Below, piece after piece: positions 1 through 64,000 of a stretch of 64,000 bases of DNA. The notes below the pieces were generated by a model. That model was not told the origin of the DNA. It saw nothing but the letters and a program-made list of their open reading frames with translations, and ran no database searches. This stretch comes from Billgrantia sulfidoxydans. GTDB lineage: Bacteria; Pseudomonadota; Gammaproteobacteria; Pseudomonadales; Halomonadaceae. The DNA is taken from contig NZ_CP053381.1 of NCBI RefSeq assembly GCF_017868775.1, positions 3,286,001 to 3,350,000 of the forward strand, given 5' to 3'. The position numbers were made by a program, and so were the translations under genes. Numbering within the stretch: the first letter of the stretch is position 1; every line of letters begins with the position of its first letter.

Positions 1-187
1 CATGATCGCGCAGGATCTCGAACTGCTCGGGCGTAAGGCGCTCGCGCCACTCGTCGCGTGACAGCTCGAGGCGTTCGAGACCGGGGGCCGCCTCCAGCGA
101 CAGCCTAGGAAATCCCCAGCCGAGGCCGGGTACCAGCCCCGCCGCCCCACCGACCCCCAGCAGTCCCAGGAAAAGACGTCGTTTCAT
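1..187 (-). CDS. msrB: Peptide methionine-R-sulfoxide reductase MsrB, N-terminal part (cut by window edge)
   Basis: Only the first 62 codons are in the window; the C-terminal part, with the catalytic cysteine, lies beyond base 1. Translation opens MKRRLFLGLLGVGG, a twin-arginine-like signal (RRLFL plus a hydrophobic stretch), and then reads LSRDEWRERLTPEQFEIL, the characteristic N-terminal block of MsrB enzymes, which reduce methionine-R-sulfoxide in proteins. The ATG at 187 follows a GGGAGGG ribosome site. The leader suggests an exported, Tat-dependent periplasmic form rather than the usual cytoplasmic one; that is inference. The family call rests on one short conserved block. Confidence 0.75.
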   Translation of the reverse strand, partial: MKRRLFLGLLGVGGAAGLVPGLGWGFPRLSLEAAPGLERLELSRDEWRERLTPEQFEILRDH

Positions 188-235
188 TGGACCCTCCCAC
201 CTGGTCAGTCAGCCGACCTGCCAGGCCCATAACGC

Positions 236-269
236 GAACGGGGAAGAGGCTTGCACCCCTTCCCCGTTC
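236..269 (-). terminator. Hairpin downstream of pckA
   Basis: A 14-bp stem with one mismatch (236-249 against 256-269) and a 6-nt loop sits between the pckA stop codon and the msrB start. No clear U-run follows on the minus strand, so it may be a weak or factor-assisted terminator. Confidence 0.5.
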
Positions 270-297
270 AGACCGCCGCGGCAACCGCGGGTTCACC

Positions 298-1854
298 TCA
301 GGTCAGGCTGGGTCCGGCCTTGACGATGGCCTCGCTGACACCTTCGAACTTCTTGAAGTTGTCGACGAACTTGGCCGCCAGGTCGCTGCGCTTGCGGTCG
401 TAGGCCGCCTTGTCTTCCCAGGTCTCGCGCGGATCGAGCAGGCTCGAGTCGACGCCGGGCACCGATACCGGCACGTCCAGGTTGAGCCCCTCGATGCGCT
501 TGGTCTCGATCTCGCGCAGTACGCCGGACTGGATGGCGCTGATGATGGCGCGCGTGGTGGGGATGGAGAAACGCGAGCCGCCCTCGCCGTAGGAACCGCC
601 GGTCCAGCCGGTGTTGACCAGGTAGACCTGGGCGTCCTTGGCCTCGACGCGCTTGATCAGCAGGTCGGCGTAGACGCGAGCCGGGCGCGGGAAGAACGGC
701 GCGCCGAAGCAGGTGGAGAAGGTCGCCGAGAGGCCTTCGGAGGAGCCCATCTCGGTGGAGCCCACCTTGGCGGTGTAGCCGGAGAGGAAGTGATAGGCCG
801 CCGCTTCCTTGGACAGCACCGACACCGGCGGCAGCACGCCCGACATGTCGCAGGTCAGGAAGATGATGGCGTTGGGCTCGCCGGCACGGTTCTCCGGCAC
901 GCGCTTGTCGACGTGCTCCAGCGGGTAGGCGGCGCGGGAGTTCTGGGTCAGGCTGTCGTCGGTGTAGTCGGGCTCGCGGCGGTCGTCGAGCACCACGTTC
1001 TCGAGCACGGTGCCGAACTTGATGGCGTTCCAGATCACCGGCTCGTTCTTCTCTGAGAGGTCGATGCACTTGGCGTAGCAGCCGCCCTCGACGTTGAACA
1101 CGGTGCCGGGGCCCCAGCCGTGCTCGTCGTCGCCGATCAGGTAGCGTGCCGGATCGGCGGAGAGCGTGGTCTTGCCGGTACCGGAGAGGCCGAAGAACAG
1201 CGCGGTCTCGCCGTCCTCGCCGACGTTGGCACTGCAGTGCATGGGCAGCACGTCGGAGGCCGGCAGCAGGAAGTTCTGCACCGAGAACATCGCCTTCTTC
1301 ATCTCACCGGCGTAGCGCATGCCGGCGATCAGCACCTTCTTCTGAGCGAAGTTGAGGATCACGCAACCATCGGAGTTGGTGCCGTCGCGATCCGGCTCGC
1401 ACTCGAAGAAGGGCGCGTTGAGGATGGTCCACTCCTGCTTGGCCGAAGGATTGTAGCCCTCGGGGCGCACGAACATGGTGCGACCGAACAGGTTGTGCCA
1501 GGCCGTCTCGGTGGTGACCCGCACCGGCAGGTAGTGGGTCGGGTCGCTGCCCACGTGGAGTTCGGAAACGAAGCGCTCGCCGCTGTTCAGGTAGTCCTCG
1601 ACACGCGCCCAGAGGGCGTCGAACTTGCCGGCATCGAAGGGACGGTTGACGCTGCCCCAGTCGATCTCGTCGGTAGTGGAGGGCTCGTCGACGATGAAGC
1701 GATCCGTGGGCGAGCGGCCGGTGCGCAGACCGGTGTTCACCACCAGGGCGCCGTTGGCGGCCAGGTGGCCTTCTCCGCGTGCCACGGCACGCTCGATGAG
1801 CTCGGCGCTGCTGAGATTGACGTGTGCTTGAGGAGCGGCTTGGGATGTGGTCAT
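298..1854 (-). CDS. pckA: Phosphoenolpyruvate carboxykinase (ATP)
   Basis: This 518-residue enzyme converts oxaloacetate and ATP to phosphoenolpyruvate, CO2 and ADP, the committed cytosolic step of gluconeogenesis from organic acids. The P-loop [11 protein letters not shown] and the following metal/nucleotide block [10 protein letters not shown] are intact, and the length fits the ATP-dependent class. An in-frame ATG exists 63 bases upstream, but the ATG at 1854 is preferred: it is preceded by AGGAAA at proper distance and its protein starts MTTSQAAPQ. It lies downstream of hslO on the same strand, as in Escherichia coli, separated by a 315-bp region with its own promoter candidate. Confidence 0.96.
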
Positions 1855-2169
1855 GTCGTTTCCTGGGCCTTGCGGCCGGTTCTCTCTCGTGTGCCAGGCG
1901 TCCGTACGCCGTTGCATTGCGTTTCCGATCGTCCGTGTGCGGATGCGTGCCGTCTTGTATTGCGGCGATCGGCCCTTAGGCGGGCGCCATTATGGCAAAA
2001 AGGGAGCCGTCAGGAAACGTTAACTTTGACCGAAGTTCATGTAGTTTTACTACTACATCGAGACATATCGCCGCAGATTGATGCCGACCAATCTTTTGCG
2101 TTGCAGCATTGCCCCGCCGAACGGGCGAGACGCTCTAAGCGTCTCGCTCGCTGCAGTGAGCCGTTGCTC
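1855..2169 (-). promoter_or_regulatory. Intergenic region with pckA promoter candidate
   Basis: This 315-bp gap between hslO and pckA has no credible gene. On the minus strand a CATAAT hexamer (1989-1994) lies 17 bp from a weak TTTCCT hexamer (2012-2017), giving a leader of about 125 nt for pckA. Upstream is an AT-rich inverted repeat with 7-bp arms (2039-2045 and 2052-2058) that could bind a regulator. The rest of the gap holds the hslO hairpin listed separately. The promoter call is by eye and weak. Confidence 0.35.
2125..2147 (-). terminator. Hairpin downstream of hslO
   Basis: A perfect 10-bp stem (2125-2134 with 2138-2147) and 3-nt loop stands about 20 bp after the hslO stop codon. There is no U-run, so termination is plausible rather than certain. 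Confidence 0.45.
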
Positions 2170-3045
2170 TCAATGCAGGGTGGGAGACGTCCCCCCCTGG
2201 GTGCGTAGCAACGTCTCGACTTCGGTCTCCGTGAAGCGATAGCGGGTATGACAGAAATGGCACTGGGTCTCGATCTCGCCCTGCTCGGCCAGCACGTCGC
2301 GCAGTTCGTTGGCGCCCAGCGTCAGCAGGGCGTTACCGATGCGCTCGCGCGAGCAGGTACAGCCGAAGCGCAGCGGCTTGGGCTCGAAGACCCGTACCGT
2401 CTCCTCGTGGTAGAGCCGGTGCAGCAGCTCGCGCTGGTCGAGGCCCAGCAGCTCCTCGGTGCGCAGCGTGCGGGCCAGTTGCACGGTGCGCTCCCAGGCA
2501 TCCTCGTCCTGGTTCTGCGATTCATCCGGCAGGCGCTGCAGCAGCAAGCCGCCGGCGCGCTCATCGTCGGCGCGCAACCACAGCTGGGTGGGCAACTGCT
2601 CGGACTGCGAGAAGTAGGCCTCGAGACAGCCGGCCAGGCTGTCATGGTCGAGCGCCACGATGCCCTGGTAGCGGTTGCCCTCGCGCGGATCGAGGGTGAT
2701 CACGATATGGCCGTCGCCGACGAGATCGCGGAAACTCGCCTCGCCTTCGGGCAACGTGGCATCTTCCGCCAGGCGGGCAATGGCACGCAGTTCGCCGCCG
2801 GGGTTGGATTCGGCCATCAGCAGCGACAGCGCCCCCTGGCCGCGAACCTCGATGCTGAGGATGCCGTCGAGCTTGACCGTGTCGGTGAGCAGCGCCACGG
2901 CGGCCAGCAGCTCCCCCAGCAAACGGTTCACCGCCGACGGGTAGCCGTGACGGTCGAGCACGTCGCCGTAGGCGCGTTCGAGGGTGACGATCTCGCCACG
3001 TACGTTGGTGCGTTCGAACAGGAAACGCTGGATCTGGTCGGTCAT
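2170..3045 (-). CDS. hslO: Redox-regulated holdase chaperone Hsp33
   Basis: This 291-residue cytoplasmic chaperone is inactive when reduced and binds unfolding proteins after oxidative or bleach stress. The C-terminal redox switch is present: a CTC pair followed about 30 residues later by CHFC, the four zinc-binding cysteines whose oxidation activates the protein. Length is normal for Hsp33. The ATG at 3045 is 4 bp after the hslR stop, so hslO is the last gene of a yrfG-hslR-hslO operon. It is followed by a hairpin and then pckA. Confidence 0.97.
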
Positions 3046-3049
3046 CTCT

Positions 3050-3439
3050 TCACTCTTTGTCCTGCTGGCGCTGGAAACGCTGAATCTCGCGGCGCTGCTT
3101 CTTGTCGGGCCGCTTGAGCGGGTGCTGCATGGCCTGGTTGGTCAGGCGTCGGCCTTCGGCTTCCTGGGCACGGCGTTCGGCGCTTTCGGCCGTCTCGCGG
3201 TAGAGTTCGCGGGCCTCGGGGGCGCCGCGACGCTGGTCGGAAAGGGCCACGACCTCCACCTCCCACACGTCCCAGCCTTGGGGGATCCGAATCAGGGCGC
3301 CCACTTCGACATTCTTGCTGGTCTTGGCGCGCCCGCCGTTGTAGTGCACCTTGCCGCCTTCGATGGCTTTCTTGGCCAGCGCGCGGGTCTTGAAGAAACG
3401 CGCCGCCCACAGCCACTTGTCGAGTCGTACGCTATCCAA
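3050..3439 (-). CDS. hslR: Ribosome-associated heat-shock protein Hsp15 (S4 domain)
   Basis: This 129-residue RNA-binding protein is related to E. coli Hsp15, which rescues 50S subunits carrying stalled nascent chains. The N-terminal half is an S4 RNA-binding domain starting [16 protein letters not shown]; the C-terminal third is highly basic ([16 protein letters not shown]). No ATG fits the domain start. A TTG at 3439 gives [11 protein letters not shown] and has GGAGG just upstream, so it is chosen. It overlaps the end of yrfG by 8 bp, which suggests translational coupling. The nearest upstream ATG in this frame would add more than 100 unrelated residues. Confidence 0.92.
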
Positions 3440-4160
3440 TCTCGCCTCCCTCCTCGCCGTGCAGTCCTTTGTCGCCACGTATATTGTCACCACGTACTTC
3501 GGAGGGTAGCGCTTCGGGCAGGATCGTGGCGAAGCGGTCGAGGGCGATGAACTCCTTGAGTTCCTTTTCCGGCTGCGTGCTGTCGGGCTGCTTGATGCCA
3601 AGCAGATAGCGGATACCGAATTCCCGGGCGCTTTCCAACACTTCAGGATTGTCATCGATGAACAGGGTGCGCGCCGGATCGAAGGGCTCGACCTCCTGCA
3701 GCGCGAACCAGAACGCCTGGGCCTCCTTGGGTACGCCGAGGTCGGCCGAGGAGACGATGGCATCCAGATAACGCTCGAGCCCGGTGAGCGGCAGCTTGAG
3801 TTCGAGGCTTTCGCGGTCGGCATTGGTCGCCAGCACCACCCTGGGGTGAGCCTTGTGCAACCACTTGAGGAAGTCCAGCGCATCGCCGCGCAGGCCGATC
3901 AGATGCTGGATCTCGCGCTTGAGCGCCACGATGTCCACGCCCAGCTCGCGGCTCCAGTAGGCCAGGCTGTACCAGTTCAGCGTGCCCCGCTCGCGCAGGA
4001 TGCGTGCGCGGATCTGCTCCTGCGTGGCCTCGTCGAGACGATGCAGCTCGACGTAGCGCCGCGGCAGGTGCTCCAGCCAGAAGTGGCTGTCGAAGTGCAG
4101 GTCGAGCAGTGTGCCGTCCATGTCCAACAGAACGGTATCGATGGCGCGCCAGTCGATCAT
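3432..4160 (-). CDS. yrfG: GMP/IMP nucleotidase, HAD superfamily (YrfG)
   Basis: This 242-residue haloacid-dehalogenase-type phosphatase carries motif I as LDMDGTLLD (the two aspartates bind Mg2+ and form the phospho-intermediate), motif II near VLATNAD and the terminal acidic motif FIDDNPEVLESA. Its place directly upstream of hslR-hslO is the same as E. coli yrfG, a 5'-nucleotidase acting on GMP and IMP; substrate is inferred from that match. The start at 4160 is divergent from nudE, with about 100 bp between them. Confidence 0.9.
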   Translation of the reverse strand: MIDWRAIDTVLLDMDGTLLDLHFDSHFWLEHLPRRYVELHRLDEATQEQIRARILRERGTLNWYSLAYWSRELGVDIVALKREIQHLIGLRGDALDFLKWLHKAHPRVVLATNADRESLELKLPLTGLERYLDAIVSSADLGVPKEAQAFWFALQEVEPFDPARTLFIDDNPEVLESAREFGIRYLLGIKQPDSTQPEKELKEFIALDRFATILPEALPSEVRGDNIRGDKGLHGEEGGEIG

Positions 4161-4262
4161 GACGACTCCCGGTGGCGTCTGTGCGATGGAAGGCGTGGTA
4201 TTGTACTCAATGGATATCGCCAGCGCATTCCCGGCAGCCCGCCCGCACGAAACGGAGCCTTC

Positions 4263-4850
4263 ATGTCCGAGAAACGACCCTTGCAGAGACCCCAGGTACT
4301 GTCACGTCAGTCCGTGGCCAGAAGCCGCCTGTTCCATATCGAGTCGCTGGAACTGCGCTTCGCCAACGGCGCCGAACGCACCTTCGAGCGCCTGACCGGT
4401 AGCGACCAGGGCGCGGTGATGATCATCGCCATGCCCGACCCCGACCACGTGCTGCTGATCCGCGAGTACGCCGCGGGCTTCGAGGACTACGTGCTCACCC
4501 TGCCCAAGGGACTGGTGGATCCGGGCGAGGACATCGTCACCGCGGCCAACCGCGAGCTGATGGAGGAGTGCGGCTTCGGCGCCCGACGCATCGAGCCGCT
4601 GGTGGAGCTGTCGCTGGCCCCCAACTACATGCGCCACCGCATGCAGGTACTGCTCGCCACCGACCTCTACCCCAAACGCCTGCCCGGCGACGAACCGGAG
4701 CCGCTGGTGGTCGAGAAGCACGCCCTCGAGGAACTGCCCGCCCTGCTGATGCGCGACGACTTCCACGAGGCGCGGGCCATCGCGGCGCTGTTCATCGCCC
4801 GCGACACCCTGCGCGAGCGCCGCGGCGACGAGGCACCGCTGAGCTGGTGA
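4263..4850 (+). CDS. nudE: ADP compounds hydrolase NudE (Nudix)
   Basis: This 195-residue Nudix hydrolase is expected to cleave ADP-ribose, NADH and diadenosine polyphosphates. The Nudix box is complete: G, then five residues, E, then RELMEECGF (the REUXEEXGU core). The ATG at 4263 has GGAG about 7 bases upstream. It is divergent from yrfG, matching the nudE/yrfG neighbourhood of E. coli although yrfF and mrcA are absent. The product is cytoplasmic. Confidence 0.93.
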   Translation: MSEKRPLQRPQVLSRQSVARSRLFHIESLELRFANGAERTFERLTGSDQGAVMIIAMPDPDHVLLIREYAAGFEDYVLTLPKGLVDPGEDIVTAANRELMEECGFGARRIEPLVELSLAPNYMRHRMQVLLATDLYPKRLPGDEPEPLVVEKHALEELPALLMRDDFHEARAIAALFIARDTLRERRGDEAPLSW

Positions 4851-4879
4851 GCCGCCGACGACGTGCCGCGGTGGTGGCA

Positions 4880-5977
4880 TCAAGCGCCGCGGCGATGCAG
4901 CAGCTTGCGCAGGGTGCCATTGTTCTCCTTGAGGCGGATCCAGCGATCCTGGCGATAGCTGTCCAGCCCCGCTTCCAGCAGCGTCATCACCTCGATGGCT
5001 TCCTCCACCGTCACGGGCGGTGGCGTGCCTTCCGCCAGGGACTCGACGATACCGGTATAGTACGCCAGGTAATCGCCCGGCAGCCCCGCATGCTCGCGAG
5101 AGGTCAGCGCAACGGTTTCGCCCTCCCCCTCGTCGACCGACAGCTTCCCGGGTCGCGGATCGATGCCCCAGTCACGCGTCGGCGCGCGCCCCTCGCGCAG
5201 CCAGTTCTCCTGGGGGTCGCGGCCATACTTGACGAAGCTGCCCCGGGTGCCGTGCAGGGCCTGCTGCGGCGTCGGCTCGGCCACCAGCGAGCTGGCGCGC
5301 AGGGTGACGCGCAGATCCTCGTAGTCCAGCAGCGCATGGAAGTCGTCATCCACCTGGGCATCGTCGCGCGCGGCCATCAGGTCGAGCAGGATCGCCCGCG
5401 GCATGCCGAACAGCGTGCGGGCCTGATCGAGCAGGTGCGACCCCAGGTCGTACCAGATACCGCTACCCGGCTTCTGCTGCTCCCGCCAGCGATCGGCCAC
5501 CTTCGGGCGGAAGCGGTCGAAGCGTAGCTCGAGCGCCACCGGGCGGCCCACGGCCCCCGCCTCGATCAGCGCCTGCAAGGTGCGAAAATCGCTGTCCCAG
5601 CGTCGATTGTGAAAGACGCTGACCCGGCACTCGGCCTTGTCGGCTTCGGCCTTGAGCAGCCGCGCCTCCGACAGCGATACGGTGAATGGCTTGTCGATCA
5701 CCAGATGCTTGCCGGCAGCCATCGCCGCCTTGGCCAGCGGGAAGTGGGTCTCGTTGGGGCTGGCGATGACCACCAGGTCGATGTCCGAGCGGGCGAACAG
5801 CGCCGCCGCCTTGGGCAGCACCTCGACCTCGGGCAGCGCTTCATGCACACGTTCGGGCGAGCTGCTGACCACGGCCAGCAATTCCAACCCAGGCGTGGCC
5901 TGGATCAACGGGGCGTGGAAGATACGGCCGGCGATGCCGAAGCCGATCAAGCCGACGCCGAAGGTCTGCTTGCGCAT
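4880..5977 (-). CDS. Gfo/Idh/MocA-family NAD(P)-dependent oxidoreductase
   Basis: This 365-residue protein has an N-terminal Rossmann fold with VGLIGFGIAGRIFHAPLI as dinucleotide-binding turn, the DKPF tetrapeptide (the family E/DKP motif) near residue 95, and a C-terminal alpha/beta domain. It resembles E. coli YdgJ, a predicted sugar or polyol dehydrogenase of unknown substrate. It converges with nudE with a 29-bp gap and is separated from ilvD by a good terminator, so it is probably its own unit. Family is clear, substrate is not. Confidence 0.88.
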   Translation of the reverse strand: MRKQTFGVGLIGFGIAGRIFHAPLIQATPGLELLAVVSSSPERVHEALPEVEVLPKAAALFARSDIDLVVIASPNETHFPLAKAAMAAGKHLVIDKPFTVSLSEARLLKAEADKAECRVSVFHNRRWDSDFRTLQALIEAGAVGRPVALELRFDRFRPKVADRWREQQKPGSGIWYDLGSHLLDQARTLFGMPRAILLDLMAARDDAQVDDDFHALLDYEDLRVTLRASSLVAEPTPQQALHGTRGSFVKYGRDPQENWLREGRAPTRDWGIDPRPGKLSVDEGEGETVALTSREHAGLPGDYLAYYTGIVESLAEGTPPPVTVEEAIEVMTLLEAGLDSYRQDRWIRLKENNGTLRKLLHRRGA

Positions 5978-6002
5978 GTCGTCGTTCCTTACTGCTGCAT
6001 GA

Positions 6003-6042
6003 AAAAGCCCGCAACGGCGAACCGGGCCAGCCCGGTTCGCCG
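6003..6042 (-). terminator. Intrinsic terminator of ilvD
   Basis: A perfect 12-bp GC-rich stem (6015-6026 with 6031-6042, loop of 4) is followed on the minus strand, after a short GC spacer, by a run of five U residues. It lies immediately after the ilvD stop codon. Confidence 0.75.
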
Positions 6043-6046
6043 CATT

Positions 6047-7891
6047 TCAGTCGAGCTTGGAGAGGTCGCGCACCGCCCCCTTGTCGGCAGAGGTGGCCAG
6101 CAGCGCATAGGCCTTGAGCGCCGCCGATACCTTGCGCACGCGCTGAATGCTCGGTTTCCAGGCATCGGCGCCGCGCGCCTCCTCGGCTTCGCGCCGCGCC
6201 GCCAGCTCGGCGTCGGAGAGCTTGACGTCGATCGTGCGGTTGGGAATGTCGATACGGATCACGTCGCCGCTGCGCACCAGGCCGATGGCGCCGCCCGCCG
6301 CCGCCTCGGGCGAGACGTGGCCGATGGAGAGGCCGGAGGTCCCGCCTGAGAAGCGCCCGTCGGTGAGCAACGCACAAGCCTTGCCCAGCCCCTTGGACTT
6401 GAGATAGGAGGTCGGGTAGAGCATCTCCTGCATGCCGGGTCCGCCCTTCGGCCCCTCATAGCGGATGACGACGACCTCGCCCTCCTTCACCTGGCCGGCC
6501 AGGATGTGCTCCACCGCCTGGTCCTGGGACTCGACCACATGGGCCGGCCCTTCGAACACCAGGATCGAGTCGTCGACGCCGGCGGTCTTCACCACGCAGC
6601 CGTCCACGGCGATGTTGCCGCGCAGCACCGCGAGCCCGCCCTCCTTCGAGAAGGCGTGCTCGAGATCGCGGATGCAGCCGGTGGCGCGGTCGCCGTCGAG
6701 ACTCGGCCAACGAGCGCTCTGGGAGAACGCCACCTGGGTCGGCACGCCGCCGGGGCCGGCCTTGTAGAACTCCACCACCTCGGGACTCGGGTTGCGCATG
6801 ATGTCCCACTCGTCCAGGGCGTCCTTGAGGGTGTCGCCGTAGACCGTGGGCACGCGGGTATCGAGCACGCCGGCCCGGTCGAGCTCGCCGAGGATCGCCA
6901 TGATGCCGCCGGCGCGGTGGACGTCCTCGATGTGATACTTCTGGGTGTTGGGCGCCACCTTGCACAGCTGCGGCACTTCCCGCGAGAGGCGGTCGATGTC
7001 GGCCATGGTGAAGTCGAGCTCGGCCTCCTGGGCGGCGGCCAGCAGGTGCAGGATGGTGTTGGTGGAACCGCCCATGGCGATGTCCAGCGTCATGGCGTTC
7101 TTGAACGCGGCCTGCGAACCGATGGCGCGCGGCAGCAGGTGGGCCTCATTGCCCTCGTAGTAGCGCTTGGCCAGCTCGACGATGCGATGCCCGGCGGTCT
7201 CGAACAGCCGGCGACGATCGGCATGGGTGGCCACCACGGTACCGTTGCCCGGCAGCGCCAGGCCCAGCGCCTCGGTCAGGCAGTTCATCGAGTTGGCGGT
7301 GAACATGCCCGAGCAGCTGCCGCAGGTGGGGCAGGCGCTACGCTCGACCTCGGCCAGGGTGGCGTCGTCCACCGAGTCGTCGGCAGCCATGACCATGGCG
7401 TCGACCAGGTCGAGCCCATGGTCGAGCAGCTTGGTCTTGCCGGCCTCCATGGGGCCGCCGGAGACGAAGATCACCGGGATGTTGAGGCGCATGGCGGCCA
7501 TCAGCATGCCCGGGGTGATCTTGTCGCAGTTGGAGATGCACACCAGGGCGTCGGCGCAGTGGGCGTTGACCATGTACTCGACGCTGTCGGCGATGATGTC
7601 ACGGCTCGGCAGCGAGTAGAGCATGCCGTCATGGCCCATGGCGATGCCGTCGTCCACGGCGATGGTGTTGAACTCCTTGGCCACCCCGCCGGCCTTCTCG
7701 ATCTCCCTCGCCACCAGTTGGCCCATGTCCTTGAGGTGCACGTGACCGGGCACGAACTGGGTGAAGGAGTTGGCCACGGCGATGATCGGCTTGTGGAAGT
7801 CCTCGTCCTTCATGCCGGTGGCGCGCCAGAGGGCGCGGGCGCCGGCCATGTTGCGGCCGGCCGTGGTGGTGCGGGAGCGATATTCGGGCAT
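6047..7891 (-). CDS. ilvD: Dihydroxy-acid dehydratase
   Basis: This 614-residue iron-sulfur enzyme dehydrates 2,3-dihydroxy-3-methylvalerate and 2,3-dihydroxyisovalerate in isoleucine and valine synthesis. Cluster cysteines are visible in [11 protein letters not shown] (Cys122, same number as in E. coli) and [11 protein letters not shown]. Length is normal for the class. It ends at a strong terminator. The other ilv genes are not in this window, so ilvD stands apart from them here. A 118-bp gap separates its start from the TRAP operon. Confidence 0.97.
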
Positions 7892-8009
7892 GGTGTCCTC
7901 TTGAGGCGCAGTTCGCGCTATGCGGTTCTCTCGCCGTCTCTGCCACCCACGGCGGCGACGGTCTCGGTCTGAAAATCAGTTCGATTCTGTCATGCACGAG
8001 CCGGGGCGG

Positions 8010-8555
8010 CTAGACCAATAGCGGGCTGTCGTTTGGTAACGGCTCGGTGCCATACAGCACCCAGACGTCCAGCGCCGGGCCCAGGTCCTCGACCAGGCGC
8101 AGCGTGTCCGGGTGTGCCTCCAGGGTCTGACGGGCGCAGATGCCCGCTTCGAAGCGGCCTTCCAGCAGCCCCTCGGCCACCGCCACCGTGGTGGGCACAT
8201 CGATCTCCTCCTCGAAGCCCGAGAGGTCGGTGTAGTAGCGCGTGGCCGGCTGGCGCGCCACCCGACGCGGCGCGGCGATCTGGCGTCGCGCCAGCAGTGC
8301 CAGCGGATGGCTACCGGCGACGAAGGCATCCACTGGAAAGGCGCGGTGCATGTAGCGCCCCACGCAGTCGGCGTGGCTGAAGTGCGCCGTGCACTGCAGG
8401 ACCCGATCCACCTCGCCCGCCACCAGCGCCGCGAACGCCGCCGGGAAGTCCTCGAACAGCCTCACCTGCGCAGCGGCAAGCCCGCGGGTGTCGAGATAGC
8501 GGCGCAGCACCAGCACATGGTTGCTTCCTTCGGGGCCCAGCGTGGCAATGATCAT
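8010..8555 (-). CDS. Prephenate dehydratase-like / BacA-like small protein of the TRAP operon
   Basis: This 181-residue protein opens MIIATLGPEGSNHVLVLRRYL, matching the start of the prephenate dehydratase catalytic fold (a type 2 periplasmic-binding-like fold), and the whole chain has roughly the length of that single domain. There is no ACT regulatory domain and no chorismate mutase domain, so it is not a normal PheA. Similar short proteins include the BacA prephenate decarboxylase of bacilysin synthesis. It is the last gene of the TAXI-TRAP operon, 23 bp after the permease stop. It may act on, or sense, the imported compound; that is inference. No signal peptide is seen. Confidence 0.6.
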   Translation of the reverse strand: MIIATLGPEGSNHVLVLRRYLDTRGLAAAQVRLFEDFPAAFAALVAGEVDRVLQCTAHFSHADCVGRYMHRAFPVDAFVAGSHPLALLARRQIAAPRRVARQPATRYYTDLSGFEEEIDVPTTVAVAEGLLEGRFEAGICARQTLEAHPDTLRLVEDLGPALDVWVLYGTEPLPNDSPLLV

Positions 8556-8578
8556 CCCGTTTCTCCCAAGGGCTCATC

Positions 8579-10387
8579 TCAAAAGGCGAAGATCACCAGC
8601 GCGCCGGCCACCACGAGTACCACCCGCAGCCACGCTGCGCGCCGTGCGATCACCCCGTAGGAGATGGCGGCGAGGCCCAGCGCGATCTTGAGCGCATCGA
8701 AAACGGCCCAGAGCGGATCGAAGGCCAGGCGGATCACATCGGGATTGGCGACCATGGCCAGCGGAATGATGTAGAGCCCGATACCCAATGCCATGGCTTT
8801 CATCGCCACCTTGAGCCAGTTCTCCCCGACCATGCCGGCGGCGATGAACACCCCGCCGCATACCGGCGGCGTGATGGTCGAGAGCAGCGCGAACCAGAAC
8901 ACGAACAGGTGCGCCAATAAGGGCTCGAGCCCCAGCGCGGTGAGCGCCGGCCCCGCCACCGAGACGCAGATCACGTAGGCGGCCGTGGTCGGCACCTCCA
9001 TGCCCAGCACCAGGCAGGCGAGCGCGGTGAGCAGCAGCGCCGGCCACAGCATCTCGTTCGACAGCGAGAGGATGCCGGAGGTGATCTTGACCCCGAGCCC
9101 CGTCAGCGAGAGCACGCCGATCACCAGCGAGGCACAGATGATGATGGCGCCGATCACCGCTACCTGGCGGCCGGCGGTGACCACCGCCTCGGCCATGCGC
9201 GAGGCGAAACCGCGCAGGGAGAAGGTGAGGTTCACGTCGAAGAACAGCAGCAGCATGCCGGCGAAGATGGCAATGCTGGCGGCGTACTGAGGGGTGTAGC
9301 CGCCGAGAAAGATGCGTTCGAGCAGCAGTACGAAGGGCACGGCGAAGAACAGCGAGGTGATCGCCACCTCCCTGCCGCCGGGCCGATCTCCCGCCGCCAT
9401 GGGGCGCAGGTCGTGGCGGGTGGCGTAGGCGTTGATGCCCATCCACACGGTGGCGAAGTAGAGGATCGCCGGCAGCAGCGCCGCGGCCATGATCTGGGTG
9501 TAGGGCGTGCCGGTGAGTTCGACCATGACGAACGCCCCCGCCCCCATCAGCGGCGGCATGATCTGCCCGCCGGAGGAAGCCACCGCCTCGACGCCCCCGG
9601 CCAGGGCGCGCGGATAGCCCAGGCGCACCATGGAGGGAATAGTGATGGCCCCGGTGGAGGCCACGTTGGCCGAGGCCGAGCCGGAGATCGAGCCCATGAG
9701 CGCCGAGGAGATTACCGCCACCTTGGCTGCGCCACCGGTCAGGCGGCCGGCGACGGCGCTGGCCATGTTCATGAAGCCGCGACCCGCTTCGCCGGCGTTG
9801 AGCACCGCGCCGAAAATGACGAAAACCGCTACCACGCCGACGCTGACCCCCGTCAACTTGCCCCACAGGCCTCCCTCGGCGATGGTCAGGGTGCCGACGA
9901 AACTCTGTATCGGCAGCCCTGGGTGGCCGAACTGGCCGGGCACCATGTCGCCCAACAGGCCATAGAGAAGTGCCGCCAGCGTCACCAGCGGCAGCGGCCA
10001 GCCGATCGCCCGACGGGCCGTTTCCAGCGCCAGTACGATCAAGAATGCCCCGACGAGCATCTGGAAATGGGTATCGATGAAACCGTACTGGCTCGCCAAC
10101 GCCTCCTCGTTGAAGGCGATGTAACCGCAGGCGGCAATACCCAGCAGGGTCAGCAGCCAACCGCTGCCGCGTTCATAAGGGGTTCGCGCCGCATGAATCA
10201 GGATCCAGGGCAGTGCCAGCGCCATGTGGATCGGCCGGCTGACCAAGGCAGGGGCCAGACCGTAAAAAATCAAACCGAGATGGAAGATGACAGTGACCGC
10301 GCCCAGGAACACCCAGGCGGGATGCGTGCGCGGCAAACCGTCGCCGACGACCGAGCCGGCCGCCGGGGAAGATAACGTCAGTGGCAT
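8579..10387 (-). CDS. TRAP transporter fused small/large permease (DctQM-type)
   Basis: This 602-residue, strongly hydrophobic protein combines the 4-helix DctQ-like region (first ~170 residues) with the 12-helix DctM-like permease (from about FGHPGLPIQSF onward), the usual form in TAXI systems. It would import an organic solute with sodium, using the binding protein encoded just upstream. An in-frame ATG 129 bp upstream exists but would overlap the binding-protein gene; the ATG at 10387, giving MPLTLSSPAAG, lies in the gap after that gene and is preferred. The substrate cannot be read from sequence. Confidence 0.9.
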   Translation of the reverse strand: MPLTLSSPAAGSVVGDGLPRTHPAWVFLGAVTVIFHLGLIFYGLAPALVSRPIHMALALPWILIHAARTPYERGSGWLLTLLGIAACGYIAFNEEALASQYGFIDTHFQMLVGAFLIVLALETARRAIGWPLPLVTLAALLYGLLGDMVPGQFGHPGLPIQSFVGTLTIAEGGLWGKLTGVSVGVVAVFVIFGAVLNAGEAGRGFMNMASAVAGRLTGGAAKVAVISSALMGSISGSASANVASTGAITIPSMVRLGYPRALAGGVEAVASSGGQIMPPLMGAGAFVMVELTGTPYTQIMAAALLPAILYFATVWMGINAYATRHDLRPMAAGDRPGGREVAITSLFFAVPFVLLLERIFLGGYTPQYAASIAIFAGMLLLFFDVNLTFSLRGFASRMAEAVVTAGRQVAVIGAIIICASLVIGVLSLTGLGVKITSGILSLSNEMLWPALLLTALACLVLGMEVPTTAAYVICVSVAGPALTALGLEPLLAHLFVFWFALLSTITPPVCGGVFIAAGMVGENWLKVAMKAMALGIGLYIIPLAMVANPDVIRLAFDPLWAVFDALKIALGLAAISYGVIARRAAWLRVVLVVAGALVIFAF

Positions 10388-10439
10388 AAGGAAGCCTTGA
10401 AAAAGGCCAGCGGCGAAGCTCGCCGGCTGGCCGGCAGGG

Positions 10440-11417
10440 TTAACGCAAGTCGTCAGGAATCTCGATGTCGGCTTCATCGTAATAGCGCACGGCCCCCGGG
10501 TGCAGGGTGCCGGCAATGTTGCCGATCATGTCAGGGGTGATACCACCCCACCAGGGCGACTCCTCGGCCATGGCATCGCGGCGCTCCCAGAACGTCTTGG
10601 TCAGGGTATAAGCGGTTTCTTCGTCCATGTTGGTCGTGGTATAGGCGATCACCGGCAGCGAGGTGGTCTCGACCGCTTCATCGATGCCGTTATAGGTGCC
10701 AGCCGGGATGGTCTGACGCGCCGCGCCGGTCTGTTCGATCTGCTCGTCGGTCAGGCTGACCAGGCTGACCGGCATGCTGGCGGCGGTCTCGATCACGTTG
10801 GGGGTGGGGAAAGAGCTTGCCGTGACGAAGGCATCGATCTGTCCATTCTTCAACGCATCCGGGCCGCTGCCGATCTCGGCATCCGCCACTTCCACCTTGT
10901 CCTGCAGGTCGAAAAGTTCGAGATAGCGTTCGGCCTCGCGAGCGCCGAAGGTGCCGCGACCGATGAGGATTTCCTTGCCCTCGAGATCCTCGAGGCCGAT
11001 CACGCCCGCGTCGCCCGCCACCACGAAGTGCATGGTGATGGAGGGAATCGGGAACAGGCCGCGAATCTCCTCGAAGCGCGGGCTCTGCCGTTCGGCGAAG
11101 GGGCCTTCGCCAGCCATGGCCTGTTCGACCAGCCCCGGCGGCGTGGTGAAGACATAGTTGCCCTGGCGCGCCATCACCTCCATGACGTTCTGCACCGAGC
11201 CCTGGCTCTCTTCCAGGGTCAGCACGACCTCACCGTCGGTGCCCTGGCGAATGGCCTCGGAAAGTTCGACGCCCATCTGATAATAGGCGGTACCCGCCGA
11301 GGCGGACTTGTAGGTCACACGGGTCTCGGCCTGGGCGGACAGTGCGGTGGCGCCCACCAACACGGCGGTGGCCGATGCCAGCAGGGTGCGGGTGAAGGCG
11401 TGCTTGGGATGCGGCAT
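10440..11417 (-). CDS. TAXI-family TRAP transporter solute-binding protein
   Basis: This 325-residue periplasmic protein has a clear signal peptide (MPHPKHAFTRTLLASATAVLVGATALSAQA, cleavage after the AQA at about residue 30; shown here in parts: basic n-region, hydrophobic core, AQA site). The mature part starts TRVTYKSASAGTAYYQMG, the typical TAXI ligand-binding opening, and contains LEGKEILIGRGTFGAREAE. It delivers substrate to the fused permease encoded next. As first gene of the operon it is divergent from an SDR dehydrogenase across a 137-bp AT-rich promoter region. Confidence 0.92.
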   Translation of the reverse strand: MPHPKHAFTRTLLASATAVLVGATALSAQAETRVTYKSASAGTAYYQMGVELSEAIRQGTDGEVVLTLEESQGSVQNVMEVMARQGNYVFTTPPGLVEQAMAGEGPFAERQSPRFEEIRGLFPIPSITMHFVVAGDAGVIGLEDLEGKEILIGRGTFGAREAERYLELFDLQDKVEVADAEIGSGPDALKNGQIDAFVTASSFPTPNVIETAASMPVSLVSLTDEQIEQTGAARQTIPAGTYNGIDEAVETTSLPVIAYTTTNMDEETAYTLTKTFWERRDAMAEESPWWGGITPDMIGNIAGTLHPGAVRYYDEADIEIPDDLR

Positions 11418-11472
11418 GTGATTCTTCCTCGAGTGTCCAGCAGTCGTTGACGATGCACTTGTTGTAGTGTTT

Positions 11473-11517
11473 CAGGATGACGCATTTATTAGGAAACATC
11501 CTGCAAAAGACTATAAT
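11473..11517 (+). promoter_or_regulatory. Divergent promoter region with inverted repeat
   Basis: The 137-bp gap between the TAXI operon and the SDR gene is AT-rich. It holds a perfect TATAAT (11512-11517) on the plus strand, about 37 bases before the SDR start codon, and an inverted repeat CAGGATG (11473-11479) with CATCCTG (11497-11503), spaced 17 bp, covering the expected -35 zone. The arrangement suits an operator controlling one or both genes. No regulator gene is adjacent. Confidence 0.45.
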
Positions 11518-11554
11518 GCCGATTTTTTGGCGCAAGGGAAATTTAGGATTAGCC

Positions 11555-12283
11555 ATGCGTACCACGGCCGTAATCGGCGGCGCCGGAGGAATCGGCAGCG
11601 CCATCGTCGAACAGCTGCTCGCGGCGGGCGATTTCGTTCATGTCCTGGACCTCGAGGAGCGACGCGCGACGGCGGCGCCCCTGGTCGACGCCTGGCCGCA
11701 GCGATGCGCCTTCGTCGGCTGTGACCTGGGCCGCCCCGAGGATATCTCCGCCGCCTTCGCCGGGATCGAGGCGCGGGGCGCCGGGCTCGACGTGTTCGTC
11801 AGCGCCGCCGGCGTGATCCAGCGCGGGCCTTTCGTCGAGGTGCCGGCCGACGCGCTCGACGCCATGCTGACGGTCAACGTCCGCGGCGCCTACCAGGCAC
11901 TGCAGGCCGCCGCCCGATTGATGATGGCCGGTGGCGGCGGGCGTATCGTCATCGTCGCCTCGGCCCATGGCCTGCGTACCACCAGCGAGCGTTCGGCCTA
12001 TGCCATGTGCAAGGGCGCCATGCTGGCGCTCACTCGCGCCCTGGCGGTGGAACTGGGCCCCCACGGCATCCTGGTCAACGCCGTAGCCCCGGGGCCGGTC
12101 AGCGTGGGCATGCAGGATGCCGAGTCCGAATCGCGGCGGCGCTGGCAGGCAGCGACGCCGCTCGGCCGGGTGGCCGAAGCCGGCGAGGTGGCCCGGGCCG
12201 TGGCCTTCCTCGCCTGCGCCGAGAACACCTTCGTCAGCGGAGAGACGCTGGTGGTGGATGGCGGCGCCAACGTCTCGATGTAG
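11555..12283 (+). CDS. Short-chain dehydrogenase/reductase (SDR)
   Basis: This 242-residue classical SDR has the nucleotide-binding turn GGAGGIG, the structural SAAG (in place of NNAG), the catalytic serine in IVASAHG and the YAMCK catalytic pair, then the usual VNAVAPGPV. It should oxidise or reduce a small alcohol/ketone with NAD(P). The ATG at 11555 with AGGA upstream fits the Rossmann start; an upstream in-frame ATG adds 26 unrelated residues encoded by the promoter region. It is divergent from the TAXI-TRAP operon and may metabolise the imported solute, which is inference. Confidence 0.88.
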   Translation: MRTTAVIGGAGGIGSAIVEQLLAAGDFVHVLDLEERRATAAPLVDAWPQRCAFVGCDLGRPEDISAAFAGIEARGAGLDVFVSAAGVIQRGPFVEVPADALDAMLTVNVRGAYQALQAAARLMMAGGGGRIVIVASAHGLRTTSERSAYAMCKGAMLALTRALAVELGPHGILVNAVAPGPVSVGMQDAESESRRRWQAATPLGRVAEAGEVARAVAFLACAENTFVSGETLVVDGGANVSM

Positions 12284-12352
12284 GGAAACGCTGCACAATT
12301 TGCACAGCGCTTCCATGGCACTTCCATAGCGCCGTTCTCGACGTCACTGGGG

Positions 12353-14788
<2,436 letters not shown>

Positions 14789-14836
14789 GAAGACCTCGTC
14801 CTGAAGCTAGGAAAGCCGGTACACACTGAGCTGAGC

Positions 14837-14864
14837 AATGCGGGCGACGGCGGCCAACTTCAAG
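14837..14864 (-). promoter_or_regulatory. Candidate sigma-32 (heat-shock) promoter of lon
   Basis: On the minus strand CTTGAAG (complement of 14858-14864) is followed after 13 bp by CCCGCATT (complement of 14837-14844). This is close to the sigma-32 consensus CTTGAAA and CCCCATNT with allowed spacing, and lies about 50-75 bp before the lon start codon. Confidence 0.45.
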
Positions 14865-14909
14865 TCGGGCGTATCATTTGCCTGCGAAAGAAAAGGACGC
14901 CGCGCCTCT

Positions 14910-16148
14910 TCAGCGCCACAGGGGCGGCAGCGGGCGGCCGTTGACGCGCACCTGGCCCCGCCCGACGTCGACCTCGAGCGTGCGGGTATCCAGTGGCAAG
15001 CCGAGCCAGAGGGCAACCACGGTAGGCAGCTCGTACCAGGTGAAGTCGCCGTCGAGGCGCCGCCGCCAGCGCTCCTTGGCTTCGGGTTGGTCGAGGTCGG
15101 TCAGGCTCAGTGCCTCCAGCCGGCGGCCGTCGAAGAACAGCGCGCCATCGACGCGCGCCGCCAGCCCCAGCATCGGGCTGTCCAGCTCGAGGCGCTTGAG
15201 GTCGAGACGCGGCGAGTCCTGCAGGATCGCCAGCAGGTAGGGTTCGAGCTCGGCCAGCAGCGCCTCGCGGTCGCCAGCGTGGCGACCGCTGGCGGCCAGC
15301 TCACGCAGCCGCGACATGGTGCTGCGGATCGCATCGGCATTGAGCCGCGACAGCTCGGCTTCTACCTGCCCGGTCAACAGGACCTGCTCGGCGGTGTGGA
15401 TCTCGCCCAGGTCGAGGTCGAGCTGCATGCGCAGCTCCTGGTCGTCCAGCGAGACCCGATTTGCCAGGCGCACGGCGGTGGCATCGAGCTTGAGCTGGGG
15501 CTGGTGCCAGGAGAGCGATTCGACCAGCAGGCGGTCCTCCTGGGTGAAGGCGTGCGCTCCCTCGGTATAGGCATACTGGCTGTTGAGCGTGGCGGGACCG
15601 ATTTCCAGCCGCACGGCACCGTCGCTGAGCGTCCACGCCTCCAGCTGGGCGCGCAGCCGCCAGTCGCCCTGTTCGCCGCTGAAGCGCAGGCGCCCCCCTT
15701 CGAAGGTCAGCTCGCGCTGCTGCTGGGTGATACGCAGAGGGGACAGCTGAATCCCGCCCTCGAGGGCACCGTTCAGGGTGTGGTAGCTGGCCTCCCACTG
15801 GGGCGGAGAAGAGGCCAGCGAATCGCCGAACAGATTGTCACCGTCGGGGCCATGGCGGAGCATCGCCTCGCCGTCGAGCTGCGTGCTGAGCACGCCATGG
15901 CGGGCATGATAGGTCAGCTCCAGCTGCCACGTCTGGCCGAACAGCGGCGCCAGGAGAATGCGCCCGGTCGAGGACCACCAGCCCTGCTCCACGTCCACGC
16001 GCTTGATGTCGATCTCCCCGCGCGCCTCCAGGTCGGTGAGCGTACGGGCCATTTCCCGCTCGAACAGCCAGCTCGAGACCGCCTGCCCCGCCAGCCAGGC
16101 CAGCACCACCACGACCAGCAGCGGGACGATGAGCCGTTCCTTGCGCAT
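14910..16148 (-). CDS. DUF945 family protein (YdgA-like)
   Basis: This 412-residue protein has an N-terminal membrane anchor or uncleaved signal (about residues 6-26, LIVPLLVVVVLAWLAGQAV) followed by a soluble region that reads like the YdgA/DUF945 family, including GWWSSTGRILL and repeated beta-strand pattern. The family is periplasmic or inner-membrane-anchored with unknown molecular role. It stands between pgpA and lon, 54 bp after pgpA. Nothing in the sequence points to an enzyme active site. Confidence 0.75.
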   Translation of the reverse strand: MRKERLIVPLLVVVVLAWLAGQAVSSWLFEREMARTLTDLEARGEIDIKRVDVEQGWWSSTGRILLAPLFGQTWQLELTYHARHGVLSTQLDGEAMLRHGPDGDNLFGDSLASSPPQWEASYHTLNGALEGGIQLSPLRITQQQRELTFEGGRLRFSGEQGDWRLRAQLEAWTLSDGAVRLEIGPATLNSQYAYTEGAHAFTQEDRLLVESLSWHQPQLKLDATAVRLANRVSLDDQELRMQLDLDLGEIHTAEQVLLTGQVEAELSRLNADAIRSTMSRLRELAASGRHAGDREALLAELEPYLLAILQDSPRLDLKRLELDSPMLGLAARVDGALFFDGRRLEALSLTDLDQPEAKERWRRRLDGDFTWYELPTVVALWLGLPLDTRTLEVDVGRGQVRVNGRPLPPLWR

Positions 16149-16202
16149 AGCGTTCGCCTCCCTGTCGGTTTCCTTGCGCCAGCCCGTTCAACAATAGGTA
16201 AC

Positions 16203-16676
16203 TTAGTGCAACCAGAGCCACAGGTGCATCGTGCTCCAGGCGTAGATGGCAGCCAGGACGTCATCGATCATGATGCCGAACCCGCCCGCCACGCGCCGAT
16301 CGGCCCAGCGAATCGGCCATGGCTTGAACACGTCGAAGATGCGGAACAGCACGAAGCCCCACAGCGCCGCTTCCCAGGAGAACGGGACGGCGGCCATGGC
16401 GATCCAGTAGCCGACGAACTCGTCCCATACGATGCCGGAGTGATCGTGGACCCCGAGGTCGCGCGAGGTCTTGTCGCATAGCCACACGCCGGCCAGGAAG
16501 GAGACCGTCACCAGCGAGAGATACCAGGTCAGCGGCAGCTCCGAGAGCAGCCAGTAGAAGGGGATCGCCGCCAGGGTACCGAAGGTGCCCGGCGCCCAGG
16601 GCACGCCGCCGCTGCCCAGGCCGAAGGCGAAGAAGTGGACGGGGCGCCGCCAGACGCTCGGCGGGCAGCGGTTCAT
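16203..16676 (-). CDS. pgpA: Phosphatidylglycerophosphatase A
   Basis: This 157-residue inner-membrane enzyme dephosphorylates phosphatidylglycerophosphate to phosphatidylglycerol. Family landmarks are visible: FGLGSGGVPWAPGTFGTLAAIP near the N-terminus (given in part), WDEFVGYW in the middle, and GGFGIMIDDVLA near the C-terminus with the conserved acidic pair. It overlaps the thiL stop by 4 bp (ATGA), so the two are translationally coupled, as in many gammaproteobacteria. Confidence 0.95.
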   Translation of the reverse strand: MNRCPPSVWRRPVHFFAFGLGSGGVPWAPGTFGTLAAIPFYWLLSELPLTWYLSLVTVSFLAGVWLCDKTSRDLGVHDHSGIVWDEFVGYWIAMAAVPFSWEAALWGFVLFRIFDVFKPWPIRWADRRVAGGFGIMIDDVLAAIYAWSTMHLWLWLH

Positions 16677-17635
16677 GACCCGCCCCCGCGGAAGTGCTGC
16701 CAGCCATGGCTACCCTCGAGGGCGACGCCCGAGATACCGGCCTCGCCACGAACCGTACCGATCGCGGTCAGCGCCAGCCCCTGCGCCGCCAGGCGACGCC
16801 TGGCCTCCTCCAGGGCGCTGCGGGGCAGGCTGACCAGAAGTTCGTAGTCGTCGCCGCCGCACAGCGCGGCGCGACTGGCCGCCGCCTCGCCCAGCGCCTC
16901 GACCAGGCCATCCGCCAGCGGCAGCGCCTCGGGCTCGAGCCCGGCGCCCACGCCCGACGCCGCGAGGAGGTGTTCGAGATCGGCCAGCAGGCCGTCGGAG
17001 ATGTCGATGGCGGCACGGGCCAGGCCGCGCAGCGCCTGGCCGGCTGCGAGCCGCGGGGTCGGCTTGAGGTAGCGGGCCAGCAGCGGGTGGCCGAGGTCAC
17101 GCTCGCCGCGCTGCCACAGCGCCAACCCACCGGCCCCACCGCCGAGCGCACCGGTCACGGCCAGCACGTCGCCGGCTCGGGCTCCGCCGCGGGACAGCGC
17201 TTCCCCGTTCGGCACTTCGCCCATCACCGTGACCCCGACGGCGAGTTCGCCGCGGGTCACGTCGCCCCCCACCAGCGCGACATGGCTGGCCTGGCAGAGC
17301 GAATGAAAACCGCGGGCGAACTCCGCCAGCCACGCCTCGTCGTCATTCTCGAGCGCCAGCGCCATGAGGCACCAGCGCGGCTCGGCCCCCATCGCGGCGA
17401 GATCGCTCAGGCTCACCGCCAGGGCACGGTAGCCGATTGCCTCGGCCGGTGCGTCGGCGGGAAAGTGCACGCCGGCCACCGAAGTATCGACGCTGACCGC
17501 CAGCTGCCTTCCCGGCCGCGGGGCGAGCAGCGCACAGTCGTCACCCACGCCCAGCGGCACGCCGGCCTCCGGGCCGGGTGCAGCGGGCGTGAAATGGCGG
17601 GCGATCAGTTCGAATTCGCTGGCCACCGGTGGCAC
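16673..17635 (-). CDS. thiL: Thiamine-monophosphate kinase
   Basis: This 320-residue kinase phosphorylates thiamine monophosphate to the cofactor thiamine diphosphate. The N-terminal GVGDDCALL and SVDTSVAGVHF, the middle GGDVTRG, and the later AIDISDGLLADL and GGDDYELL are the conserved ATP/Mg2+ and substrate motifs. Cytoplasmic. It starts 2 bp after the nusB stop and overlaps pgpA by 4 bp. Confidence 0.96.
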   Translation of the reverse strand: MPPVASEFELIARHFTPAAPGPEAGVPLGVGDDCALLAPRPGRQLAVSVDTSVAGVHFPADAPAEAIGYRALAVSLSDLAAMGAEPRWCLMALALENDDEAWLAEFARGFHSLCQASHVALVGGDVTRGELAVGVTVMGEVPNGEALSRGGARAGDVLAVTGALGGGAGGLALWQRGERDLGHPLLARYLKPTPRLAAGQALRGLARAAIDISDGLLADLEHLLAASGVGAGLEPEALPLADGLVEALGEAAASRAALCGGDDYELLVSLPRSALEEARRRLAAQGLALTAIGTVRGEAGISGVALEGSHGWQHFRGGGS

Positions 17636-17637
17636 CT

Positions 17638-18144
17638 TCAGCCGCGACGCGCCCTGACCTCGGCGCTACGCAACCGGGCGGCCAGCTTGTCGAGAATGCC
17701 GTTGACGTACTTGTGCCCGTCGGTGGCGCCGAAGGACTTGGCGAGCTCGACGCCTTCGTTGATCACGACCCGGTAGGGGACGTCCAGCCGGCGGCTGAGC
17801 TCGTAGGCGCCCAGGCGCAGGATGGCCAGTTCGATGGGGTCGAGGTCTTCCAGGCGGCGGTCGAGCAGAGGCGCGATGGCGGCATCCAGGTCGTCACGGA
17901 AACGTACCACGTTGTGCAGCAGCTCGTGGAACAGGGCCAGGTCGGCGATCTGCATCACCTTGGCCCAGTTCTCGTGATCCTCCAGGTCGTCATCGGGCAG
18001 CTGGCTGCGGAACTCGGCCTCCACGGCGGTCGCCGACTTGCCGGTCATGTGCCACTGGTAGAGGCCTTGTACCGCCAGTTCGCGGGCCGCGCGCCGTGCC
18101 TGCTGGCCTGCCGACGGGGTGCGCTGCGGACGCGATTCACTCAT
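17638..18144 (-). CDS. nusB: Transcription antitermination protein NusB
   Basis: This 168-residue all-helical RNA-binding protein works with NusE (ribosomal protein S10) at boxA sites in rRNA operons. The N-terminal [15 protein letters not shown] and the C-terminal [16 protein letters not shown] with FVNGILD-like ending ([10 protein letters not shown]) are diagnostic. It overlaps the ribH stop by 4 bp. The chain is somewhat longer than E. coli NusB because of N- and C-terminal extensions rich in basic residues. Confidence 0.96.
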
Positions 18145-18638
18145 GAAGCTTCTCCGCTCTGGTTGTCACCGAAACCACGCAGCAACGACACCATCTCCAT
18201 GGCGGCCATGGCGGCCTCGGCGCCCTTGTTGCCGGCCTTGGTGCCGGAGCGCTCGATGGCCTGCTCGATCGAGTTGACCGTCAGCACGCCGTTGGCGATG
18301 GGCGTCTCGAACTCGAGCTGGAGGTTGCCCAGCGCCGCGTTGCAGCCACCGGCCACGTACTCGAAGTGCGGCGTGCCGCCACGGATCACCGCGCCGAGGG
18401 CGATCACCGCGTCGGGACGCGCCACCTGCAGGGCGCGCTTCACTGCCAACGGCAGCTCCCAGGCCCCCGGCACGTGAACGATATCGATGTTCTCGGCCTC
18501 CACGCCGTGGCGCACCAGGCTATCCACGGCGCCTTCGACCAGGCTATCGACCACGTGATGGTTGAAACGCCCCACCACGATCACGTAACGACCGTCGACG
18601 TCGACGAAGTTGCCTTCCAGTTGAGACAGGGTATGCAT
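18141..18638 (-). CDS. ribH: 6,7-dimethyl-8-ribityllumazine synthase
   Basis: This 165-residue enzyme condenses the ribulose-phosphate-derived four-carbon unit made by the RibB activity with the pyrimidine product of RibD, giving lumazine, the direct riboflavin precursor. Conserved blocks include [27 protein letters not shown] and [16 protein letters not shown]. It overlaps nusB by 4 bp and follows ribBA after a 107-bp gap that contains a hairpin. Confidence 0.97.
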
Positions 18639-18695
18639 CGCTGATTCCTGAAAATGATCCTGCTGAAAAACGATAGGTTCCGGCTGAAGTCGCGC

Positions 18696-18718
18696 GGGCC
18701 GGCAACTGGTGCCGGCCC
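18696..18718 (-). terminator. Hairpin between ribBA and ribH
   Basis: A 9-bp GC-rich stem (18696-18704 with 18710-18718, loop of 5) follows the ribBA stop codon. A U-run appears only about 25 bases later, so it may be a weak terminator, an attenuator or an RNA-processing site within the rib operon. Confidence 0.35.
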
Positions 18719-18745
18719 CCCCTTGTACATGGAAAGAGCGTCGGC

Positions 18746-19900
18746 TCAGCCTTCGGCGACCGCCCCCTCATCCCCCGGTGCGATCAGCTCGACCACCTCG
18801 AGGTCGAAACCGGACAGCGCCGAGAACTTCCATGGCGAGCTGAGCAGTCGCATGCGCCCCACGCCGAGGTGTCGCAGTATCTGCGAACCGGTGCCGATGG
18901 TCAGGTAGTTGCCGGCACCGTCGGAGTCGCTGGTGCGAGGCAGGCGGCGGCGCTCCAGGAATACCTCCAACTGATCGCGAAAGTCCTGGTGCGGGCGGCC
19001 ATCGTCGAGCAGCACGAACACGCCGTGCTCGACCCGGGCGATCTCTTCCAGCGCGCTGTGGGTCGTCCAGTTGCGGCTCTCGCTCTTCTGCAGCCCCAGC
19101 AGGTCGCGCATGGTGTCGGCCAGATGCACCCGTACCGTGGTCAGAACATCGGGGCTCGGCTCCCCCTTCACCAGCGCCACATGGTGGGCATTCTGGATCC
19201 GATCGTGGAAGATGTGCAGGGTCAGCTTGCCGACGGCCGTATCGACCAGCGTGGACTCCACCGGCTCGACCGTCTGCTCGTTGTGGATGCGGTAGTGGAT
19301 CAGGTCGGCGATGGTGCCCATCTTGATGCCGTGCTCGGCGGCGAAGCGCTCGAGCTCCGGGCGCCGCGCCATGCTGCCGTCGTCGTTCATGATCTCGCAG
19401 ATCACGCCGCTGGGATCGAAGCCGGCCAGGGCGGCCAGGTCACAGGCCGCCTCGGTATGCCCGGCACGGCGCAGCACGCCGCCCGGCTCCGCCATCAGCG
19501 GGAAGATGTGGCCGGGCTGAACGATGTCCTCGGCACGGGCATTGCGCGCCGCGGCCACCTGCACCGTACGTGCGCGGTCGGCGGCCGAGATCCCGGTGGT
19601 CACGCCTTCGGCGGCCTCGATGGAGAGGGTGAACTTGGTGCCGAAGCCGGAACCGTTGTCGCTGACCATCAGCGGCAGCTTGAGGCGCTCGCAGCGCTCG
19701 CGGGTCATCGGCATGCAGATCAGGCCGCGCGCATGGCGCGCCATGAAGTTGATATGCTCGGCCTCGACCTTCTCCGCGGCCATGATGATATCGCCTTCGT
19801 TCTCGCGATCCTCATCATCCATGAGGATCACCATCTTGCCCTGCCGAATGTCCTCGATCAGGTCTTCGATGGGAGCCAGGCCCCCGGGGGAAGATTGCAC
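18746..19900 (-). CDS. ribBA: 3,4-dihydroxy-2-butanone-4-phosphate synthase with degenerate GTP cyclohydrolase II domain
   Basis: This 384-residue protein has an intact N-terminal RibB domain ([10 protein letters not shown] metal/substrate motif, HTEAACDLA near residue 145), which converts ribulose 5-phosphate to the four-carbon precursor of riboflavin. The C-terminal ~180 residues align in position with RibA, but the three zinc-binding cysteines of the CX10CXC site are all absent, so GTP cyclohydrolase II activity is unlikely and a separate ribA should exist elsewhere. No ATG fits the domain; a GTG at 19900 with CGGAGA upstream gives [14 protein letters not shown] and is chosen. The ATG at 19978 would add 26 residues. 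Confidence 0.9.
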
Positions 19901-19992
19901 GCTGGAATCTCCGAATGTCGATCGACTTCCTGGGCGATAGGGCAGCGCAACAGCACGTTGCCGACCATATCGCACCACTTGAATGGGCGTCA

Positions 19993-20130
19993 GAGTACAT
20001 TGGCGCGGCTTCGGGCGCCAGTAGCGAGTACATTGGCGCGGCTTCGGGCGCCAGTAGCGAGTACATTGGCGCGGCTTCGGGCGCCAGTAGCGAGTACATT
20101 GGCGCGGCTTCGGGCGCCAGTAGCGAGTAC
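19993..20130. repeat. 33-bp tandem repeat, 4.2 copies
   Basis: Four identical 33-bp units start at 19993, 20026, 20059 and 20092, followed by six more bases of a fifth. Each unit contains an inverted repeat TGGCGC/GCGCCA around an 8-base centre with TTCG, so the RNA of either strand can fold into one small hairpin per unit. The block starts 7 bp after the ribD stop and ends about 92 bp before the ribBA start, so it lies inside the expected rib transcript. Because the unit is 11 codons long it stays open in several frames. Confidence 0.95.
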
Positions 20131-20137
20131 CCTCCCC

Positions 20138-21274
20138 TCAGTCCTGCCGGTGCTCCGGTCGCGCCGTGATCCGCCAGTCGCGTCCCACGGCGCGGATGTC
20201 GAGGATCTCCAGCGGCCGCTGCTGGGCCATGCGTGTCAGGCCCGGCAGGGCGAACAGCGGCCGCGCCTCGCCGCCGAGCAGCGTCGGTGCCACGAACAGC
20301 TGCATCTCGTCGACCAGGCCGGCATCGAGCATCGCCCCGGCCAGCGTGGCGCCGGTCTCCAGCAGCAGCTCATTGACCAGCTCCTGTTCGGCCAGGTAGT
20401 GCATCAGCACGGCGAGGTCGACGCGGCCATCCTTGCCGGCGCGCAACACCACCACCTCAGCGCCGGCCGCCTCCAGACGGGCGCGGCGCTGCGGCTCGTG
20501 CCCGGGCACGGTCGCCACCAGCGTGCGCCCCGGCTCGCGCAGGCAGGCCGCCGCCTGCGGCAGGCGCAGTTGCGTATCGACCACCACCCGCAGCGGCTGG
20601 CGTGCGGCGATGGCATCGGCGTCGTCGAGGCCCAGCTGCGAAGCCCGTACCGTCAGGCGAGAGTTGTCGAAGATGATCGAATCGACGCCGGTCATGATCG
20701 CACTGGCGGCGACTCTCAACCGCTGTACCTCGCCCCGTGCCTGGGGGCCGGTGATCCACTGCGATTCACCCGACTGCATGGCGGTGCGGCCGTCCAGGCT
20801 CATGGCCATCTTCAAGCGCACGAACGGTCGCCGGCGAGTCATGCGCGAGACGAAGCCGACGTTCAGCTTGCGCGCCTCCTCCTCGAGGAGCCCCACCTCG
20901 ACTTCGATCCCTGCCTCACGCAGCATGGCGATACCGCGCCCGGCCACTTCGGGGTTGGGGTCCTGCATGGCGACGACGACCCGTTCGACGCCGGCCTCGA
21001 TCAGCGCCACCGCGCAGGGTCCGGTACGCCCATGGTGCGAACAGGGTTCCAGCGTGACGTAGGCGGTGGCACGGTGGGCCGCCTCACCGGCCATGCGCAG
21101 CGCATGGACTTCGGCATGTGGCTCGCCGGCGCGCAGGTGCCAGCCCTCGCCGACCAGGCGCCGGTGACTGACCAGCACGCAGCCGACGCGCGGGTTGGGG
21201 TGCGTGGTATAGAGGCCGCGGCGGGCGAGCTGAAGCGCACGTGCCATCCAGGCGGCATCGGTCGGCTTGGCCAT
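20138..21274 (-). CDS. ribD: Bifunctional pyrimidine deaminase/reductase RibD
   Basis: This 378-residue enzyme carries out the second and third steps of riboflavin synthesis. The N-terminal deaminase domain has the zinc site HAEVHAL and PCSHHGRTGPC; the C-terminal reductase domain (from about residue 150) has RPFVRLKMAMSLDGRTA and GGEARPLF. It follows nrdR by 14 bp, the usual nrdR-ribD order. Downstream lies the 33-bp repeat array and then ribBA. Confidence 0.96.
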   Translation of the reverse strand: MAKPTDAAWMARALQLARRGLYTTHPNPRVGCVLVSHRRLVGEGWHLRAGEPHAEVHALRMAGEAAHRATAYVTLEPCSHHGRTGPCAVALIEAGVERVVVAMQDPNPEVAGRGIAMLREAGIEVEVGLLEEEARKLNVGFVSRMTRRRPFVRLKMAMSLDGRTAMQSGESQWITGPQARGEVQRLRVAASAIMTGVDSIIFDNSRLTVRASQLGLDDADAIAARQPLRVVVDTQLRLPQAAACLREPGRTLVATVPGHEPQRRARLEAAGAEVVVLRAGKDGRVDLAVLMHYLAEQELVNELLLETGATLAGAMLDAGLVDEMQLFVAPTLLGGEARPLFALPGLTRMAQQRPLEILDIRAVGRDWRITARPEHRQD

Positions 21275-21288
21275 CTCTCTCCTCGGCG

Positions 21289-21771
21289 TTAGTCGTCGGC
21301 GGTGCCGGGCGGAAAGCCGGGTTCCTGGGCGAGACGGTCGATCTCGGCGCGGAATTCATCGATGTCCTGAAAACGCCGGTAGACCGAGGCGAAGCGAATG
21401 TAGGCCACCTGGTCCAGGCGCTTGAGAGCCTGCATGACGACATCGCCGATGTCGCGCGCCTGGATCTCGCGCTCGCCGCTGGCCCGCAGGCGGTGGCGAA
21501 TCTGCTCGACGGCGGCCTCGATGGCCTCGGCGCTGACCGGACGCTTCTCCAGCGCACGCAGCATGCCGGCGCGCAGCTTGTGTTCGTCGAAGGTTTCCCG
21601 GGAACCGTCGGATTTCACTACCCTGGGCATCACCAGCTCGGCGGTCTCGTAGGTGGTGAAACGCTCGCCGCAATCGGTGCATTGGCGACGACGGCGCACC
21701 TGATCGCCCTCGGCCACCAGGCGGGAGTCGGTCACACGGGTGTCATGGGCGCCACAGAAGGGGCAATGCAT
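21289..21771 (-). CDS. nrdR: Transcriptional repressor NrdR
   Basis: This 160-residue ATP/dATP-sensing repressor of ribonucleotide reductase genes has a zinc ribbon ([15 protein letters not shown] and later [12 protein letters not shown]) followed by an ATP-cone domain beginning near [13 protein letters not shown]. The ATG at 21771, giving MHCPFCG, is the standard family start; an ATG 51 bp upstream would add 17 non-family residues. It is the first gene of the nrdR-ribD-ribBA-ribH-nusB-thiL-pgpA series. Confidence 0.97.
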
Positions 21772-21906
21772 GGTATCGGTCCGAACGTGGAGCGGGGCGA
21801 CCGCGAGGCCGCGCAGGGTCACAAGGGTGAACTCGTTGGGCGATAGTGTACCCGTTCACCCGCTGGCCGCCCAGCATCGCCGGCCCCGGACCTCGACGGG
21901 GCAGCC

Positions 21907-22380
21907 TCAGTGCGCATGCCCCTGCGTGTGGCCGGCCTGCGCGGCGTCCGCGACGATACGTCGGACCGGGGCCTCGATCCGCTGGGTTTCGCCCGTCTCG
22001 AAGCGGAGCTCGATCTCGACGGGCTCGCCCTCCGCCAGCGGCGCGACCAGTCCGATCAACATCATGTGCAGCCCGCCAGGCGCCAGCTCCGTACTGCCAC
22101 CGGCCGGCACCACGATCTGCGGCACCCGACGCATCTGCATCACCCCGTCCACGTCCCGATGGTCGTGCAGCTCCGCCGCCTCCGCCACCGGCGTTTCCGC
22201 GGCTACCAGCACCACGTCATGCTGCCCCGGGTTGCGCAGCGTCATGAAGGCGGCGGAGGTCTGCGAGCCGGGCGGCACGGCGCGTACCTGCGCATCCTCC
22301 ACCACCAGCGGGTCGGCCAGCGCCGTCAGCGATACCAGCGACAGACCGGCGGCGACCAGCAGAGCACGAGGCAGCATCAT
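21907..22380 (-). CDS. Periplasmic copper chaperone, PCu(A)C family
   Basis: This 157-residue protein has a signal peptide (about 22 residues ending LTALA) and the PCu(A)C fold with the copper-binding H(M)X10MX21HXM pattern: HDHRDVDGVMQMRRV and later GGLHMML. Such proteins hand Cu(I) to the CuA centre of cytochrome oxidase. The tail GHTQGHAH adds extra histidines. The ATG at 22380 has AGGAG upstream; a second ATG follows directly. It is divergent from the DsbG-like gene; the shared periplasmic thiol/copper theme suggests a role in cuproprotein assembly, which is inference. Confidence 0.85.
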   Translation of the reverse strand: MMLPRALLVAAGLSLVSLTALADPLVVEDAQVRAVPPGSQTSAAFMTLRNPGQHDVVLVAAETPVAEAAELHDHRDVDGVMQMRRVPQIVVPAGGSTELAPGGLHMMLIGLVAPLAEGEPVEIELRFETGETQRIEAPVRRIVADAAQAGHTQGHAH

Positions 22381-22551
22381 AACGGGACTCCTTTGTTGTA
22401 TCGTTGGCATGCGCCAGGAAAATGCAGCGCACAGCATACTATGACGCCCACGGTCAGTGCCCGGATGCGTCAACCCGACACGCCAGGCGGTCTCGCTGCG
22501 CGGTGAACGGTCCCTGCTCCGCCGACAGGAGCTTCTTTCAAGGAAATCGAC

Positions 22552-23307
22552 ATGGTGTTTCGCTTCACACTGCTTACGACGGCCCTCGCCACCCTTGCCG
22601 CCGCCCCCGATAGCAGGGCCGACGACTGGCCGCCTCCCGTTCGCGCGCTGATTGCCGAGGGCCTCGAGATCCATGGCGATTTCCCCGCTCCCGGTGGCCT
22701 GACGGGCTATGCCGCCAGCCACCAAGGCCGCGAGATGACCGTGTTCGTGACCGCCGATGGCGAACACGCCATCGTCGGAACCCTGGTCGATGCCGAAGGC
22801 AACGACCTCTCCGAGGCGCCGCTGGACGAACTGGTGCGCGCTCCCCAGGAGAACGAACTCTGGCGCCGGCTCGAAGAGAGCCACTGGATCGCCGACGGCA
22901 GCGTAGACGCCCCACGCACCCTCTATACCTTTACCGACCCGAACTGCCCTTACTGTCATCGTTTCTGGGAAGCTGCGCGGCCCTGGGTGGAGGCCGGCGA
23001 GGTGCAGCTGCGCCATATCATGGTGGGCATATTGGAACCCGACAGCCCGGCGAAAGCGGCTGCCCTGCTGGGTGCCGACGAGCCGTCAGCGGCGCTGCAC
23101 CGCCACAGCAGCGGAAACGACGTGGCGCCGTCGGCCCAGCCCCGAAACATCGAGGACCAGGTCTACCGCAACAATCAGCTGTTCGAGGAACTAGGTTTCT
23201 ACGCTACGCCGAGCACTCTTTTCCTGCTCGATGGACGTCTGGAGCGGGTGGATGGCATGCCCGACGAGGCGCGCCTGGTGGAGATGATGGGCGGCGAAGC
23301 ACCTTGA
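22552..23307 (+). CDS. dsbG: Thiol:disulfide interchange protein DsbG-like
   Basis: This 251-residue periplasmic protein has a signal peptide (about the first 23 residues), an N-terminal dimerisation region and a thioredoxin-fold domain with the active site CPYC (Cys132, Cys135) in FTDPNCPYCHRFW. The cis-proline loop ATPSTLFL is present. DsbG/DsbC proteins isomerise disulfides or rescue sulfenylated cysteines and are kept reduced by DsbD. The ATG has AAGGAAA upstream. It is divergent from the copper chaperone gene and ends at a hairpin shared with the opposing tsdA-like gene. Confidence 0.87.
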   Translation: MVFRFTLLTTALATLAAAPDSRADDWPPPVRALIAEGLEIHGDFPAPGGLTGYAASHQGREMTVFVTADGEHAIVGTLVDAEGNDLSEAPLDELVRAPQENELWRRLEESHWIADGSVDAPRTLYTFTDPNCPYCHRFWEAARPWVEAGEVQLRHIMVGILEPDSPAKAAALLGADEPSAALHRHSSGNDVAPSAQPRNIEDQVYRNNQLFEELGFYATPSTLFLLDGRLERVDGMPDEARLVEMMGGEAP

Positions 23308-23320
23308 ATCGTCCCTTAGG

Positions 23321-23356
23321 GGATTGCCCGCCGGCTAGAGCCGGGCGGGGCAATCC
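23321..23356. terminator. Shared hairpin between dsbG and the sulfur operon
   Basis: A long GC-rich imperfect stem (23321-23335 with 23340-23356, two bulged bases) lies between two converging genes, 13 bp after the dsbG stop and 11 bp before the tsdA stop. It can serve both strands; U-runs are poor. Confidence 0.6.
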
Positions 23357-23367
23357 TCTTGCCGTCA

Positions 23368-24384
23368 TCAATCCTTGAGGTTCTCGAAGCGCGGCATCCC
23401 GACATTCCAGGGTCTAACCTCTCCTTTCTCTCCCGTGTTGGAGTGATCTCCCAGCAACACCCCGTCGTGTTCACGCTCGGTTCCATAAAGCGTGTTCTTG
23501 TGGAATGTGGCTTCGAAGCGCTCACGAGTTTCCCGGACGTCGCCGGTATAGCGTGGGTCCTGTGGCCGCTCCTGGCTGGTGAGGTAAAGGGCGACATCCC
23601 AGGCTTCTTGATCGGTCAGGCTCATAGGCTGGCCGAGCGGCATGTTGTGCTTGACGAATCCGGCCATGGTGAAGGTCCGCGCAATGCCCGCCCCCCAATT
23701 ATTGGAGCCGTCACCCCACGGAGCCGGAAAGACATACTCGCCATTCTCGTAGAGACCGGAGCCGTCCTCGCTGTGGCAGATCGCACACTGCTCCTGGTAA
23801 ATCTGCTCGCCGCGCGCATAGTCAGGGGCCTGTTCAGGCTCGTCGAGACGCGGGAAACCCCTCCCATATATCGGCTGCTGCGGATACATGGGCACGCCAG
23901 TAGCCAGCCACTGGTGGTAGGCTGAAAGCGCCACCATGTCATCGCTGCCATAAATGGGTGGAGAACCGTTCATTGAATAGGCGAAGCAGCCGGCGATGCG
24001 CTCCTCCAGGTTGTTGACGTGCTGGTTCTTGCCGCGGAAATCGGGCAGCGTGACGGCAGCCGGCCATACCGGCCCGCTAAATGGCTGGCGCCCCTCGCCC
24101 AAGTGGCAGCTCGAGCAGTTCATGTCATTGAAAACGTTCACGCCGCGCAATTGCTGGGTATTGGTGAACAGGTCATGCCCGCGCCGAATCACTTTCTTCA
24201 GCTCGGGATGCAGGTCTGCCTCCTCGAGGTCCTCCATGGTCGGTGGTACGTGCACCAGCTCGCCCTCCTTGGGAGCGGGATAACCCATTTCAACGAGGGT
24301 TTCGTATTCCGCCCAGACACCGGCGTTCACGCCCCCCGCCAGAACCACGCCGGTCAGAGCCAGGCCAATCGATCTTCTGTTCAT
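23368..24384 (-). CDS. tsdA: Dihaem thiosulfate dehydrogenase, TsdA-like
   Basis: This 338-residue exported dihaem cytochrome c has two haem-binding motifs, CSSCH (Cys90, Cys93, His94) and CAICH (Cys200, Cys203, His204). The segment GCFAYSMNG (Cys133) matches the place of the axial cysteine of TsdA haem 1, the signature separating TsdA from ordinary cytochromes. TsdA oxidises two thiosulfates to tetrathionate, or the reverse. The N-terminus has a signal-like hydrophobic stretch. The ATG at 24384 has GAGGGGG upstream; an ATG 15 bp further up is possible. It follows the c4-type cytochrome gene by 11 bp, as in tsdBA pairs. Confidence 0.85.
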   Translation of the reverse strand: MNRRSIGLALTGVVLAGGVNAGVWAEYETLVEMGYPAPKEGELVHVPPTMEDLEEADLHPELKKVIRRGHDLFTNTQQLRGVNVFNDMNCSSCHLGEGRQPFSGPVWPAAVTLPDFRGKNQHVNNLEERIAGCFAYSMNGSPPIYGSDDMVALSAYHQWLATGVPMYPQQPIYGRGFPRLDEPEQAPDYARGEQIYQEQCAICHSEDGSGLYENGEYVFPAPWGDGSNNWGAGIARTFTMAGFVKHNMPLGQPMSLTDQEAWDVALYLTSQERPQDPRYTGDVRETRERFEATFHKNTLYGTEREHDGVLLGDHSNTGEKGEVRPWNVGMPRFENLKD

Positions 24385-24395
24385 GCTCTGCCCCC

Positions 24396-25043
24396 TCATT
24401 TTGTTGCCAAGTGCTGACGCGAGAGCCATGCCGCCACGGCTCGGATATCTGCATCGCTCATTCGCTTGGCGATGGAGCCCATCAGGTTCTGCGGATCGTT
24501 GTCACGTTCACCGGTTTGCCAGGTGCGTAGCTGAGTCTCGATGTAGCCGGCGTGCTGGCTGGCAATTCCAGGAAACGTGCTTCCTGCCCCCTGATTACCA
24601 GGACCGTGGCAGCTCTTGCACGACACGATATAAGCATTCCAATCGCCCCGCTGCGCCAGTTGCTCACCTCGCGCGAGCAGCGCCTCGTCGGCGTCTCCAC
24701 CTCCCCCTGCCTCGGTGACGGGCAATTGGCTGTAATAGGCAGCCACATCAGCGACCTGCTGGTCGTCGAGCATGTTGGCGAAGGGTTGCATGGTGGCATT
24801 CTGCCGTCGGCCCGCCTTGAAATCCTGCAGCTGTTTGGCGATGTAAGCGGCATCTAGCCCCGCCAGGCGCGGCCAGGACTCTCCCCCGTCCATATGCTTT
24901 CCGCTGCCATCCGCCTGATGGCAGGCCACGCAAGCGGCGGCGGCAGTTTCACCGCGTTGCGGATTTCCCTCTTGGGCCAGGGCCGGCCCGGCCATCAGGC
25001 CAAGCATCAGGCCGAGGCTGACTACGCTATTCACGATCGTCAT
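24396..25043 (-). CDS. tsdB: Dihaem c4-type cytochrome, TsdB-like electron acceptor
   Basis: This 215-residue periplasmic protein has a signal peptide (cleavage after ALA at residue 23) and two similar halves, each with one haem site: CVACH (Cys38-His42) and CKSCH (Cys142-His146). The double-domain architecture is that of cytochrome c4. Directly upstream of a TsdA-like gene it most likely takes electrons from thiosulfate oxidation and passes them to the terminal oxidases. A stand-alone cytochrome c4 is the alternative reading. Confidence 0.8.
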   Translation of the reverse strand: MTIVNSVVSLGLMLGLMAGPALAQEGNPQRGETAAAACVACHQADGSGKHMDGGESWPRLAGLDAAYIAKQLQDFKAGRRQNATMQPFANMLDDQQVADVAAYYSQLPVTEAGGGGDADEALLARGEQLAQRGDWNAYIVSCKSCHGPGNQGAGSTFPGIASQHAGYIETQLRTWQTGERDNDPQNLMGSIAKRMSDADIRAVAAWLSRQHLATK

Positions 25044-25082
25044 CTCGCATTACTCTCGTCGTTGTTATGGATCCCTTGTGGG

Positions 25083-25358
25083 TCATTGGTCCGGGGTTAC
25101 CGAACCCCCCTGGTGCCGCACGAATGGCGGCGTCAATCGAGCTTCGAAACTACCCTCAGTGAGGCAACGGAAGCTCACGCTGCCACCAAAGCGCGCTGCG
25201 ACGGCCGCCACGATAGACAAGCCAAGGCCACTGCCCTGTTGCATACCGTTTCGCCAGAAGCGATGCGTGACCTGCGTCAGTAACCCGGAATCGACGTCTG
25301 ACACCTGATTACTTACTCGGAACAACAGGTCGTCATTCTCGACGAGCAACACATGCAT
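25083..25358 (-). pseudogene. C-terminal remnant of a sensor histidine kinase
   Basis: The 91-residue frame from the ATG at 25358 ends with an ATPase G-box region: RFWRNGMQQGSGLGLSIV followed by ARFGGSV and FEARL, as in the last third of QseC-type sensor kinases. The dimerisation/phosphoacceptor domain, N-box and membrane region are missing; the open frame continues upstream to about 25451 without them. It lies between the YeeE/YedE genes and tsdB, on the same strand. Most likely it is the relic of a two-component regulator gene lost by deletion. A small functional ATPase-domain protein is possible but unlikely. Confidence 0.65.
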
Positions 25359-25481
25359 AATGAAACCCAAGCGTTGTGCGAAATCCCGCCGCGCAAGAAT
25401 TAACGCTGCGTTAAGCGACGGGAACGCTTGGCCAAGGGTGAGCGTCCTCACTCAGGCAAAAAGGGCAGCATCAACCAGTCC

Positions 25482-25895
25482 TCAGCCACGAGCGGGAAAC
25501 GCGCGTGCCAGGAACCAGCCCGCCACCATCGCCACCAGCATGGCGAACAGCGGGGCGGTAAGCCCGGCGATGGAAGCAATGGCCGGCCCGGGGCAGTAGC
25601 CGGAGAGCCCCCAACCGATGCCAAACAGGGCGGCACCGCCGATCAGCCGGCCATCCAGATCCTGACGGGTCGGCAGTTGGAAGGTCTCGCCCAGCATTGG
25701 CCGCTCACGACGGAATACGACACGGTAGCCAATGAAGGTCGTCACCACGGCGCCGCCGAGGACGAACATCAAGGTCGGGTCCCAGGCGCCGAAAAGGTCG
25801 AGAAAGCCCAGCACGCGCGCGGGGTCGGTCATGCCGGCAAGTGCCAGACCTAGGCCGAACAGCAGCCCAGCGATGTAACCCATGACCGTCTTCAT
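25482..25895 (-). CDS. YeeE/YedE family sulfur transporter, half-size subunit 2
   Basis: This 137-residue membrane protein has about four hydrophobic segments and the motif GLSGYCPGPAI, with the conserved cysteine of YeeE/YedE (Sulf_transp) proteins. Full-length YeeE imports thiosulfate; half-size pairs such as this are commonly found beside persulfide dioxygenase genes (Blh/BigR-type clusters). The ATG at 25895 has GGAGGT upstream and overlaps the stop of the partner gene by 4 bp, so both are made together. Confidence 0.85.
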   Translation of the reverse strand: MKTVMGYIAGLLFGLGLALAGMTDPARVLGFLDLFGAWDPTLMFVLGGAVVTTFIGYRVVFRRERPMLGETFQLPTRQDLDGRLIGGAALFGIGWGLSGYCPGPAIASIAGLTAPLFAMLVAMVAGWFLARAFPARG

Positions 25896-26353
25896 GCCCC
25901 ACCTCCAATGACGTGCCGCACCACATAGACAGTCACGATGGCGCATGCCAGGAAGGTCGCAGTGGCCACCATCGAGCGGGGCGACAGCCGCGCCAAGCCA
26001 CAGACACCGTGGCCGCTAGTGCAGCCGCTACCCAGGCCGGTGCCGACTCCAACCAGAAGGCCGGCCACGAGCATGAGCCCCACGCCACCAGCCGGCTGTC
26101 CAACTACCTCACCGGGTTCTCCGGCCACGTTACCCAGCCCCCCTCCTGTCAGCATGAGCAATAAAGGACCGCTGATCAGGCCCAGCACGAAGGCCACTCG
26201 CCAGGCGCTGTCTCCCTTGGGCAAGGTGGTCACCAGGCTACCGACGATGCCGCTGATACCGGCAATGCGTCCCAACGTGGCCATCAACCAGACAGCTGAC
26301 AGCCCAATGAGTACGCCACCGACCAGTCCTTGCAAACTTGCGCTCCAATCCAC
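25892..26353 (-). CDS. YeeE/YedE family sulfur transporter, half-size subunit 1
   Basis: This 153-residue membrane protein has about four transmembrane stretches and the family motif GSGCTSGHGVCG, whose cysteines are thought to relay thiosulfate or a sulfane-sulfur group across the membrane. It is followed by the second half-size subunit with a 4-bp overlap and preceded by the SulP gene with a 25-bp gap. Together the two halves resemble one YeeE molecule. Confidence 0.87.
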   Translation of the reverse strand: MDWSASLQGLVGGVLIGLSAVWLMATLGRIAGISGIVGSLVTTLPKGDSAWRVAFVLGLISGPLLLMLTGGGLGNVAGEPGEVVGQPAGGVGLMLVAGLLVGVGTGLGSGCTSGHGVCGLARLSPRSMVATATFLACAIVTVYVVRHVIGGGA

Positions 26354-26378
26354 GTCACTCCTCCCGTTTCTTTCAGAT

Positions 26379-28151
26379 TCATTCCGTCCCCATTGTCAGC
26401 GGTGCGGACTCCACTCCACCGCATGACGTTCCAGGGGATTGTGTTTCGCCGCGTAGGTAACGCCAGGCATCGAAGGTGCTGAGAAACACCAGGCCCGTCA
26501 TGTCATGGCAGAAGTCAGTGTGCTTGAGCCGATCCATCACCGGCCCCTTGACCTCCGCCAGGTGCAGCTTGACCCCAGCATCCCGCAAGCGGGTATTGAT
26601 CGCCTCCAGACTCTCCAATGCCGAGGCATCGATCCGGTTGACTGCCTGACAAGCCAGCACGATGTGTTCCAGCCCAGGCTCACGCGCCGCCAACGACATC
26701 ACTAAGTCCTCCAGGTAGCGTGAGTTGGCGAAGTAGAGGCTCTCGTCGACTCGCAATATGGCCAGGCGCGGATCTGTCTCGACTCGATGTCGCTTGACGT
26801 TGCGAAAGTGTTCGGTACCCGGCACCCGGCCCACCACCGCGCTATGGGGACGGCTGGTGTTGTAGAGATGCAGCGCCAGTGACAGCCCCACCCCCGCGAG
26901 GATGCCGCTCTCCACCCCATGACCGAGCGTCACACCAACGGTGGCGAACATGGCCAGGGCATCGGAGCGTGAGTAGTTCCAGGTGTGCCGCATGGCCTTG
27001 ATGTCCACTAGGGAGAGCACGGCCACGATAATGGTCGCCGCCAGCGTGGCGATCGGCAGGTAGGCAATCAGCGGGGTCAACAGCAGCGCGGCGACGGCGA
27101 TGCCTACGGCGGTGAATGCACCGGCGGCTGGCGTCTCGGCGCCCGCGTCGAAATTGACCACCGAGCGGGCGAAGCCACCGGTCACCGGCATGCCGCCGGT
27201 CAGCGACGCGGCAATGTTCGAGGTGCCCAGGCCCACCAGCTCCTGGTCCGGGTCGATGCGCTGGCGCCGCTTCGCGGCGAGGGTCTGCCCCACCGAGACC
27301 GACTCCACGAAGCCGATCACACTGATCAGCAATGCTGACACGAACAGCTGGCCCCACAGCTCCCCATCGAATCCGGGAAGGGTCAGTGGCGGCAGGCCTG
27401 CCGGCACCGTACCTACCACGGCCACGCCCTGCGCATCCAGACCCAGCGACCAAGTCGCCAGGGCGGTGACGGCGACGGCCAGTATCGGCGCCGCCTTGGT
27501 CAGCATGTCCGCGGGACGTGCGGGTATGCCCAGCTTCCCAAGGCCGTGCTTGAGCCAACGGCGGGCAACATGGAGGAACGCCAAAACGGCGAAGCCGATG
27601 ACAAGGGTAGGCCCGTTTACCCCCTCCAGACTGCCACCCAGGCTGACCAATAGCTCCAGCAGGTTATGACCGCTGGCCTCCACACCCAGCACATGCTTTA
27701 ACTGGCTAGCGGCAATGATCAGCCCCGAGGCGGTAATGAACCCCGAGATGACCGGATGACTGAGAAAGTTGGCCAGGAAGCCCAACCGGGCAATTCCCAT
27801 CAGGGTTAGAATCAGCCCCGACATCAGCGCCAGCACCAGCGCCGCCCCGAGGTATTCCGGTGAGCCCTGGGGGGCGATCTGTCCCACTGCTGCCGCTGTC
27901 ATCAGCGAGACCACCGCCACTGGTCCCACCGCCAGGGTCCGACTGGTGCCGAACACGGCATAGACCGCCAATGGTGCGATGCTGGCGTAGAGCCCCACTT
28001 CGGGTGGCAGGCCGGCCAGCATGGCATAGGCCAGCGACTGAGGAATCAGCATGATGGTCACGATGACTGCTGCCAGCAGGTCGCTTGCCAGGGTTGCACG
28101 CCCGTAGCCTGGCAGCCACTGCAGTATCGGCAGATAGCGCTTGGGACTCAT
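26379..28151 (-). CDS. SulP family anion permease with STAS domain
   Basis: This 590-residue protein has the SulP core (PILQWLPGY start, LAYAMLAGLPPEVGLYAS motif, many transmembrane helices up to about residue 430) and a C-terminal cytoplasmic STAS domain (from about residue 455, RVDESLYFANSRYLEDLV). SulP proteins carry sulfate, bicarbonate or dicarboxylates. Its position 11 bp after the persulfide dioxygenase-like gene and before the YeeE/YedE pair makes sulfate or sulfite movement the most likely job, for example removal of the oxidation product. Substrate is inferred from context only. Confidence 0.88.
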   Translation of the reverse strand: MSPKRYLPILQWLPGYGRATLASDLLAAVIVTIMLIPQSLAYAMLAGLPPEVGLYASIAPLAVYAVFGTSRTLAVGPVAVVSLMTAAAVGQIAPQGSPEYLGAALVLALMSGLILTLMGIARLGFLANFLSHPVISGFITASGLIIAASQLKHVLGVEASGHNLLELLVSLGGSLEGVNGPTLVIGFAVLAFLHVARRWLKHGLGKLGIPARPADMLTKAAPILAVAVTALATWSLGLDAQGVAVVGTVPAGLPPLTLPGFDGELWGQLFVSALLISVIGFVESVSVGQTLAAKRRQRIDPDQELVGLGTSNIAASLTGGMPVTGGFARSVVNFDAGAETPAAGAFTAVGIAVAALLLTPLIAYLPIATLAATIIVAVLSLVDIKAMRHTWNYSRSDALAMFATVGVTLGHGVESGILAGVGLSLALHLYNTSRPHSAVVGRVPGTEHFRNVKRHRVETDPRLAILRVDESLYFANSRYLEDLVMSLAAREPGLEHIVLACQAVNRIDASALESLEAINTRLRDAGVKLHLAEVKGPVMDRLKHTDFCHDMTGLVFLSTFDAWRYLRGETQSPGTSCGGVESAPLTMGTE

Positions 28152-28162
28152 CGCGATGGCTC

Positions 28163-29029
28163 TCAGAACTTGTTGATCGGCACCTTGAGGTAGACTTGGC
28201 CGTTGTCCTCGGGCGGCGGCATATGGCCGGCGCGCATGTTGACCTGCACCGACGGCAGGATCAGCCGCGGCATGTCGAGGGTGGCGTCGCGCTCGGTGCG
28301 CATCCTGACGAACTCCTCCTCGCTGATGCCCTCATGAACGTGCACGTTGTGGGCACGCTGCTCGGCGACGGTGGTCTCGTGCTGGTACGCCTCGCGCTCC
28401 GGTGCCCTGTAGTCGTGACACAGGAAGAGCCGGGTTTCGCCCGGCAGCGCCAGCACCTTCTGGATGGATTGATAAAGGGTGCGGGCATCGCCACCAGGGA
28501 AGTCGCAGCGCGCCGTACCGTAGTCGGGCATGAACAGGGTGTCGCCTACGAAGGCCGCATCACCGATCACATAGGTCAGGCAGGCCGGTGTATGCCCCGG
28601 CGTATGCAGCACTCGTCCTTCCAGGTTACCGATGGCGAAGGTATCGCCTTCCTCGAACAGGCGATCGAACTGGCTGCCGTCGCGGGCGAACTCGGTGCCC
28701 GCATTGAAGGCCTTGCCGAAGACCTCCTGGACCACGGTGATCCTGGCACCGATACCGGTCTTGCCGCCGAGCTTCCCATGGAGATAGGGAGCAGCTGAGA
28801 GATGATCTGCGTGAACGTGGGTCTCGAGGATCCACTCGACTTTCAACCCCTCGCGCTGGATGAAGGCGACGATCGCCTCCGCCGAACGCGTATCGGTACG
28901 CCCTGCGGCGTAGTCGAAGTCGAGCACTGAATCGAGGATCGCACAGGCTCGACTGTCGGGATCCCGGACCACGTAGCTGAAGGTGTTGGTGGGCTCGTCG
29001 AAGAAGTGGGTCACGATGGGTTGGGACAT
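28163..29029 (-). CDS. MBL-fold persulfide dioxygenase-like protein (Blh type)
   Basis: This 288-residue metallo-beta-lactamase-fold protein has THVHADHLSA, TPGHTPACL, FVGDTLFMPDYGTARCDFPGG and CHDY, the iron-binding pattern of ETHE1/Blh persulfide dioxygenases, which oxidise glutathione persulfide to sulfite and glutathione. The C-terminus PEDNGQVYLKVPINKF is typical of the Blh subgroup. The ATG at 29029 is chosen (GGAGG upstream); an earlier ATG adds 16 residues. It is the first gene of the sulfur operon and is preceded by an AT-rich promoter zone. No BigR-type repressor or rhodanese domain is present here. Confidence 0.88.
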   Translation of the reverse strand: MSQPIVTHFFDEPTNTFSYVVRDPDSRACAILDSVLDFDYAAGRTDTRSAEAIVAFIQREGLKVEWILETHVHADHLSAAPYLHGKLGGKTGIGARITVVQEVFGKAFNAGTEFARDGSQFDRLFEEGDTFAIGNLEGRVLHTPGHTPACLTYVIGDAAFVGDTLFMPDYGTARCDFPGGDARTLYQSIQKVLALPGETRLFLCHDYRAPEREAYQHETTVAEQRAHNVHVHEGISEEEFVRMRTERDATLDMPRLILPSVQVNMRAGHMPPPEDNGQVYLKVPINKF

Positions 29030-29072
29030 GGGCCATGACCTCCGTTGGGTGTCGCTGCATGTCAGATGAGGC

Positions 29073-29121
29073 AGCATACCTTATCTAAAGTTCTAACGAT
29101 ATATCATTTTTGAATATAAAG
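29073..29121 (-). promoter_or_regulatory. AT-rich promoter zone of the sulfur operon
   Basis: About 50 bases upstream of the dioxygenase-like gene are sharply AT-rich within GC-rich surroundings and include TATAT (29100-29104 region) facing ATATA across a 9-base spacer, a plausible operator for an ArsR/BigR-type or other dimeric regulator. I could not place a convincing -35/-10 pair. Confidence 0.35.
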
Positions 29122-29161
29122 CGACCACCTTGAAGCCAACGGCGATAGCACCGCAAGCGGG

Positions 29162-29191
29162 GCGAGGCGCGAGCCGAGCCTGGCGCCTCGC
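29162..29191 (-). terminator. Hairpin downstream of the beta-CASP hydrolase gene
   Basis: A 9-bp stem (29162-29170 with 29183-29191) with a 12-nt loop lies 23 bp after the stop codon of the minus-strand hydrolase. No U-run follows. Confidence 0.4.
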
Positions 29192-29213
29192 GTCAGCGCA
29201 GCAGGCGTAAATG

Positions 29214-30623
29214 CTAGAGTTCAATACGCTCGCCGTAGGCGGGAATGAAGGCTTCGATGCCGCTCTCGGCCAGAGCCGATTTCAACGCCTGCTGGGTTTG
29301 CGGTTCGCCGTGCACCAGGTAGAGGCGAGGGCGCTCCCGGAAGGCGCCGGCCCAGCCGATCAGCTGGCTCTGTCCGGCATGGGCGGAGAAACCGCCGATC
29401 GTGTGCACCTTTGCCCTCACCTCCAGTTCCTGCCCCAGCACACGCACACGTTCGGCGCCGTCGACGAGTTGACGCCCCAGGGTGCCGGCGGCCTGGAAAC
29501 CGACGATCACGAGCCGGGTGTTGGCCTTTTCGAGGTTGTAGCGAAAATGGTGAACGATGCGTCCACCGGTACACATGCCGGCACCGGCGATGATGATCGC
29601 CCCGCCATGGATGCGATTGATCGCCATCGACTCCTCCACCGTGCGGGTCATGCGCAGGATCGGCAGGTACTGACTGGTATCGCCACTGGCGGCGATATTG
29701 AGCACCTTGAGGTCCTCGGCATCCAGGCTTTTGCGTGCGCGGTGGTAGAGCTCGGTGACCTTGATCGCCATGGGGCTGTCGAGAAACACCATCTGCTGGC
29801 GCAGCCGCCCCTCGTGGTAGAGCACGCTCAGGTGATAGAGGATCTCCTGGGTACGGCCCACGGCAAAGGCGGGAATCAGCACGTTGCCGCCGCTGGCATG
29901 GGCTTCCTCCAATACCTGAGCGAACTCTTCGAGCGTCTCTTCGAGAGGCCGATGGTCGCGGTCGCCGTAGGTACTCTCCATCAGGACCACATCGGCGTCA
30001 TACAGCCTGGCGGGATCCTTCATCAGCACCGAGCTGGGGTTGCCCAGGTCTCCCGAGAAGACGAGGCGCTTCGTCAGCCCGGCGGAGGGCACGGCCAGCT
30101 CGACGATCCCCGAGCCCAGGATATGACCGGCATCATGAAAGACCAGGGACACGCCACCGGGTAGCTCGATGGGCTGACCGTAGCCGTGGGACTTGCACAA
30201 TGCCAGCGTGCGCTCCACGTCCTCCAGCGCATAGAGCGGCTCGGCCAGCGGCCTGCCGCTGCGTTGGCGCCTCTTGTTCTCCCATTCGACGTCCTTGGCC
30301 ATGATGAAGGCGGCATCCTCGAGCATGATGTCGAGCAGGTCGCGCGTGCCACGGGTGCAGTGGATCGGGCCGTCGTACCCCTCGCGCACCAGCTTGGGCA
30401 ACAGCCCGGCATGGTCCAGGTGCCCGTGCGAGAGCACCACCGCATCGAGCTGCTTCGCCAAGGCGCCGAACGGCACGGCGTTGGCGGCGTCCGCCTGCCT
30501 GCCGCCCTGGTGCAGTCCGCACTCCAGAAGCAGACGGTAGGTGCGATCGCCACCCTCCACTTCGATCAGATAACGTGAGCCGGTGACTTCCCCCACCGCC
30601 CCCAGGAACGTCAATGTCGACAT
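29214..30623 (-). CDS. MBL-fold/beta-CASP exonuclease-like RNA-processing hydrolase
   Basis: This 469-residue protein opens MSTLTFLGAVGEVTGSRYLI and has the zinc motif SHGHLDHAG, then ESTYGDRDH, and the beta-CASP insert and C-terminal motifs (GAGMCTGGRIVHH, HTIGGFSAHAGQ, LVHGE). This is the architecture of CPSF-73/TTHA0252-type ribonucleases. Cytoplasmic, with RNA maturation or decay as probable role. The ATG at 30623 is preferred because the protein start matches the family; an upstream ATG adds 50 unrelated residues. It is divergent from the large secreted protein gene, with 251 bp between. Confidence 0.88.
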   Translation of the reverse strand: MSTLTFLGAVGEVTGSRYLIEVEGGDRTYRLLLECGLHQGGRQADAANAVPFGALAKQLDAVVLSHGHLDHAGLLPKLVREGYDGPIHCTRGTRDLLDIMLEDAAFIMAKDVEWENKRRQRSGRPLAEPLYALEDVERTLALCKSHGYGQPIELPGGVSLVFHDAGHILGSGIVELAVPSAGLTKRLVFSGDLGNPSSVLMKDPARLYDADVVLMESTYGDRDHRPLEETLEEFAQVLEEAHASGGNVLIPAFAVGRTQEILYHLSVLYHEGRLRQQMVFLDSPMAIKVTELYHRARKSLDAEDLKVLNIAASGDTSQYLPILRMTRTVEESMAINRIHGGAIIIAGAGMCTGGRIVHHFRYNLEKANTRLVIVGFQAAGTLGRQLVDGAERVRVLGQELEVRAKVHTIGGFSAHAGQSQLIGWAGAFRERPRLYLVHGEPQTQQALKSALAESGIEAFIPAYGERIEL

Positions 30624-30798
30624 CTGCCCATGCCCCTTCGCTGTGGCCGTTACATTTTCAGCATACTCGAAGGTGGGGCCGAGGATGCAGGCAAAACCTA
30701 GACCTGGGTCAGGTTTGGCTGCAGTCCGTACGGCGCAGCACAGACCGAAAAACGTCAGACCACGACATGGCATTCCTGCGGTGCACGGGGTTGCGTCT

Positions 30799-30827
30799 TT
30801 GAGGTGGAGGCGTATCGACGATACTAC
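30799..30827 (+). promoter_or_regulatory. Sigma-70-like promoter candidate for the large repeat protein
   Basis: TTGAGG (30799-30804) and TACTAC (30822-30827) are spaced 17 bp, about 48 bp before the start codon of the large repeat-protein gene. Four of six bases fit in each hexamer. The call is by eye. Confidence 0.4.
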
Positions 30828-30874
30828 TTAACATACAGAAACAAACGCCCACGTGATCCTTGGGAGGATTGGCC

Positions 30875-33800
30875 ATGAGCTCAACGGTTCAACCGGAAGA
30901 GCAGGAGCAGGACGGCCTGGTCACGCTCGACAACGTGGAGGAGGCAGAGTCAGCCTCCACCACCGTCCAGTTCCAGCAGGGCCTCGACGGTTATGCCGGG
31001 TCCGTCGATACCTACCTGCACGGCGGTTCCAAGGCCACCAGCCGGGCCGGCGCCGCCACGCTCAACGTCGACAGCGACGACAAGGGCAACGAGGTGCAGA
31101 CACTGCTGCGCTTCGAGCAGATCTTCGGCAGCGGCGCCGGGCAGATCCCGCAGGGCGCCACCATTCTCTCCGCCACCCTGGAGCTTCATACCACCAGCAA
31201 GGGCGATGGCGCCCGACTGCACCGCATGCTGATACCGTGGAACGACACCGATACCTGGAACAGCTTCAGCGACGGGCTCCAGGCCGACGGCGTCGAGGCC
31301 CGCGCCAGCGCCGACCTCACCACCGGCTTCGTGCCCACCGGCACCACCCGGCTCGACGTCAGCGCCAGCCTGCAGGCCTGGGCCGACGGTGCGCCCAACC
31401 ACGGCTGGGCGTTCCTGTCGACGGGTCCCGACGGCTGGGACTTCCACTCGGCGGAGGGCAGCACGCCGCCACGGCTGGTCGTCGAGTACACCACCGACGG
31501 CAGCGAACCCGACAACCGCCCGCCGGTGGCCAACGACGACAGCGCCACGACAACGGAGGGGGAGGCGGTCGAGATCGCCGTGCTGGCCAACGACAGCGAC
31601 CCCGACGGGGATCCGCTGACGGTCGACAGCTTCACCCAGCCGGCCAACGGCAGCGTCACCCTCACCGATGACGACATGCTCGCCTACACCCCCGATGACG
31701 GTTTCACCGGCGAGGATAGCCTCACCTATCGCGCCTCGGATGGCGAGCTGGCCAGCGATTCCGCCACCCTGAGCGTCACGGTCGAGGAGAACGAACCACC
31801 GCCCGCGTCCGCCACGCTGCAGTTCCAGCAAGGCGTCGATGGCTATGCGGGGGTCGTCGACACCTATCTCCACGGCGGCTCCAAGGCCACCAGCCGGGCC
31901 GGCGCCACCCTCCTCAACGTCGACAGCGACGACAAGGGCAATCCGGTGCAGACGCTGCTGCGCTTCGAGCAGATCTTCGGCAGCGGCGCCGGGCAGATCC
32001 CGCTCGGTGCCACCATCGTTTCCGCCACCCTGGAGCTCAACACCAGCGGCAAGGGCGACGGCGCCCGGCTGCACCGCATGCTGGTGCCGTGGAACGACAC
32101 CGATACCTGGAACAGCTTCAGCGACGGTCTCCAGGCCGACGGTGTCGAGGCCCATGCCAACGCCGACCTCACCACCGGCTTCGTGCCCACCGGCACCACC
32201 CGGCTCGATGTCACTGCCAGCCTGCAGGCCTGGGCCGACGGCGCGCCCAACCACGGCTGGGCGTTCCTGCCGACGGGCCCCGACGGCTGGGACTTCCACT
32301 CGGCGGAGGGTAGCACGCCGCCGCGGCTGGTCGTCGAGTACACCACCGACGGCAGCGAACCCGACAACCACCCGCCGGTGGCCTACGACGACAGCGCCAC
32401 GACCAGCGAAGATGCCGCGGTCGAGATCGCCGTGCTGGCCAACGACAGCGACCCCAACGGGGATCCGTTGACGGTCGGCAGCTTCACCCAGCCGTCCAAC
32501 GGCAGCGTCACGCTGAATCCCGACGGCACCCTCCTCTATACACCCACGGCGGGCTTCGTCGGCGATGACGTCTTCACCTACCGTGCCTCGGATGGCGAGC
32601 TGGCCAGCGACCCCGCCACCGTGACCGTCACGGTCGAGCCGGCCGAACCACCTCCCGCTTCCGGCACGCTGCAGTTCCAGCAGGGCCTCGACGGCTATGC
32701 CGGTGTCGTCGACACCTACCTGCACGGGGGGTCCAAGGCCACCAGCCGGGCCGGGGTGACCACGCTCAACGTCGACAGCGAGGACAAGGGCAACGCGGTA
32801 CAGACGCTACTGCGCTTCGAGCAGATCTTCGGCAGCGGATCCGGGCAGATCCCGCTGGGCGCCACCATCGTCTCCGCCACCCTGGAGCTCAACACCACCG
32901 GCAAGGGTGACGGCGCCCGGCTGCACCGCATGCTGATGCCGTGGAACGATACCGATACCTGGAACACCTTCACCGATGGCCTCCAGGCCGACGGCGTGGA
33001 GGCCCATGCCAGCGCCGACCTGGTCACCGGCTATGTACCTGTCGGCACTACCCGGCTCGACGTCACCGCCAGCCTGCAGGCCTGGGCCGACGGCACGCCC
33101 AACTACGGCTGGGCCTTCCTCCCGGTGGGCCCCGACGGCTGGGACTTCCATTCGGCGGAGGGCAGCACGCCACCGCGACTGGTCGTCGAGTACACCACCG
33201 ACGGCAGCGAACCCGACAACCACCCGCCGGTGGCCAATGACGACAACGCCACGACCAGCGAGAACGCGGCGGTCGAGATCGCCGTGCTGGCCAACGACAG
33301 CGACCCCGACGGGGATCCGTTGACGGTCGGCAGCTTCACCCAGCCGACCCACGGTAGCGTCACGCTGAACCCCAGCGGCACCCTCACCTACTCGCCGAAC
33401 CAGGGTTTCATCGGCAGCGATAGCTTCACCTACCGCGCCTCGGACGGGAGCCTCCAGAGCGGTTCAGCCACGGTCATCGTCTCCGTCGAATCCGGCATGC
33501 CCCCGCCCATTCCGCTGGAAACCTCCTACATTGCGACCGAATTCGGCACAGACCACCGACGCAATTTCGAGCACACCAATGCCAACAAGAGTTTCTTTCA
33601 TGCCGGTACCTGGTGGGCCGTGTTGCCGGAGCAGAGCGGCTGGCACGTGTATCGCTTCGACGGCACCCTGCCCGAACCCGGCACGATGGGCGGGTGGTCG
33701 GTGGCGAGCCCGACCATGATGACCAGCGGCCGCCGAGCCGACATCGCCTGGCATGACGCGACCGATACGCTGTACGTGCTCAATTTCGGACCCACCGAAT

Positions 33801-34726
33801 CGACGCCGCACCTCTACGCCATGGCCTATGACGCCCAGGCCCAGTCGTTCGTCGTGTCGGCGGATATCAAGCTGGCCGGTTCGGGCGGCAAGCTGTCGGG
33901 AGTGGAATGGCAGCGCAACCCCGACATGGCATTGGGAATGGACCAGAACGGCAACCCGCTGGTGGCCATCATCGGCCCTTCCGAAGCGGGCGGCGAACAG
34001 GGCTTGAAGCTGGCCTACCCGACCTCGAGCGACCTCTCGGCCTGGAGCGTGGTCGATATCGATAACGGCCCCACCACCGTCTCGGCCAGCAACGGCGACA
34101 ACAAGGTCGACTTCGTGTCCTTCCAGTTGAACGGCATCGACCATGTCGGCCTCGTCTACGGCGACAGCACCGCCAACGCCTGGAAGTTCGCCTCCCAGCC
34201 AACCTCCGCGACGCCCAGTGACTACGCCGACGGCTGGACCATCGAGCAGATCACCGACCGCGTGGCCCTGGATGATCACCTTGCCGCGGTATGGACCGGC
34301 AGCGCCATCGTCATGACCATGAAAGACGACAGGGATGCGATCTGGCTGGTCAAGGGCCTGCCCGGCGCCTGGGAGGAGCCGGTACTGGTGCATGCCGCCT
34401 CCCACAAGGCCAGCCGGCCGACCCTGGCCTATGACGAAGACAACGACTTCATCTACGTCTTCTACCAGGAGAACGCCGTGAGCCCGTATGGTGACATTCA
34501 TTTCAAAGTTTCACAGGTCGCCGAGCTATCCTTCGACACCGCCGCTTCCGGCACGCGAATCCTGACCAGCGGCAGCAATGACGAGAACATGACCGACCCT
34601 CAGACCCCCGTGCACGCCGTCGGTGAAGCTACCGGCGACAAGTTCTTTCTGTTCGCCCGCAACGCCGAGGCCAAGGAGATCTGGTACAACGACTTCCAGC
34701 TTGACGACGACATCTTTCTCGCCTGA
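30875..34726 (+). CDS. Large modular extracellular protein (DNRLRE-like plus cadherin-like repeats), probable type I secretion substrate
   Basis: This 1283-residue acidic protein has no signal peptide. After about 31 residues it has three near-identical 284-residue modules (starting near residues 32, 316 and 600). Each module is a ~170-residue DNRLRE/CBM96-like domain (VDTYLHGGSKATSR, LLRFEQIFGSG) followed by a ~95-residue cadherin/VCBS-type domain (NRPPVANDDSAT, VLANDSDPDGDPLTV). Residues ~890-1283 form a different region with propeller-like repeats. The end DDDIFLA, acidic then hydrophobic, resembles type I secretion signals. The ATG at 30875 has GGGAGGA upstream. It converges with the HlyD/ABC exporter genes 12 bp away, supporting secretion by them. 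Function, perhaps adhesion or polysaccharide binding, is inference. Confidence 0.82.
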   Translation: MSSTVQPEEQEQDGLVTLDNVEEAESASTTVQFQQGLDGYAGSVDTYLHGGSKATSRAGAATLNVDSDDKGNEVQTLLRFEQIFGSGAGQIPQGATILSATLELHTTSKGDGARLHRMLIPWNDTDTWNSFSDGLQADGVEARASADLTTGFVPTGTTRLDVSASLQAWADGAPNHGWAFLSTGPDGWDFHSAEGSTPPRLVVEYTTDGSEPDNRPPVANDDSATTTEGEAVEIAVLANDSDPDGDPLTVDSFTQPANGSVTLTDDDMLAYTPDDGFTGEDSLTYRASDGELASDSATLSVTVEENEPPPASATLQFQQGVDGYAGVVDTYLHGGSKATSRAGATLLNVDSDDKGNPVQTLLRFEQIFGSGAGQIPLGATIVSATLELNTSGKGDGARLHRMLVPWNDTDTWNSFSDGLQADGVEAHANADLTTGFVPTGTTRLDVTASLQAWADGAPNHGWAFLPTGPDGWDFHSAEGSTPPRLVVEYTTDGSEPDNHPPVAYDDSATTSEDAAVEIAVLANDSDPNGDPLTVGSFTQPSNGSVTLNPDGTLLYTPTAGFVGDDVFTYRASDGELASDPATVTVTVEPAEPPPASGTLQFQQGLDGYAGVVDTYLHGGSKATSRAGVTTLNVDSEDKGNAVQTLLRFEQIFGSGSGQIPLGATIVSATLELNTTGKGDGARLHRMLMPWNDTDTWNTFTDGLQADGVEAHASADLVTGYVPVGTTRLDVTASLQAWADGTPNYGWAFLPVGPDGWDFHSAEGSTPPRLVVEYTTDGSEPDNHPPVANDDNATTSENAAVEIAVLANDSDPDGDPLTVGSFTQPTHGSVTLNPSGTLTYSPNQGFIGSDSFTYRASDGSLQSGSATVIVSVESGMPPPIPLETSYIATEFGTDHRRNFEHTNANKSFFHAGTWWAVLPEQSGWHVYRFDGTLPEPGTMGGWSVASPTMMTSGRRADIAWHDATDTLYVLNFGPTESTPHLYAMAYDAQAQSFVVSADIKLAGSGGKLSGVEWQRNPDMALGMDQNGNPLVAIIGPSEAGGEQGLKLAYPTSSDLSAWSVVDIDNGPTTVSASNGDNKVDFVSFQLNGIDHVGLVYGDSTANAWKFASQPTSATPSDYADGWTIEQITDRVALDDHLAAVWTGSAIVMTMKDDRDAIWLVKGLPGAWEEPVLVHAASHKASRPTLAYDEDNDFIYVFYQENAVSPYGDIHFKVSQVAELSFDTAASGTRILTSGSNDENMTDPQTPVHAVGEATGDKFFLFARNAEAKEIWYNDFQLDDDIFLA
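30968..33523 (+). repeat. Three 852-bp direct repeats within the large secreted protein gene
   Basis: The same codon block (QFQQG) starts at 30968, 31820 and 32672, exactly 852 bp (284 codons) apart each time; the third unit diverges near 33490-33523. Long stretches are identical between units, with differences mainly at single bases. The period is exact, with no net insertion or deletion between units. Confidence 0.95.
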
Positions 34727-34738
34727 GCGCCGGGCGCG

Positions 34739-36091
34739 TCACGCCTCGCGCACCGACCGGGCAAACATGTCGGTGAGCGGCTTGAGCAGATAGCTGGCGA
34801 AGGTACGCTCACCGGTGCGGATCATGACTTCCGCCGGCATCCCCGCCAGCAGCTGCATGTGGCCGTCCAGGGCCTGTCGCCCCGTGTCGGACACTCTCAG
34901 CCGAACGCGATAGAACCGCGCACCGGTCGCCTCGTCGGTCTGGCTGTCGGCACTGACATAGACGACTTCTGCCAGGCTCGAATGGGTCTGGCGCTGGTTG
35001 AAGGCGGTAAAGCGGATCTCGGCCGCTTGCCCCGGATACAGCCGGTCGACATCGCGCCCGGGCACGCGAGCTTCGATGATGAAGCCATCGCCCGCCGGTA
35101 CCAGGTCGAGCAGCGAATCGCCCGGACGAACCACATCGCCGATGGAATGCACGCGGCGTTCCACCACCGTACCGGCGACGGGCGCCTTTATCGTGGTTCG
35201 CAGAACCTGATCCGACAGCGAGATGATGCGCTCCTCGGCTTCCGAGACCCGCGCCTGAACGTCGCGCAGTTGCTCGCCTACTTCCTTGTGGAATTCCTGA
35301 ATTCGAACCTCGCGCAGCATGCGGTTCTCGCTCAGTTGGGAGCCCAGCCGACCGATCTCGGCACGCCGGCCGGCCACCTCGCCTTCGAGTTGCAGCAGGT
35401 CGCGCTCGACCTCCCGCAGACGCAGGTTATCGACGAGCCCCTTGGAATAGAGTCCGCGCAGGTCATTCTCCTCGGCGCTCAGCGAGGCCAGGTGACGCTC
35501 TCCCAGCCGCACCGCCTCCTCCAGTCCTTCGATCTGGCGTCTCAGCTGTATGACCTGCTCGTCCAAGGCCTCCAGCGCACCGCGATGGGATTCACGCCGC
35601 GCGACGAACAGTGCCTGTTGCAGGGCCAGCACCTCCTGAACCCTCGGCAGGTCGCTCGTTGTCAGCTCCTCGGGGATCGACAGCGTTGCACTGCCTTGCT
35701 GTTCGGCCAGCAGACGCAGCTCAGTGGCCCGGTGAATGAGATACTGCGAACGCATGATCTGCAGCTGACTTCGGGCCTGGGTATCGTCGAGCACGACCAG
35801 GGGCTGGCCAGCCGTCACGCTGTCGCCATCCTCTACCAGAATCTCCCGCACGATACCGCCCTCGAGATGCTGCACCGTGCGCCGGTAGGACTCCGCCGCC
35901 ACGTACCCCGGCGCCACCACCGAGACGGAGAGTTCCGCGGTAAAGGCCCAGCCTCCAAAGCCCCCCAGCCCCAGCAGCAGCACCAGCAGGCCAAGGCGGT
36001 GATAGCGGCGCTCGTCGAGGGGAACGTGCGGGACCGATGCCGGCGCCGAGCCTGCCCCCACGCATGGCTGGTCGTCTCGGGTCGTCGTCAT
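34739..36091 (-). CDS. Type I secretion periplasmic adaptor (HlyD/PrtE family)
   Basis: This 450-residue membrane-fusion protein has a short cytoplasmic N-terminus, one transmembrane helix (about residues 33-52, GLLVLLLGLGGFGGWAF), the biotinyl-lipoyl half motif GGIVREILVEDGDSV, a long coiled coil (about 110-290), the second half APVAGTVV, and a C-terminal beta-barrel region. It bridges the ABC exporter and an outer-membrane channel. Its ATG overlaps the ABC gene stop by 4 bp. It converges with the large modular protein gene. No outer-membrane gene is adjacent; the TolC at 54.7 kb could serve. Confidence 0.93.
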   Translation of the reverse strand: MTTTRDDQPCVGAGSAPASVPHVPLDERRYHRLGLLVLLLGLGGFGGWAFTAELSVSVVAPGYVAAESYRRTVQHLEGGIVREILVEDGDSVTAGQPLVVLDDTQARSQLQIMRSQYLIHRATELRLLAEQQGSATLSIPEELTTSDLPRVQEVLALQQALFVARRESHRGALEALDEQVIQLRRQIEGLEEAVRLGERHLASLSAEENDLRGLYSKGLVDNLRLREVERDLLQLEGEVAGRRAEIGRLGSQLSENRMLREVRIQEFHKEVGEQLRDVQARVSEAEERIISLSDQVLRTTIKAPVAGTVVERRVHSIGDVVRPGDSLLDLVPAGDGFIIEARVPGRDVDRLYPGQAAEIRFTAFNQRQTHSSLAEVVYVSADSQTDEATGARFYRVRLRVSDTGRQALDGHMQLLAGMPAEVMIRTGERTFASYLLKPLTDMFARSVREA

Positions 36092-37836
36092 CTTCGCCCC
36101 TCCACGGGTGGTGGCGCGGCCGCCTGGCGCGCCTGCGCCTCGGCGGCCGCGCTGGGCACCGGCTTAATGGTCAGGCTTGCCATCACCTCTTCCCGCCGGC
36201 CGAAGCGCTGCATCTCGCCCTCGCGCAACAGCAGCAGCCGGTCCATTCCCTTCAGCACGCTGATGCGGTGGCTGATCACGCAGAGGGTGACGCCCTCCTG
36301 CTTGAGCGCCGACATCGCCGCCGCCAGGGCTCGCTCGCCGCGGTCGTCGAGGTTGGCATTCGGCTCGTCCAACACCACCAGCACGGGATCGCCATAGAGC
36401 GCGCGCGCCAGGGCAAGGCGCTGACGCTGCCCCCCCGAAAGGCCGCTGCCGGAAGCGATGAGGGTGTCGTAGCCATCGGGAAGGGCCAGGATCATCTCGT
36501 GCACGCCCGCCTTGCGCGCCGCTGCCACGACCCGGAGCGAGTCGACCTCGCCGAAGCGGGCAATGTTCTCGGCGATGGTGCCATCGAACAGCTCGATGTC
36601 CTGGGGCAGGTAGCCGATGCACGGGCCCAGGGCGTCACGTTGCCAGCTGGCAATGTCGGCTCCGTCGAGACGCACCGTCCCGGCCGACACGGGCCAGATG
36701 CCCAGCATGACCCGAGCCAGGGAGGATTTGCCGGCGGCACTCGGCCCGATGATGCCGAGATGCTCGCCGGGCGCCAGCTCGAAATGGATGTTGCTCAGCA
36801 CCGGAATCCGGCCGCCCGGCAAGCTCGCAGTCACGTTCTCCAGACACAGACGGCCGCTTGGCCGTGGCAAGGGCATCCGCTCGGGCTCCACCGGTACCTT
36901 GAGCAGTAGTTCCTCGAGACGGTGGTAGGCGCCACGCGCGGAAATGAAGCCCCTCCAGGTGCCGATCATTCGGTCGATGGGGGCCAGCGCTCGCCCCATC
37001 ACGATGGAGCCGGCGATCATCATCCCCGGCGTCAGTTCTTCCCGCAGCACCAGCCAGGCGCCCAGTCCCAGGATCAGGGATTGGGCCAGCAGGCGCAGCA
37101 CCCGTGCACTGCTGGCCAGTGCCTCGCCGCGATCGCTGGCCTGGGATTGCCCCGCCAGGTAGCGCCGGTGTCGCTGCGACCAGCGCGCCAGAATGCCCGG
37201 CAGCATGCCCATGGCGTGCAGTGCTTCGGCGTTGCGCAGGTTGGCGTCGACCAGTTCGTTCGCCTTGATCTGTTCGATGGCAGCCCCGCTCAGCAGCGGC
37301 TGGGTCATCTTCTCCCCCACCGCGGTCAGCGCCAGCAGCACCAGGCCGGCCCCCGTGGCGAACAGCCCCAACCAGGGATGGAAGAAGAAAAGCACTGCCA
37401 GGTAGACCGGTACCCAAGGGGCATCGAAGAACACCAGCAGCCCATTGCCGGCCAGGAACTGGCGCAGGGTAGCCAGGTCGGTGAGCGGCTGGGCCGACTG
37501 CCGGCTTCCCGTCAGCAGGCTGTGCCGAAACATGGCCTGGCACAGCCTCCCGCTGAGCTGAAGATCCAGGCGATTGCCGATACGCACCAGGATGCGATAA
37601 CGCACCAGCTCGAGCAGCCCCATGATGAGGAACAGGAAAACCACCACCAAGGTAAGCATCAGCAGGGTCTCGCCGCTCAGGGTGGTCAACACGCGGTCGT
37701 ATACCTGCAGCATGTAGATGGCCGGTACCAGCATCAGCAGATTGACGAAGAGGCTGAAGAGCCCCACCGAGACAAAGGAACCCCGACAGGCCTGCAGGGC
37801 ATGGTGAAGTTCCGAGGCTTGAGGTATCCGGACCAT
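36088..37836 (-). CDS. Type I secretion ABC transporter (permease plus ATPase, PrtD family)
   Basis: This 582-residue protein has an N-terminal membrane domain with about six helices and a C-terminal ATPase with Walker A GPSAAGKSSL, signature LSGGQRQRLALARAL and Walker B VLVVLDEPNANLD. There is no C39 peptidase or CLD-like N-terminal domain, fitting the PrtD/LapB-poor class that exports unprocessed RTX-type proteins with C-terminal signals. It is the first gene of the exporter pair and is preceded by a 461-bp AT-rich gap that separates it from the RTX gene. Confidence 0.93.
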   Translation of the reverse strand: MVRIPQASELHHALQACRGSFVSVGLFSLFVNLLMLVPAIYMLQVYDRVLTTLSGETLLMLTLVVVFLFLIMGLLELVRYRILVRIGNRLDLQLSGRLCQAMFRHSLLTGSRQSAQPLTDLATLRQFLAGNGLLVFFDAPWVPVYLAVLFFFHPWLGLFATGAGLVLLALTAVGEKMTQPLLSGAAIEQIKANELVDANLRNAEALHAMGMLPGILARWSQRHRRYLAGQSQASDRGEALASSARVLRLLAQSLILGLGAWLVLREELTPGMMIAGSIVMGRALAPIDRMIGTWRGFISARGAYHRLEELLLKVPVEPERMPLPRPSGRLCLENVTASLPGGRIPVLSNIHFELAPGEHLGIIGPSAAGKSSLARVMLGIWPVSAGTVRLDGADIASWQRDALGPCIGYLPQDIELFDGTIAENIARFGEVDSLRVVAAARKAGVHEMILALPDGYDTLIASGSGLSGGQRQRLALARALYGDPVLVVLDEPNANLDDRGERALAAAMSALKQEGVTLCVISHRISVLKGMDRLLLLREGEMQRFGRREEVMASLTIKPVPSAAAEAQARQAAAPPPVEGRR

Positions 37837-38297
37837 TGCAGGTCACCGTGTGGGAGAGACGCCAACCCAACCTTCATTACGGAAAGAAACACACCGTTTC
37901 AATCACGGTAGCATGCGGATGGCTAGATGGTTGATAAGGCTTAGGAAAATGGTCGTCACGTGTGAGCCTCGTCATGCTTGGAAGCACCTTTCAGGCACTG
38001 CTCTAAACAAATTTGTTGCACAAATTTACTTTTGGATAACAATTTGAACTGAGCCTGTCGCCCGCAGGGAGCTTACTCCTCTACAGACGCTGCGCTTAGC
38101 GCCATCAGTACCGCCAAACCTGCAGCGATGCAGGGACGGAAAGCCACGGGTCTCGTCCTCACGAGACAGCCGGGCCGCCTGAAACAGGCGCCTTGATATA
38201 ACCAGAAGAAACACAAGGCGGCGAAACAGGCAGTGAGCCCGACTTGGCCAATGCCTGTGCCAGCTCGAACCAAGATCAGGCATTGAGGGTTCATACG
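37837..38297. other. 461-bp intergenic region between exporter and RTX gene
   Basis: This divergent gap carries the likely promoters of both the exporter genes (minus) and the RTX gene (plus). Positions 37990-38045 are AT-rich and hold a perfect palindrome listed separately. A TATAAC-like hexamer follows an inverted repeat near 38176-38200. A minus-strand frame of 73 codons (38073-38294) with two short hydrophobic stretches is open but has no clear support, so I see no gene here. Confidence 0.5.
38009..38027. promoter_or_regulatory. Perfect 8-bp palindrome, candidate operator
   Basis: AAATTTGT (38009-38016), a TGC spacer and ACAAATTT (38020-38027) form a perfect inverted repeat in the AT-rich part of the exporter/RTX divergent region. 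Its symmetry and place suit a dimeric regulator site; there is no adjacent regulator gene. Confidence 0.45.
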
Positions 38298-39572
38298 ATG
38301 ACATCCTTCTTCCAATACCTCGGTGACACCAATCTGGATAGCCAGAACGTCTTCTCCAAGGAGTACACGGCATGGCTCAGCAGCGTCGTACTCGGTGACC
38401 CAGGCGTCACGGCCTGGCTCGAGACCCAGCTCGAGGGCGATCAGCTCGATGCCTTCCGGGAAGGCAACTACATGGTAGAACTCAACCAGAACAGCATTGA
38501 TGGCGCGCCCTACCTGACCTTCGGCGATAGCGGCAGCTTCGAGCTGACAGAACTTTTCAGCGGCGAGAAAGATTCCTTCACATGGTACAAGGGAAAAACC
38601 TCTCAGGAACGCTGGTTCTTCGATAGCTACTCCGTGCCGGGCGGCGAGGCCGAGAACCAGGCGCCAACCGATATTCGCCTCGATGTTGGCCTTGAGTTTG
38701 CTCAGAGCCTGAATGGAGCTGGCAATACTGCTGCTGGCGGACAGACCCCTTCAGGGGAAGTCATCGGCACCCTGTCGGCCATTGATCCCGATGCTGATGA
38801 AAACCACACCTTCGAGATCGTAGATGGAGACGACCGTTTCGAGATCGTCAATGGAAACCAGCTGAAGCTCAAGGACGGCGAGGCCATTAAAGAGCAGGAT
38901 GACGACGTTACGGTGACCATCAAAGTCACGGATCAGGCGGGTGAAAGCTACTATAAGGCGTTCACCTTTATTGCTGGCACGGACGCAGGCCAGAATCAGC
39001 AAAATGCTGAACATATCGATGGGACGCCGCAAGCTGGTGAAGGTACCGAAAACGACCCGGCAACCGGCAATGACATCGCTCTCGGCTTCCGAGGCGTTGA
39101 TGTCATCGATGGCTCCAGCGGCGACGACATCCTGTTCGGCGGCCAAGGCAACGACACCCTGTATGGCGGGGAAGGCAACGACCAGCTGTTTGGCGGCAAC
39201 GGCGGCGATACCCTCATTGGCGGACCCGGCGACGATATCCTCTGGGGGGGCGCCGGCGCCGACACCTTCAAGTGGATGCTGGGCGATCAGGGCAGCGTGG
39301 ACACCCCCGCCGTCGACAGGATCATGGACTTCAGCAAGACGGAAGGTGACAGGATCGACCTCAAGGACCTGCTCGGCGGCGATGCCGAACTGCTCTTTAC
39401 CGAAGGGGACGGCAAGGCCGAACTGCATGTCGAGACCCAGGGCAGCGGTATCGATCAGAAGATCATTTTCGACAATGCTTCCCTCGCCGAGCTGCAGCTG
39501 GCCTTCGAGGCCACCGACGCGGCCGATCTGTTGGCCAAGATGGTCGATAGCGGCAACCTGATCATCGAATGA
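38298..39572 (+). CDS. RTX-type calcium-binding protein, type I secretion substrate
   Basis: This 424-residue acidic protein has no signal peptide. Residues ~1-115 form an unfamiliar N-terminal region, ~125-230 a cadherin-like domain (PTDIRLDVG, IDPDADENHTFEIV), and ~265-325 an RTX block of nonapeptides (GGQGNDTLYGGEGND, GGPGDDILWGG) that bind calcium outside the cell. The tail (DRIMDFSKTEGDRIDLKDLL to GNLIIE) is the common C-terminal secretion domain of RTX proteins. The ATG at 38298 has GAGGG upstream. It faces away from the HlyD/ABC genes, which most likely export it. Its final function (adhesin, matrix protein or enzyme) is not evident. Confidence 0.88.
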   Translation: MTSFFQYLGDTNLDSQNVFSKEYTAWLSSVVLGDPGVTAWLETQLEGDQLDAFREGNYMVELNQNSIDGAPYLTFGDSGSFELTELFSGEKDSFTWYKGKTSQERWFFDSYSVPGGEAENQAPTDIRLDVGLEFAQSLNGAGNTAAGGQTPSGEVIGTLSAIDPDADENHTFEIVDGDDRFEIVNGNQLKLKDGEAIKEQDDDVTVTIKVTDQAGESYYKAFTFIAGTDAGQNQQNAEHIDGTPQAGEGTENDPATGNDIALGFRGVDVIDGSSGDDILFGGQGNDTLYGGEGNDQLFGGNGGDTLIGGPGDDILWGGAGADTFKWMLGDQGSVDTPAVDRIMDFSKTEGDRIDLKDLLGGDAELLFTEGDGKAELHVETQGSGIDQKIIFDNASLAELQLAFEATDAADLLAKMVDSGNLIIE

Positions 39573-39617
39573 TCCAGCGGGGCCTGTACCATCGGGCCGC
39601 TGGCAAGCTGCGCCAAC

Positions 39618-39650
39618 GCAATGCCCCGCGCCACAGGCGCGGGGCATTGC
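39618..39650. terminator. Bidirectional hairpin between the RTX gene and glyA
   Basis: A perfect 14-bp GC-rich stem (39618-39631 with 39637-39650, loop of 5) stands between two converging genes, 45 bp after the RTX stop and 24 bp after the glyA stop. No U-run on either side. Confidence 0.65.
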
Positions 39651-39674
39651 TGTCACAAGGGAGTGAAAAAGCGC

Positions 39675-40940
39675 TCAGCGATAGACGGGGAACTGGGCGC
39701 AGACGGCCTCGACCTTGCCTTTCACCTCGGCTTCGACACCGGCGCTATCGTCACCCTTGGCCATGGTGTCGAGGATGTCGCAGATCCAGCCGGCCAGCTC
39801 GCGGCATTCGTTCTCGCCGAAGCCGCGAGTGGTCACCGCCGGCGTCCCGATGCGCAGGCCGGAGGTAACGAACGGGCTCTGCGGATCGCCGGGCACGGCG
39901 TTCTTGTTGACGGTGATGTGGGCGCGGCCCAGGGCGGCGTCCGCGTCCTTGCCGGTCAGCCCCTGCTTGATCAGCGAAAGCAGGAAGAGGTGATCCTCGG
40001 TGCCGCCGGAGACCACGTCGTAGCCGCGCTCGATGAACACCCCGGCCATGGTCTGGGCGTTCTTCACCACCTGCTGCTGGTAGGACTTGAACTCGGGCGC
40101 CATGGCCTCCTTGAAGCACACTGCCTTGGCGGCGATGACGTGCTCGAGCGGGCCGCCCTGGCCGCCGGGGAAGACGGCGGACTGCAGCTTCTTCTCGATC
40201 TCGGCGTCGCCCTCGCTGGAGAGGATCAGGCCGCCGCGCGGGCCGCGCAGGGTCTTGTGGGTGGTGGTGGTCACCACGTGGGCGTGGGGCAGCGGGCTCG
40301 GGTAGACCCCGGCGGCGACCAGGCCGGCGATGTGCGCCATGTCGACCAGCAGGTAGGCGCCCACCGCGTCGGCGATCTCACGGAATCGGGCCCAGTCGAT
40401 GATCTGGGAGTAGGCGGAGAAGCCGGCAATGATCATTTTCGGCTGGTGCTCCTGGGCGAGACGCGCGACTTCCTCGTAGTCGATGCGGCCGCTGTCGTCG
40501 ATGCCGTACTGCACCGCGTTGTAGTGCTTGCCGGAGAAATTCGGCTTGGCGCCGTGGGTGAGGTGGCCGCCGGCATCGAGGCTCATGCCCAGCACCGTGT
40601 CGCCCGGCTTGACCAGCGCCTGGAACACGGCGCTGTTGGCCTGGGAGCCGGAGTGCGGCTGGACGTTGGCATAGCTGGCGCCGAACAGCTGCTTGGCGTA
40701 GTCGATGGCCAACTGCTCGACGATGTCGACATATTCACAGCCGCCGTAGTAGCGCTTGCCGGGATAGCCTTCCGCGTACTTGTTGGTCAGCTGGCTGCCC
40801 TGGGCCTCGAGAACGCGGGGGCTGGCATAGTTCTCGGAAGCGATCAGCTCGATGTGCGCCTCCTGGCGAGCGACCTCCTTCTGCATCGCATCGAACAGGG
40901 CATCATCGAAACCGGCAATCGTCATGTCACGGCTGAACAT
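39675..40940 (-). CDS. glyA: Serine hydroxymethyltransferase
   Basis: This 421-residue PLP enzyme interconverts serine and glycine with tetrahydrofolate, feeding one-carbon metabolism. The PLP lysine is Lys229 in [14 protein letters not shown], the same number as in E. coli; the N-terminal [14 protein letters not shown] is diagnostic. The ATG at 40940 gives [13 protein letters not shown], aligning with the E. coli start; upstream ATGs add unrelated residues encoded in the leader. A hairpin lies in the 113-bp upstream gap. It converges with the RTX gene. Confidence 0.97.
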
Positions 40941-40994
40941 CGGCGGGAAACCTCGCATCACGGGGAAATCGGGATGCGCCATGATACCCCAGCC

Positions 40995-41025
40995 CATGAC
41001 GGCTTTCACATGAAAGGCCGTCATG
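40995..41025 (-). terminator. Hairpin between the exported protein gene and glyA
   Basis: A 13-bp stem with one bulge (40995-41007 with 41012-41025) and a 4-nt loop follows the stop of the upstream gene and precedes glyA. It may terminate the upstream gene or act in the glyA leader. No U-run is seen. Confidence 0.45.
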
Positions 41026-41053
41026 GAGCGGTGCAGAAATTCTCATGCGGGGT

Positions 41054-42469
41054 TTAGCGTGTCTCGACTTTTATGTTGAGCTTCTCCGCCCCCCCCAGCG
41101 GATCGGTCTGGTAGCTGTTCACGGTGCTCTCGGCGGGCAGCTTCACCCGCACCTCCAGCTCCTCGGCGCTACCCTCAAGCAGCTCGACCAGCCCCAGCAG
41201 GACCGCCTGCGCTTCCGGGCCGAACATCATGCCGAGACCCTGGGCCTGGGTGCGCGCCTGCTCGACATACTGCGCCTCGGTAACGCCCTCCATCGCCGCG
41301 CCCAGGGTCGCCAGGCGGGCGAACAGCCCCTTGTCGGCCAGGTTCAGGCGCATGTCGCCACCCAGCAGGGTCGCGCGCTCGAGCCAATCGGTGTCGGCAA
41401 AGGCATCGGCCGGCGTGATTCCCGGCGGCAGCCGCACCGGCAGATTGATGTCGAACAGCAGGCGCAGCGCATCCTGGACGTCGACCTGGCTGTCGCTGAC
41501 CAGCACGCTGTGCTCGCCCTTCTCCTGCCAGCTGCCGAGAAAAGCGGCGTCGAGCCGCAGTTCGCCGCTGCCGTCGGTCAGCACGTTGCTGGCCATGCGC
41601 AGCTGGGTGCGCTCCTCCTCGGGCGCCAGCTCGATCATGCGCGCCAGATCGAGATGCAGGCCTTCGAGGCGCACGCCGCCCTTGCCATCGTCGAAATCGC
41701 CGTCGACGTCGAGCAGGGCCAGGCTGCCGACCAGCTCGCTGGCCTCCACGTCGAGGTCGCGCAACAGCAACGACGCCAGCGTTTCCTCGCCTTCGGTATC
41801 GAGCCCGGTCAGCTCCTCGAGACGCAGCGAGGCCAGAGTGAAGGAGCCCGAGCCGATCTCGTCCAGGTCTTCCGCCGCCCCCGCCACGCCGGTGATCTCG
41901 AGCATGCCGATGGCGTCGTGGGTCAGCGACTCACCACGCACCCGTTCGATGGTCATGCGCCCCTGGCCGCGCTGCAGGGGGGTGTCGGGAAAGAGCTCCC
42001 CGGCCAGCTCCGAGGCCAGTTCGAGCACGATGCCGTCGATGGCCAGGCTGCCGAGGCGTACCTCCTCGGGGTCCAGCCCCGCATGCAGCGGGAACACGGC
42101 GCGCGAGGGCTCACCCATGACGATTCGCTCCGCGCTCATCAGCGTCAGCTCGGTCAGGCTGTCCTCGATGCGAAAGCCTTCCAGCGTCACCTCGTCGGGC
42201 GCATCGTAGTCGCCGCTGACGATGTAGCGGTCGATCAACAGGCGCTCGCCCTCTTCGGTCTCGAAGACGATCTCCTCGGCCGTGGTCCGCGAGCGCAACA
42301 TCCCGCTCGAGACCTCACCCAGCGAGAGGCTGCCGCCCCCGCCGAACAGCGCCCGCAGGTCGGCCTCTAGCCGCTCGGCATCCGCGGCTGCGATGCCGCA
42401 GGCACCCATGAGCGTGGCGAAGGCCAGCATCTGGCCCAGGCGAGTCGCCGGGGGACGAAGGGCTTGCAT
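41054..42469 (-). CDS. Exported protein of unknown function
   Basis: This 471-residue acidic protein begins with a signal peptide (about 30 residues, FATLMGACGIAAADA) and continues as repeated beta-strand-like segments with leucine/aspartate-rich turns (LRLEELTGLDTEG, LRDLDVEASELVGSL). The later part (from about residue 300) loosely resembles the C-terminal half of DUF945/YdgA proteins, including a segment about membrane-proximal integral helices, but I do not recognise the family with confidence. It is expected in the periplasm. It stands alone between glyA and ybbP. Confidence 0.6.
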   Translation of the reverse strand: MQALRPPATRLGQMLAFATLMGACGIAAADAERLEADLRALFGGGGSLSLGEVSSGMLRSRTTAEEIVFETEEGERLLIDRYIVSGDYDAPDEVTLEGFRIEDSLTELTLMSAERIVMGEPSRAVFPLHAGLDPEEVRLGSLAIDGIVLELASELAGELFPDTPLQRGQGRMTIERVRGESLTHDAIGMLEITGVAGAAEDLDEIGSGSFTLASLRLEELTGLDTEGEETLASLLLRDLDVEASELVGSLALLDVDGDFDDGKGGVRLEGLHLDLARMIELAPEEERTQLRMASNVLTDGSGELRLDAAFLGSWQEKGEHSVLVSDSQVDVQDALRLLFDINLPVRLPPGITPADAFADTDWLERATLLGGDMRLNLADKGLFARLATLGAAMEGVTEAQYVEQARTQAQGLGMMFGPEAQAVLLGLVELLEGSAEELEVRVKLPAESTVNSYQTDPLGGAEKLNIKVETR

Positions 42470-42619
42470 CGACTTTATCTCCTGTGGATGGCGGTGAGGG
42501 GCTGGGTGGCAATGTCCATCGGCGCCACGCTGACACAGTGTAACCGTAATGGGCGGCGACCGCGGCCCCGCCGTCAGCGCTGGCCGCGAACAATCAACGC
42601 AGTACCGGACCGCGGGGAG

Positions 42620-45220
42620 TCAAGCCTCTCCCAGCAGACCGAGACTCGCCGCCGGCGCCTGCCGGCGCAGACCGCGCGACAGAACGTGGCCGATGGCGCC
42701 TATCAGCAGAGCGCCGCCCAGCGGCAGCACCAACCACAGCCACGGGTGCAGCCGCGGCGCCAGGTCGAGCCAGGCCACGTAGATGCCGGCGGTGGCCAGC
42801 TCGGCCAACAGCGCGCCCATCAGGCCGCTGGCCAGGCCGAGGATGGCGAACTCGGCCCCCTGCACGCGGGAGATGAGCCCCCCACCGGCGCCGAACACCC
42901 GCAGCAGGCCGCTCTCGTGCGCCCGGGCCGGGCGGCTCGCGGTCAGCGCCGCGTAGAGCACGCTCACCCCGGCCAGCAGCACGAAGGCCAGCACCAGCTC
43001 CACCGCGCGGGTGACCTGGGTCACCACCTCGCGTACCTGGGCCAGGATCGCATCGATGTTGAGCAGCGAGACACCCGGGAAGCCCTGTACCAGTCGGCGC
43101 AGCGTCTCGCCCTGCCCCGCCTCGAGGTGAAAGGCGGTGATGAAACTGTGGCCGAAGCGCTCCAGCACCCCGGGGGGGAAGATGACGAAGAAGTTGGGAC
43201 GGAAGCTGTCCCAGTCCAGGTTGCGCAGACTCGCCACCTCCCCGACGATCTCCTCGCCACCGATGGTGAACGTCATCCGGTCGCCGAGCGCCAGCCCCAG
43301 GCGTTCGGCCAGGCCGTCCTCGAGGGAGATCGGCACCGTGACCTCCCGGGGCTCGGCATCCACCGCCCCGAGCCAGCCGTCCCCCGCCGGTGCGCTCTCC
43401 AGTTCGTCGAACCAGCGCCCGGCCACCACCCGGTTGCCCTCCGGCAGCTCGGCCTGCCAGGTGAGGTTGAGTTCACGGCGCAGCGAGCCGTCGCCGCGCG
43501 ACTCCACCGGCACGGCTTCGCGTGCCGGCTCGCCGTTGATCGCGGTGAGACGCCCGCGCACCATGGGATAGAGCGCCGTGCGGTCGTCGGCATTGGCCTC
43601 GAGGGCGTCGACGAACGCCTCGCGCTCGCCGGGCTGGATGTTGATGGCGAAGTAGTTGGGCGTGTCCTCGGGGAGCTGGGCCTGCCAGGTGGAGAGCAGG
43701 TCGCCGCGCACCAGGGCGATCATCGCCATGGCGAAGAAGGTCACCGCAAAGGCGAGCAGTTGTCCCAGGCTGGCGGCTCGCCGCCTGGCCAGCTGGCGCC
43801 CCCCCAGGCGCACGGCCTGGGACAGCTCGCCCTGGCCGCCGCCCTGGGGCAGGCGATCCGCGAGCCGCAGCACCAGGCCGAGCAGCAGCGAGCCCAGGCC
43901 CCACAGCACCACCAGCATGACCAGACCGCCCAACAGCAACGCGGCCGCCAGGCCGAAGTCGCCGGAATAGAGCCACAGCAGGCCGCCGAAGACCAGGCTG
44001 GCCACCAGCACGACCAGCCAGGCCGCGGCCGGCAGCGGATCGAGCTCGCGGCGCAGCACCTTGAGCGCACTGACGCGCTTGAGTCGCAGCAGGGTCGGCC
44101 CGGCGAAGCCGACCAGCACCGCCAGCGCCGTCAACACGCCGAGCCACAGCGGCAGCCAGCCCGGCGGCGGCAGGCTGAGCGGCAGGAAAGTGGTCAGCAG
44201 AGCCAGCAGCACGGCCTGCCCGGCCAGGCCCAGCAGCGCACCCAGGACCGACGCCGCCAGTGCCAGCCACAGCAGCTGCAGGGCAAACAGCCAGGTCAGG
44301 TCACGCTGGGTGGCACCGAAGCAGCGCAGCAGCGCCGCGGTGTCGAGATGTCGCTCGACATAGCGTCGGGTTGCCATCGCCACCGCCACGCCGGCCAGCA
44401 GCACGGCGGCGAGACCGGCCAGGCTCAGGTATTTCTCGGCCCGCTCCAGGGCGTTGCCGAGCCCCGGGCGGTCGCGGCGCACGTCACGCACCTCGACCCC
44501 GTCGCGGCGCAGCCGCTCGAGCAGCGGCGCCAGTCGCTCCAGCGCCTGGGGCGGGCCGGCGGCGAGCAGCTCGAACTCCACCCGAGCACCGGGCTGTACC
44601 AGGTTGGTGGCGTCGAGGTCGTCGACATGCACCATCAGGCGCGGGTTGAAGCTGCCGAAGCCGGCGGACTGATCCGGCTCGCGTTCGACCAGGCCGGTCA
44701 CCGTCAGCTCGCCCTCGCCCACCTGGATGCGATCGCCAAGCTCGGCCTCGAGCAGCAGCGCCAGGCGCGGGGCCAGCCAGGCCTCGCCGGGGGCGGGGCC
44801 GTGGTCCACGGTGTCGATGCCGGCGCCGCGGTCGACATGGAGCTGTCCGTAGTGAGGGTAGACGCCGTCGACCGCCTTGAGGCTGGCCGGCTGGAAAGCG
44901 TCGCCGAGGCTGACCATGGTCACCAGGTCGACCTGATCGCTCAGCGTCATCCCGGCCTCTTTCAGCGAGCGACGCAACGCGTCGTCGAAGGGTCGGCCCT
45001 GCTCCAGCACCAGGTCGCCGCCGAGCAGTTGGCCGGCCTGACGGGTCAGGCCGCGGTCCAGGCGGTCGAGGAAGAAGCCGATCATGGTGGAAGCCGCCAC
45101 GGCCAGGGCCAGGGCGACGAACAGGGCGCGCACGTCGCTGGCACGCAGGTCGCGCAGCAGCCCGCGGGCGGAGAGTCGCAGCAGATTGGCGCCGGCCGGG
45201 CGGGATGAGCGCCGGCTCAT
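42620..45220 (-). CDS. ybbP: ABC transporter permease, FtsX-like (YbbP)
   Basis: This 866-residue membrane protein has an N-terminal helix, a large periplasmic domain, and FtsX-type helix groups in the middle and at the C-terminus. It overlaps ybbA by 4 bp and forms an ABC complex with it. The order tesA divergent from ybbA-ybbP is the same as in E. coli, where the complex is thought to work on lipids or cell-envelope proteins together with TesA; this role is not settled. Length is in the YbbP range. Confidence 0.9.
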   Translation of the reverse strand: MSRRSSRPAGANLLRLSARGLLRDLRASDVRALFVALALAVAASTMIGFFLDRLDRGLTRQAGQLLGGDLVLEQGRPFDDALRRSLKEAGMTLSDQVDLVTMVSLGDAFQPASLKAVDGVYPHYGQLHVDRGAGIDTVDHGPAPGEAWLAPRLALLLEAELGDRIQVGEGELTVTGLVEREPDQSAGFGSFNPRLMVHVDDLDATNLVQPGARVEFELLAAGPPQALERLAPLLERLRRDGVEVRDVRRDRPGLGNALERAEKYLSLAGLAAVLLAGVAVAMATRRYVERHLDTAALLRCFGATQRDLTWLFALQLLWLALAASVLGALLGLAGQAVLLALLTTFLPLSLPPPGWLPLWLGVLTALAVLVGFAGPTLLRLKRVSALKVLRRELDPLPAAAWLVVLVASLVFGGLLWLYSGDFGLAAALLLGGLVMLVVLWGLGSLLLGLVLRLADRLPQGGGQGELSQAVRLGGRQLARRRAASLGQLLAFAVTFFAMAMIALVRGDLLSTWQAQLPEDTPNYFAINIQPGEREAFVDALEANADDRTALYPMVRGRLTAINGEPAREAVPVESRGDGSLRRELNLTWQAELPEGNRVVAGRWFDELESAPAGDGWLGAVDAEPREVTVPISLEDGLAERLGLALGDRMTFTIGGEEIVGEVASLRNLDWDSFRPNFFVIFPPGVLERFGHSFITAFHLEAGQGETLRRLVQGFPGVSLLNIDAILAQVREVVTQVTRAVELVLAFVLLAGVSVLYAALTASRPARAHESGLLRVFGAGGGLISRVQGAEFAILGLASGLMGALLAELATAGIYVAWLDLAPRLHPWLWLVLPLGGALLIGAIGHVLSRGLRRQAPAASLGLLGEA

Positions 45221-45966
45221 GCGCCCACCTCGTCGCGTACGAGTTCGACCAGCCGCCCCTCCTCCAGGCGCAGGCAGCGGTCGCAGCGCGCCGCCAGGGC
45301 GTGATCGTGAGTCACCAGTACCAGGGTGGTCCCGGCCTCGCGGTTGAGCTGGAACAGCAGCTCGATGATGCGCCCCCCGGTGGCCTGGTCCAGGTTGCCG
45401 GTGGGCTCGTCGGCAAAGACCAGTTCGGCGCCGGTGACGAAGGCCCGCGCCAGCGCCACACGCTGCTGCTCGCCGCCGGAAAGCTGCTTGGGCAGGTGAT
45501 CCAGGCGTTCGCCGAGCCCCACCCGGGTCAGCCAGTCGCGCGCCCGCGCCGAGGCATCGGGCAGCGGCGAAAGCTCGAGGGGAAGCAGCACGTTCTCCAG
45601 CGCCGTGAGGGTCGGCAGCAGCTGGAAGTTCTGGAACACGAAACCGACCCGGCCGGCGCGCAGCCGGGCACGTCCGTCCTCGTCGAGCTTGCCCAGTGTC
45701 TCACCAAACAGCTCGAGCTCGCCGCCGCTCGGCTCGTCCAGCCCCGCCAACAGGCCGAGCAGGGTCGACTTGCCCGCTCCGCTCTGCCCGAGGATCGCCA
45801 CGCTCTCGCCGGGGAACACTTCGAGCGTCAAGCCACTCAGAATGGTGAGCCGCCGCTCGCCGCTCACGACCTGCTTGCCCAGCTGCCGAGCGTGTAGAAT
45901 CGGTTGGATGTCGCGCCCGGCAGCGGGGGCAAGCGTAACCACATCGGAAGTCGAGGAGTCGGTCAT
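45217..45966 (-). CDS. ybbA: ABC transporter ATP-binding protein (YbbA)
   Basis: This 249-residue ATPase of the LolD/MacB type has Walker A GQSGAGKSTLL, Q-loop VFQNFQLLPTL, signature LSGGEQQRVALARAF and Walker B LVFADEPTGNLD. It powers the YbbP permease. The ATG at 45966 is shared in overlapping fashion with the tesA start on the other strand. No strong ribosome site precedes it, and a start further inside (near the IQPILHARQ segment) cannot be excluded because the family core begins there. Confidence 0.9.
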   Translation of the reverse strand: MTDSSTSDVVTLAPAAGRDIQPILHARQLGKQVVSGERRLTILSGLTLEVFPGESVAILGQSGAGKSTLLGLLAGLDEPSGGELELFGETLGKLDEDGRARLRAGRVGFVFQNFQLLPTLTALENVLLPLELSPLPDASARARDWLTRVGLGERLDHLPKQLSGGEQQRVALARAFVTGAELVFADEPTGNLDQATGGRIIELLFQLNREAGTTLVLVTHDHALAARCDRCLRLEEGRLVELVRDEVGA

Positions 45967-46672
45967 GGTGAAGGATTTCCCCAGTCGTCTGGTAAGAGAG
46001 CGTCGCACCCACCACGCCCGCTGGCGCTCAGCCATCGGCATGGCCGGCATGCTGGTCGTCCTGTGGCTGGCGACCGCCGCGGCCCTGGCCGCCGAGAGGC
46101 CGGTCGTGCTGGTCATGGGCGACAGCCTGAGTACCGCCTATGGCATCGAACGGGAAACAGGCTGGGTCAGCCTGCTCGAAACGCGGCTCGACGGACGCGC
46201 CCGTGTGGTCAATGCCAGCATCAGCGGTGAAACGAGCAGCGGGGGCGCCAGCCGGCTCCCCGAGCTAATCGGACAGCACCAACCGGACATCGTTCTGCTC
46301 GAGCTGGGCGGCAACGACGGCCTGCGCGGCCTGCCGCCCAGCCAGCTCGAGGCCAACCTGGCCGGCATGATCGAGGCCAGCCAGGACGCCGGAGCCGAAG
46401 TCCTGCTGCTCGGCATCGACATCCCGCCCAACTACGGGCCGGCTTACCGCCGCGCCTTCACCGATGTATTCGCCCGCCTGGCCGATAACTACGATACACC
46501 GCTGGTGCCCTTCCTGCTCGAAGGAGTAGCGCTCGAGGAAGGCATGATGCAGGACGACGGCATTCATCCCACCCGCGAGGCCCAACCGATCATCCTCGAC
46601 AACGTGTGGCCGGCATTGGCGCCACTGCTGGAGGGCAACGGCGCGGAGCTGGCCGAAGCCGCACGGGAGTGA
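45965..46672 (+). CDS. tesA: Periplasmic acyl-CoA thioesterase I/lysophospholipase (SGNH hydrolase)
   Basis: This 235-residue esterase has the SGNH blocks GDSLSTAYGI (nucleophile serine), GGND, and the terminal DGIHPT with catalytic Asp and His. The N-terminal 43 residues are a long signal sequence with a basic n-region and hydrophobic core (MLVVLWLATAAALA), giving a periplasmic enzyme. The ATG at 45965 has AGGAG at good distance; an internal ATG at 46040 would give a shorter signal. Divergent from ybbA-ybbP as in E. coli. Confidence 0.93.
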   Translation: MVKDFPSRLVRERRTHHARWRSAIGMAGMLVVLWLATAAALAAERPVVLVMGDSLSTAYGIERETGWVSLLETRLDGRARVVNASISGETSSGGASRLPELIGQHQPDIVLLELGGNDGLRGLPPSQLEANLAGMIEASQDAGAEVLLLGIDIPPNYGPAYRRAFTDVFARLADNYDTPLVPFLLEGVALEEGMMQDDGIHPTREAQPIILDNVWPALAPLLEGNGAELAEAARE

Positions 46673-46745
46673 CATCTGGCCAATGGTCCATTCACGGCCT
46701 GTTTCGTCCATCGGCGCCAGGGCTCAAGCAGCTCCTCTTCGAGTA

Positions 46746-47669
46746 TCAGCTGCTCTCCTGAGCCACCGCCGGCGCCTTCTGCCACTGTTGCAGGCCGAGC
46801 CCGCCGAGGATCAGCACCAGCCCGACCAGGGTGGAGACGAGGATCGGCTCGCCGACCACCACATAGAGCAGCAGCAGCGACACCGGCGGCGACAGGAAGA
46901 TCAGGTTGGAGACCTTGGCCGTGCGCGACACGCGATGCACGGCCATCTGCCACAGCACGAAGGCGATACCCATCTCGAACAGGCCGACATAGATCCCCGC
47001 GCCAACGGCCGCCCAGCCGTGCCAGGAAAAGCCGGGGCCCAGCAGCATCAGCAGCGTGAGCACCGGCAGGCCGACACCGAAGTTTTGCCACTGGGCCACC
47101 AGCGGCGGGCGGGCGTCGCGCACGTTGAGCAGCCAGTAGAGCGCCCACAGCAGGGTGGAAGCCAGCGCCAGCCCAACCCCCAAGGGGTCGGCAAAGGCGA
47201 CATTCAGCACCTGCCCCCGGGTGGCGATCACCCACACGCCCGAGTAGGCGACCAGCCCCGCCAGCACGTCGATGCGCGTGAGCCGTTGCCCCAGGATAGG
47301 CACCGCGAGAAAGGCCATGGCCAGCGCCCAGGTGTAGTTGAGCGCCATGGCCTCCTGCCCCGGCAGGCGGTCGTAGGCGCCGAACAGCACCAGATAGTAG
47401 GCCACCGGGTTCATCAAGCCGGCCCAGGCCGCGGTGCGCCAGCCATGCCGCAACGCCTCGCCGAGCAGCCCCTGGCGCACCACCAGCCCCCCCATCAGCA
47501 GCCACGACACCAGCGACGCCAGCCACATCAGCTCCAGCGGCGACATGTAGGCCAGGGCCACCTTGAAGGCGGTGGCGACGGTCGACCACAGCGCCACCGC
47601 CCCCAGCCCGAAGAGCATTGCCCCGCGATCCTGGCTCAGGATATCCGCACTCGTCATCGCCGCCCTCAT
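46746..47669 (-). CDS. EamA/DMT-family transporter
   Basis: This 307-residue protein has about ten hydrophobic segments in two related halves, the EamA architecture of drug/metabolite exporters (ALWSTVATAFKVALAYM near the start, GLFEMGIAFVLWQMAVHRVS in the second half). Substrate is unknown. The likely native start is the ATG at 47669, which overlaps the TGA of the Rdx gene (ATGA). In this sequence the reading frame is also open without a stop from the Rdx start at 47933, so a 395-residue Rdx-EamA fusion would be read; see the findings. Confidence 0.85.
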   Translation of the reverse strand: MRAAMTSADILSQDRGAMLFGLGAVALWSTVATAFKVALAYMSPLELMWLASLVSWLLMGGLVVRQGLLGEALRHGWRTAAWAGLMNPVAYYLVLFGAYDRLPGQEAMALNYTWALAMAFLAVPILGQRLTRIDVLAGLVAYSGVWVIATRGQVLNVAFADPLGVGLALASTLLWALYWLLNVRDARPPLVAQWQNFGVGLPVLTLLMLLGPGFSWHGWAAVGAGIYVGLFEMGIAFVLWQMAVHRVSRTAKVSNLIFLSPPVSLLLLYVVVGEPILVSTLVGLVLILGGLGLQQWQKAPAVAQESS

Positions 47670-47933
47670 CGGTCGATGTGCCCCAGATCCCGCTCGGGAT
47701 CGAGCCGGTCGCACCCGCTGCTTGAGCTGCTTGCTGTCGGGAAAGCCGCCGTCGCGCTTGCGCTCCCACAGCGACTCGTCGTCGTAGAAGATCTCGAAGT
47801 AGCCCCCGTGGGAGGGTACCAGCGCCACCTCCTCCAGCTCCTCGCCGAAGGTGGAAAGCAGCTCCTGGGCCAGCCAGGCGCTGCGCAGCAGCCACTGGCA
47901 CTGGGTGCAGTAATGAATGCGAATGCGTGACAT
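47666..47933 (-). pseudogene. Rdx family (SelT/SelW/SelH-like) protein with apparent frameshift
   Basis: The start MSRIRIHYCTQCQWLLR, with CXXC at residues 9-12, is the classic Rdx thioredoxin-like fold of bacterial SelW proteins, and FPDSKQLKQRV follows. The usual ending DRLDPERDLGHIDR is present but in another frame: near 47711 two bases appear to be missing (or one extra), so the frame switches and runs on into the EamA gene. The true stop TGA at 47666 is in the shifted frame. Possible causes are a real mutation, a sequencing error, or an unusual fusion. Starts divergently from the MFS gene, 54 bp apart. Confidence 0.75.
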
Positions 47934-47987
47934 GCGGACACCCTGTCGCAACAATGGAATGGAGATGATAGCAGCCAAGGAGCCTGG

Positions 47988-49303
47988 ATGGCCGAACGCG
48001 AAATCAGCCAGTCGCGTCTCTACGAGTGGTTGACGGGCGACGACGACAGCCGCATGTGCCAGAACATCCCCGACGCAGCGTGCCGCGAGCAACCGCACAA
48101 CTTCTTCCTGCACCTGTTCGCCGCCCTGGGCAACAAGCTGGCCGACGAACTCTCCAGCGCCAGGTTGGTACTGCCCTGGCTGCTCGGGGTCATCGGCGCT
48201 CCGCTGTGGATGGTCGGGCTGCTGGTACCGATTCGCGAGTCGGGCGCGCTGCTACCACAGCTGTTCGTCGCCGGCCTCATCCGCCTCGAGCCACAGCGCA
48301 AGTGGGCGTGGGTGGTCGGCGGCGGCGTCCAGGCGCTGGCCGCCGCGGCTCTCGCCCTGCTCGCCCTGTATGGCCAGGGCGGCCTGGGCGGCACCCTGGT
48401 GCTGGCCACGCTGATCGTCCTGTCGCTGGCCCGAGGGCTCTCCTCCATCGCCACCAAGGATGTGCTGGGCAAGACCATCGCCAAGGGCCGACGCGGCAAT
48501 CTGATGGGCTGGAGCGGCAGCATCGCCGGCGCCGTGACCCTGGCCGCCGGCGGCGCCCTGATGCTGTTCGAGGATCGCCCCGGCGAGCTGGCCCTCGCGG
48601 CGCTGCTGGGCGTCGCCGCCCTGGGCTGGCTGCTCAACGCCGCGTGCGCGGCACGCATCGCGGAGGAGCCCGGCGCGGTGGAGGGGGGCGAGAACGCCTG
48701 GAACAGCATCAAGCTGGGGCTGCGCCTGCTGCGTGACGATCGCGATTTCCTGCACTTCAACCTGTCGCGCTCGCTGCTGCTGGCCAGCGCCCTGGCGCTA
48801 CCCTACGTCGCCCTGCTCGGCCAGCAGCAGAGCGGCACCGAGCTGGGCGGCCTAGGCGTGCTGGTCGTGGTATCGGGGGTGGCGGGCATGCTGGCCAACC
48901 CGGTCTGGGGCAAGCGCGCCGACGCCTCCAGCCGCACCGTGCTGCGCGACACCGGCCTGGGAGCCGCGATCTGCTGCCTGCTCGGTGCCGGTATCGCCTG
49001 GCTGCCGGGCGAGTGGACGCAGACGGTATGGCCCTACGCCCTCGTCTATGCCCTGCTCGTCACGTCCATGCCGGCGTGCGCCTGGGCCGCAAGACCTACC
49101 TGGTCGACATGGCGGGACAGGACCGGCGGGCGCTCTACGTGGCACTGTCCAATACGCTCACTGGCGCCATGATGCTGCTGGTGGGCGGTGCGACCGGGCT
49201 GTTGGCGCAGTGGCTGGGCACCGACTGGCTGCTGGTGGCCCTGTCGCTGATGGCCCTCGCCGCCGCTGCCTCGGCCGCACGGCTGCCGGAAGTCGAGCGA
49301 TAG
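47988..49303 (+). pseudogene. MFS transporter with apparent frameshift
   Basis: The frame from the ATG at 47988 (AGGAG upstream) encodes about ten hydrophobic segments of a major facilitator-type transporter with GKRAD-like loop (NPVWGKRADASSRT), then loses its frame near 49066 and stops at 49172. The remaining part (GVRLGRKTYLVDMAGQDRRA to ARLPEVER) continues in the next frame to 49303. A single missing C in the run TCCAT would explain it. The intact product would be about 438 residues. Substrate unknown. Two neighbouring frameshifts raise the chance of sequencing error. Confidence 0.75.
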
Positions 49304-49393
49304 GCTCGCGGCGTTGTCAACGTGGCGAAGGCTGGCCATGATGTAGCATAGTGACGTTGTGTTACCGCCACCTCCCAGTCAGGAATGCCTTGA

Positions 49394-49828
49394 ATGAAAC
49401 GCGCCCCATTGATCAGCCCGGAACTCCTCGAGCGCATCGTCAATGCCTCGGAGGACGGTATCGTGGTCGCCGAGCAGGAAGGTGACGAGAACATTCTCAT
49501 CTACGTCAATCAGGGCTTCGAGCGGCTCACCGGCTACAGCACCGACGAGATCCTCTATCAGGACTGTCGCTTCCTGCAGGGAGACGATCGCGACCAGCCG
49601 GCGCTGGCCAATATCCGCAAGGCCCTGAGCGAAGGGCGCCCCTGCCGTGAAGTCCTGCGCAACTATCGCAAGGACGGCACTCTGTTCTGGAACGAGCTGT
49701 CGATCACTCCGGTCTTCGATGCCGACGACAACCTGACCTATTTCATCGGCATACAGAAAGACGTCACGGAGCGCGTCGAGGCCCAGATGGAGCTGGAACG
49801 GATCAAGGCCGAGTACGGCCTCTCCTGA
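49394..49828 (+). CDS. Short LOV blue-light photoreceptor
   Basis: This 144-residue protein is a single LOV (flavin-binding PAS) domain with short flanking helices and no effector domain. The photoactive cysteine is Cys58 in YQDCRFLQGDDRDQ; the usual NCRFLQ motif has Asp in place of Asn, as I recall for the Pseudomonas putida PpSB1-LOV protein, which this closely resembles (LRNYRKDGTLFWNELSITPV, YFIGIQKDVTERV). Light forms a flavin-cysteine adduct. The C-terminal helix (AQMELERIKAEYG) would mediate dimer signalling. Cytoplasmic; target unknown. Confidence 0.9.
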   Translation: MKRAPLISPELLERIVNASEDGIVVAEQEGDENILIYVNQGFERLTGYSTDEILYQDCRFLQGDDRDQPALANIRKALSEGRPCREVLRNYRKDGTLFWNELSITPVFDADDNLTYFIGIQKDVTERVEAQMELERIKAEYGLS

Positions 49829-50011
49829 CGGGCCCGGGACCCACAAAAAAATTCCTCAAAGGCTTGCTCTCGGCTCCTCCGGGATATATATAGCCGTCAG
49901 GTGCCAGCCATTGGCGCCGATGGCGCTTCAGGTCCGTCGCTTCGGACGCGAAGCGAATGTGCGACACGTCGATCGCCGAGCGGTCGACACCGGGCCATGG
50001 GAGGACTTCGC

Positions 50012-50224
50012 ATGAGCCATGAACCCCTTGTCAACGACACTCACGACGACGATCAGGACTTCCTCGAAGCGGTGAACGACGACGAATACGTTCGCCCGCG
50101 TGCCACCAGCCGCGCCGACACCCTGCGTGCCCGACGCCGCGTCGAGGCCCTGCTGGAAGAGCGACGCCTGCAGCGCGCCATCGAAGACGATTGGATGCTG
50201 CTCGGCGAAGAAGAAGAGGAGTAG
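50012..50224 (+). CDS. Small acidic protein, PA3496 family
   Basis: This 70-residue protein has an acidic N-terminal part and a central helix RARRRVEALLEERRLQRAIEDDW, shown here in part, typical of the PA3496 family of small proteins (putative envelope integrity role). A clear GGGAGGA lies upstream of the ATG. It stands between the LOV gene and ettA. The 183-bp gap upstream is partly AT-rich. Function is not established. Confidence 0.75.
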   Translation: MSHEPLVNDTHDDDQDFLEAVNDDEYVRPRATSRADTLRARRRVEALLEERRLQRAIEDDWMLLGEEEEE

Positions 50225-50383
50225 CCCCTCCCCCCCTCGGCACGAGGCATCCGTGGATGCCTCGTCAAGCATGCCGGTCGCCGCGCCGCATCCTGGCGCG
50301 GCGCCAGCCACGGCAGTGCTGGCCTTTGCCCCGCACGACCACTATCATCGGGACCACTGAAACCCTCAACCCAGTGGAATTCC

Positions 50384-52045
<1,662 letters not shown>

Positions 52046-52060
52046 GGGTGCACTATCAAG

Positions 52061-52091
52061 CAAGAGGCCTCGCCATTGGCGAGGCCTCTTG
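52061..52091 (+). terminator. Hairpin terminator of ettA
   Basis: A perfect 14-bp stem (52061-52074 with 52078-52091, loop of 3) lies 15 bp after the ettA stop. The downstream bases are only mildly U-rich. Confidence 0.7.
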
Positions 52092-52149
52092 TCGTTACGG
52101 CCGACTCACGTGGTCTACTCACATGGACAGAGGGCCACCGTGGAGAGGG

Positions 52150-52308
52150 TCATGGTCGTCTTCCGGTGATCAACGAGACGATGAACAGCACGATGAACAG
52201 GAAGAACAGGATCTGGGCGATGGTGGTGGCTGCCCCGGCGATACCGGAAAACCCCAGTACCCCGGCGATGATCGCAATGATCAGGAACAGCATGGCATTG
52301 CCGAGCAT
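52150..52308 (-). CDS. DUF1328 (YtjA-like) small membrane protein
   Basis: This 52-residue protein reads [20 protein letters not shown] and then [16 protein letters not shown] with a final VSLITGRRP, two hydrophobic helices around a glycine-rich turn, the YtjA/DUF1328 pattern. AAGGAGG sits just upstream of the ATG at 52308, a strong ribosome site. It is encoded alone between ettA and the lpxL-like gene. Such proteins are inner-membrane and often stress-linked; function unknown. Confidence 0.85.
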
Positions 52309-52445
52309 AGAAACCTCCTTGGTCGTCTAGGCGCCATCCTTCGGCACCGCGTCTATGGCTAGGTCACCTTAAGCGTTGCGTGAGCCCGAGGCAGCGTCAA
52401 GTAACCGACGGTCATCCGTTGTAACAGAGCTCCGTCCATTCGGCT

Positions 52446-53360
52446 TCAATAGAGGCCCGGCTCGCCCCGCGGGCGCGTCTTGAAGCGGCGGTGCAGCCAC
52501 AGGTACTGCTCGGGATGCTTGCGTATCGCCTCCTCGATGATGGCATTGATGCGCGTGGCGTCGGCCACCTCGTCGCCACTGGGAAAGTCCTCCAGCGGCG
52601 GACGCCACTCGACCGTGTAGGTACGGTCGTCGGGGTTGCGGTGGAACATCAGCGGCACCACCGGCGCGCCGGTCATGCGCGCGATCTTGGCGGTGAGCCG
52701 AATCGAGGCGGCCTGGACGCCGAAGAACGGGGCGAACACGCTGGCGTCGCGACCGAAGTCCTGATCCGGCGAATACCACACGCTGTGGCCCGCCTTGATC
52801 CGCCGCACCACGCCGCGCAGATCGTGGCGATCGATCGCCTCGCCGAAGATGCGGCTGCGCGCGCGGGTCATGAAGCGGTCGAACAGCGGGTTGCCGTGCG
52901 GCCGGTAGACCACGTCGGCGGGAAAGAAGAGCGAGTGCAGCGCCCCCCCGAGGTCGAGGGTGGAGAAATGGATACCCAGGATCAGCACCCCCTTGCCCTG
53001 AGCCTGGGCCTGGGCCAGGTAGTGCGCGTTCTTGCAGGCGACGCGATGGCGCAGGTGGCGCGGATCGCGACACCAGGCGGTGGCGGTCTCGAGGATACCG
53101 ATGCCATTGGCGGCGAAGGTCTTCCTCACCAGCTTGCTGCGCTGCACCTCGTCGAGTTCGGGAAAGCTCAGGCGCAGGTTGGTATCGACGATGTGGCGGC
53201 GGCGCGGCACCAGCCGCCAGGCCAGCAGCCCGATGCCGCGACCGAGGGCGAGCTTCAGGCGCCACGGCAGCCAGGCGCCCGCGCGCATGGCGGCAATGGC
53301 CAGCCAGGCCGGCCAATAGCGGGGATGGGCGAAGGAAGCGGGCCAGTTACGCTTGGACAT
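52446..53360 (-). CDS. lpxL: LpxL/HtrB-type lipid A late acyltransferase
   Basis: This 304-residue inner-membrane enzyme has a membrane-proximal N-terminal segment and the acyltransferase motif HFSTLD (HX4D) near residue 145, then FSPDQD-like SPDQDFG and a terminal WLHRRFKTRPRGEP, as in the lauroyl/myristoyl transferases that finish lipid A. The ATG at 53360 gives MSKRNWPASF; an upstream ATG adds 12 residues. Which position on lipid A it acylates (LpxL, LpxM or LpxP role) cannot be decided. It follows alr by 43 bp. Confidence 0.9.
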   Translation of the reverse strand: MSKRNWPASFAHPRYWPAWLAIAAMRAGAWLPWRLKLALGRGIGLLAWRLVPRRRHIVDTNLRLSFPELDEVQRSKLVRKTFAANGIGILETATAWCRDPRHLRHRVACKNAHYLAQAQAQGKGVLILGIHFSTLDLGGALHSLFFPADVVYRPHGNPLFDRFMTRARSRIFGEAIDRHDLRGVVRRIKAGHSVWYSPDQDFGRDASVFAPFFGVQAASIRLTAKIARMTGAPVVPLMFHRNPDDRTYTVEWRPPLEDFPSGDEVADATRINAIIEEAIRKHPEQYLWLHRRFKTRPRGEPGLY

Positions 53361-53403
53361 GCAGGGTTCCGTTCGGCTCGAGTTGGGCGAAGGCAAGCAA
53401 CGC

Positions 53404-54528
53404 TCAGGTACGCTGCGAATAGTGTCTGGGCACCCGCGGCAAGATGCCGGTCAGCAGCGTGTAGCTAATGGTATCGCAATGCCGGGCCACCTCGTCGACG
53501 GAGAGCACCGCGCCATGGCGAGACCGCCCCCACAGCACCACCTCGCTGCCGATGCCGGCCTCGGGGATGTCGGTCACGTCCACGGTGAGCATGTCCATCG
53601 AGACCTTGCCGGCAATCGCCGTGCGCCGCCCCGCCACCAGTACGGGGGTGCCATCCGCGGCATGCCGATCATAGCCGTCGCCATAGCCGCAGGCCACCAC
53701 CGCGATGCGCGACGGCCGCGACGCCCGCCAGCGACCGGCATAACCCACCGGCTCGCCCACCGCCAGCTCGCGCACGGCGATGATCTCGGAACGCAGCGTC
53801 ATCACCGGTTCGAGGCGGCGACTCGCCTCGCTCGGCTGTTCCAGCGGATCGCTGCCATACAGCATCACGCCGGGCCGGACCCAGCTGCCGTGGGCCTGGG
53901 GCCAGGCCAGGGTCGCCGGTGAATTGGCCAGGCACAGCGACGCCCCCAGGCGATGGGCCAGCGCCTGCATGCACGCCAGCTGCCGGTCGAAATAGGCGGA
54001 ATCGCGAGCATCGGCGGTCGCGAAGTGGCTCATCAGCAGCAATCCGGTGGCATGGGCCGGCGCGGCGGACAGGCGCTCCCACACCGCGGCCACCTGATCG
54101 GGAGGGAAGCCCAGCCGGTGCATGCCGGAATCGACCTTGAGCCACACCGGGATCGGCCGGGCCGGCCGGTACGCCAGCAGTGCCTCCACCTGCCAGTCGC
54201 TGTGCACCGCCATCCACAGCCCCAGCGCCTCGACACGGGCCAGTTCTTGCGCCTCGAAGATACCCTCGAGCAGCACGATGGGCGTCACGATGCCCCCCTC
54301 GCGCAGGGCCTCGGCCTCCTCCAGACAGGCCACGGCAAAGGCCGGCGGCCGTCGTCCGGCGGGCAGGGCCTCCAGCGCGCCGGCACAGGCCACGGCACCA
54401 TGGCCGTAGGCGTCGGCCTTGATCACGGCCAGGGCCCGGCTGCCGCCGGCCAGCTCACGGGCCAGCGCATAGTTGTGACGCAGGGCGTCAAGATCGACAT
54501 CGGCAATCAGGGGCCTGGCCACGGGCAA
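53404..54528 (-). CDS. alr: Alanine racemase
   Basis: This 374-residue PLP enzyme makes D-alanine for peptidoglycan. The PLP lysine is Lys37 in AVIKADAYGHG and the second catalytic base is the tyrosine in VGYAGRW; SMDML and GYGDGY are further landmarks. Cytoplasmic. Length is normal. It is co-directional with the downstream lpxL-like gene and separated from tolC by 126 bp. Confidence 0.96.
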   Translation of the reverse strand: MPVARPLIADVDLDALRHNYALARELAGGSRALAVIKADAYGHGAVACAGALEALPAGRRPPAFAVACLEEAEALREGGIVTPIVLLEGIFEAQELARVEALGLWMAVHSDWQVEALLAYRPARPIPVWLKVDSGMHRLGFPPDQVAAVWERLSAAPAHATGLLLMSHFATADARDSAYFDRQLACMQALAHRLGASLCLANSPATLAWPQAHGSWVRPGVMLYGSDPLEQPSEASRRLEPVMTLRSEIIAVRELAVGEPVGYAGRWRASRPSRIAVVACGYGDGYDRHAADGTPVLVAGRRTAIAGKVSMDMLTVDVTDIPEAGIGSEVVLWGRSRHGAVLSVDEVARHCDTISYTLLTGILPRVPRHYSQRT

Positions 54529-54654
54529 CCTCCCACAGGAAAAATGAGCGCACGATTATCTTCTATATGCACCGCCACTTCACGAAGAAAACCACCGATT
54601 TCTCGGTGGCTTTCGACATATCACGCCGCAAAAAGCCGGCAACTCAGCAAATCA

Positions 54655-56103
54655 TCAGGAAGGCGCCTGCGGTCGCTCGCCGATGTTCATGACCGGGTCG
54701 TCGTTGGCCTCGTCGGGCAATTCCAGCGAGACGCGCTCCCCCTCGGAGAGCCAGGCGTTGACGGACTGGATCGAGTCCGGCCCGAGCAGCCCCGCCTGCT
54801 GCTGCAGCTGCAGCAGACCGAGGATGTAGTCATAGCGCGCCTCGGCATGTTCGGCGATGGCATTGAACAGGTTCTGCTCGGCATTGAGGACGTCGACGAT
54901 GTTACGCGTGCCCACCTCGTAGCCCGAACGCGTCGCCTCCAGGGCGCTCTGGTTGGAGACGATTGCTTGGCGCCGTGCCTCGACCGTCTCGACGTCGTTG
55001 TTGACGCGCGTGAACAACGAGCGCACCTGCTGAATGGTATCGCGCCGCTGGGCTTCGAAGTCGTACTGGCTGGCTTCGAGCAGGAAGCCGCTCTGGCGAA
55101 TCCGTGCCTGGGTCGAGCCGCCGGTATAGAGCGGCAGGCTGGCGCGCAGGCCGACCTGGCTCTCCGACTGCTCATCCGTGCCCGTGCGATCGGATTCCGA
55201 CCAGCCGTAGCTGGCGAAGGCCGAGAGCGTAGGCTGACGCGCGGCGCGCGAGATATCGACGCTGCTGCGTGCCACCTCGATGGCGGCCTCGGCCGACAGC
55301 ACCAGCGGGCTGTTGGCCATGGCGAGCTCGACCCAGGCTTCACGATCCGCTGGCACGGGGCGAGCAATCGGCACCTCGTCGTCCAGCGCTTCGATGCTGT
55401 CGTAGCGATGCCCGGTCAGGCGCTCGAGCGCCTCGAAGCTGACCCGCATGGCCCCCTCCGCGGCGAGGCGCTGGGCACGGGCCAGGTCATAGGAGGCCTG
55501 GGCCTCATGGACGTCGGTGATCGCGATCAGCCCCACCTCGAAGCGCTCCTGCGCCTGCTCCAGCTGGCGCTCGATGGCGGTTTCCTGGGCGCGCCGCGCG
55601 CTGAGGACATCGTGGGCCCGAAGGATCTCGAAGTAGGCGTTGGACACGTCGAAGAGCAGCTGCTGGGCCGCTGCGTCGACCCCCAGGGCATCCCGGTCGA
55701 TCTCGCGCTCGGCCCGCTCCAGCTGGGCGCGACGGGTCGGGTCGTAGAGCGCCTGCTCGGCATCGAGGCTCAGCCCGACGCTGTTGACGGAATCTTCTGT
55801 CTCGAATGCCTCGGCCGGAACGCCAGGAATCCGCAACCCCTCGTTGGAGCTCGAATAGGTTCGGGTGTGCGCCGCATTGCCGCCCACGGAGATCTGCGGC
55901 AACAGCGTACCGCGCTGTACGTCCCGTGCGGCCTCGGTAGCCTGGAAGGCGGCCTGGGTGGACGACAGCTCGGCGTCGTTGGCCAGGGCGTCCTGGGCAA
56001 TGGTCCAGAGGTCGGCCGCCTGGGCATTGCCAGCCATGAGGAAGCCGACGAGAACCGCCAGCCCCCGACGCGGCAAGCGTCGTGCGAAAGATGGGCGAAG
56101 CAT
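54655..56103 (-). CDS. tolC: Outer-membrane efflux/secretion channel TolC
   Basis: This 482-residue protein has a signal peptide (about 28 residues ending GNAQA) and two outer-membrane efflux repeats with long helical stretches; DLWTIAQDALANDAEL and the conserved GTRNIVDVLNAEQNLF mark it as TolC family. It forms the trimeric channel for efflux pumps and type I secretion, and may serve the HlyD/ABC exporter at 34.7-37.8 kb. The ATG at 56103 has AGGGAA upstream; an ATG 21 bp further up is badly spaced from its own GCAGGG. It follows rpoS after a terminator. Confidence 0.94.
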   Translation of the reverse strand: MLRPSFARRLPRRGLAVLVGFLMAGNAQAADLWTIAQDALANDAELSSTQAAFQATEAARDVQRGTLLPQISVGGNAAHTRTYSSSNEGLRIPGVPAEAFETEDSVNSVGLSLDAEQALYDPTRRAQLERAEREIDRDALGVDAAAQQLLFDVSNAYFEILRAHDVLSARRAQETAIERQLEQAQERFEVGLIAITDVHEAQASYDLARAQRLAAEGAMRVSFEALERLTGHRYDSIEALDDEVPIARPVPADREAWVELAMANSPLVLSAEAAIEVARSSVDISRAARQPTLSAFASYGWSESDRTGTDEQSESQVGLRASLPLYTGGSTQARIRQSGFLLEASQYDFEAQRRDTIQQVRSLFTRVNNDVETVEARRQAIVSNQSALEATRSGYEVGTRNIVDVLNAEQNLFNAIAEHAEARYDYILGLLQLQQQAGLLGPDSIQSVNAWLSEGERVSLELPDEANDDPVMNIGERPQAPS

Positions 56104-56164
56104 ATGTTCTTTTCCCTTGTTCATCCCTGCATCATGAGGACGCTAATGATACCTCAGCAGCATG

Positions 56165-56198
56165 CAGAAAATATGCAGCCGACCTGGAGGTCGGCTGC
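56165..56198 (-). terminator. Intrinsic terminator of rpoS
   Basis: An 11-bp GC-rich stem (56175-56185 with 56188-56198) with a tight loop is followed on the minus strand by ATATTTTCT, 21 bp after the rpoS stop codon. Confidence 0.75.
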
Positions 56199-56218
56199 CG
56201 TTTCTCCCGCCACGGTGG

Positions 56219-57205
56219 CTATTCGTTGAAGATGTTGTCCATCGAGAGGCCCTGCTTCTCGAGCACCCGACGCAGCTTCTTCAGCGCCTCCACCTGTATC
56301 TGTCGCACCCGTTCCCGGGTCAGGCCGATCTCGTCGCCGACTTCCTCGAGGGTGGCCGCCTCGTGGCCACGCAGCCCGAATCGGCGCACCACCACCTCCA
56401 TCTGCTTCTCGGTCAGCTCCGCCAGCCACTCGTCGACGTGCTGCTTGACGTCGACGTCGACCAGCGACGACTCGGGGCCCTGTTCGTTGTCGTCGGCCAG
56501 GGTCTCGATCAACGGCTTGTCGCTGTCGCCTCCCATGGGATAGTCCACCGAGGAGACCCGCTCGTTGAGCCCCATCATCTTCTTCACCGCCTCGACCGGT
56601 TTGTCGAGATGATCGGCAATCTCCTCCGGGGTGGCCTCGTGATCGAGCTTCTGGGTCAGCTCGCGTGCCGCCCGCAGGTAGATATTGAGCTCCTTGACGA
56701 CGTGTATCGGTAGCCGGATGGTGCGGGTCTGGTTCATCAGCGCCCGCTCGATGGTCTGGCGAATCCACCAGGTGGCATAGGTGGAGAAGCGGAAGCCACG
56801 CTCGGGGTCGAATTTCTCCACCGCGCGGATCAGGCCAAGGTTGCCCTCCTCGATCAGGTCGAGCAGGGTCAACCCGCGGTTGAGGTAGCGCCGGGCGATC
56901 TTGACCACCAGGCGCAGGTTGGACTCGATCATTCTCGCTCGCCCCGCGGGGTCGCCCTTCTGCGCCAGGCGGCCGAAGTGGACCTCCTCCTCTGGCGTCA
57001 GCAGGGGCGAGAAGCCGATCTCGTTGAGATAGATCTGGGTGGCGTCGAGGCTGTGGTGGTAATGCTTGTCCTCGCGACTCAGCGCCTTCTCGAAGGCGGC
57101 GTCATCGTCACTGGCCGAAGTGTCCGAATCCGTCTCGAGGTCCTGGTCGGCCTCGGTGACGTCATCGAGATCAACATCCTGAAGGTCCCGTTCAAGCATG
57201 CTCAT
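56219..57205 (-). CDS. rpoS: Stationary-phase/general stress sigma factor RpoS
   Basis: This 328-residue sigma-70-type factor has region 1.2 ([21 protein letters not shown]), region 2 ([45 protein letters not shown]) and region 4 ([19 protein letters not shown]); segments given in part. An acidic N-terminal stretch precedes them. It directs stress and stationary-phase genes. The gap of 144 bp after nlpD and the conserved nlpD-rpoS order match other gammaproteobacteria; a main rpoS promoter is usually inside nlpD. It ends at a strong terminator. Confidence 0.97.
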
Positions 57206-57349
57206 CGGTTGCTACCCCGTGGTTTCGTCCTGAAATGCCTGTTGCTCTGGCATGGCTTACAGCACGCCGAGTTCTATTTGTTATGACTCCTCATGGCACC
57301 CTTCGGTACCAAGGCCCACCTGACGCCCCGACGGCAACCGCGATACTGG

Positions 57350-58435
57350 CTAGCGTTCCGGCAGAAACTTCAGGGGGTCCTGAGGCTGGCCATCCTTGCG
57401 CACCTCGAAGTGCAGCCTGGCGCTCTCGGCATCGCTGTCGCCCATGGTGGCGATCACCTGACCGGCTTCGACCACGTCGTTCTCCGTTACCCGGAGGCTG
57501 TCGTTGTGGGCGTAGGCGCTCAGGAACTGGTCGTTGTGCTTGAGCAGGATGAGGTTGCCGTAGCCCCGCACCCCGCTGCCGGCATAGACCACGATACCGG
57601 GTCCGGCTGCTCTGACAGGTTGCCCCTTTTGCCCGGCGATATCAATGCCGGCGGTGATGCTTCCACCTTCGCCGAAGCGACCAACCAGCTCGCCGTCGGT
57701 GGGCCACTGCCAGGGTACGTCGTCCACCGGTGTATAGCTACGACCGTTGCTTTCGGGTTGACGTTCCGGCTCACCGGCGACCTGCGTGCCGGCATCCTCC
57801 TGGGGTTGGGCTTGCGGCTCCTGCTGCGGCTCGGATTCGGGCTGCACGGCAACGGCCGCTTCGGGCTCCACCGCGGGCTCCGGCTGGGACTGGGACTCCG
57901 GCTGGGACTGGGTCTCGGGCTGGGGCTCCGGCTGGGACGGCGCCCCGGCGACACTCTGCGCGCCGGCGATCGCGGTATCGCTCGGCCCACCTCCCTCCTG
58001 TGCAAGGGGCTCCGCCGTCAGCCGCCGGTTGCGTTCGATGGCCTCCTCGTCTGGCAGCAGCCAGTCGTCGTCGCCCGATTGCACCGCGGCGGTGCCGCCC
58101 AGCGCCGTGGCCGTCGCGACCTGCCCCTCCTCCGGCTCATCCGAGCGCGTCCCGCCGGATGGCGCCGCCTCACCGTCGCTCAGGCGCAGCTGCTGGCCGG
58201 GCTCGATACGATAAGGCGGGCCGATCTGGTTGAGCCTGGCCAGGTCGCGATAATCCATGTCGTGGCGCCAGGCGATACCATACAGGGTATCGCCGGCCTC
58301 GACCGTGTAGTGGCTGGCCGGGGCGCGCTCGCGGCCCACCGAAAGATCGCGAACCTGGGGAGTGGAATACTCCTGTTGGGCAACACAGCCGGCCATGGCC
58401 ATGGCAACGGCCGAAACGAGAAATACCTTACGCAT
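57350..58435 (-). CDS. nlpD: Lipoprotein NlpD, LysM plus degenerate LytM domain
   Basis: This 361-residue outer-membrane lipoprotein has a lipobox (MAGC, Cys17), one LysM domain (residues ~43-86, HYTVEAGDTLYGIAWRHDMD), a long Pro/Gln/Glu-rich linker with repeated QPE/QSQPE units, and a C-terminal M23/LytM domain (GIDIAGQKGQPV, SAYAHND, LHFEVRKDG). The first zinc ligands of active M23 enzymes are missing, as in E. coli NlpD, which activates amidase AmiC at division. It overlaps the DUF368 gene by 8 bp. Confidence 0.95.
   Translation of the reverse strand: MRKVFLVSAVAMAMAGCVAQQEYSTPQVRDLSVGRERAPASHYTVEAGDTLYGIAWRHDMDYRDLARLNQIGPPYRIEPGQQLRLSDGEAAPSGGTRSDEPEEGQVATATALGGTAAVQSGDDDWLLPDEEAIERNRRLTAEPLAQEGGGPSDTAIAGAQSVAGAPSQPEPQPETQSQPESQSQPEPAVEPEAAVAVQPESEPQQEPQAQPQEDAGTQVAGEPERQPESNGRSYTPVDDVPWQWPTDGELVGRFGEGGSITAGIDIAGQKGQPVRAAGPGIVVYAGSGVRGYGNLILLKHNDQFLSAYAHNDSLRVTENDVVEAGQVIATMGDSDAESARLHFEVRKDGQPQDPLKFLPER
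57830..57940 (-). repeat. Degenerate QPE-coding short repeats in nlpD linker
   Basis: The linker of nlpD is built from imperfect 6- to 15-bp units encoding QPE, QSQPE and QPET. Such low-complexity coding repeats can change length by slippage; in this sequence the reading frame is kept. Confidence 0.7.
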
Positions 58436-59414
58436 TGGAGCCCTCCTTGTTGTCGGACGATTTGCGAGAGCCGTTGCCTGCCGAGCCAGGTGTCCTGCCC
58501 CCCGAATGGCGGCCCAGCGCCAGTACCAGCGCCCCCCCGACCAGCATGGCGACCATCACGGGTACCAGCAGACCAGGCTCTCCGGTCAGGTCGGCATAGT
58601 CGCCCGGCGTCAGGTAGCGGTAATCGAGCGGGATCACCTGGTCCTGGGGGCCGAGCTGGTAGCGTACCAGCTCGCGCCACGGCCACAGCACCGGCAGCGA
58701 GCCGACGATGAAGCCGATCAATAGCTGCAGGGTCGCGGTGTGATGATGACGCAGCAGCCAGGAGAGCAGCCGCGAAAAGCCGAACAGGCCGATCAGGCAG
58801 CCCACGGCAAAGGTCGCCAATAGCGGCAGGTCGAAGCTACGGATGCCCTGCATCACGGTGCCGTAGAGGCCCATGGTCAACAGCAGGAAGCTGCCGGACA
58901 CGCCCGGCAGCAACAGGGCGCTGATGGCAATCGCGCCGCCGACGACCAGCACCAGCGAGGGGCTGCCCAGCTGGGTGACCAGCGGCATCAGCGACGGCAG
59001 CCCATGGGCCAGCAGCAGGCCGACGATCAGCGGGATCAGGTGCCAGAACTTCCAGTCGGCCGGATGCCGGCTGACGACGATGGCCGAGGCCGCCACCAGG
59101 CCGAAGAAGAAGCCGTTGAGCAGCAGCGGGTAATCCTCCATGAGCCACACGACCAGGTGCGCCACGCTGACCAGGCTGGCGCCGATGCCGAGCAGCAGCG
59201 GCAGCACGAAGACCAGGTTGAGATGGGCGGAGAGCCCCCCTAGCCCCCCGCGACGCCAGGCCGTGAAGGCGCTGGGCCCGAACTGCTTGATGGTGTGGAT
59301 GAGTTCCTCGTAGATGCCCGTGACGAAGGCGATGGTGCCACCGGAAACGCCGGGGACGGCATCGGCCGCCCCCATGCCGGCACCCTTGAGGAAGACACTG
59401 AGTTGTCGCTTCAA
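58428..59414 (-). CDS. DUF368 polyprenyl-phosphate transporter (PopT-like)
   Basis: This 328-residue inner-membrane protein has about nine hydrophobic segments and the two inverted family motifs GAADAVPGVSGGTIAFVTGIYE and LLLPGVSGSFLLLTMGLY (given in part). DUF368 proteins are now known as undecaprenyl-phosphate translocases returning the lipid carrier to the cytoplasmic face; this use is by family knowledge. It overlaps pcm by 4 bp and nlpD by 8 bp, an insertion in the otherwise E. coli-like surE-pcm-nlpD-rpoS order. Confidence 0.88.
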   Translation of the reverse strand: MKRQLSVFLKGAGMGAADAVPGVSGGTIAFVTGIYEELIHTIKQFGPSAFTAWRRGGLGGLSAHLNLVFVLPLLLGIGASLVSVAHLVVWLMEDYPLLLNGFFFGLVAASAIVVSRHPADWKFWHLIPLIVGLLLAHGLPSLMPLVTQLGSPSLVLVVGGAIAISALLLPGVSGSFLLLTMGLYGTVMQGIRSFDLPLLATFAVGCLIGLFGFSRLLSWLLRHHHTATLQLLIGFIVGSLPVLWPWRELVRYQLGPQDQVIPLDYRYLTPGDYADLTGEPGLLVPVMVAMLVGGALVLALGRHSGGRTPGSAGNGSRKSSDNKEGSNA

Positions 59415-60091
59415 CGAATCACTCCTTGCAACAACGGCACGAAGCGCACGCGTTCCAGCCGCTGGACGTCATGTTGGGAACCCGCGCGGCGCACCCGGGT
59501 CAGCCATTGCTCGCCGTCGGGGTCGGCCAGGGGCAGGATCATCACGCCCTCTTCGCCGAGCTGCGAGATCAGCACCTCGGGCAACTCGTGGGCGCAGGCC
59601 GTGAGCAGCACGACGTCGAACGGCGCCGCCTCCCGCCAGCCGTGGCCGCCATCCGCCAGCCGCAGGCGCGCGTTGTGCGCCTGCAGCAGGCGCAACCGCT
59701 TCGCCGCCCGGTGATGCAAGGCATTGATTCGTTCGACCGACCAGAGTTCCGGCACCAGGCGCGACAGGATCAGCGTCTGGTAGCCGGAGCCGGTGCCGAT
59801 CTCCAGCACGCGCCCCGGGGCTTCCTGCATCACCAGTTCGGTCATGCGCGCCACCATCCACGGCTGGGACAGCGTCTGGCCATGACCGATGGGCAGCGAG
59901 GTATCCTCATAGGCGCGGTGGGCCAGCGCCTCGTCGAGAAAGAAATGGCGTGGCTCGGCGGCCATCACACGCAGCACCCGTTCATCGGTGATGCCCTGCC
60001 TGGCCAGGCGCGCCACCATGCGATCGCGGGTTCGCTGCGAGGTCATGCCGACACCGCGCAACAGTTCGGGTAATCGTTCAGGTGAATGCAT
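59411..60091 (-). CDS. pcm: Protein-L-isoaspartate O-methyltransferase
   Basis: This 226-residue enzyme repairs isoaspartyl residues in aged proteins using S-adenosylmethionine. Motifs: [16 protein letters not shown] at the substrate side and [15 protein letters not shown] as SAM-binding loop. The ATG at 60091 gives [11 protein letters not shown] and overlaps surE by 14 bp; an earlier ATG adds 11 residues. Same surE-pcm order as E. coli. Confidence 0.95.
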
Positions 60092-60824
60092 CCAACCAGC
60101 CCTGCACATCCGCAATGGCCGCACGCTGCGTCAGGTCGGTCTGCAGCGGCGTGATCGAAACAAAGCCCGCCTCGATGGCGGCGAAGTCGGTATCGGGTCC
60201 ATCATCGGCATTCTCCCCCACCGCCGCAATCCAGTAGCGCAGCCGGCCCCGCGGATCGCGCACTTCCATCGGCCGTGCCGCCGGGCCGCGATAGCCCATG
60301 CGGGTCACGCGAAAGCCCTGGATCTCCTCCCAGGGAAGGTCGGGCACGTTGACGTTGAGCAGGCTGCGCGGCGGTAGCGAGAGCTGGTCGGCCGCCCCCA
60401 CCAGGCTCGCCGCCACGCGGCCGGCGGTATCGAAGTGGCGCGAGCCCACCAGCGACATGGCGATCGCCGGCATGCCCAGGTTGCGGCCCTCCATGGCCGC
60501 CGCCACGGTGCCGGAGTAGAGCACGTCGTCGCCCAGGTTGCCGCCGTGGTTGATCCCCGAGATCACCAGGTCGGGGCGCTCGTCCCACACGCCGTTGACG
60601 CCCAGGTAGACGCAGTCGGCCGGCGTGCCGTCGACACAGTGGAAGCCGTTGTCCAGTGCCGTCAGCGCCAGGGGGCGATTGAGGGTCAGCGAGTTGCTGG
60701 CACCGCTGCGGTCGCGGTCGGGCGCCACCACGCGCAGCCGGGCATGGGGCTCCAGGGCCTCGTACAGGGCACGCAGGCCCGGTGCATGCACGCCGTCATC
60801 GTTGGAAAGCAGGAGTCTGCGCAT
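60078..60824 (-). CDS. surE: 5'/3'-nucleotidase SurE
   Basis: This 248-residue metal-dependent phosphatase acts on nucleoside monophosphates and helps survival in stationary phase. The N-terminal [17 protein letters not shown] holds the acidic metal ligands, and [22 protein letters not shown] is the family block (given in part). It follows truD by 4 bp and overlaps pcm by 14 bp. Confidence 0.96.
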
Positions 60825-60828
60825 TCGG

Positions 60829-61893
60829 TTAGCCCTCTACCGGAAGCGTCAAGGTGGGATGGTCGATGAGTTCGCGCAGTACCGCCGTGGCGAAGCTGCC
60901 GCGCGGCAGGTGGAAATCGAGCTGCGCCACGCTTTCGGCCCTTTCGAGCCGCGGCTGCCCCAGGCGCATGCGCAGGGCGCGCCGCGCCATGCGTACCCCG
61001 GCCTGCTCCAGCCCTCGGCAGAGCGCAGCGTGGCGCTCGGCCAGCCCCCCCTCGTAACGTGCTGCCACGTCCGTCGCGAGCGAGGCGCCCGTCCCCCACA
61101 GCACGCCGGAGGGGTGGAGGTCGAGGCGGTCGGCCCGCTCGCTCAGCTCGGCATCGACGACGGCCACGCTGAACTGGCTTGCGCTGCCGTCGAGGATCGC
61201 CACGTCCCCAGCCACCAGCCGTCGCCAGCTGCCATCGATCAGGCGCATGGCCGTCAGTTCGTTGAACAGGTAGCTGCGAGCCGCCGAGAGCAGCATGCCC
61301 TCACGATCGTCGCGCTTGCGCCAGCCGCGCGCCAGCAGCGCCCTGGCCCGCGCCAGGTTGCGCCCCGCCGGGCCGAAGCGCTGGGGACCGAACAGGTTGG
61401 GCACGCCATGGCGGCACAGCCAGGCCCAGCGCGCCTCGAGGTCGTCGCCGATCGCCTCCCCCGTGAGGCGCAGTTGGAAACGGTTGGCCCGGTGCACGCC
61501 GCGCTTGAGCTTGCGCGGATGGCGGACCTGCTCGTGGACGTTCACGCCGCAGTCGGCCAACCGTGCGGCCAGGTCGTCCGGCGCCGACTGGCCCGGCAGG
61601 TGGACCGAGAGCCACTGCCGGGTCACGGCAACGCGATCCTTCATGCCCGAGTAGCCCACGGCACGCACCGGCACGCCGCAGGCCCGCGCCAGGTGGCGCA
61701 CCGCCTCGAGGGTGGTGAGCCCGCGCTTCTCGATCCAGAGCCAGAGGTGCTCGCCCTGCCCTTCGGGCGCGAAGCCGAGGATCTCCTCCACCACGAAGTC
61801 TTCGGGCGTGGCGCGGAACTCCCCCCTGCGCGGGGGGCCGAACTCGGCTTCGGTGGCGCGCGGCCAGTCGCCCGGGCGGGTGGGTTCGCTCAC
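60829..61893 (-). CDS. truD: tRNA pseudouridine(13) synthase TruD
   Basis: This 354-residue enzyme isomerises U13 in tRNA-Glu. The catalytic aspartate is in [15 protein letters not shown] (about residue 86), with FVVEEI-type N-terminal motif and the central [14 protein letters not shown] and NLFGPQRFG. No suitable ATG exists; the GTG at 61893 has GAGGAGG upstream and overlaps the ispF stop as GTGA, giving [11 protein letters not shown] longer reading frame continues upstream without a domain match. Confidence 0.95.
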
Positions 61894-62378
61894 GCGACGG
61901 CCTCCTCGCGGACGAGCAGAACCACGGCCTCGGCGGCAATGCCCTCGCCGCGGCCGGTGAAGCCCAGTCGCTCGCTGGTGGTGGCCTTGACGTTGACCGC
62001 ATTCAGGGCGAGCTCGAGGTCCTCGGCGATGTGGCTGCACATGGCGGCGACGTGGGGCGCCAGCTTCGGCGCCTGGGCGATCACCGTGGCATCGACGTTA
62101 CCGACCCGGTAGCCGGCCTCGCGCACCAGCGCCAGCACGTGGCGCAGCAGGGCGCGGCTGTCGGCACCGGCCCAGGCGGCGTCGGTATCGGGAAAGTGGC
62201 GGCCGATGTCGCCCAGCGCACAGGCGCCGAGCAGTGCATCGCTGATGGCGTGCAGCAGGACGTCACCGTCGGAGTGCGCAACGAAGCCGTGGTCGAAGGG
62301 AATGGCGACGCCACCGATCATGAGGTGGTCGCCGGCACCGAAGCGGTGGACATCGAAGCCGTGGCCGATGCGCAGCAT
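61890..62378 (-). CDS. ispF: 2-C-methyl-D-erythritol 2,4-cyclodiphosphate synthase
   Basis: This 162-residue enzyme makes the cyclic diphosphate intermediate of the MEP isoprenoid pathway. The zinc ligands sit in GHGFDVHRF near the N-terminus and in the [19 protein letters not shown] block (in part). Its ATG follows the ispD stop directly (TGAATG), and its stop overlaps the truD GTG by 4 bp, so the three are tightly coupled. Confidence 0.97.
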
Positions 62379-63116
62379 TCAGGGGGTCTCCTCGTGCAGG
62401 TGCCCGGGGCTCGACGGGGGCTCATCCCGCTGGGCGGCCAGGATGTGGCCCGCCAGTGCCAAATCTTCCGGGTGGGTGATCTTGATGTTGTCGCGCCGGC
62501 CGGGCACCAGCAGCGGCGCAAGGCCCAGCGCCTCCACCGCCGACGCCTCGTCGGTGATGTCGCCTCCGCGCACTCGCGCCTCGCCCAGTGCGCGTCGCAG
62601 CAGGCCGTAGCGAAAGCCCTGCGGTGTCTGGGCCTGCCACAGCCCGTCGCGCGGCTCCGTGCTCGCCACGTGCCGCCGGCCGTCATCGCGCTTCATGGTA
62701 TCGGCCACGGGCGTCGCCAGCAGCCCACCCACCGGGTTCCGCTTCAAGGCCGCGTAAAACCGCACCAGGTCGTCGACCCGCACACAGGGGCGCGCCACGT
62801 CGTGGACCAGCACCCAGTCGTCGGCATCCGCATCGTCGGCGATGGCCTCCAGCGCCCGCCGCACCGAATCGGCGCGTTCGCTGCCCCCCTCGCTGCGCCG
62901 CCATTGGCCGAAGGGCACCCAGGCCGGATCGAAGTGGGCGTCGTCGGCATCGAGGCACAGGCACAGCCGGGCCGCGGGAAAGGCCTGGTGCAGCCGCGCC
63001 AGGGTATGCGCCAGCACCGGCTGCCCTTCCAGCGCCAGGTACTGCTTGGGCAGCGCGCCCCCCATGCGCCGCCCGCGCCCCGCTGCCGGCACCACCAGCC
63101 ACAGACGCTCACTCAT
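62379..63116 (-). CDS. ispD: 2-C-methyl-D-erythritol 4-phosphate cytidylyltransferase
   Basis: This 245-residue enzyme adds CMP to methylerythritol phosphate in the MEP pathway. The N-terminal VPAAGRGRRMGGALPKQYL is the CTP-binding loop, VHDVARPCV the substrate loop and GDITDEASAVE the family signature. The C-terminal DEPPSSPGHLHEETP tail is extra. It overlaps ftsB by 8 bp. Confidence 0.97.
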   Translation of the reverse strand: MSERLWLVVPAAGRGRRMGGALPKQYLALEGQPVLAHTLARLHQAFPAARLCLCLDADDAHFDPAWVPFGQWRRSEGGSERADSVRRALEAIADDADADDWVLVHDVARPCVRVDDLVRFYAALKRNPVGGLLATPVADTMKRDDGRRHVASTEPRDGLWQAQTPQGFRYGLLRRALGEARVRGGDITDEASAVEALGLAPLLVPGRRDNIKITHPEDLALAGHILAAQRDEPPSSPGHLHEETP

Positions 63117-63444
63117 TCATGCCCCCTCGTCCACCAGCCGTACCGGCCTGCTCCCGGCCAGCCTCGGACACCACGCCGGGCACCCAGTAGAACTGCTCGT
63201 CGGTGCGCACCATGCCGATGTCGCTGCGCGCGCGCTCCTCGATGGCATCGAGCCCCGTCTTGAGATCCACCACCTCGGCGGCCAGCCGCGCGTTGCGGTC
63301 GCGCAGCGGCTTGTTGGCCGCATCGAGCACGGCCACACGCTCGCGTATCTCATGCAGCTCGCGAATGCCGCCGTCGCCGAGCCACAGGCGATACTGCAGC
63401 AGCGCCAGCAGCAGGAGCAGGGCGATGGCAAGCCACTTGAGCAT
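63109..63444 (-). CDS. ftsB: Cell division protein FtsB
   Basis: This 111-residue bitopic protein has one membrane helix (residues ~3-17, KWLAIALLLLLALL) and a periplasmic coiled coil with the motif RDRNARLAAEVVDLKTG and the following IEERARSDIGMVRTDEQFYWV. It joins FtsL and FtsQ in the divisome. It leads the ftsB-ispD-ispF-truD-surE-pcm series, as in E. coli. The last ~20 residues (from EAGREQ) are a Gly/Ala-rich tail. Confidence 0.95.
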   Translation of the reverse strand: MLKWLAIALLLLLALLQYRLWLGDGGIRELHEIRERVAVLDAANKPLRDRNARLAAEVVDLKTGLDAIEERARSDIGMVRTDEQFYWVPGVVSEAGREQAGTAGGRGGMNE

Positions 63445-63518
63445 CGGCTGATGTCCTCATGATTCTGAATGGCCGGCATTATGCCATCATCGCCTGCCCG
63501 GCTCACGCCCTGAACGCC

Positions 63519-64000
63519 TCACCTGCGGAAGGGCAAAGCTCGCCCGGCGGCCCGGCAGTAGGCGTCGACGTGACGGCGCTCCTCGTCGCAGAAGCCGGCC
63601 AGGGCGTCGCGCAGTCTCGGGTCGGCGATGTGGTGCAGCGAGCGCAGCCGCCTCGGGGCGAAGCCGCGGGTGAGCTTGTGCTCGCCCTGGGTCCCGGGGT
63701 CGAAGCAGGTGAGGCCATGGGCCAGGCAGTGCTCGATGCCCTGGTAGTAGCACGCCTCGAAGTGCAGGCAGTCGGCCAGCACCTCGCTGCCCCAGTAGCG
63801 CCCGTAGAGCGTGCGACGTCCCTGCAGGCAGAGCGCGGCGGCCACCGGCTGGTCATCCAGGCGCGCCTGGATCAGCACCAGGCTTTCGGGCATGGTGCGA
63901 CGCAGGCGGCGGAAGAAGTCGAGATTGAGGTAGCCATGGCGGCCGCGCTCGAGGTAGGTGATCTCGTAGCAGCGAAAGAAGTGCTCCAGGTCGCGTACGC
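63519..64000 (-). CDS. DUF482/GNAT-like acyltransferase, C-terminal part (cut by window edge)
   Basis: The gene continues beyond base 64000; only its last 160 codons are here. The segments LYGRYWGSEVLADCLHFEACYYQG and FDPGTQGEHKLTRGF (given in part) are the hallmark of the DUF482 family, GNAT-fold proteins sometimes called peptidogalycan biosynthesis or Fem-like acyltransferases. The visible part begins with EHFFRCYEITYLERG. It ends 74 bp before ftsB on the same strand. Molecular function is not established. Confidence 0.88.
   Translation of the reverse strand, partial: VRDLEHFFRCYEITYLERGRHGYLNLDFFRRLRRTMPESLVLIQARLDDQPVAAALCLQGRRTLYGRYWGSEVLADCLHFEACYYQGIEHCLAHGLTCFDPGTQGEHKLTRGFAPRRLRSLHHIADPRLRDALAGFCDEERRHVDAYCRAAGRALPFRR

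Follow-up and report, generated by a model that had tools for sequence, protein, structure and literature searches.

A probable two-unit sulfur island in a Billgrantia genome from which the regulator pair preceding tsdBA has been deleted

The sulfur genes studied here, all on the minus strand of the window (the whole stretch of 64,000 nucleotides that was analysed), probably form an island of two units from which a deletion of about 1.8 kb has removed a regulator pair, while the putative P2 site and tsdBA remain. The first unit, which would be read from P1 and comprises pdo, often sulP, and two yeeE genes, is predicted to take up and detoxify sulfane sulfur in the cytoplasm. The second unit, read from P2, would comprise a response regulator (RR), a histidine kinase (HK), tsdB and tsdA; it would sense a periplasmic sulfur signal and turn on the conversion of thiosulfate to tetrathionate, with TsdB handing electrons onward and the RR activating its own operon via TTAA-N7-TTAA. 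In the window's genome the deletion took the working RR and HK and left the P2 site, the RR start codon and an open tsdBA, which may now be driven by an unactivated P2, by read-through from P1 or by another regulator.

The tsdBA genes occur in many halophilic heterotrophs and their switch has so far been guessed, with quorum sensing put forward in the text of PMC9237845. The locus supplies a candidate regulator and a candidate site for its binding whose presence follows that of tsdBA; strains that have the regulator and strains that lack it both occur in nature.

Organization of the locus

The six genes and the relic (Table 1) lie in one direction in the order PDO, SulP, YeeE1, YeeE2, relic, TsdB and TsdA, as an earlier note on this DNA had claimed. 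The gaps of 11 to 86 bp given in that note are inexact: YeeE1 and YeeE2 overlap by 4 bp, and YeeE2 is followed by 123 bp up to the RR-type start of the relic at 25358, or by 30 bp up to the start of its longest open reading frame at 25451. The coordinates give gaps of 11 bp between PDO and SulP, 25 bp between SulP and YeeE1, 39 bp between the relic and TsdB, and 11 bp between TsdB and TsdA. The window's genome is a single contig of 4.49 Mb. The gene order is beyond chance because every one of the fifteen TsdA genes with at least 72% identity in 151 family genomes, the window's own among them, has YeeE2 on its strand at a distance of no more than 8 kb, which also bears out the co-localisation proposed earlier. 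An Rfam scan of positions 20000-32000 gave no match.

Table 1. Features of the sulfur island, with coordinates in the window and the matches that identify them
Feature	Coordinates	Strand	Evidence
PDO, ETHE1/Blh-type persulfide dioxygenase	28163..29029	-	PF00753; best PDB matches 9g8t, 4ysk, 4efz
SulP permease with STAS domain	26379..28151	-	PF00916, PF01740; TIGR00815 above cut-off
YeeE/YedE protein 1 (YeeE1), half-size	25892..26353	-	PF04143 23.3 bits (below the cut-off of 27); C110 and C117 invariant
YeeE/YedE protein 2 (YeeE2), half-size (DUF6691)	25482..25895	-	PF20398 3.9e-43; C101 invariant
Relic, 91 aa, RR start (~12 codons) fused to HK end (~79 codons)	25083..25358	-	alignment to B. 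antri L032; partial HATPase_c
TsdB, dihaem c4 cytochrome	24396..25043	-	PDB 5lo9 residues 5-192; cytochromes c4 6q2u, 1etp
TsdA, thiosulfate dehydrogenase	23368..24384	-	PDB 5lo9 residues 244-513; 4wqc/4v2k
DsbG, convergent, conserved neighbour	22552..23307	+	NF008657 298 bits against a cut-off of 124
P1 element upstream of PDO, AT-rich with -10-like TATGCT	29073..29118	-	pattern in 42/51 upstream regions
P2 box TTAACG-N5-TTAAT, putative site of the lost response regulator	25399..25414	-	conserved before tsdBA-linked RR genes

Predicted functions of the encoded proteins

The family assignments made earlier are borne out by profile and PDB matches. PDO is of the metallo-beta-lactamase type (best PDB match 1.5e-127) and matches 9g8t, 4ysk, which we take to be a PDO, and 4efz at E 5.2e-117 or better, whereas the GSH_gloB model gives only 78 bits of 201; its sequence is thus nearer to proteins of the PDO type than to those of the glyoxalase II family, and its enzyme activity is a prediction. 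The bifunctional sulfurtransferase/dioxygenase Blh, whose identity requires a fused sulfur-transferase domain, was rejected as an identity for PDO, as NF040641 gives 406 bits, below its cut-off of 625, in a match limited to model positions 140-423. SulP scores 459 bits on TIGR00815 (cut-off 380) and carries the STAS domain.

Both YeeE halves are putative sulfur transporters of the YeeE/YedE (PmpAB-like) kind and may import thiosulfate. YeeE1 is Sulf_transp-like with a score under the Pfam cut-off, YeeE2 satisfies the DUF6691 profile, and the cysteines listed for them are invariant in 27 aligned sequences. A sequence search of the PDB with each half gave no meaningful match, the AlphaFold models of both have a pLDDT of 50-52 and are therefore unusable, and a comparison of the YeeE1 and YeeE2 profiles with each other gave nothing convincing (probability 0.9%).

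TsdB (3.1e-38 to its part of 5lo9) is a dihaem c4 cytochrome encoded directly before tsdA, and TsdA matches its own part of 5lo9 at 5.3e-66. C90-C93-H94, C133, C200-C203-H204 and N247-M248 of TsdA are invariant in a four-sequence alignment, which gives two CxxCH haem sites, a Cys axial ligand for haem 1 and a Met near haem 2, the ligand roles being those described in the text of PMC9237845. That TsdBA oxidises thiosulfate to tetrathionate in the periplasm, as the earlier note supposed, is upheld as the likely chemistry and is predicted for the window's protein. Downstream of tsdA, the convergent gene scores well above the DsbG cut-off, and 57 of the 68 distinct RR loci have a convergent DsbG gene no more than 7 kb from where RR starts, while several of the other loci end at a contig edge. 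A SoxB search gave no match in the window's genome and likewise none above the cut-off in the control genomes, which leaves the search with no positive control. The window's genome does encode an FCSD flavoprotein domain.

The relic and the deletion

The longest open reading frame of the relic spans 25451-25083. From 25358, MHVLLVENDDLL can be aligned to the beginning of a response regulator of the OmpR type, and the frame then runs straight into the C-terminal ~79 residues of a histidine kinase. The earlier description of a kinase relic is thus correct for the kinase end and incomplete at the other, as about twelve codons of a response-regulator start are also in it. On its two sides the relic aligns with Billgrantia antri (L032, which shares its contig with L087), with 81% identity over 405 alignment columns on one side and 83% over 421 on the other, and about 1778 bp present in B. 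antri are absent from the window, with the junction near 25320. The relic was therefore left by a deletion of ~1.78 kb relative to B. antri, seen in one assembly; no direct repeats were evident by eye at the ends of the deletion in the B. antri alignment. Searches of the window's genome found no ortholog of the RR elsewhere (best match 50%) and none of the HK (best reported 35%, with 11 of 33 candidates scored).

Conservation of the gene order

The family survey covered 151 genomes, the window's included. TsdA matches at E 0.001 were found in 42 of them, distant cytochromes included; the kinase is also present in twelve of the fifteen genomes with a TsdA of at least 72% identity, and the three without it are the window's, G145 and G039. 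In the search of Halomonadaceae genomes suggested earlier, 12 of the 14 relatives at this identity and 41 of 44 named loci showed the same order, with an RR-HK pair at the place of the relic, after yeeE2 and before tsdB. The rows kept after filtering were 51 for HK (down to E 2.3e-104), 40 for TsdA (14 fragments or weak cytochrome matches dropped) and 101 for YeeE2 (5 short or weak rows dropped). Among the 51 HK orthologs, 33 adjoin YeeE2 and 19 adjoin TsdA; 14 have both as neighbours and 13 have neither. Sixty-four of the 101 YeeE2 matches have neither kinase nor TsdA adjoining, so the first unit is common without the second.

The set of named genomes comprised 74 of 75 loci, a Planctomycete match (L161) being left out. 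An RR precedes tsdBA in 41 of the 74, with YeeE2 upstream in all 41, and three Halomonadaceae loci have no regulator (L093, L094 and L118, the last of which ends at a contig edge). The remaining 30, all outside Halomonadaceae and from Tepidiphilus, Alcaligenaceae, Marinobacter, Nitrincola, Marinospirillum and others, are 57-76% identical and show no PDO, YeeE or orthologous regulator, upstream sequence being short in several. Among the named loci listed, the nearest is B. antri with a TsdA 93% identical, although that list may omit records from the closest kin of the window's genome.

The two units also occur apart. RR-HK-tsdBA is found with no YeeE nearby at L052, L053, L054 and L056, and PDO-YeeE is found without tsdBA. 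Three distinct genomes (L033, which is the L094 genome, L040 and L093) lack the RR-HK pair at this place and keep tsdBA, with tsdB soon after yeeE2; there is no box upstream of tsdB at L033 and L040. The pattern reads as repeated loss of a module, the direction of change being an assumption.

The box upstream of the response regulator

The P2 box lies 56 bp upstream of the RR-type start of the relic, and TTAACGNNNNNTTAAT has a single exact match in the window's genome, which is this box. It was first noticed in the window and in L032 and was counted afterwards in the remaining loci. In the first set of loci the box stands 55-59 bp before the RR start in 18 of 18 with tsdBA directly after the pair and in 0 of 18 without. 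Among the named genomes it is present in 40 of the 41 loci with an RR before tsdBA; the exception, Billgrantia montanilacus (L088), has kept RR-HK-tsdBA and lacks the box. With duplicate RR proteins removed, and with some genomes shared between the two sets, fifty distinct loci have both box and tsdBA, seventeen have neither, one has tsdBA alone and none has the box alone (50/51 tsdBA-linked RR loci vs 0/17 others). When TTAA spacings of 0-20 were counted, only N7 occurred. Of 22 RR matches, 19 have the box upstream, where mononucleotide shuffles predict 0.04; none of the 35 tsdB upstream regions contains it, and one of the 21 PDO upstream regions does.

On the RR tree the box changes four times and tsdBA three times, giving two to three independent pairs, so that the association of box and tsdBA cannot reach significance once kinship is counted, and kinship could produce much of it. 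The most telling case is the well-supported branch on which L077 sits beside L113, where the member without tsdBA is also without the box. Three of the fifty box loci (L062, L155 and L159) have a tsdA that is broken or split, and tsdB is not open throughout at L042, another box locus; box and working tsdBA therefore match imperfectly. Either the box survives damage to tsdBA, or is unaffected by it, in some genomes, or there are errors in the assemblies concerned. TTAA-N7-TTAA presumably resembles PmrA-type boxes.

A bolder account of the pair can be offered tentatively: the RR-HK pair may be an undescribed sulfur-sensing system, older than its link with tsdBA and tied to DsbG, which gained tsdBA together with a new autoregulatory TTAA-N7-TTAA site, and the deletion in the window would release tsdBA from its sensor and hand it to the persulfide-detoxification promoter, a rewiring caught midway.

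Transcription units and the present state of tsdBA

The P1 pattern TA[TG]AA[CT]-N6-12-[CTG]TAN[GA][CA]T was picked after the alignment had been viewed; it occurs in 42 of 51 distinct PDO upstream regions (shuffle mean 0.3, mononucleotide), and L032 and L088, both close relatives, are among the nine regions that it misses. Literature searches on a BigR operator or palindrome, on a PmrA box with TTAA and on Billgrantia with thiosulfate found nothing; with no BigR operator literature, no regulator is named for P1. A sigma-70 consensus scan of 22300-29300 found no promoter-like site.

The earlier note had placed all the genes under one promoter, and a single transcript from P1 would couple thiosulfate import, persulfide oxidation and tetrathionate formation. 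The shared strand, the short gaps and the three genomes in which tsdB follows soon after yeeE2 without RR-HK are consistent with it. As a general design, however, it fits poorly and is rather doubtful: most tsdBA-bearing relatives carry, between the blocks, their own RR-HK with the conserved box, 32 of the 47 distinct loci linked to tsdBA have a predicted intrinsic terminator (a stem-loop with a T-run) separating yeeE2 from RR and none of the 11 others has one (shuffled sequences average 1.2 of 58), and the two blocks occur without each other, as described above. In the window strain itself one promoter may have become true, the regulator being gone: the gap from yeeE2 to the relic has no predicted terminator, so that with RR-HK deleted read-through is possible. 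Two weak terminator-like matches within the relic could block it; the scan of 22300-29300 gave five terminator-like sites, these two among them, against 4.2 in shuffles.

That tsdBA and the relic are decaying remains, with tsdBA silent in the window strain, is unlikely. Three members of the same genus with YeeE2 93-96% identical (L084-L086) have PDO-SulP-YeeE-YeeE but no RR, HK or tsdBA, and tsdA is broken or split at L066 as well as at the three box loci named above. Against this, the reading frames of tsdA and tsdB are open in the window, their haem motifs are kept, and pairwise dN/dS against B. antri is low (0.066 for tsdA, 0.132 for tsdB), values that cannot date the deletion against selection on the window branch.

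It is quite improbable that the RR-HK pair is a true QseBC quorum-sensing pair with tsdBA under quorum control, as suggested by Du et al. in 2022. QseC is the top NCBIfam kinase model, and QseB ties with PmrA for the RR, but when one HK (L035) and one RR (L042) from relatives were scored, QseC gave 217 bits against a cut-off of 475, QseB 222 against 345 and PmrA 223 against 330. The quorum-sensing reading is weak because the relatives' proteins fall so far under the curated equivalog cut-offs; the neighbours of the kinase orthologs (33 adjoining YeeE2, 19 TsdA, 13 neither) also speak against it. Lastly, it is very hard to credit that the relic is a working small regulator, an ATPase fragment, for although it is an in-frame fusion of 91 codons with the start codon and the GSGLGLSIV motif kept, it matches only positions 34-109 of the HATPase_c profile, a profile search found no receiver, DNA-binding or HisKA domain in it, and its dN/dS, similar to that of the intact pair, covers 62 codons only and is uninformative.

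Two units with the regulator lost from the second thus remain the probable arrangement.

Comparison with known systems

The text of PMC9237845 already reports, for Halomonas, the induction of tsdBA by thiosulfate, the formation of tetrathionate and a 'QseBC' next to these genes. In Halomonas (Vreelandella) titanicae SOB56, thiosulfate raises tsdA 4.3-fold and tsdB 21.5-fold and tetrathionate is formed in cultures; Du et al. (2022) place QseB and a kinase upstream of tsdBA and DsbG downstream, with the kinase next to QseB in five genomes and, close to some of the tsdB genes, a soxH homologue (PMC9237845). Of 206 Halomonas genomes, 204 are reported to carry pdo and 106 to carry tsdA (passages of PMC8014003). 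SOB56 and its relatives share with the window a tsdB directly before tsdA and the downstream DsbG, together with rib genes, and differ in that the regulator and kinase upstream of tsdBA are present there, whereas the pair is deleted in the window (PMC9237845). The earlier note had not known the combination of genes as a described operon; this stands only in part, since tsdBA with QseB and a kinase, DsbG and a nearby 'soxH homologue' are in print, whereas the box, the terminator and the fused relic are undescribed in the literature searched, which took in the text of PMC9237845 outside its figures and supplements, and the SOB56 description in that text has no box, terminator or YeeE unit.

In Acinetobacter baumannii the yeeE-yedE-pdo2 operon is controlled by BigR, as it is in Serratia. 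It shares with the first unit the detoxification pairing of PDO and YeeE/YedE; it has a persulfide-sensing repressor and, in the passages of PMC7315123 that bear on it, no tsdBA is described, whereas P1 of the window has no named regulator. In 5lo9 of Marichromatium purpuratum, TsdB and TsdA form one chain, whereas the window has two genes matching its two parts. The ttrRS-ttrBCA-tsdBA cluster of Vibrio parahaemolyticus, as given in passages of PMC11293645, shares the autoregulating two-component system activating tsdBA that is proposed here for the second unit, and differs in having another regulator, a GTGG-N4-CCAC box and tetrathionate reductase genes.

Among the RR-HK-tsdBA loci compared, only that of Billgrantia montanilacus (L088) lacks the TTAA-N7-TTAA box, the presumed RR binding site, while retaining the regulator, kinase and tsdBA genes. 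The tsdA gene was found to be split or broken in four relatives (L062, L066, L155 and L159); three of these retain the box, and the remaining locus, L066, is also devoid of both tsdB and the box.

An extra small gene lies between PDO and SulP in L033, L038, L040 and L054, with all copies falling into one cluster, and the L033 copy matches TIGR01244, a Blh-phosphatase-like sulfur transferase. No such gene was seen between PDO and SulP in the window, where the two are separated by 11 bp.

Further features of the window and of the same genome are listed below. The long ORF is built from near-identical repeat blocks, and its predicted product is likely a secreted repeat protein.

Additional features in the window and elsewhere in the genome
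Feature	Position	Description
Tandem repeat	window 19993-20130	33-bp unit, 4.2 copies, perfect (100%); immediately past ribD ORF end
Very long ORF	window 30860-34726	1288 aa
Second PDO (57%)	G000:C1:1298928	elsewhere in the genome
Flavocytochrome c sulfide dehydrogenase domain	G000:C1:3498540	elsewhere in the genome

Finally, a convergent DsbG gene was observed close to the RR-HK orthologs in L077 and L079-L083, even without YeeE and tsdBA nearby, which suggests a thiol-redox role for the RR-HK sensor.
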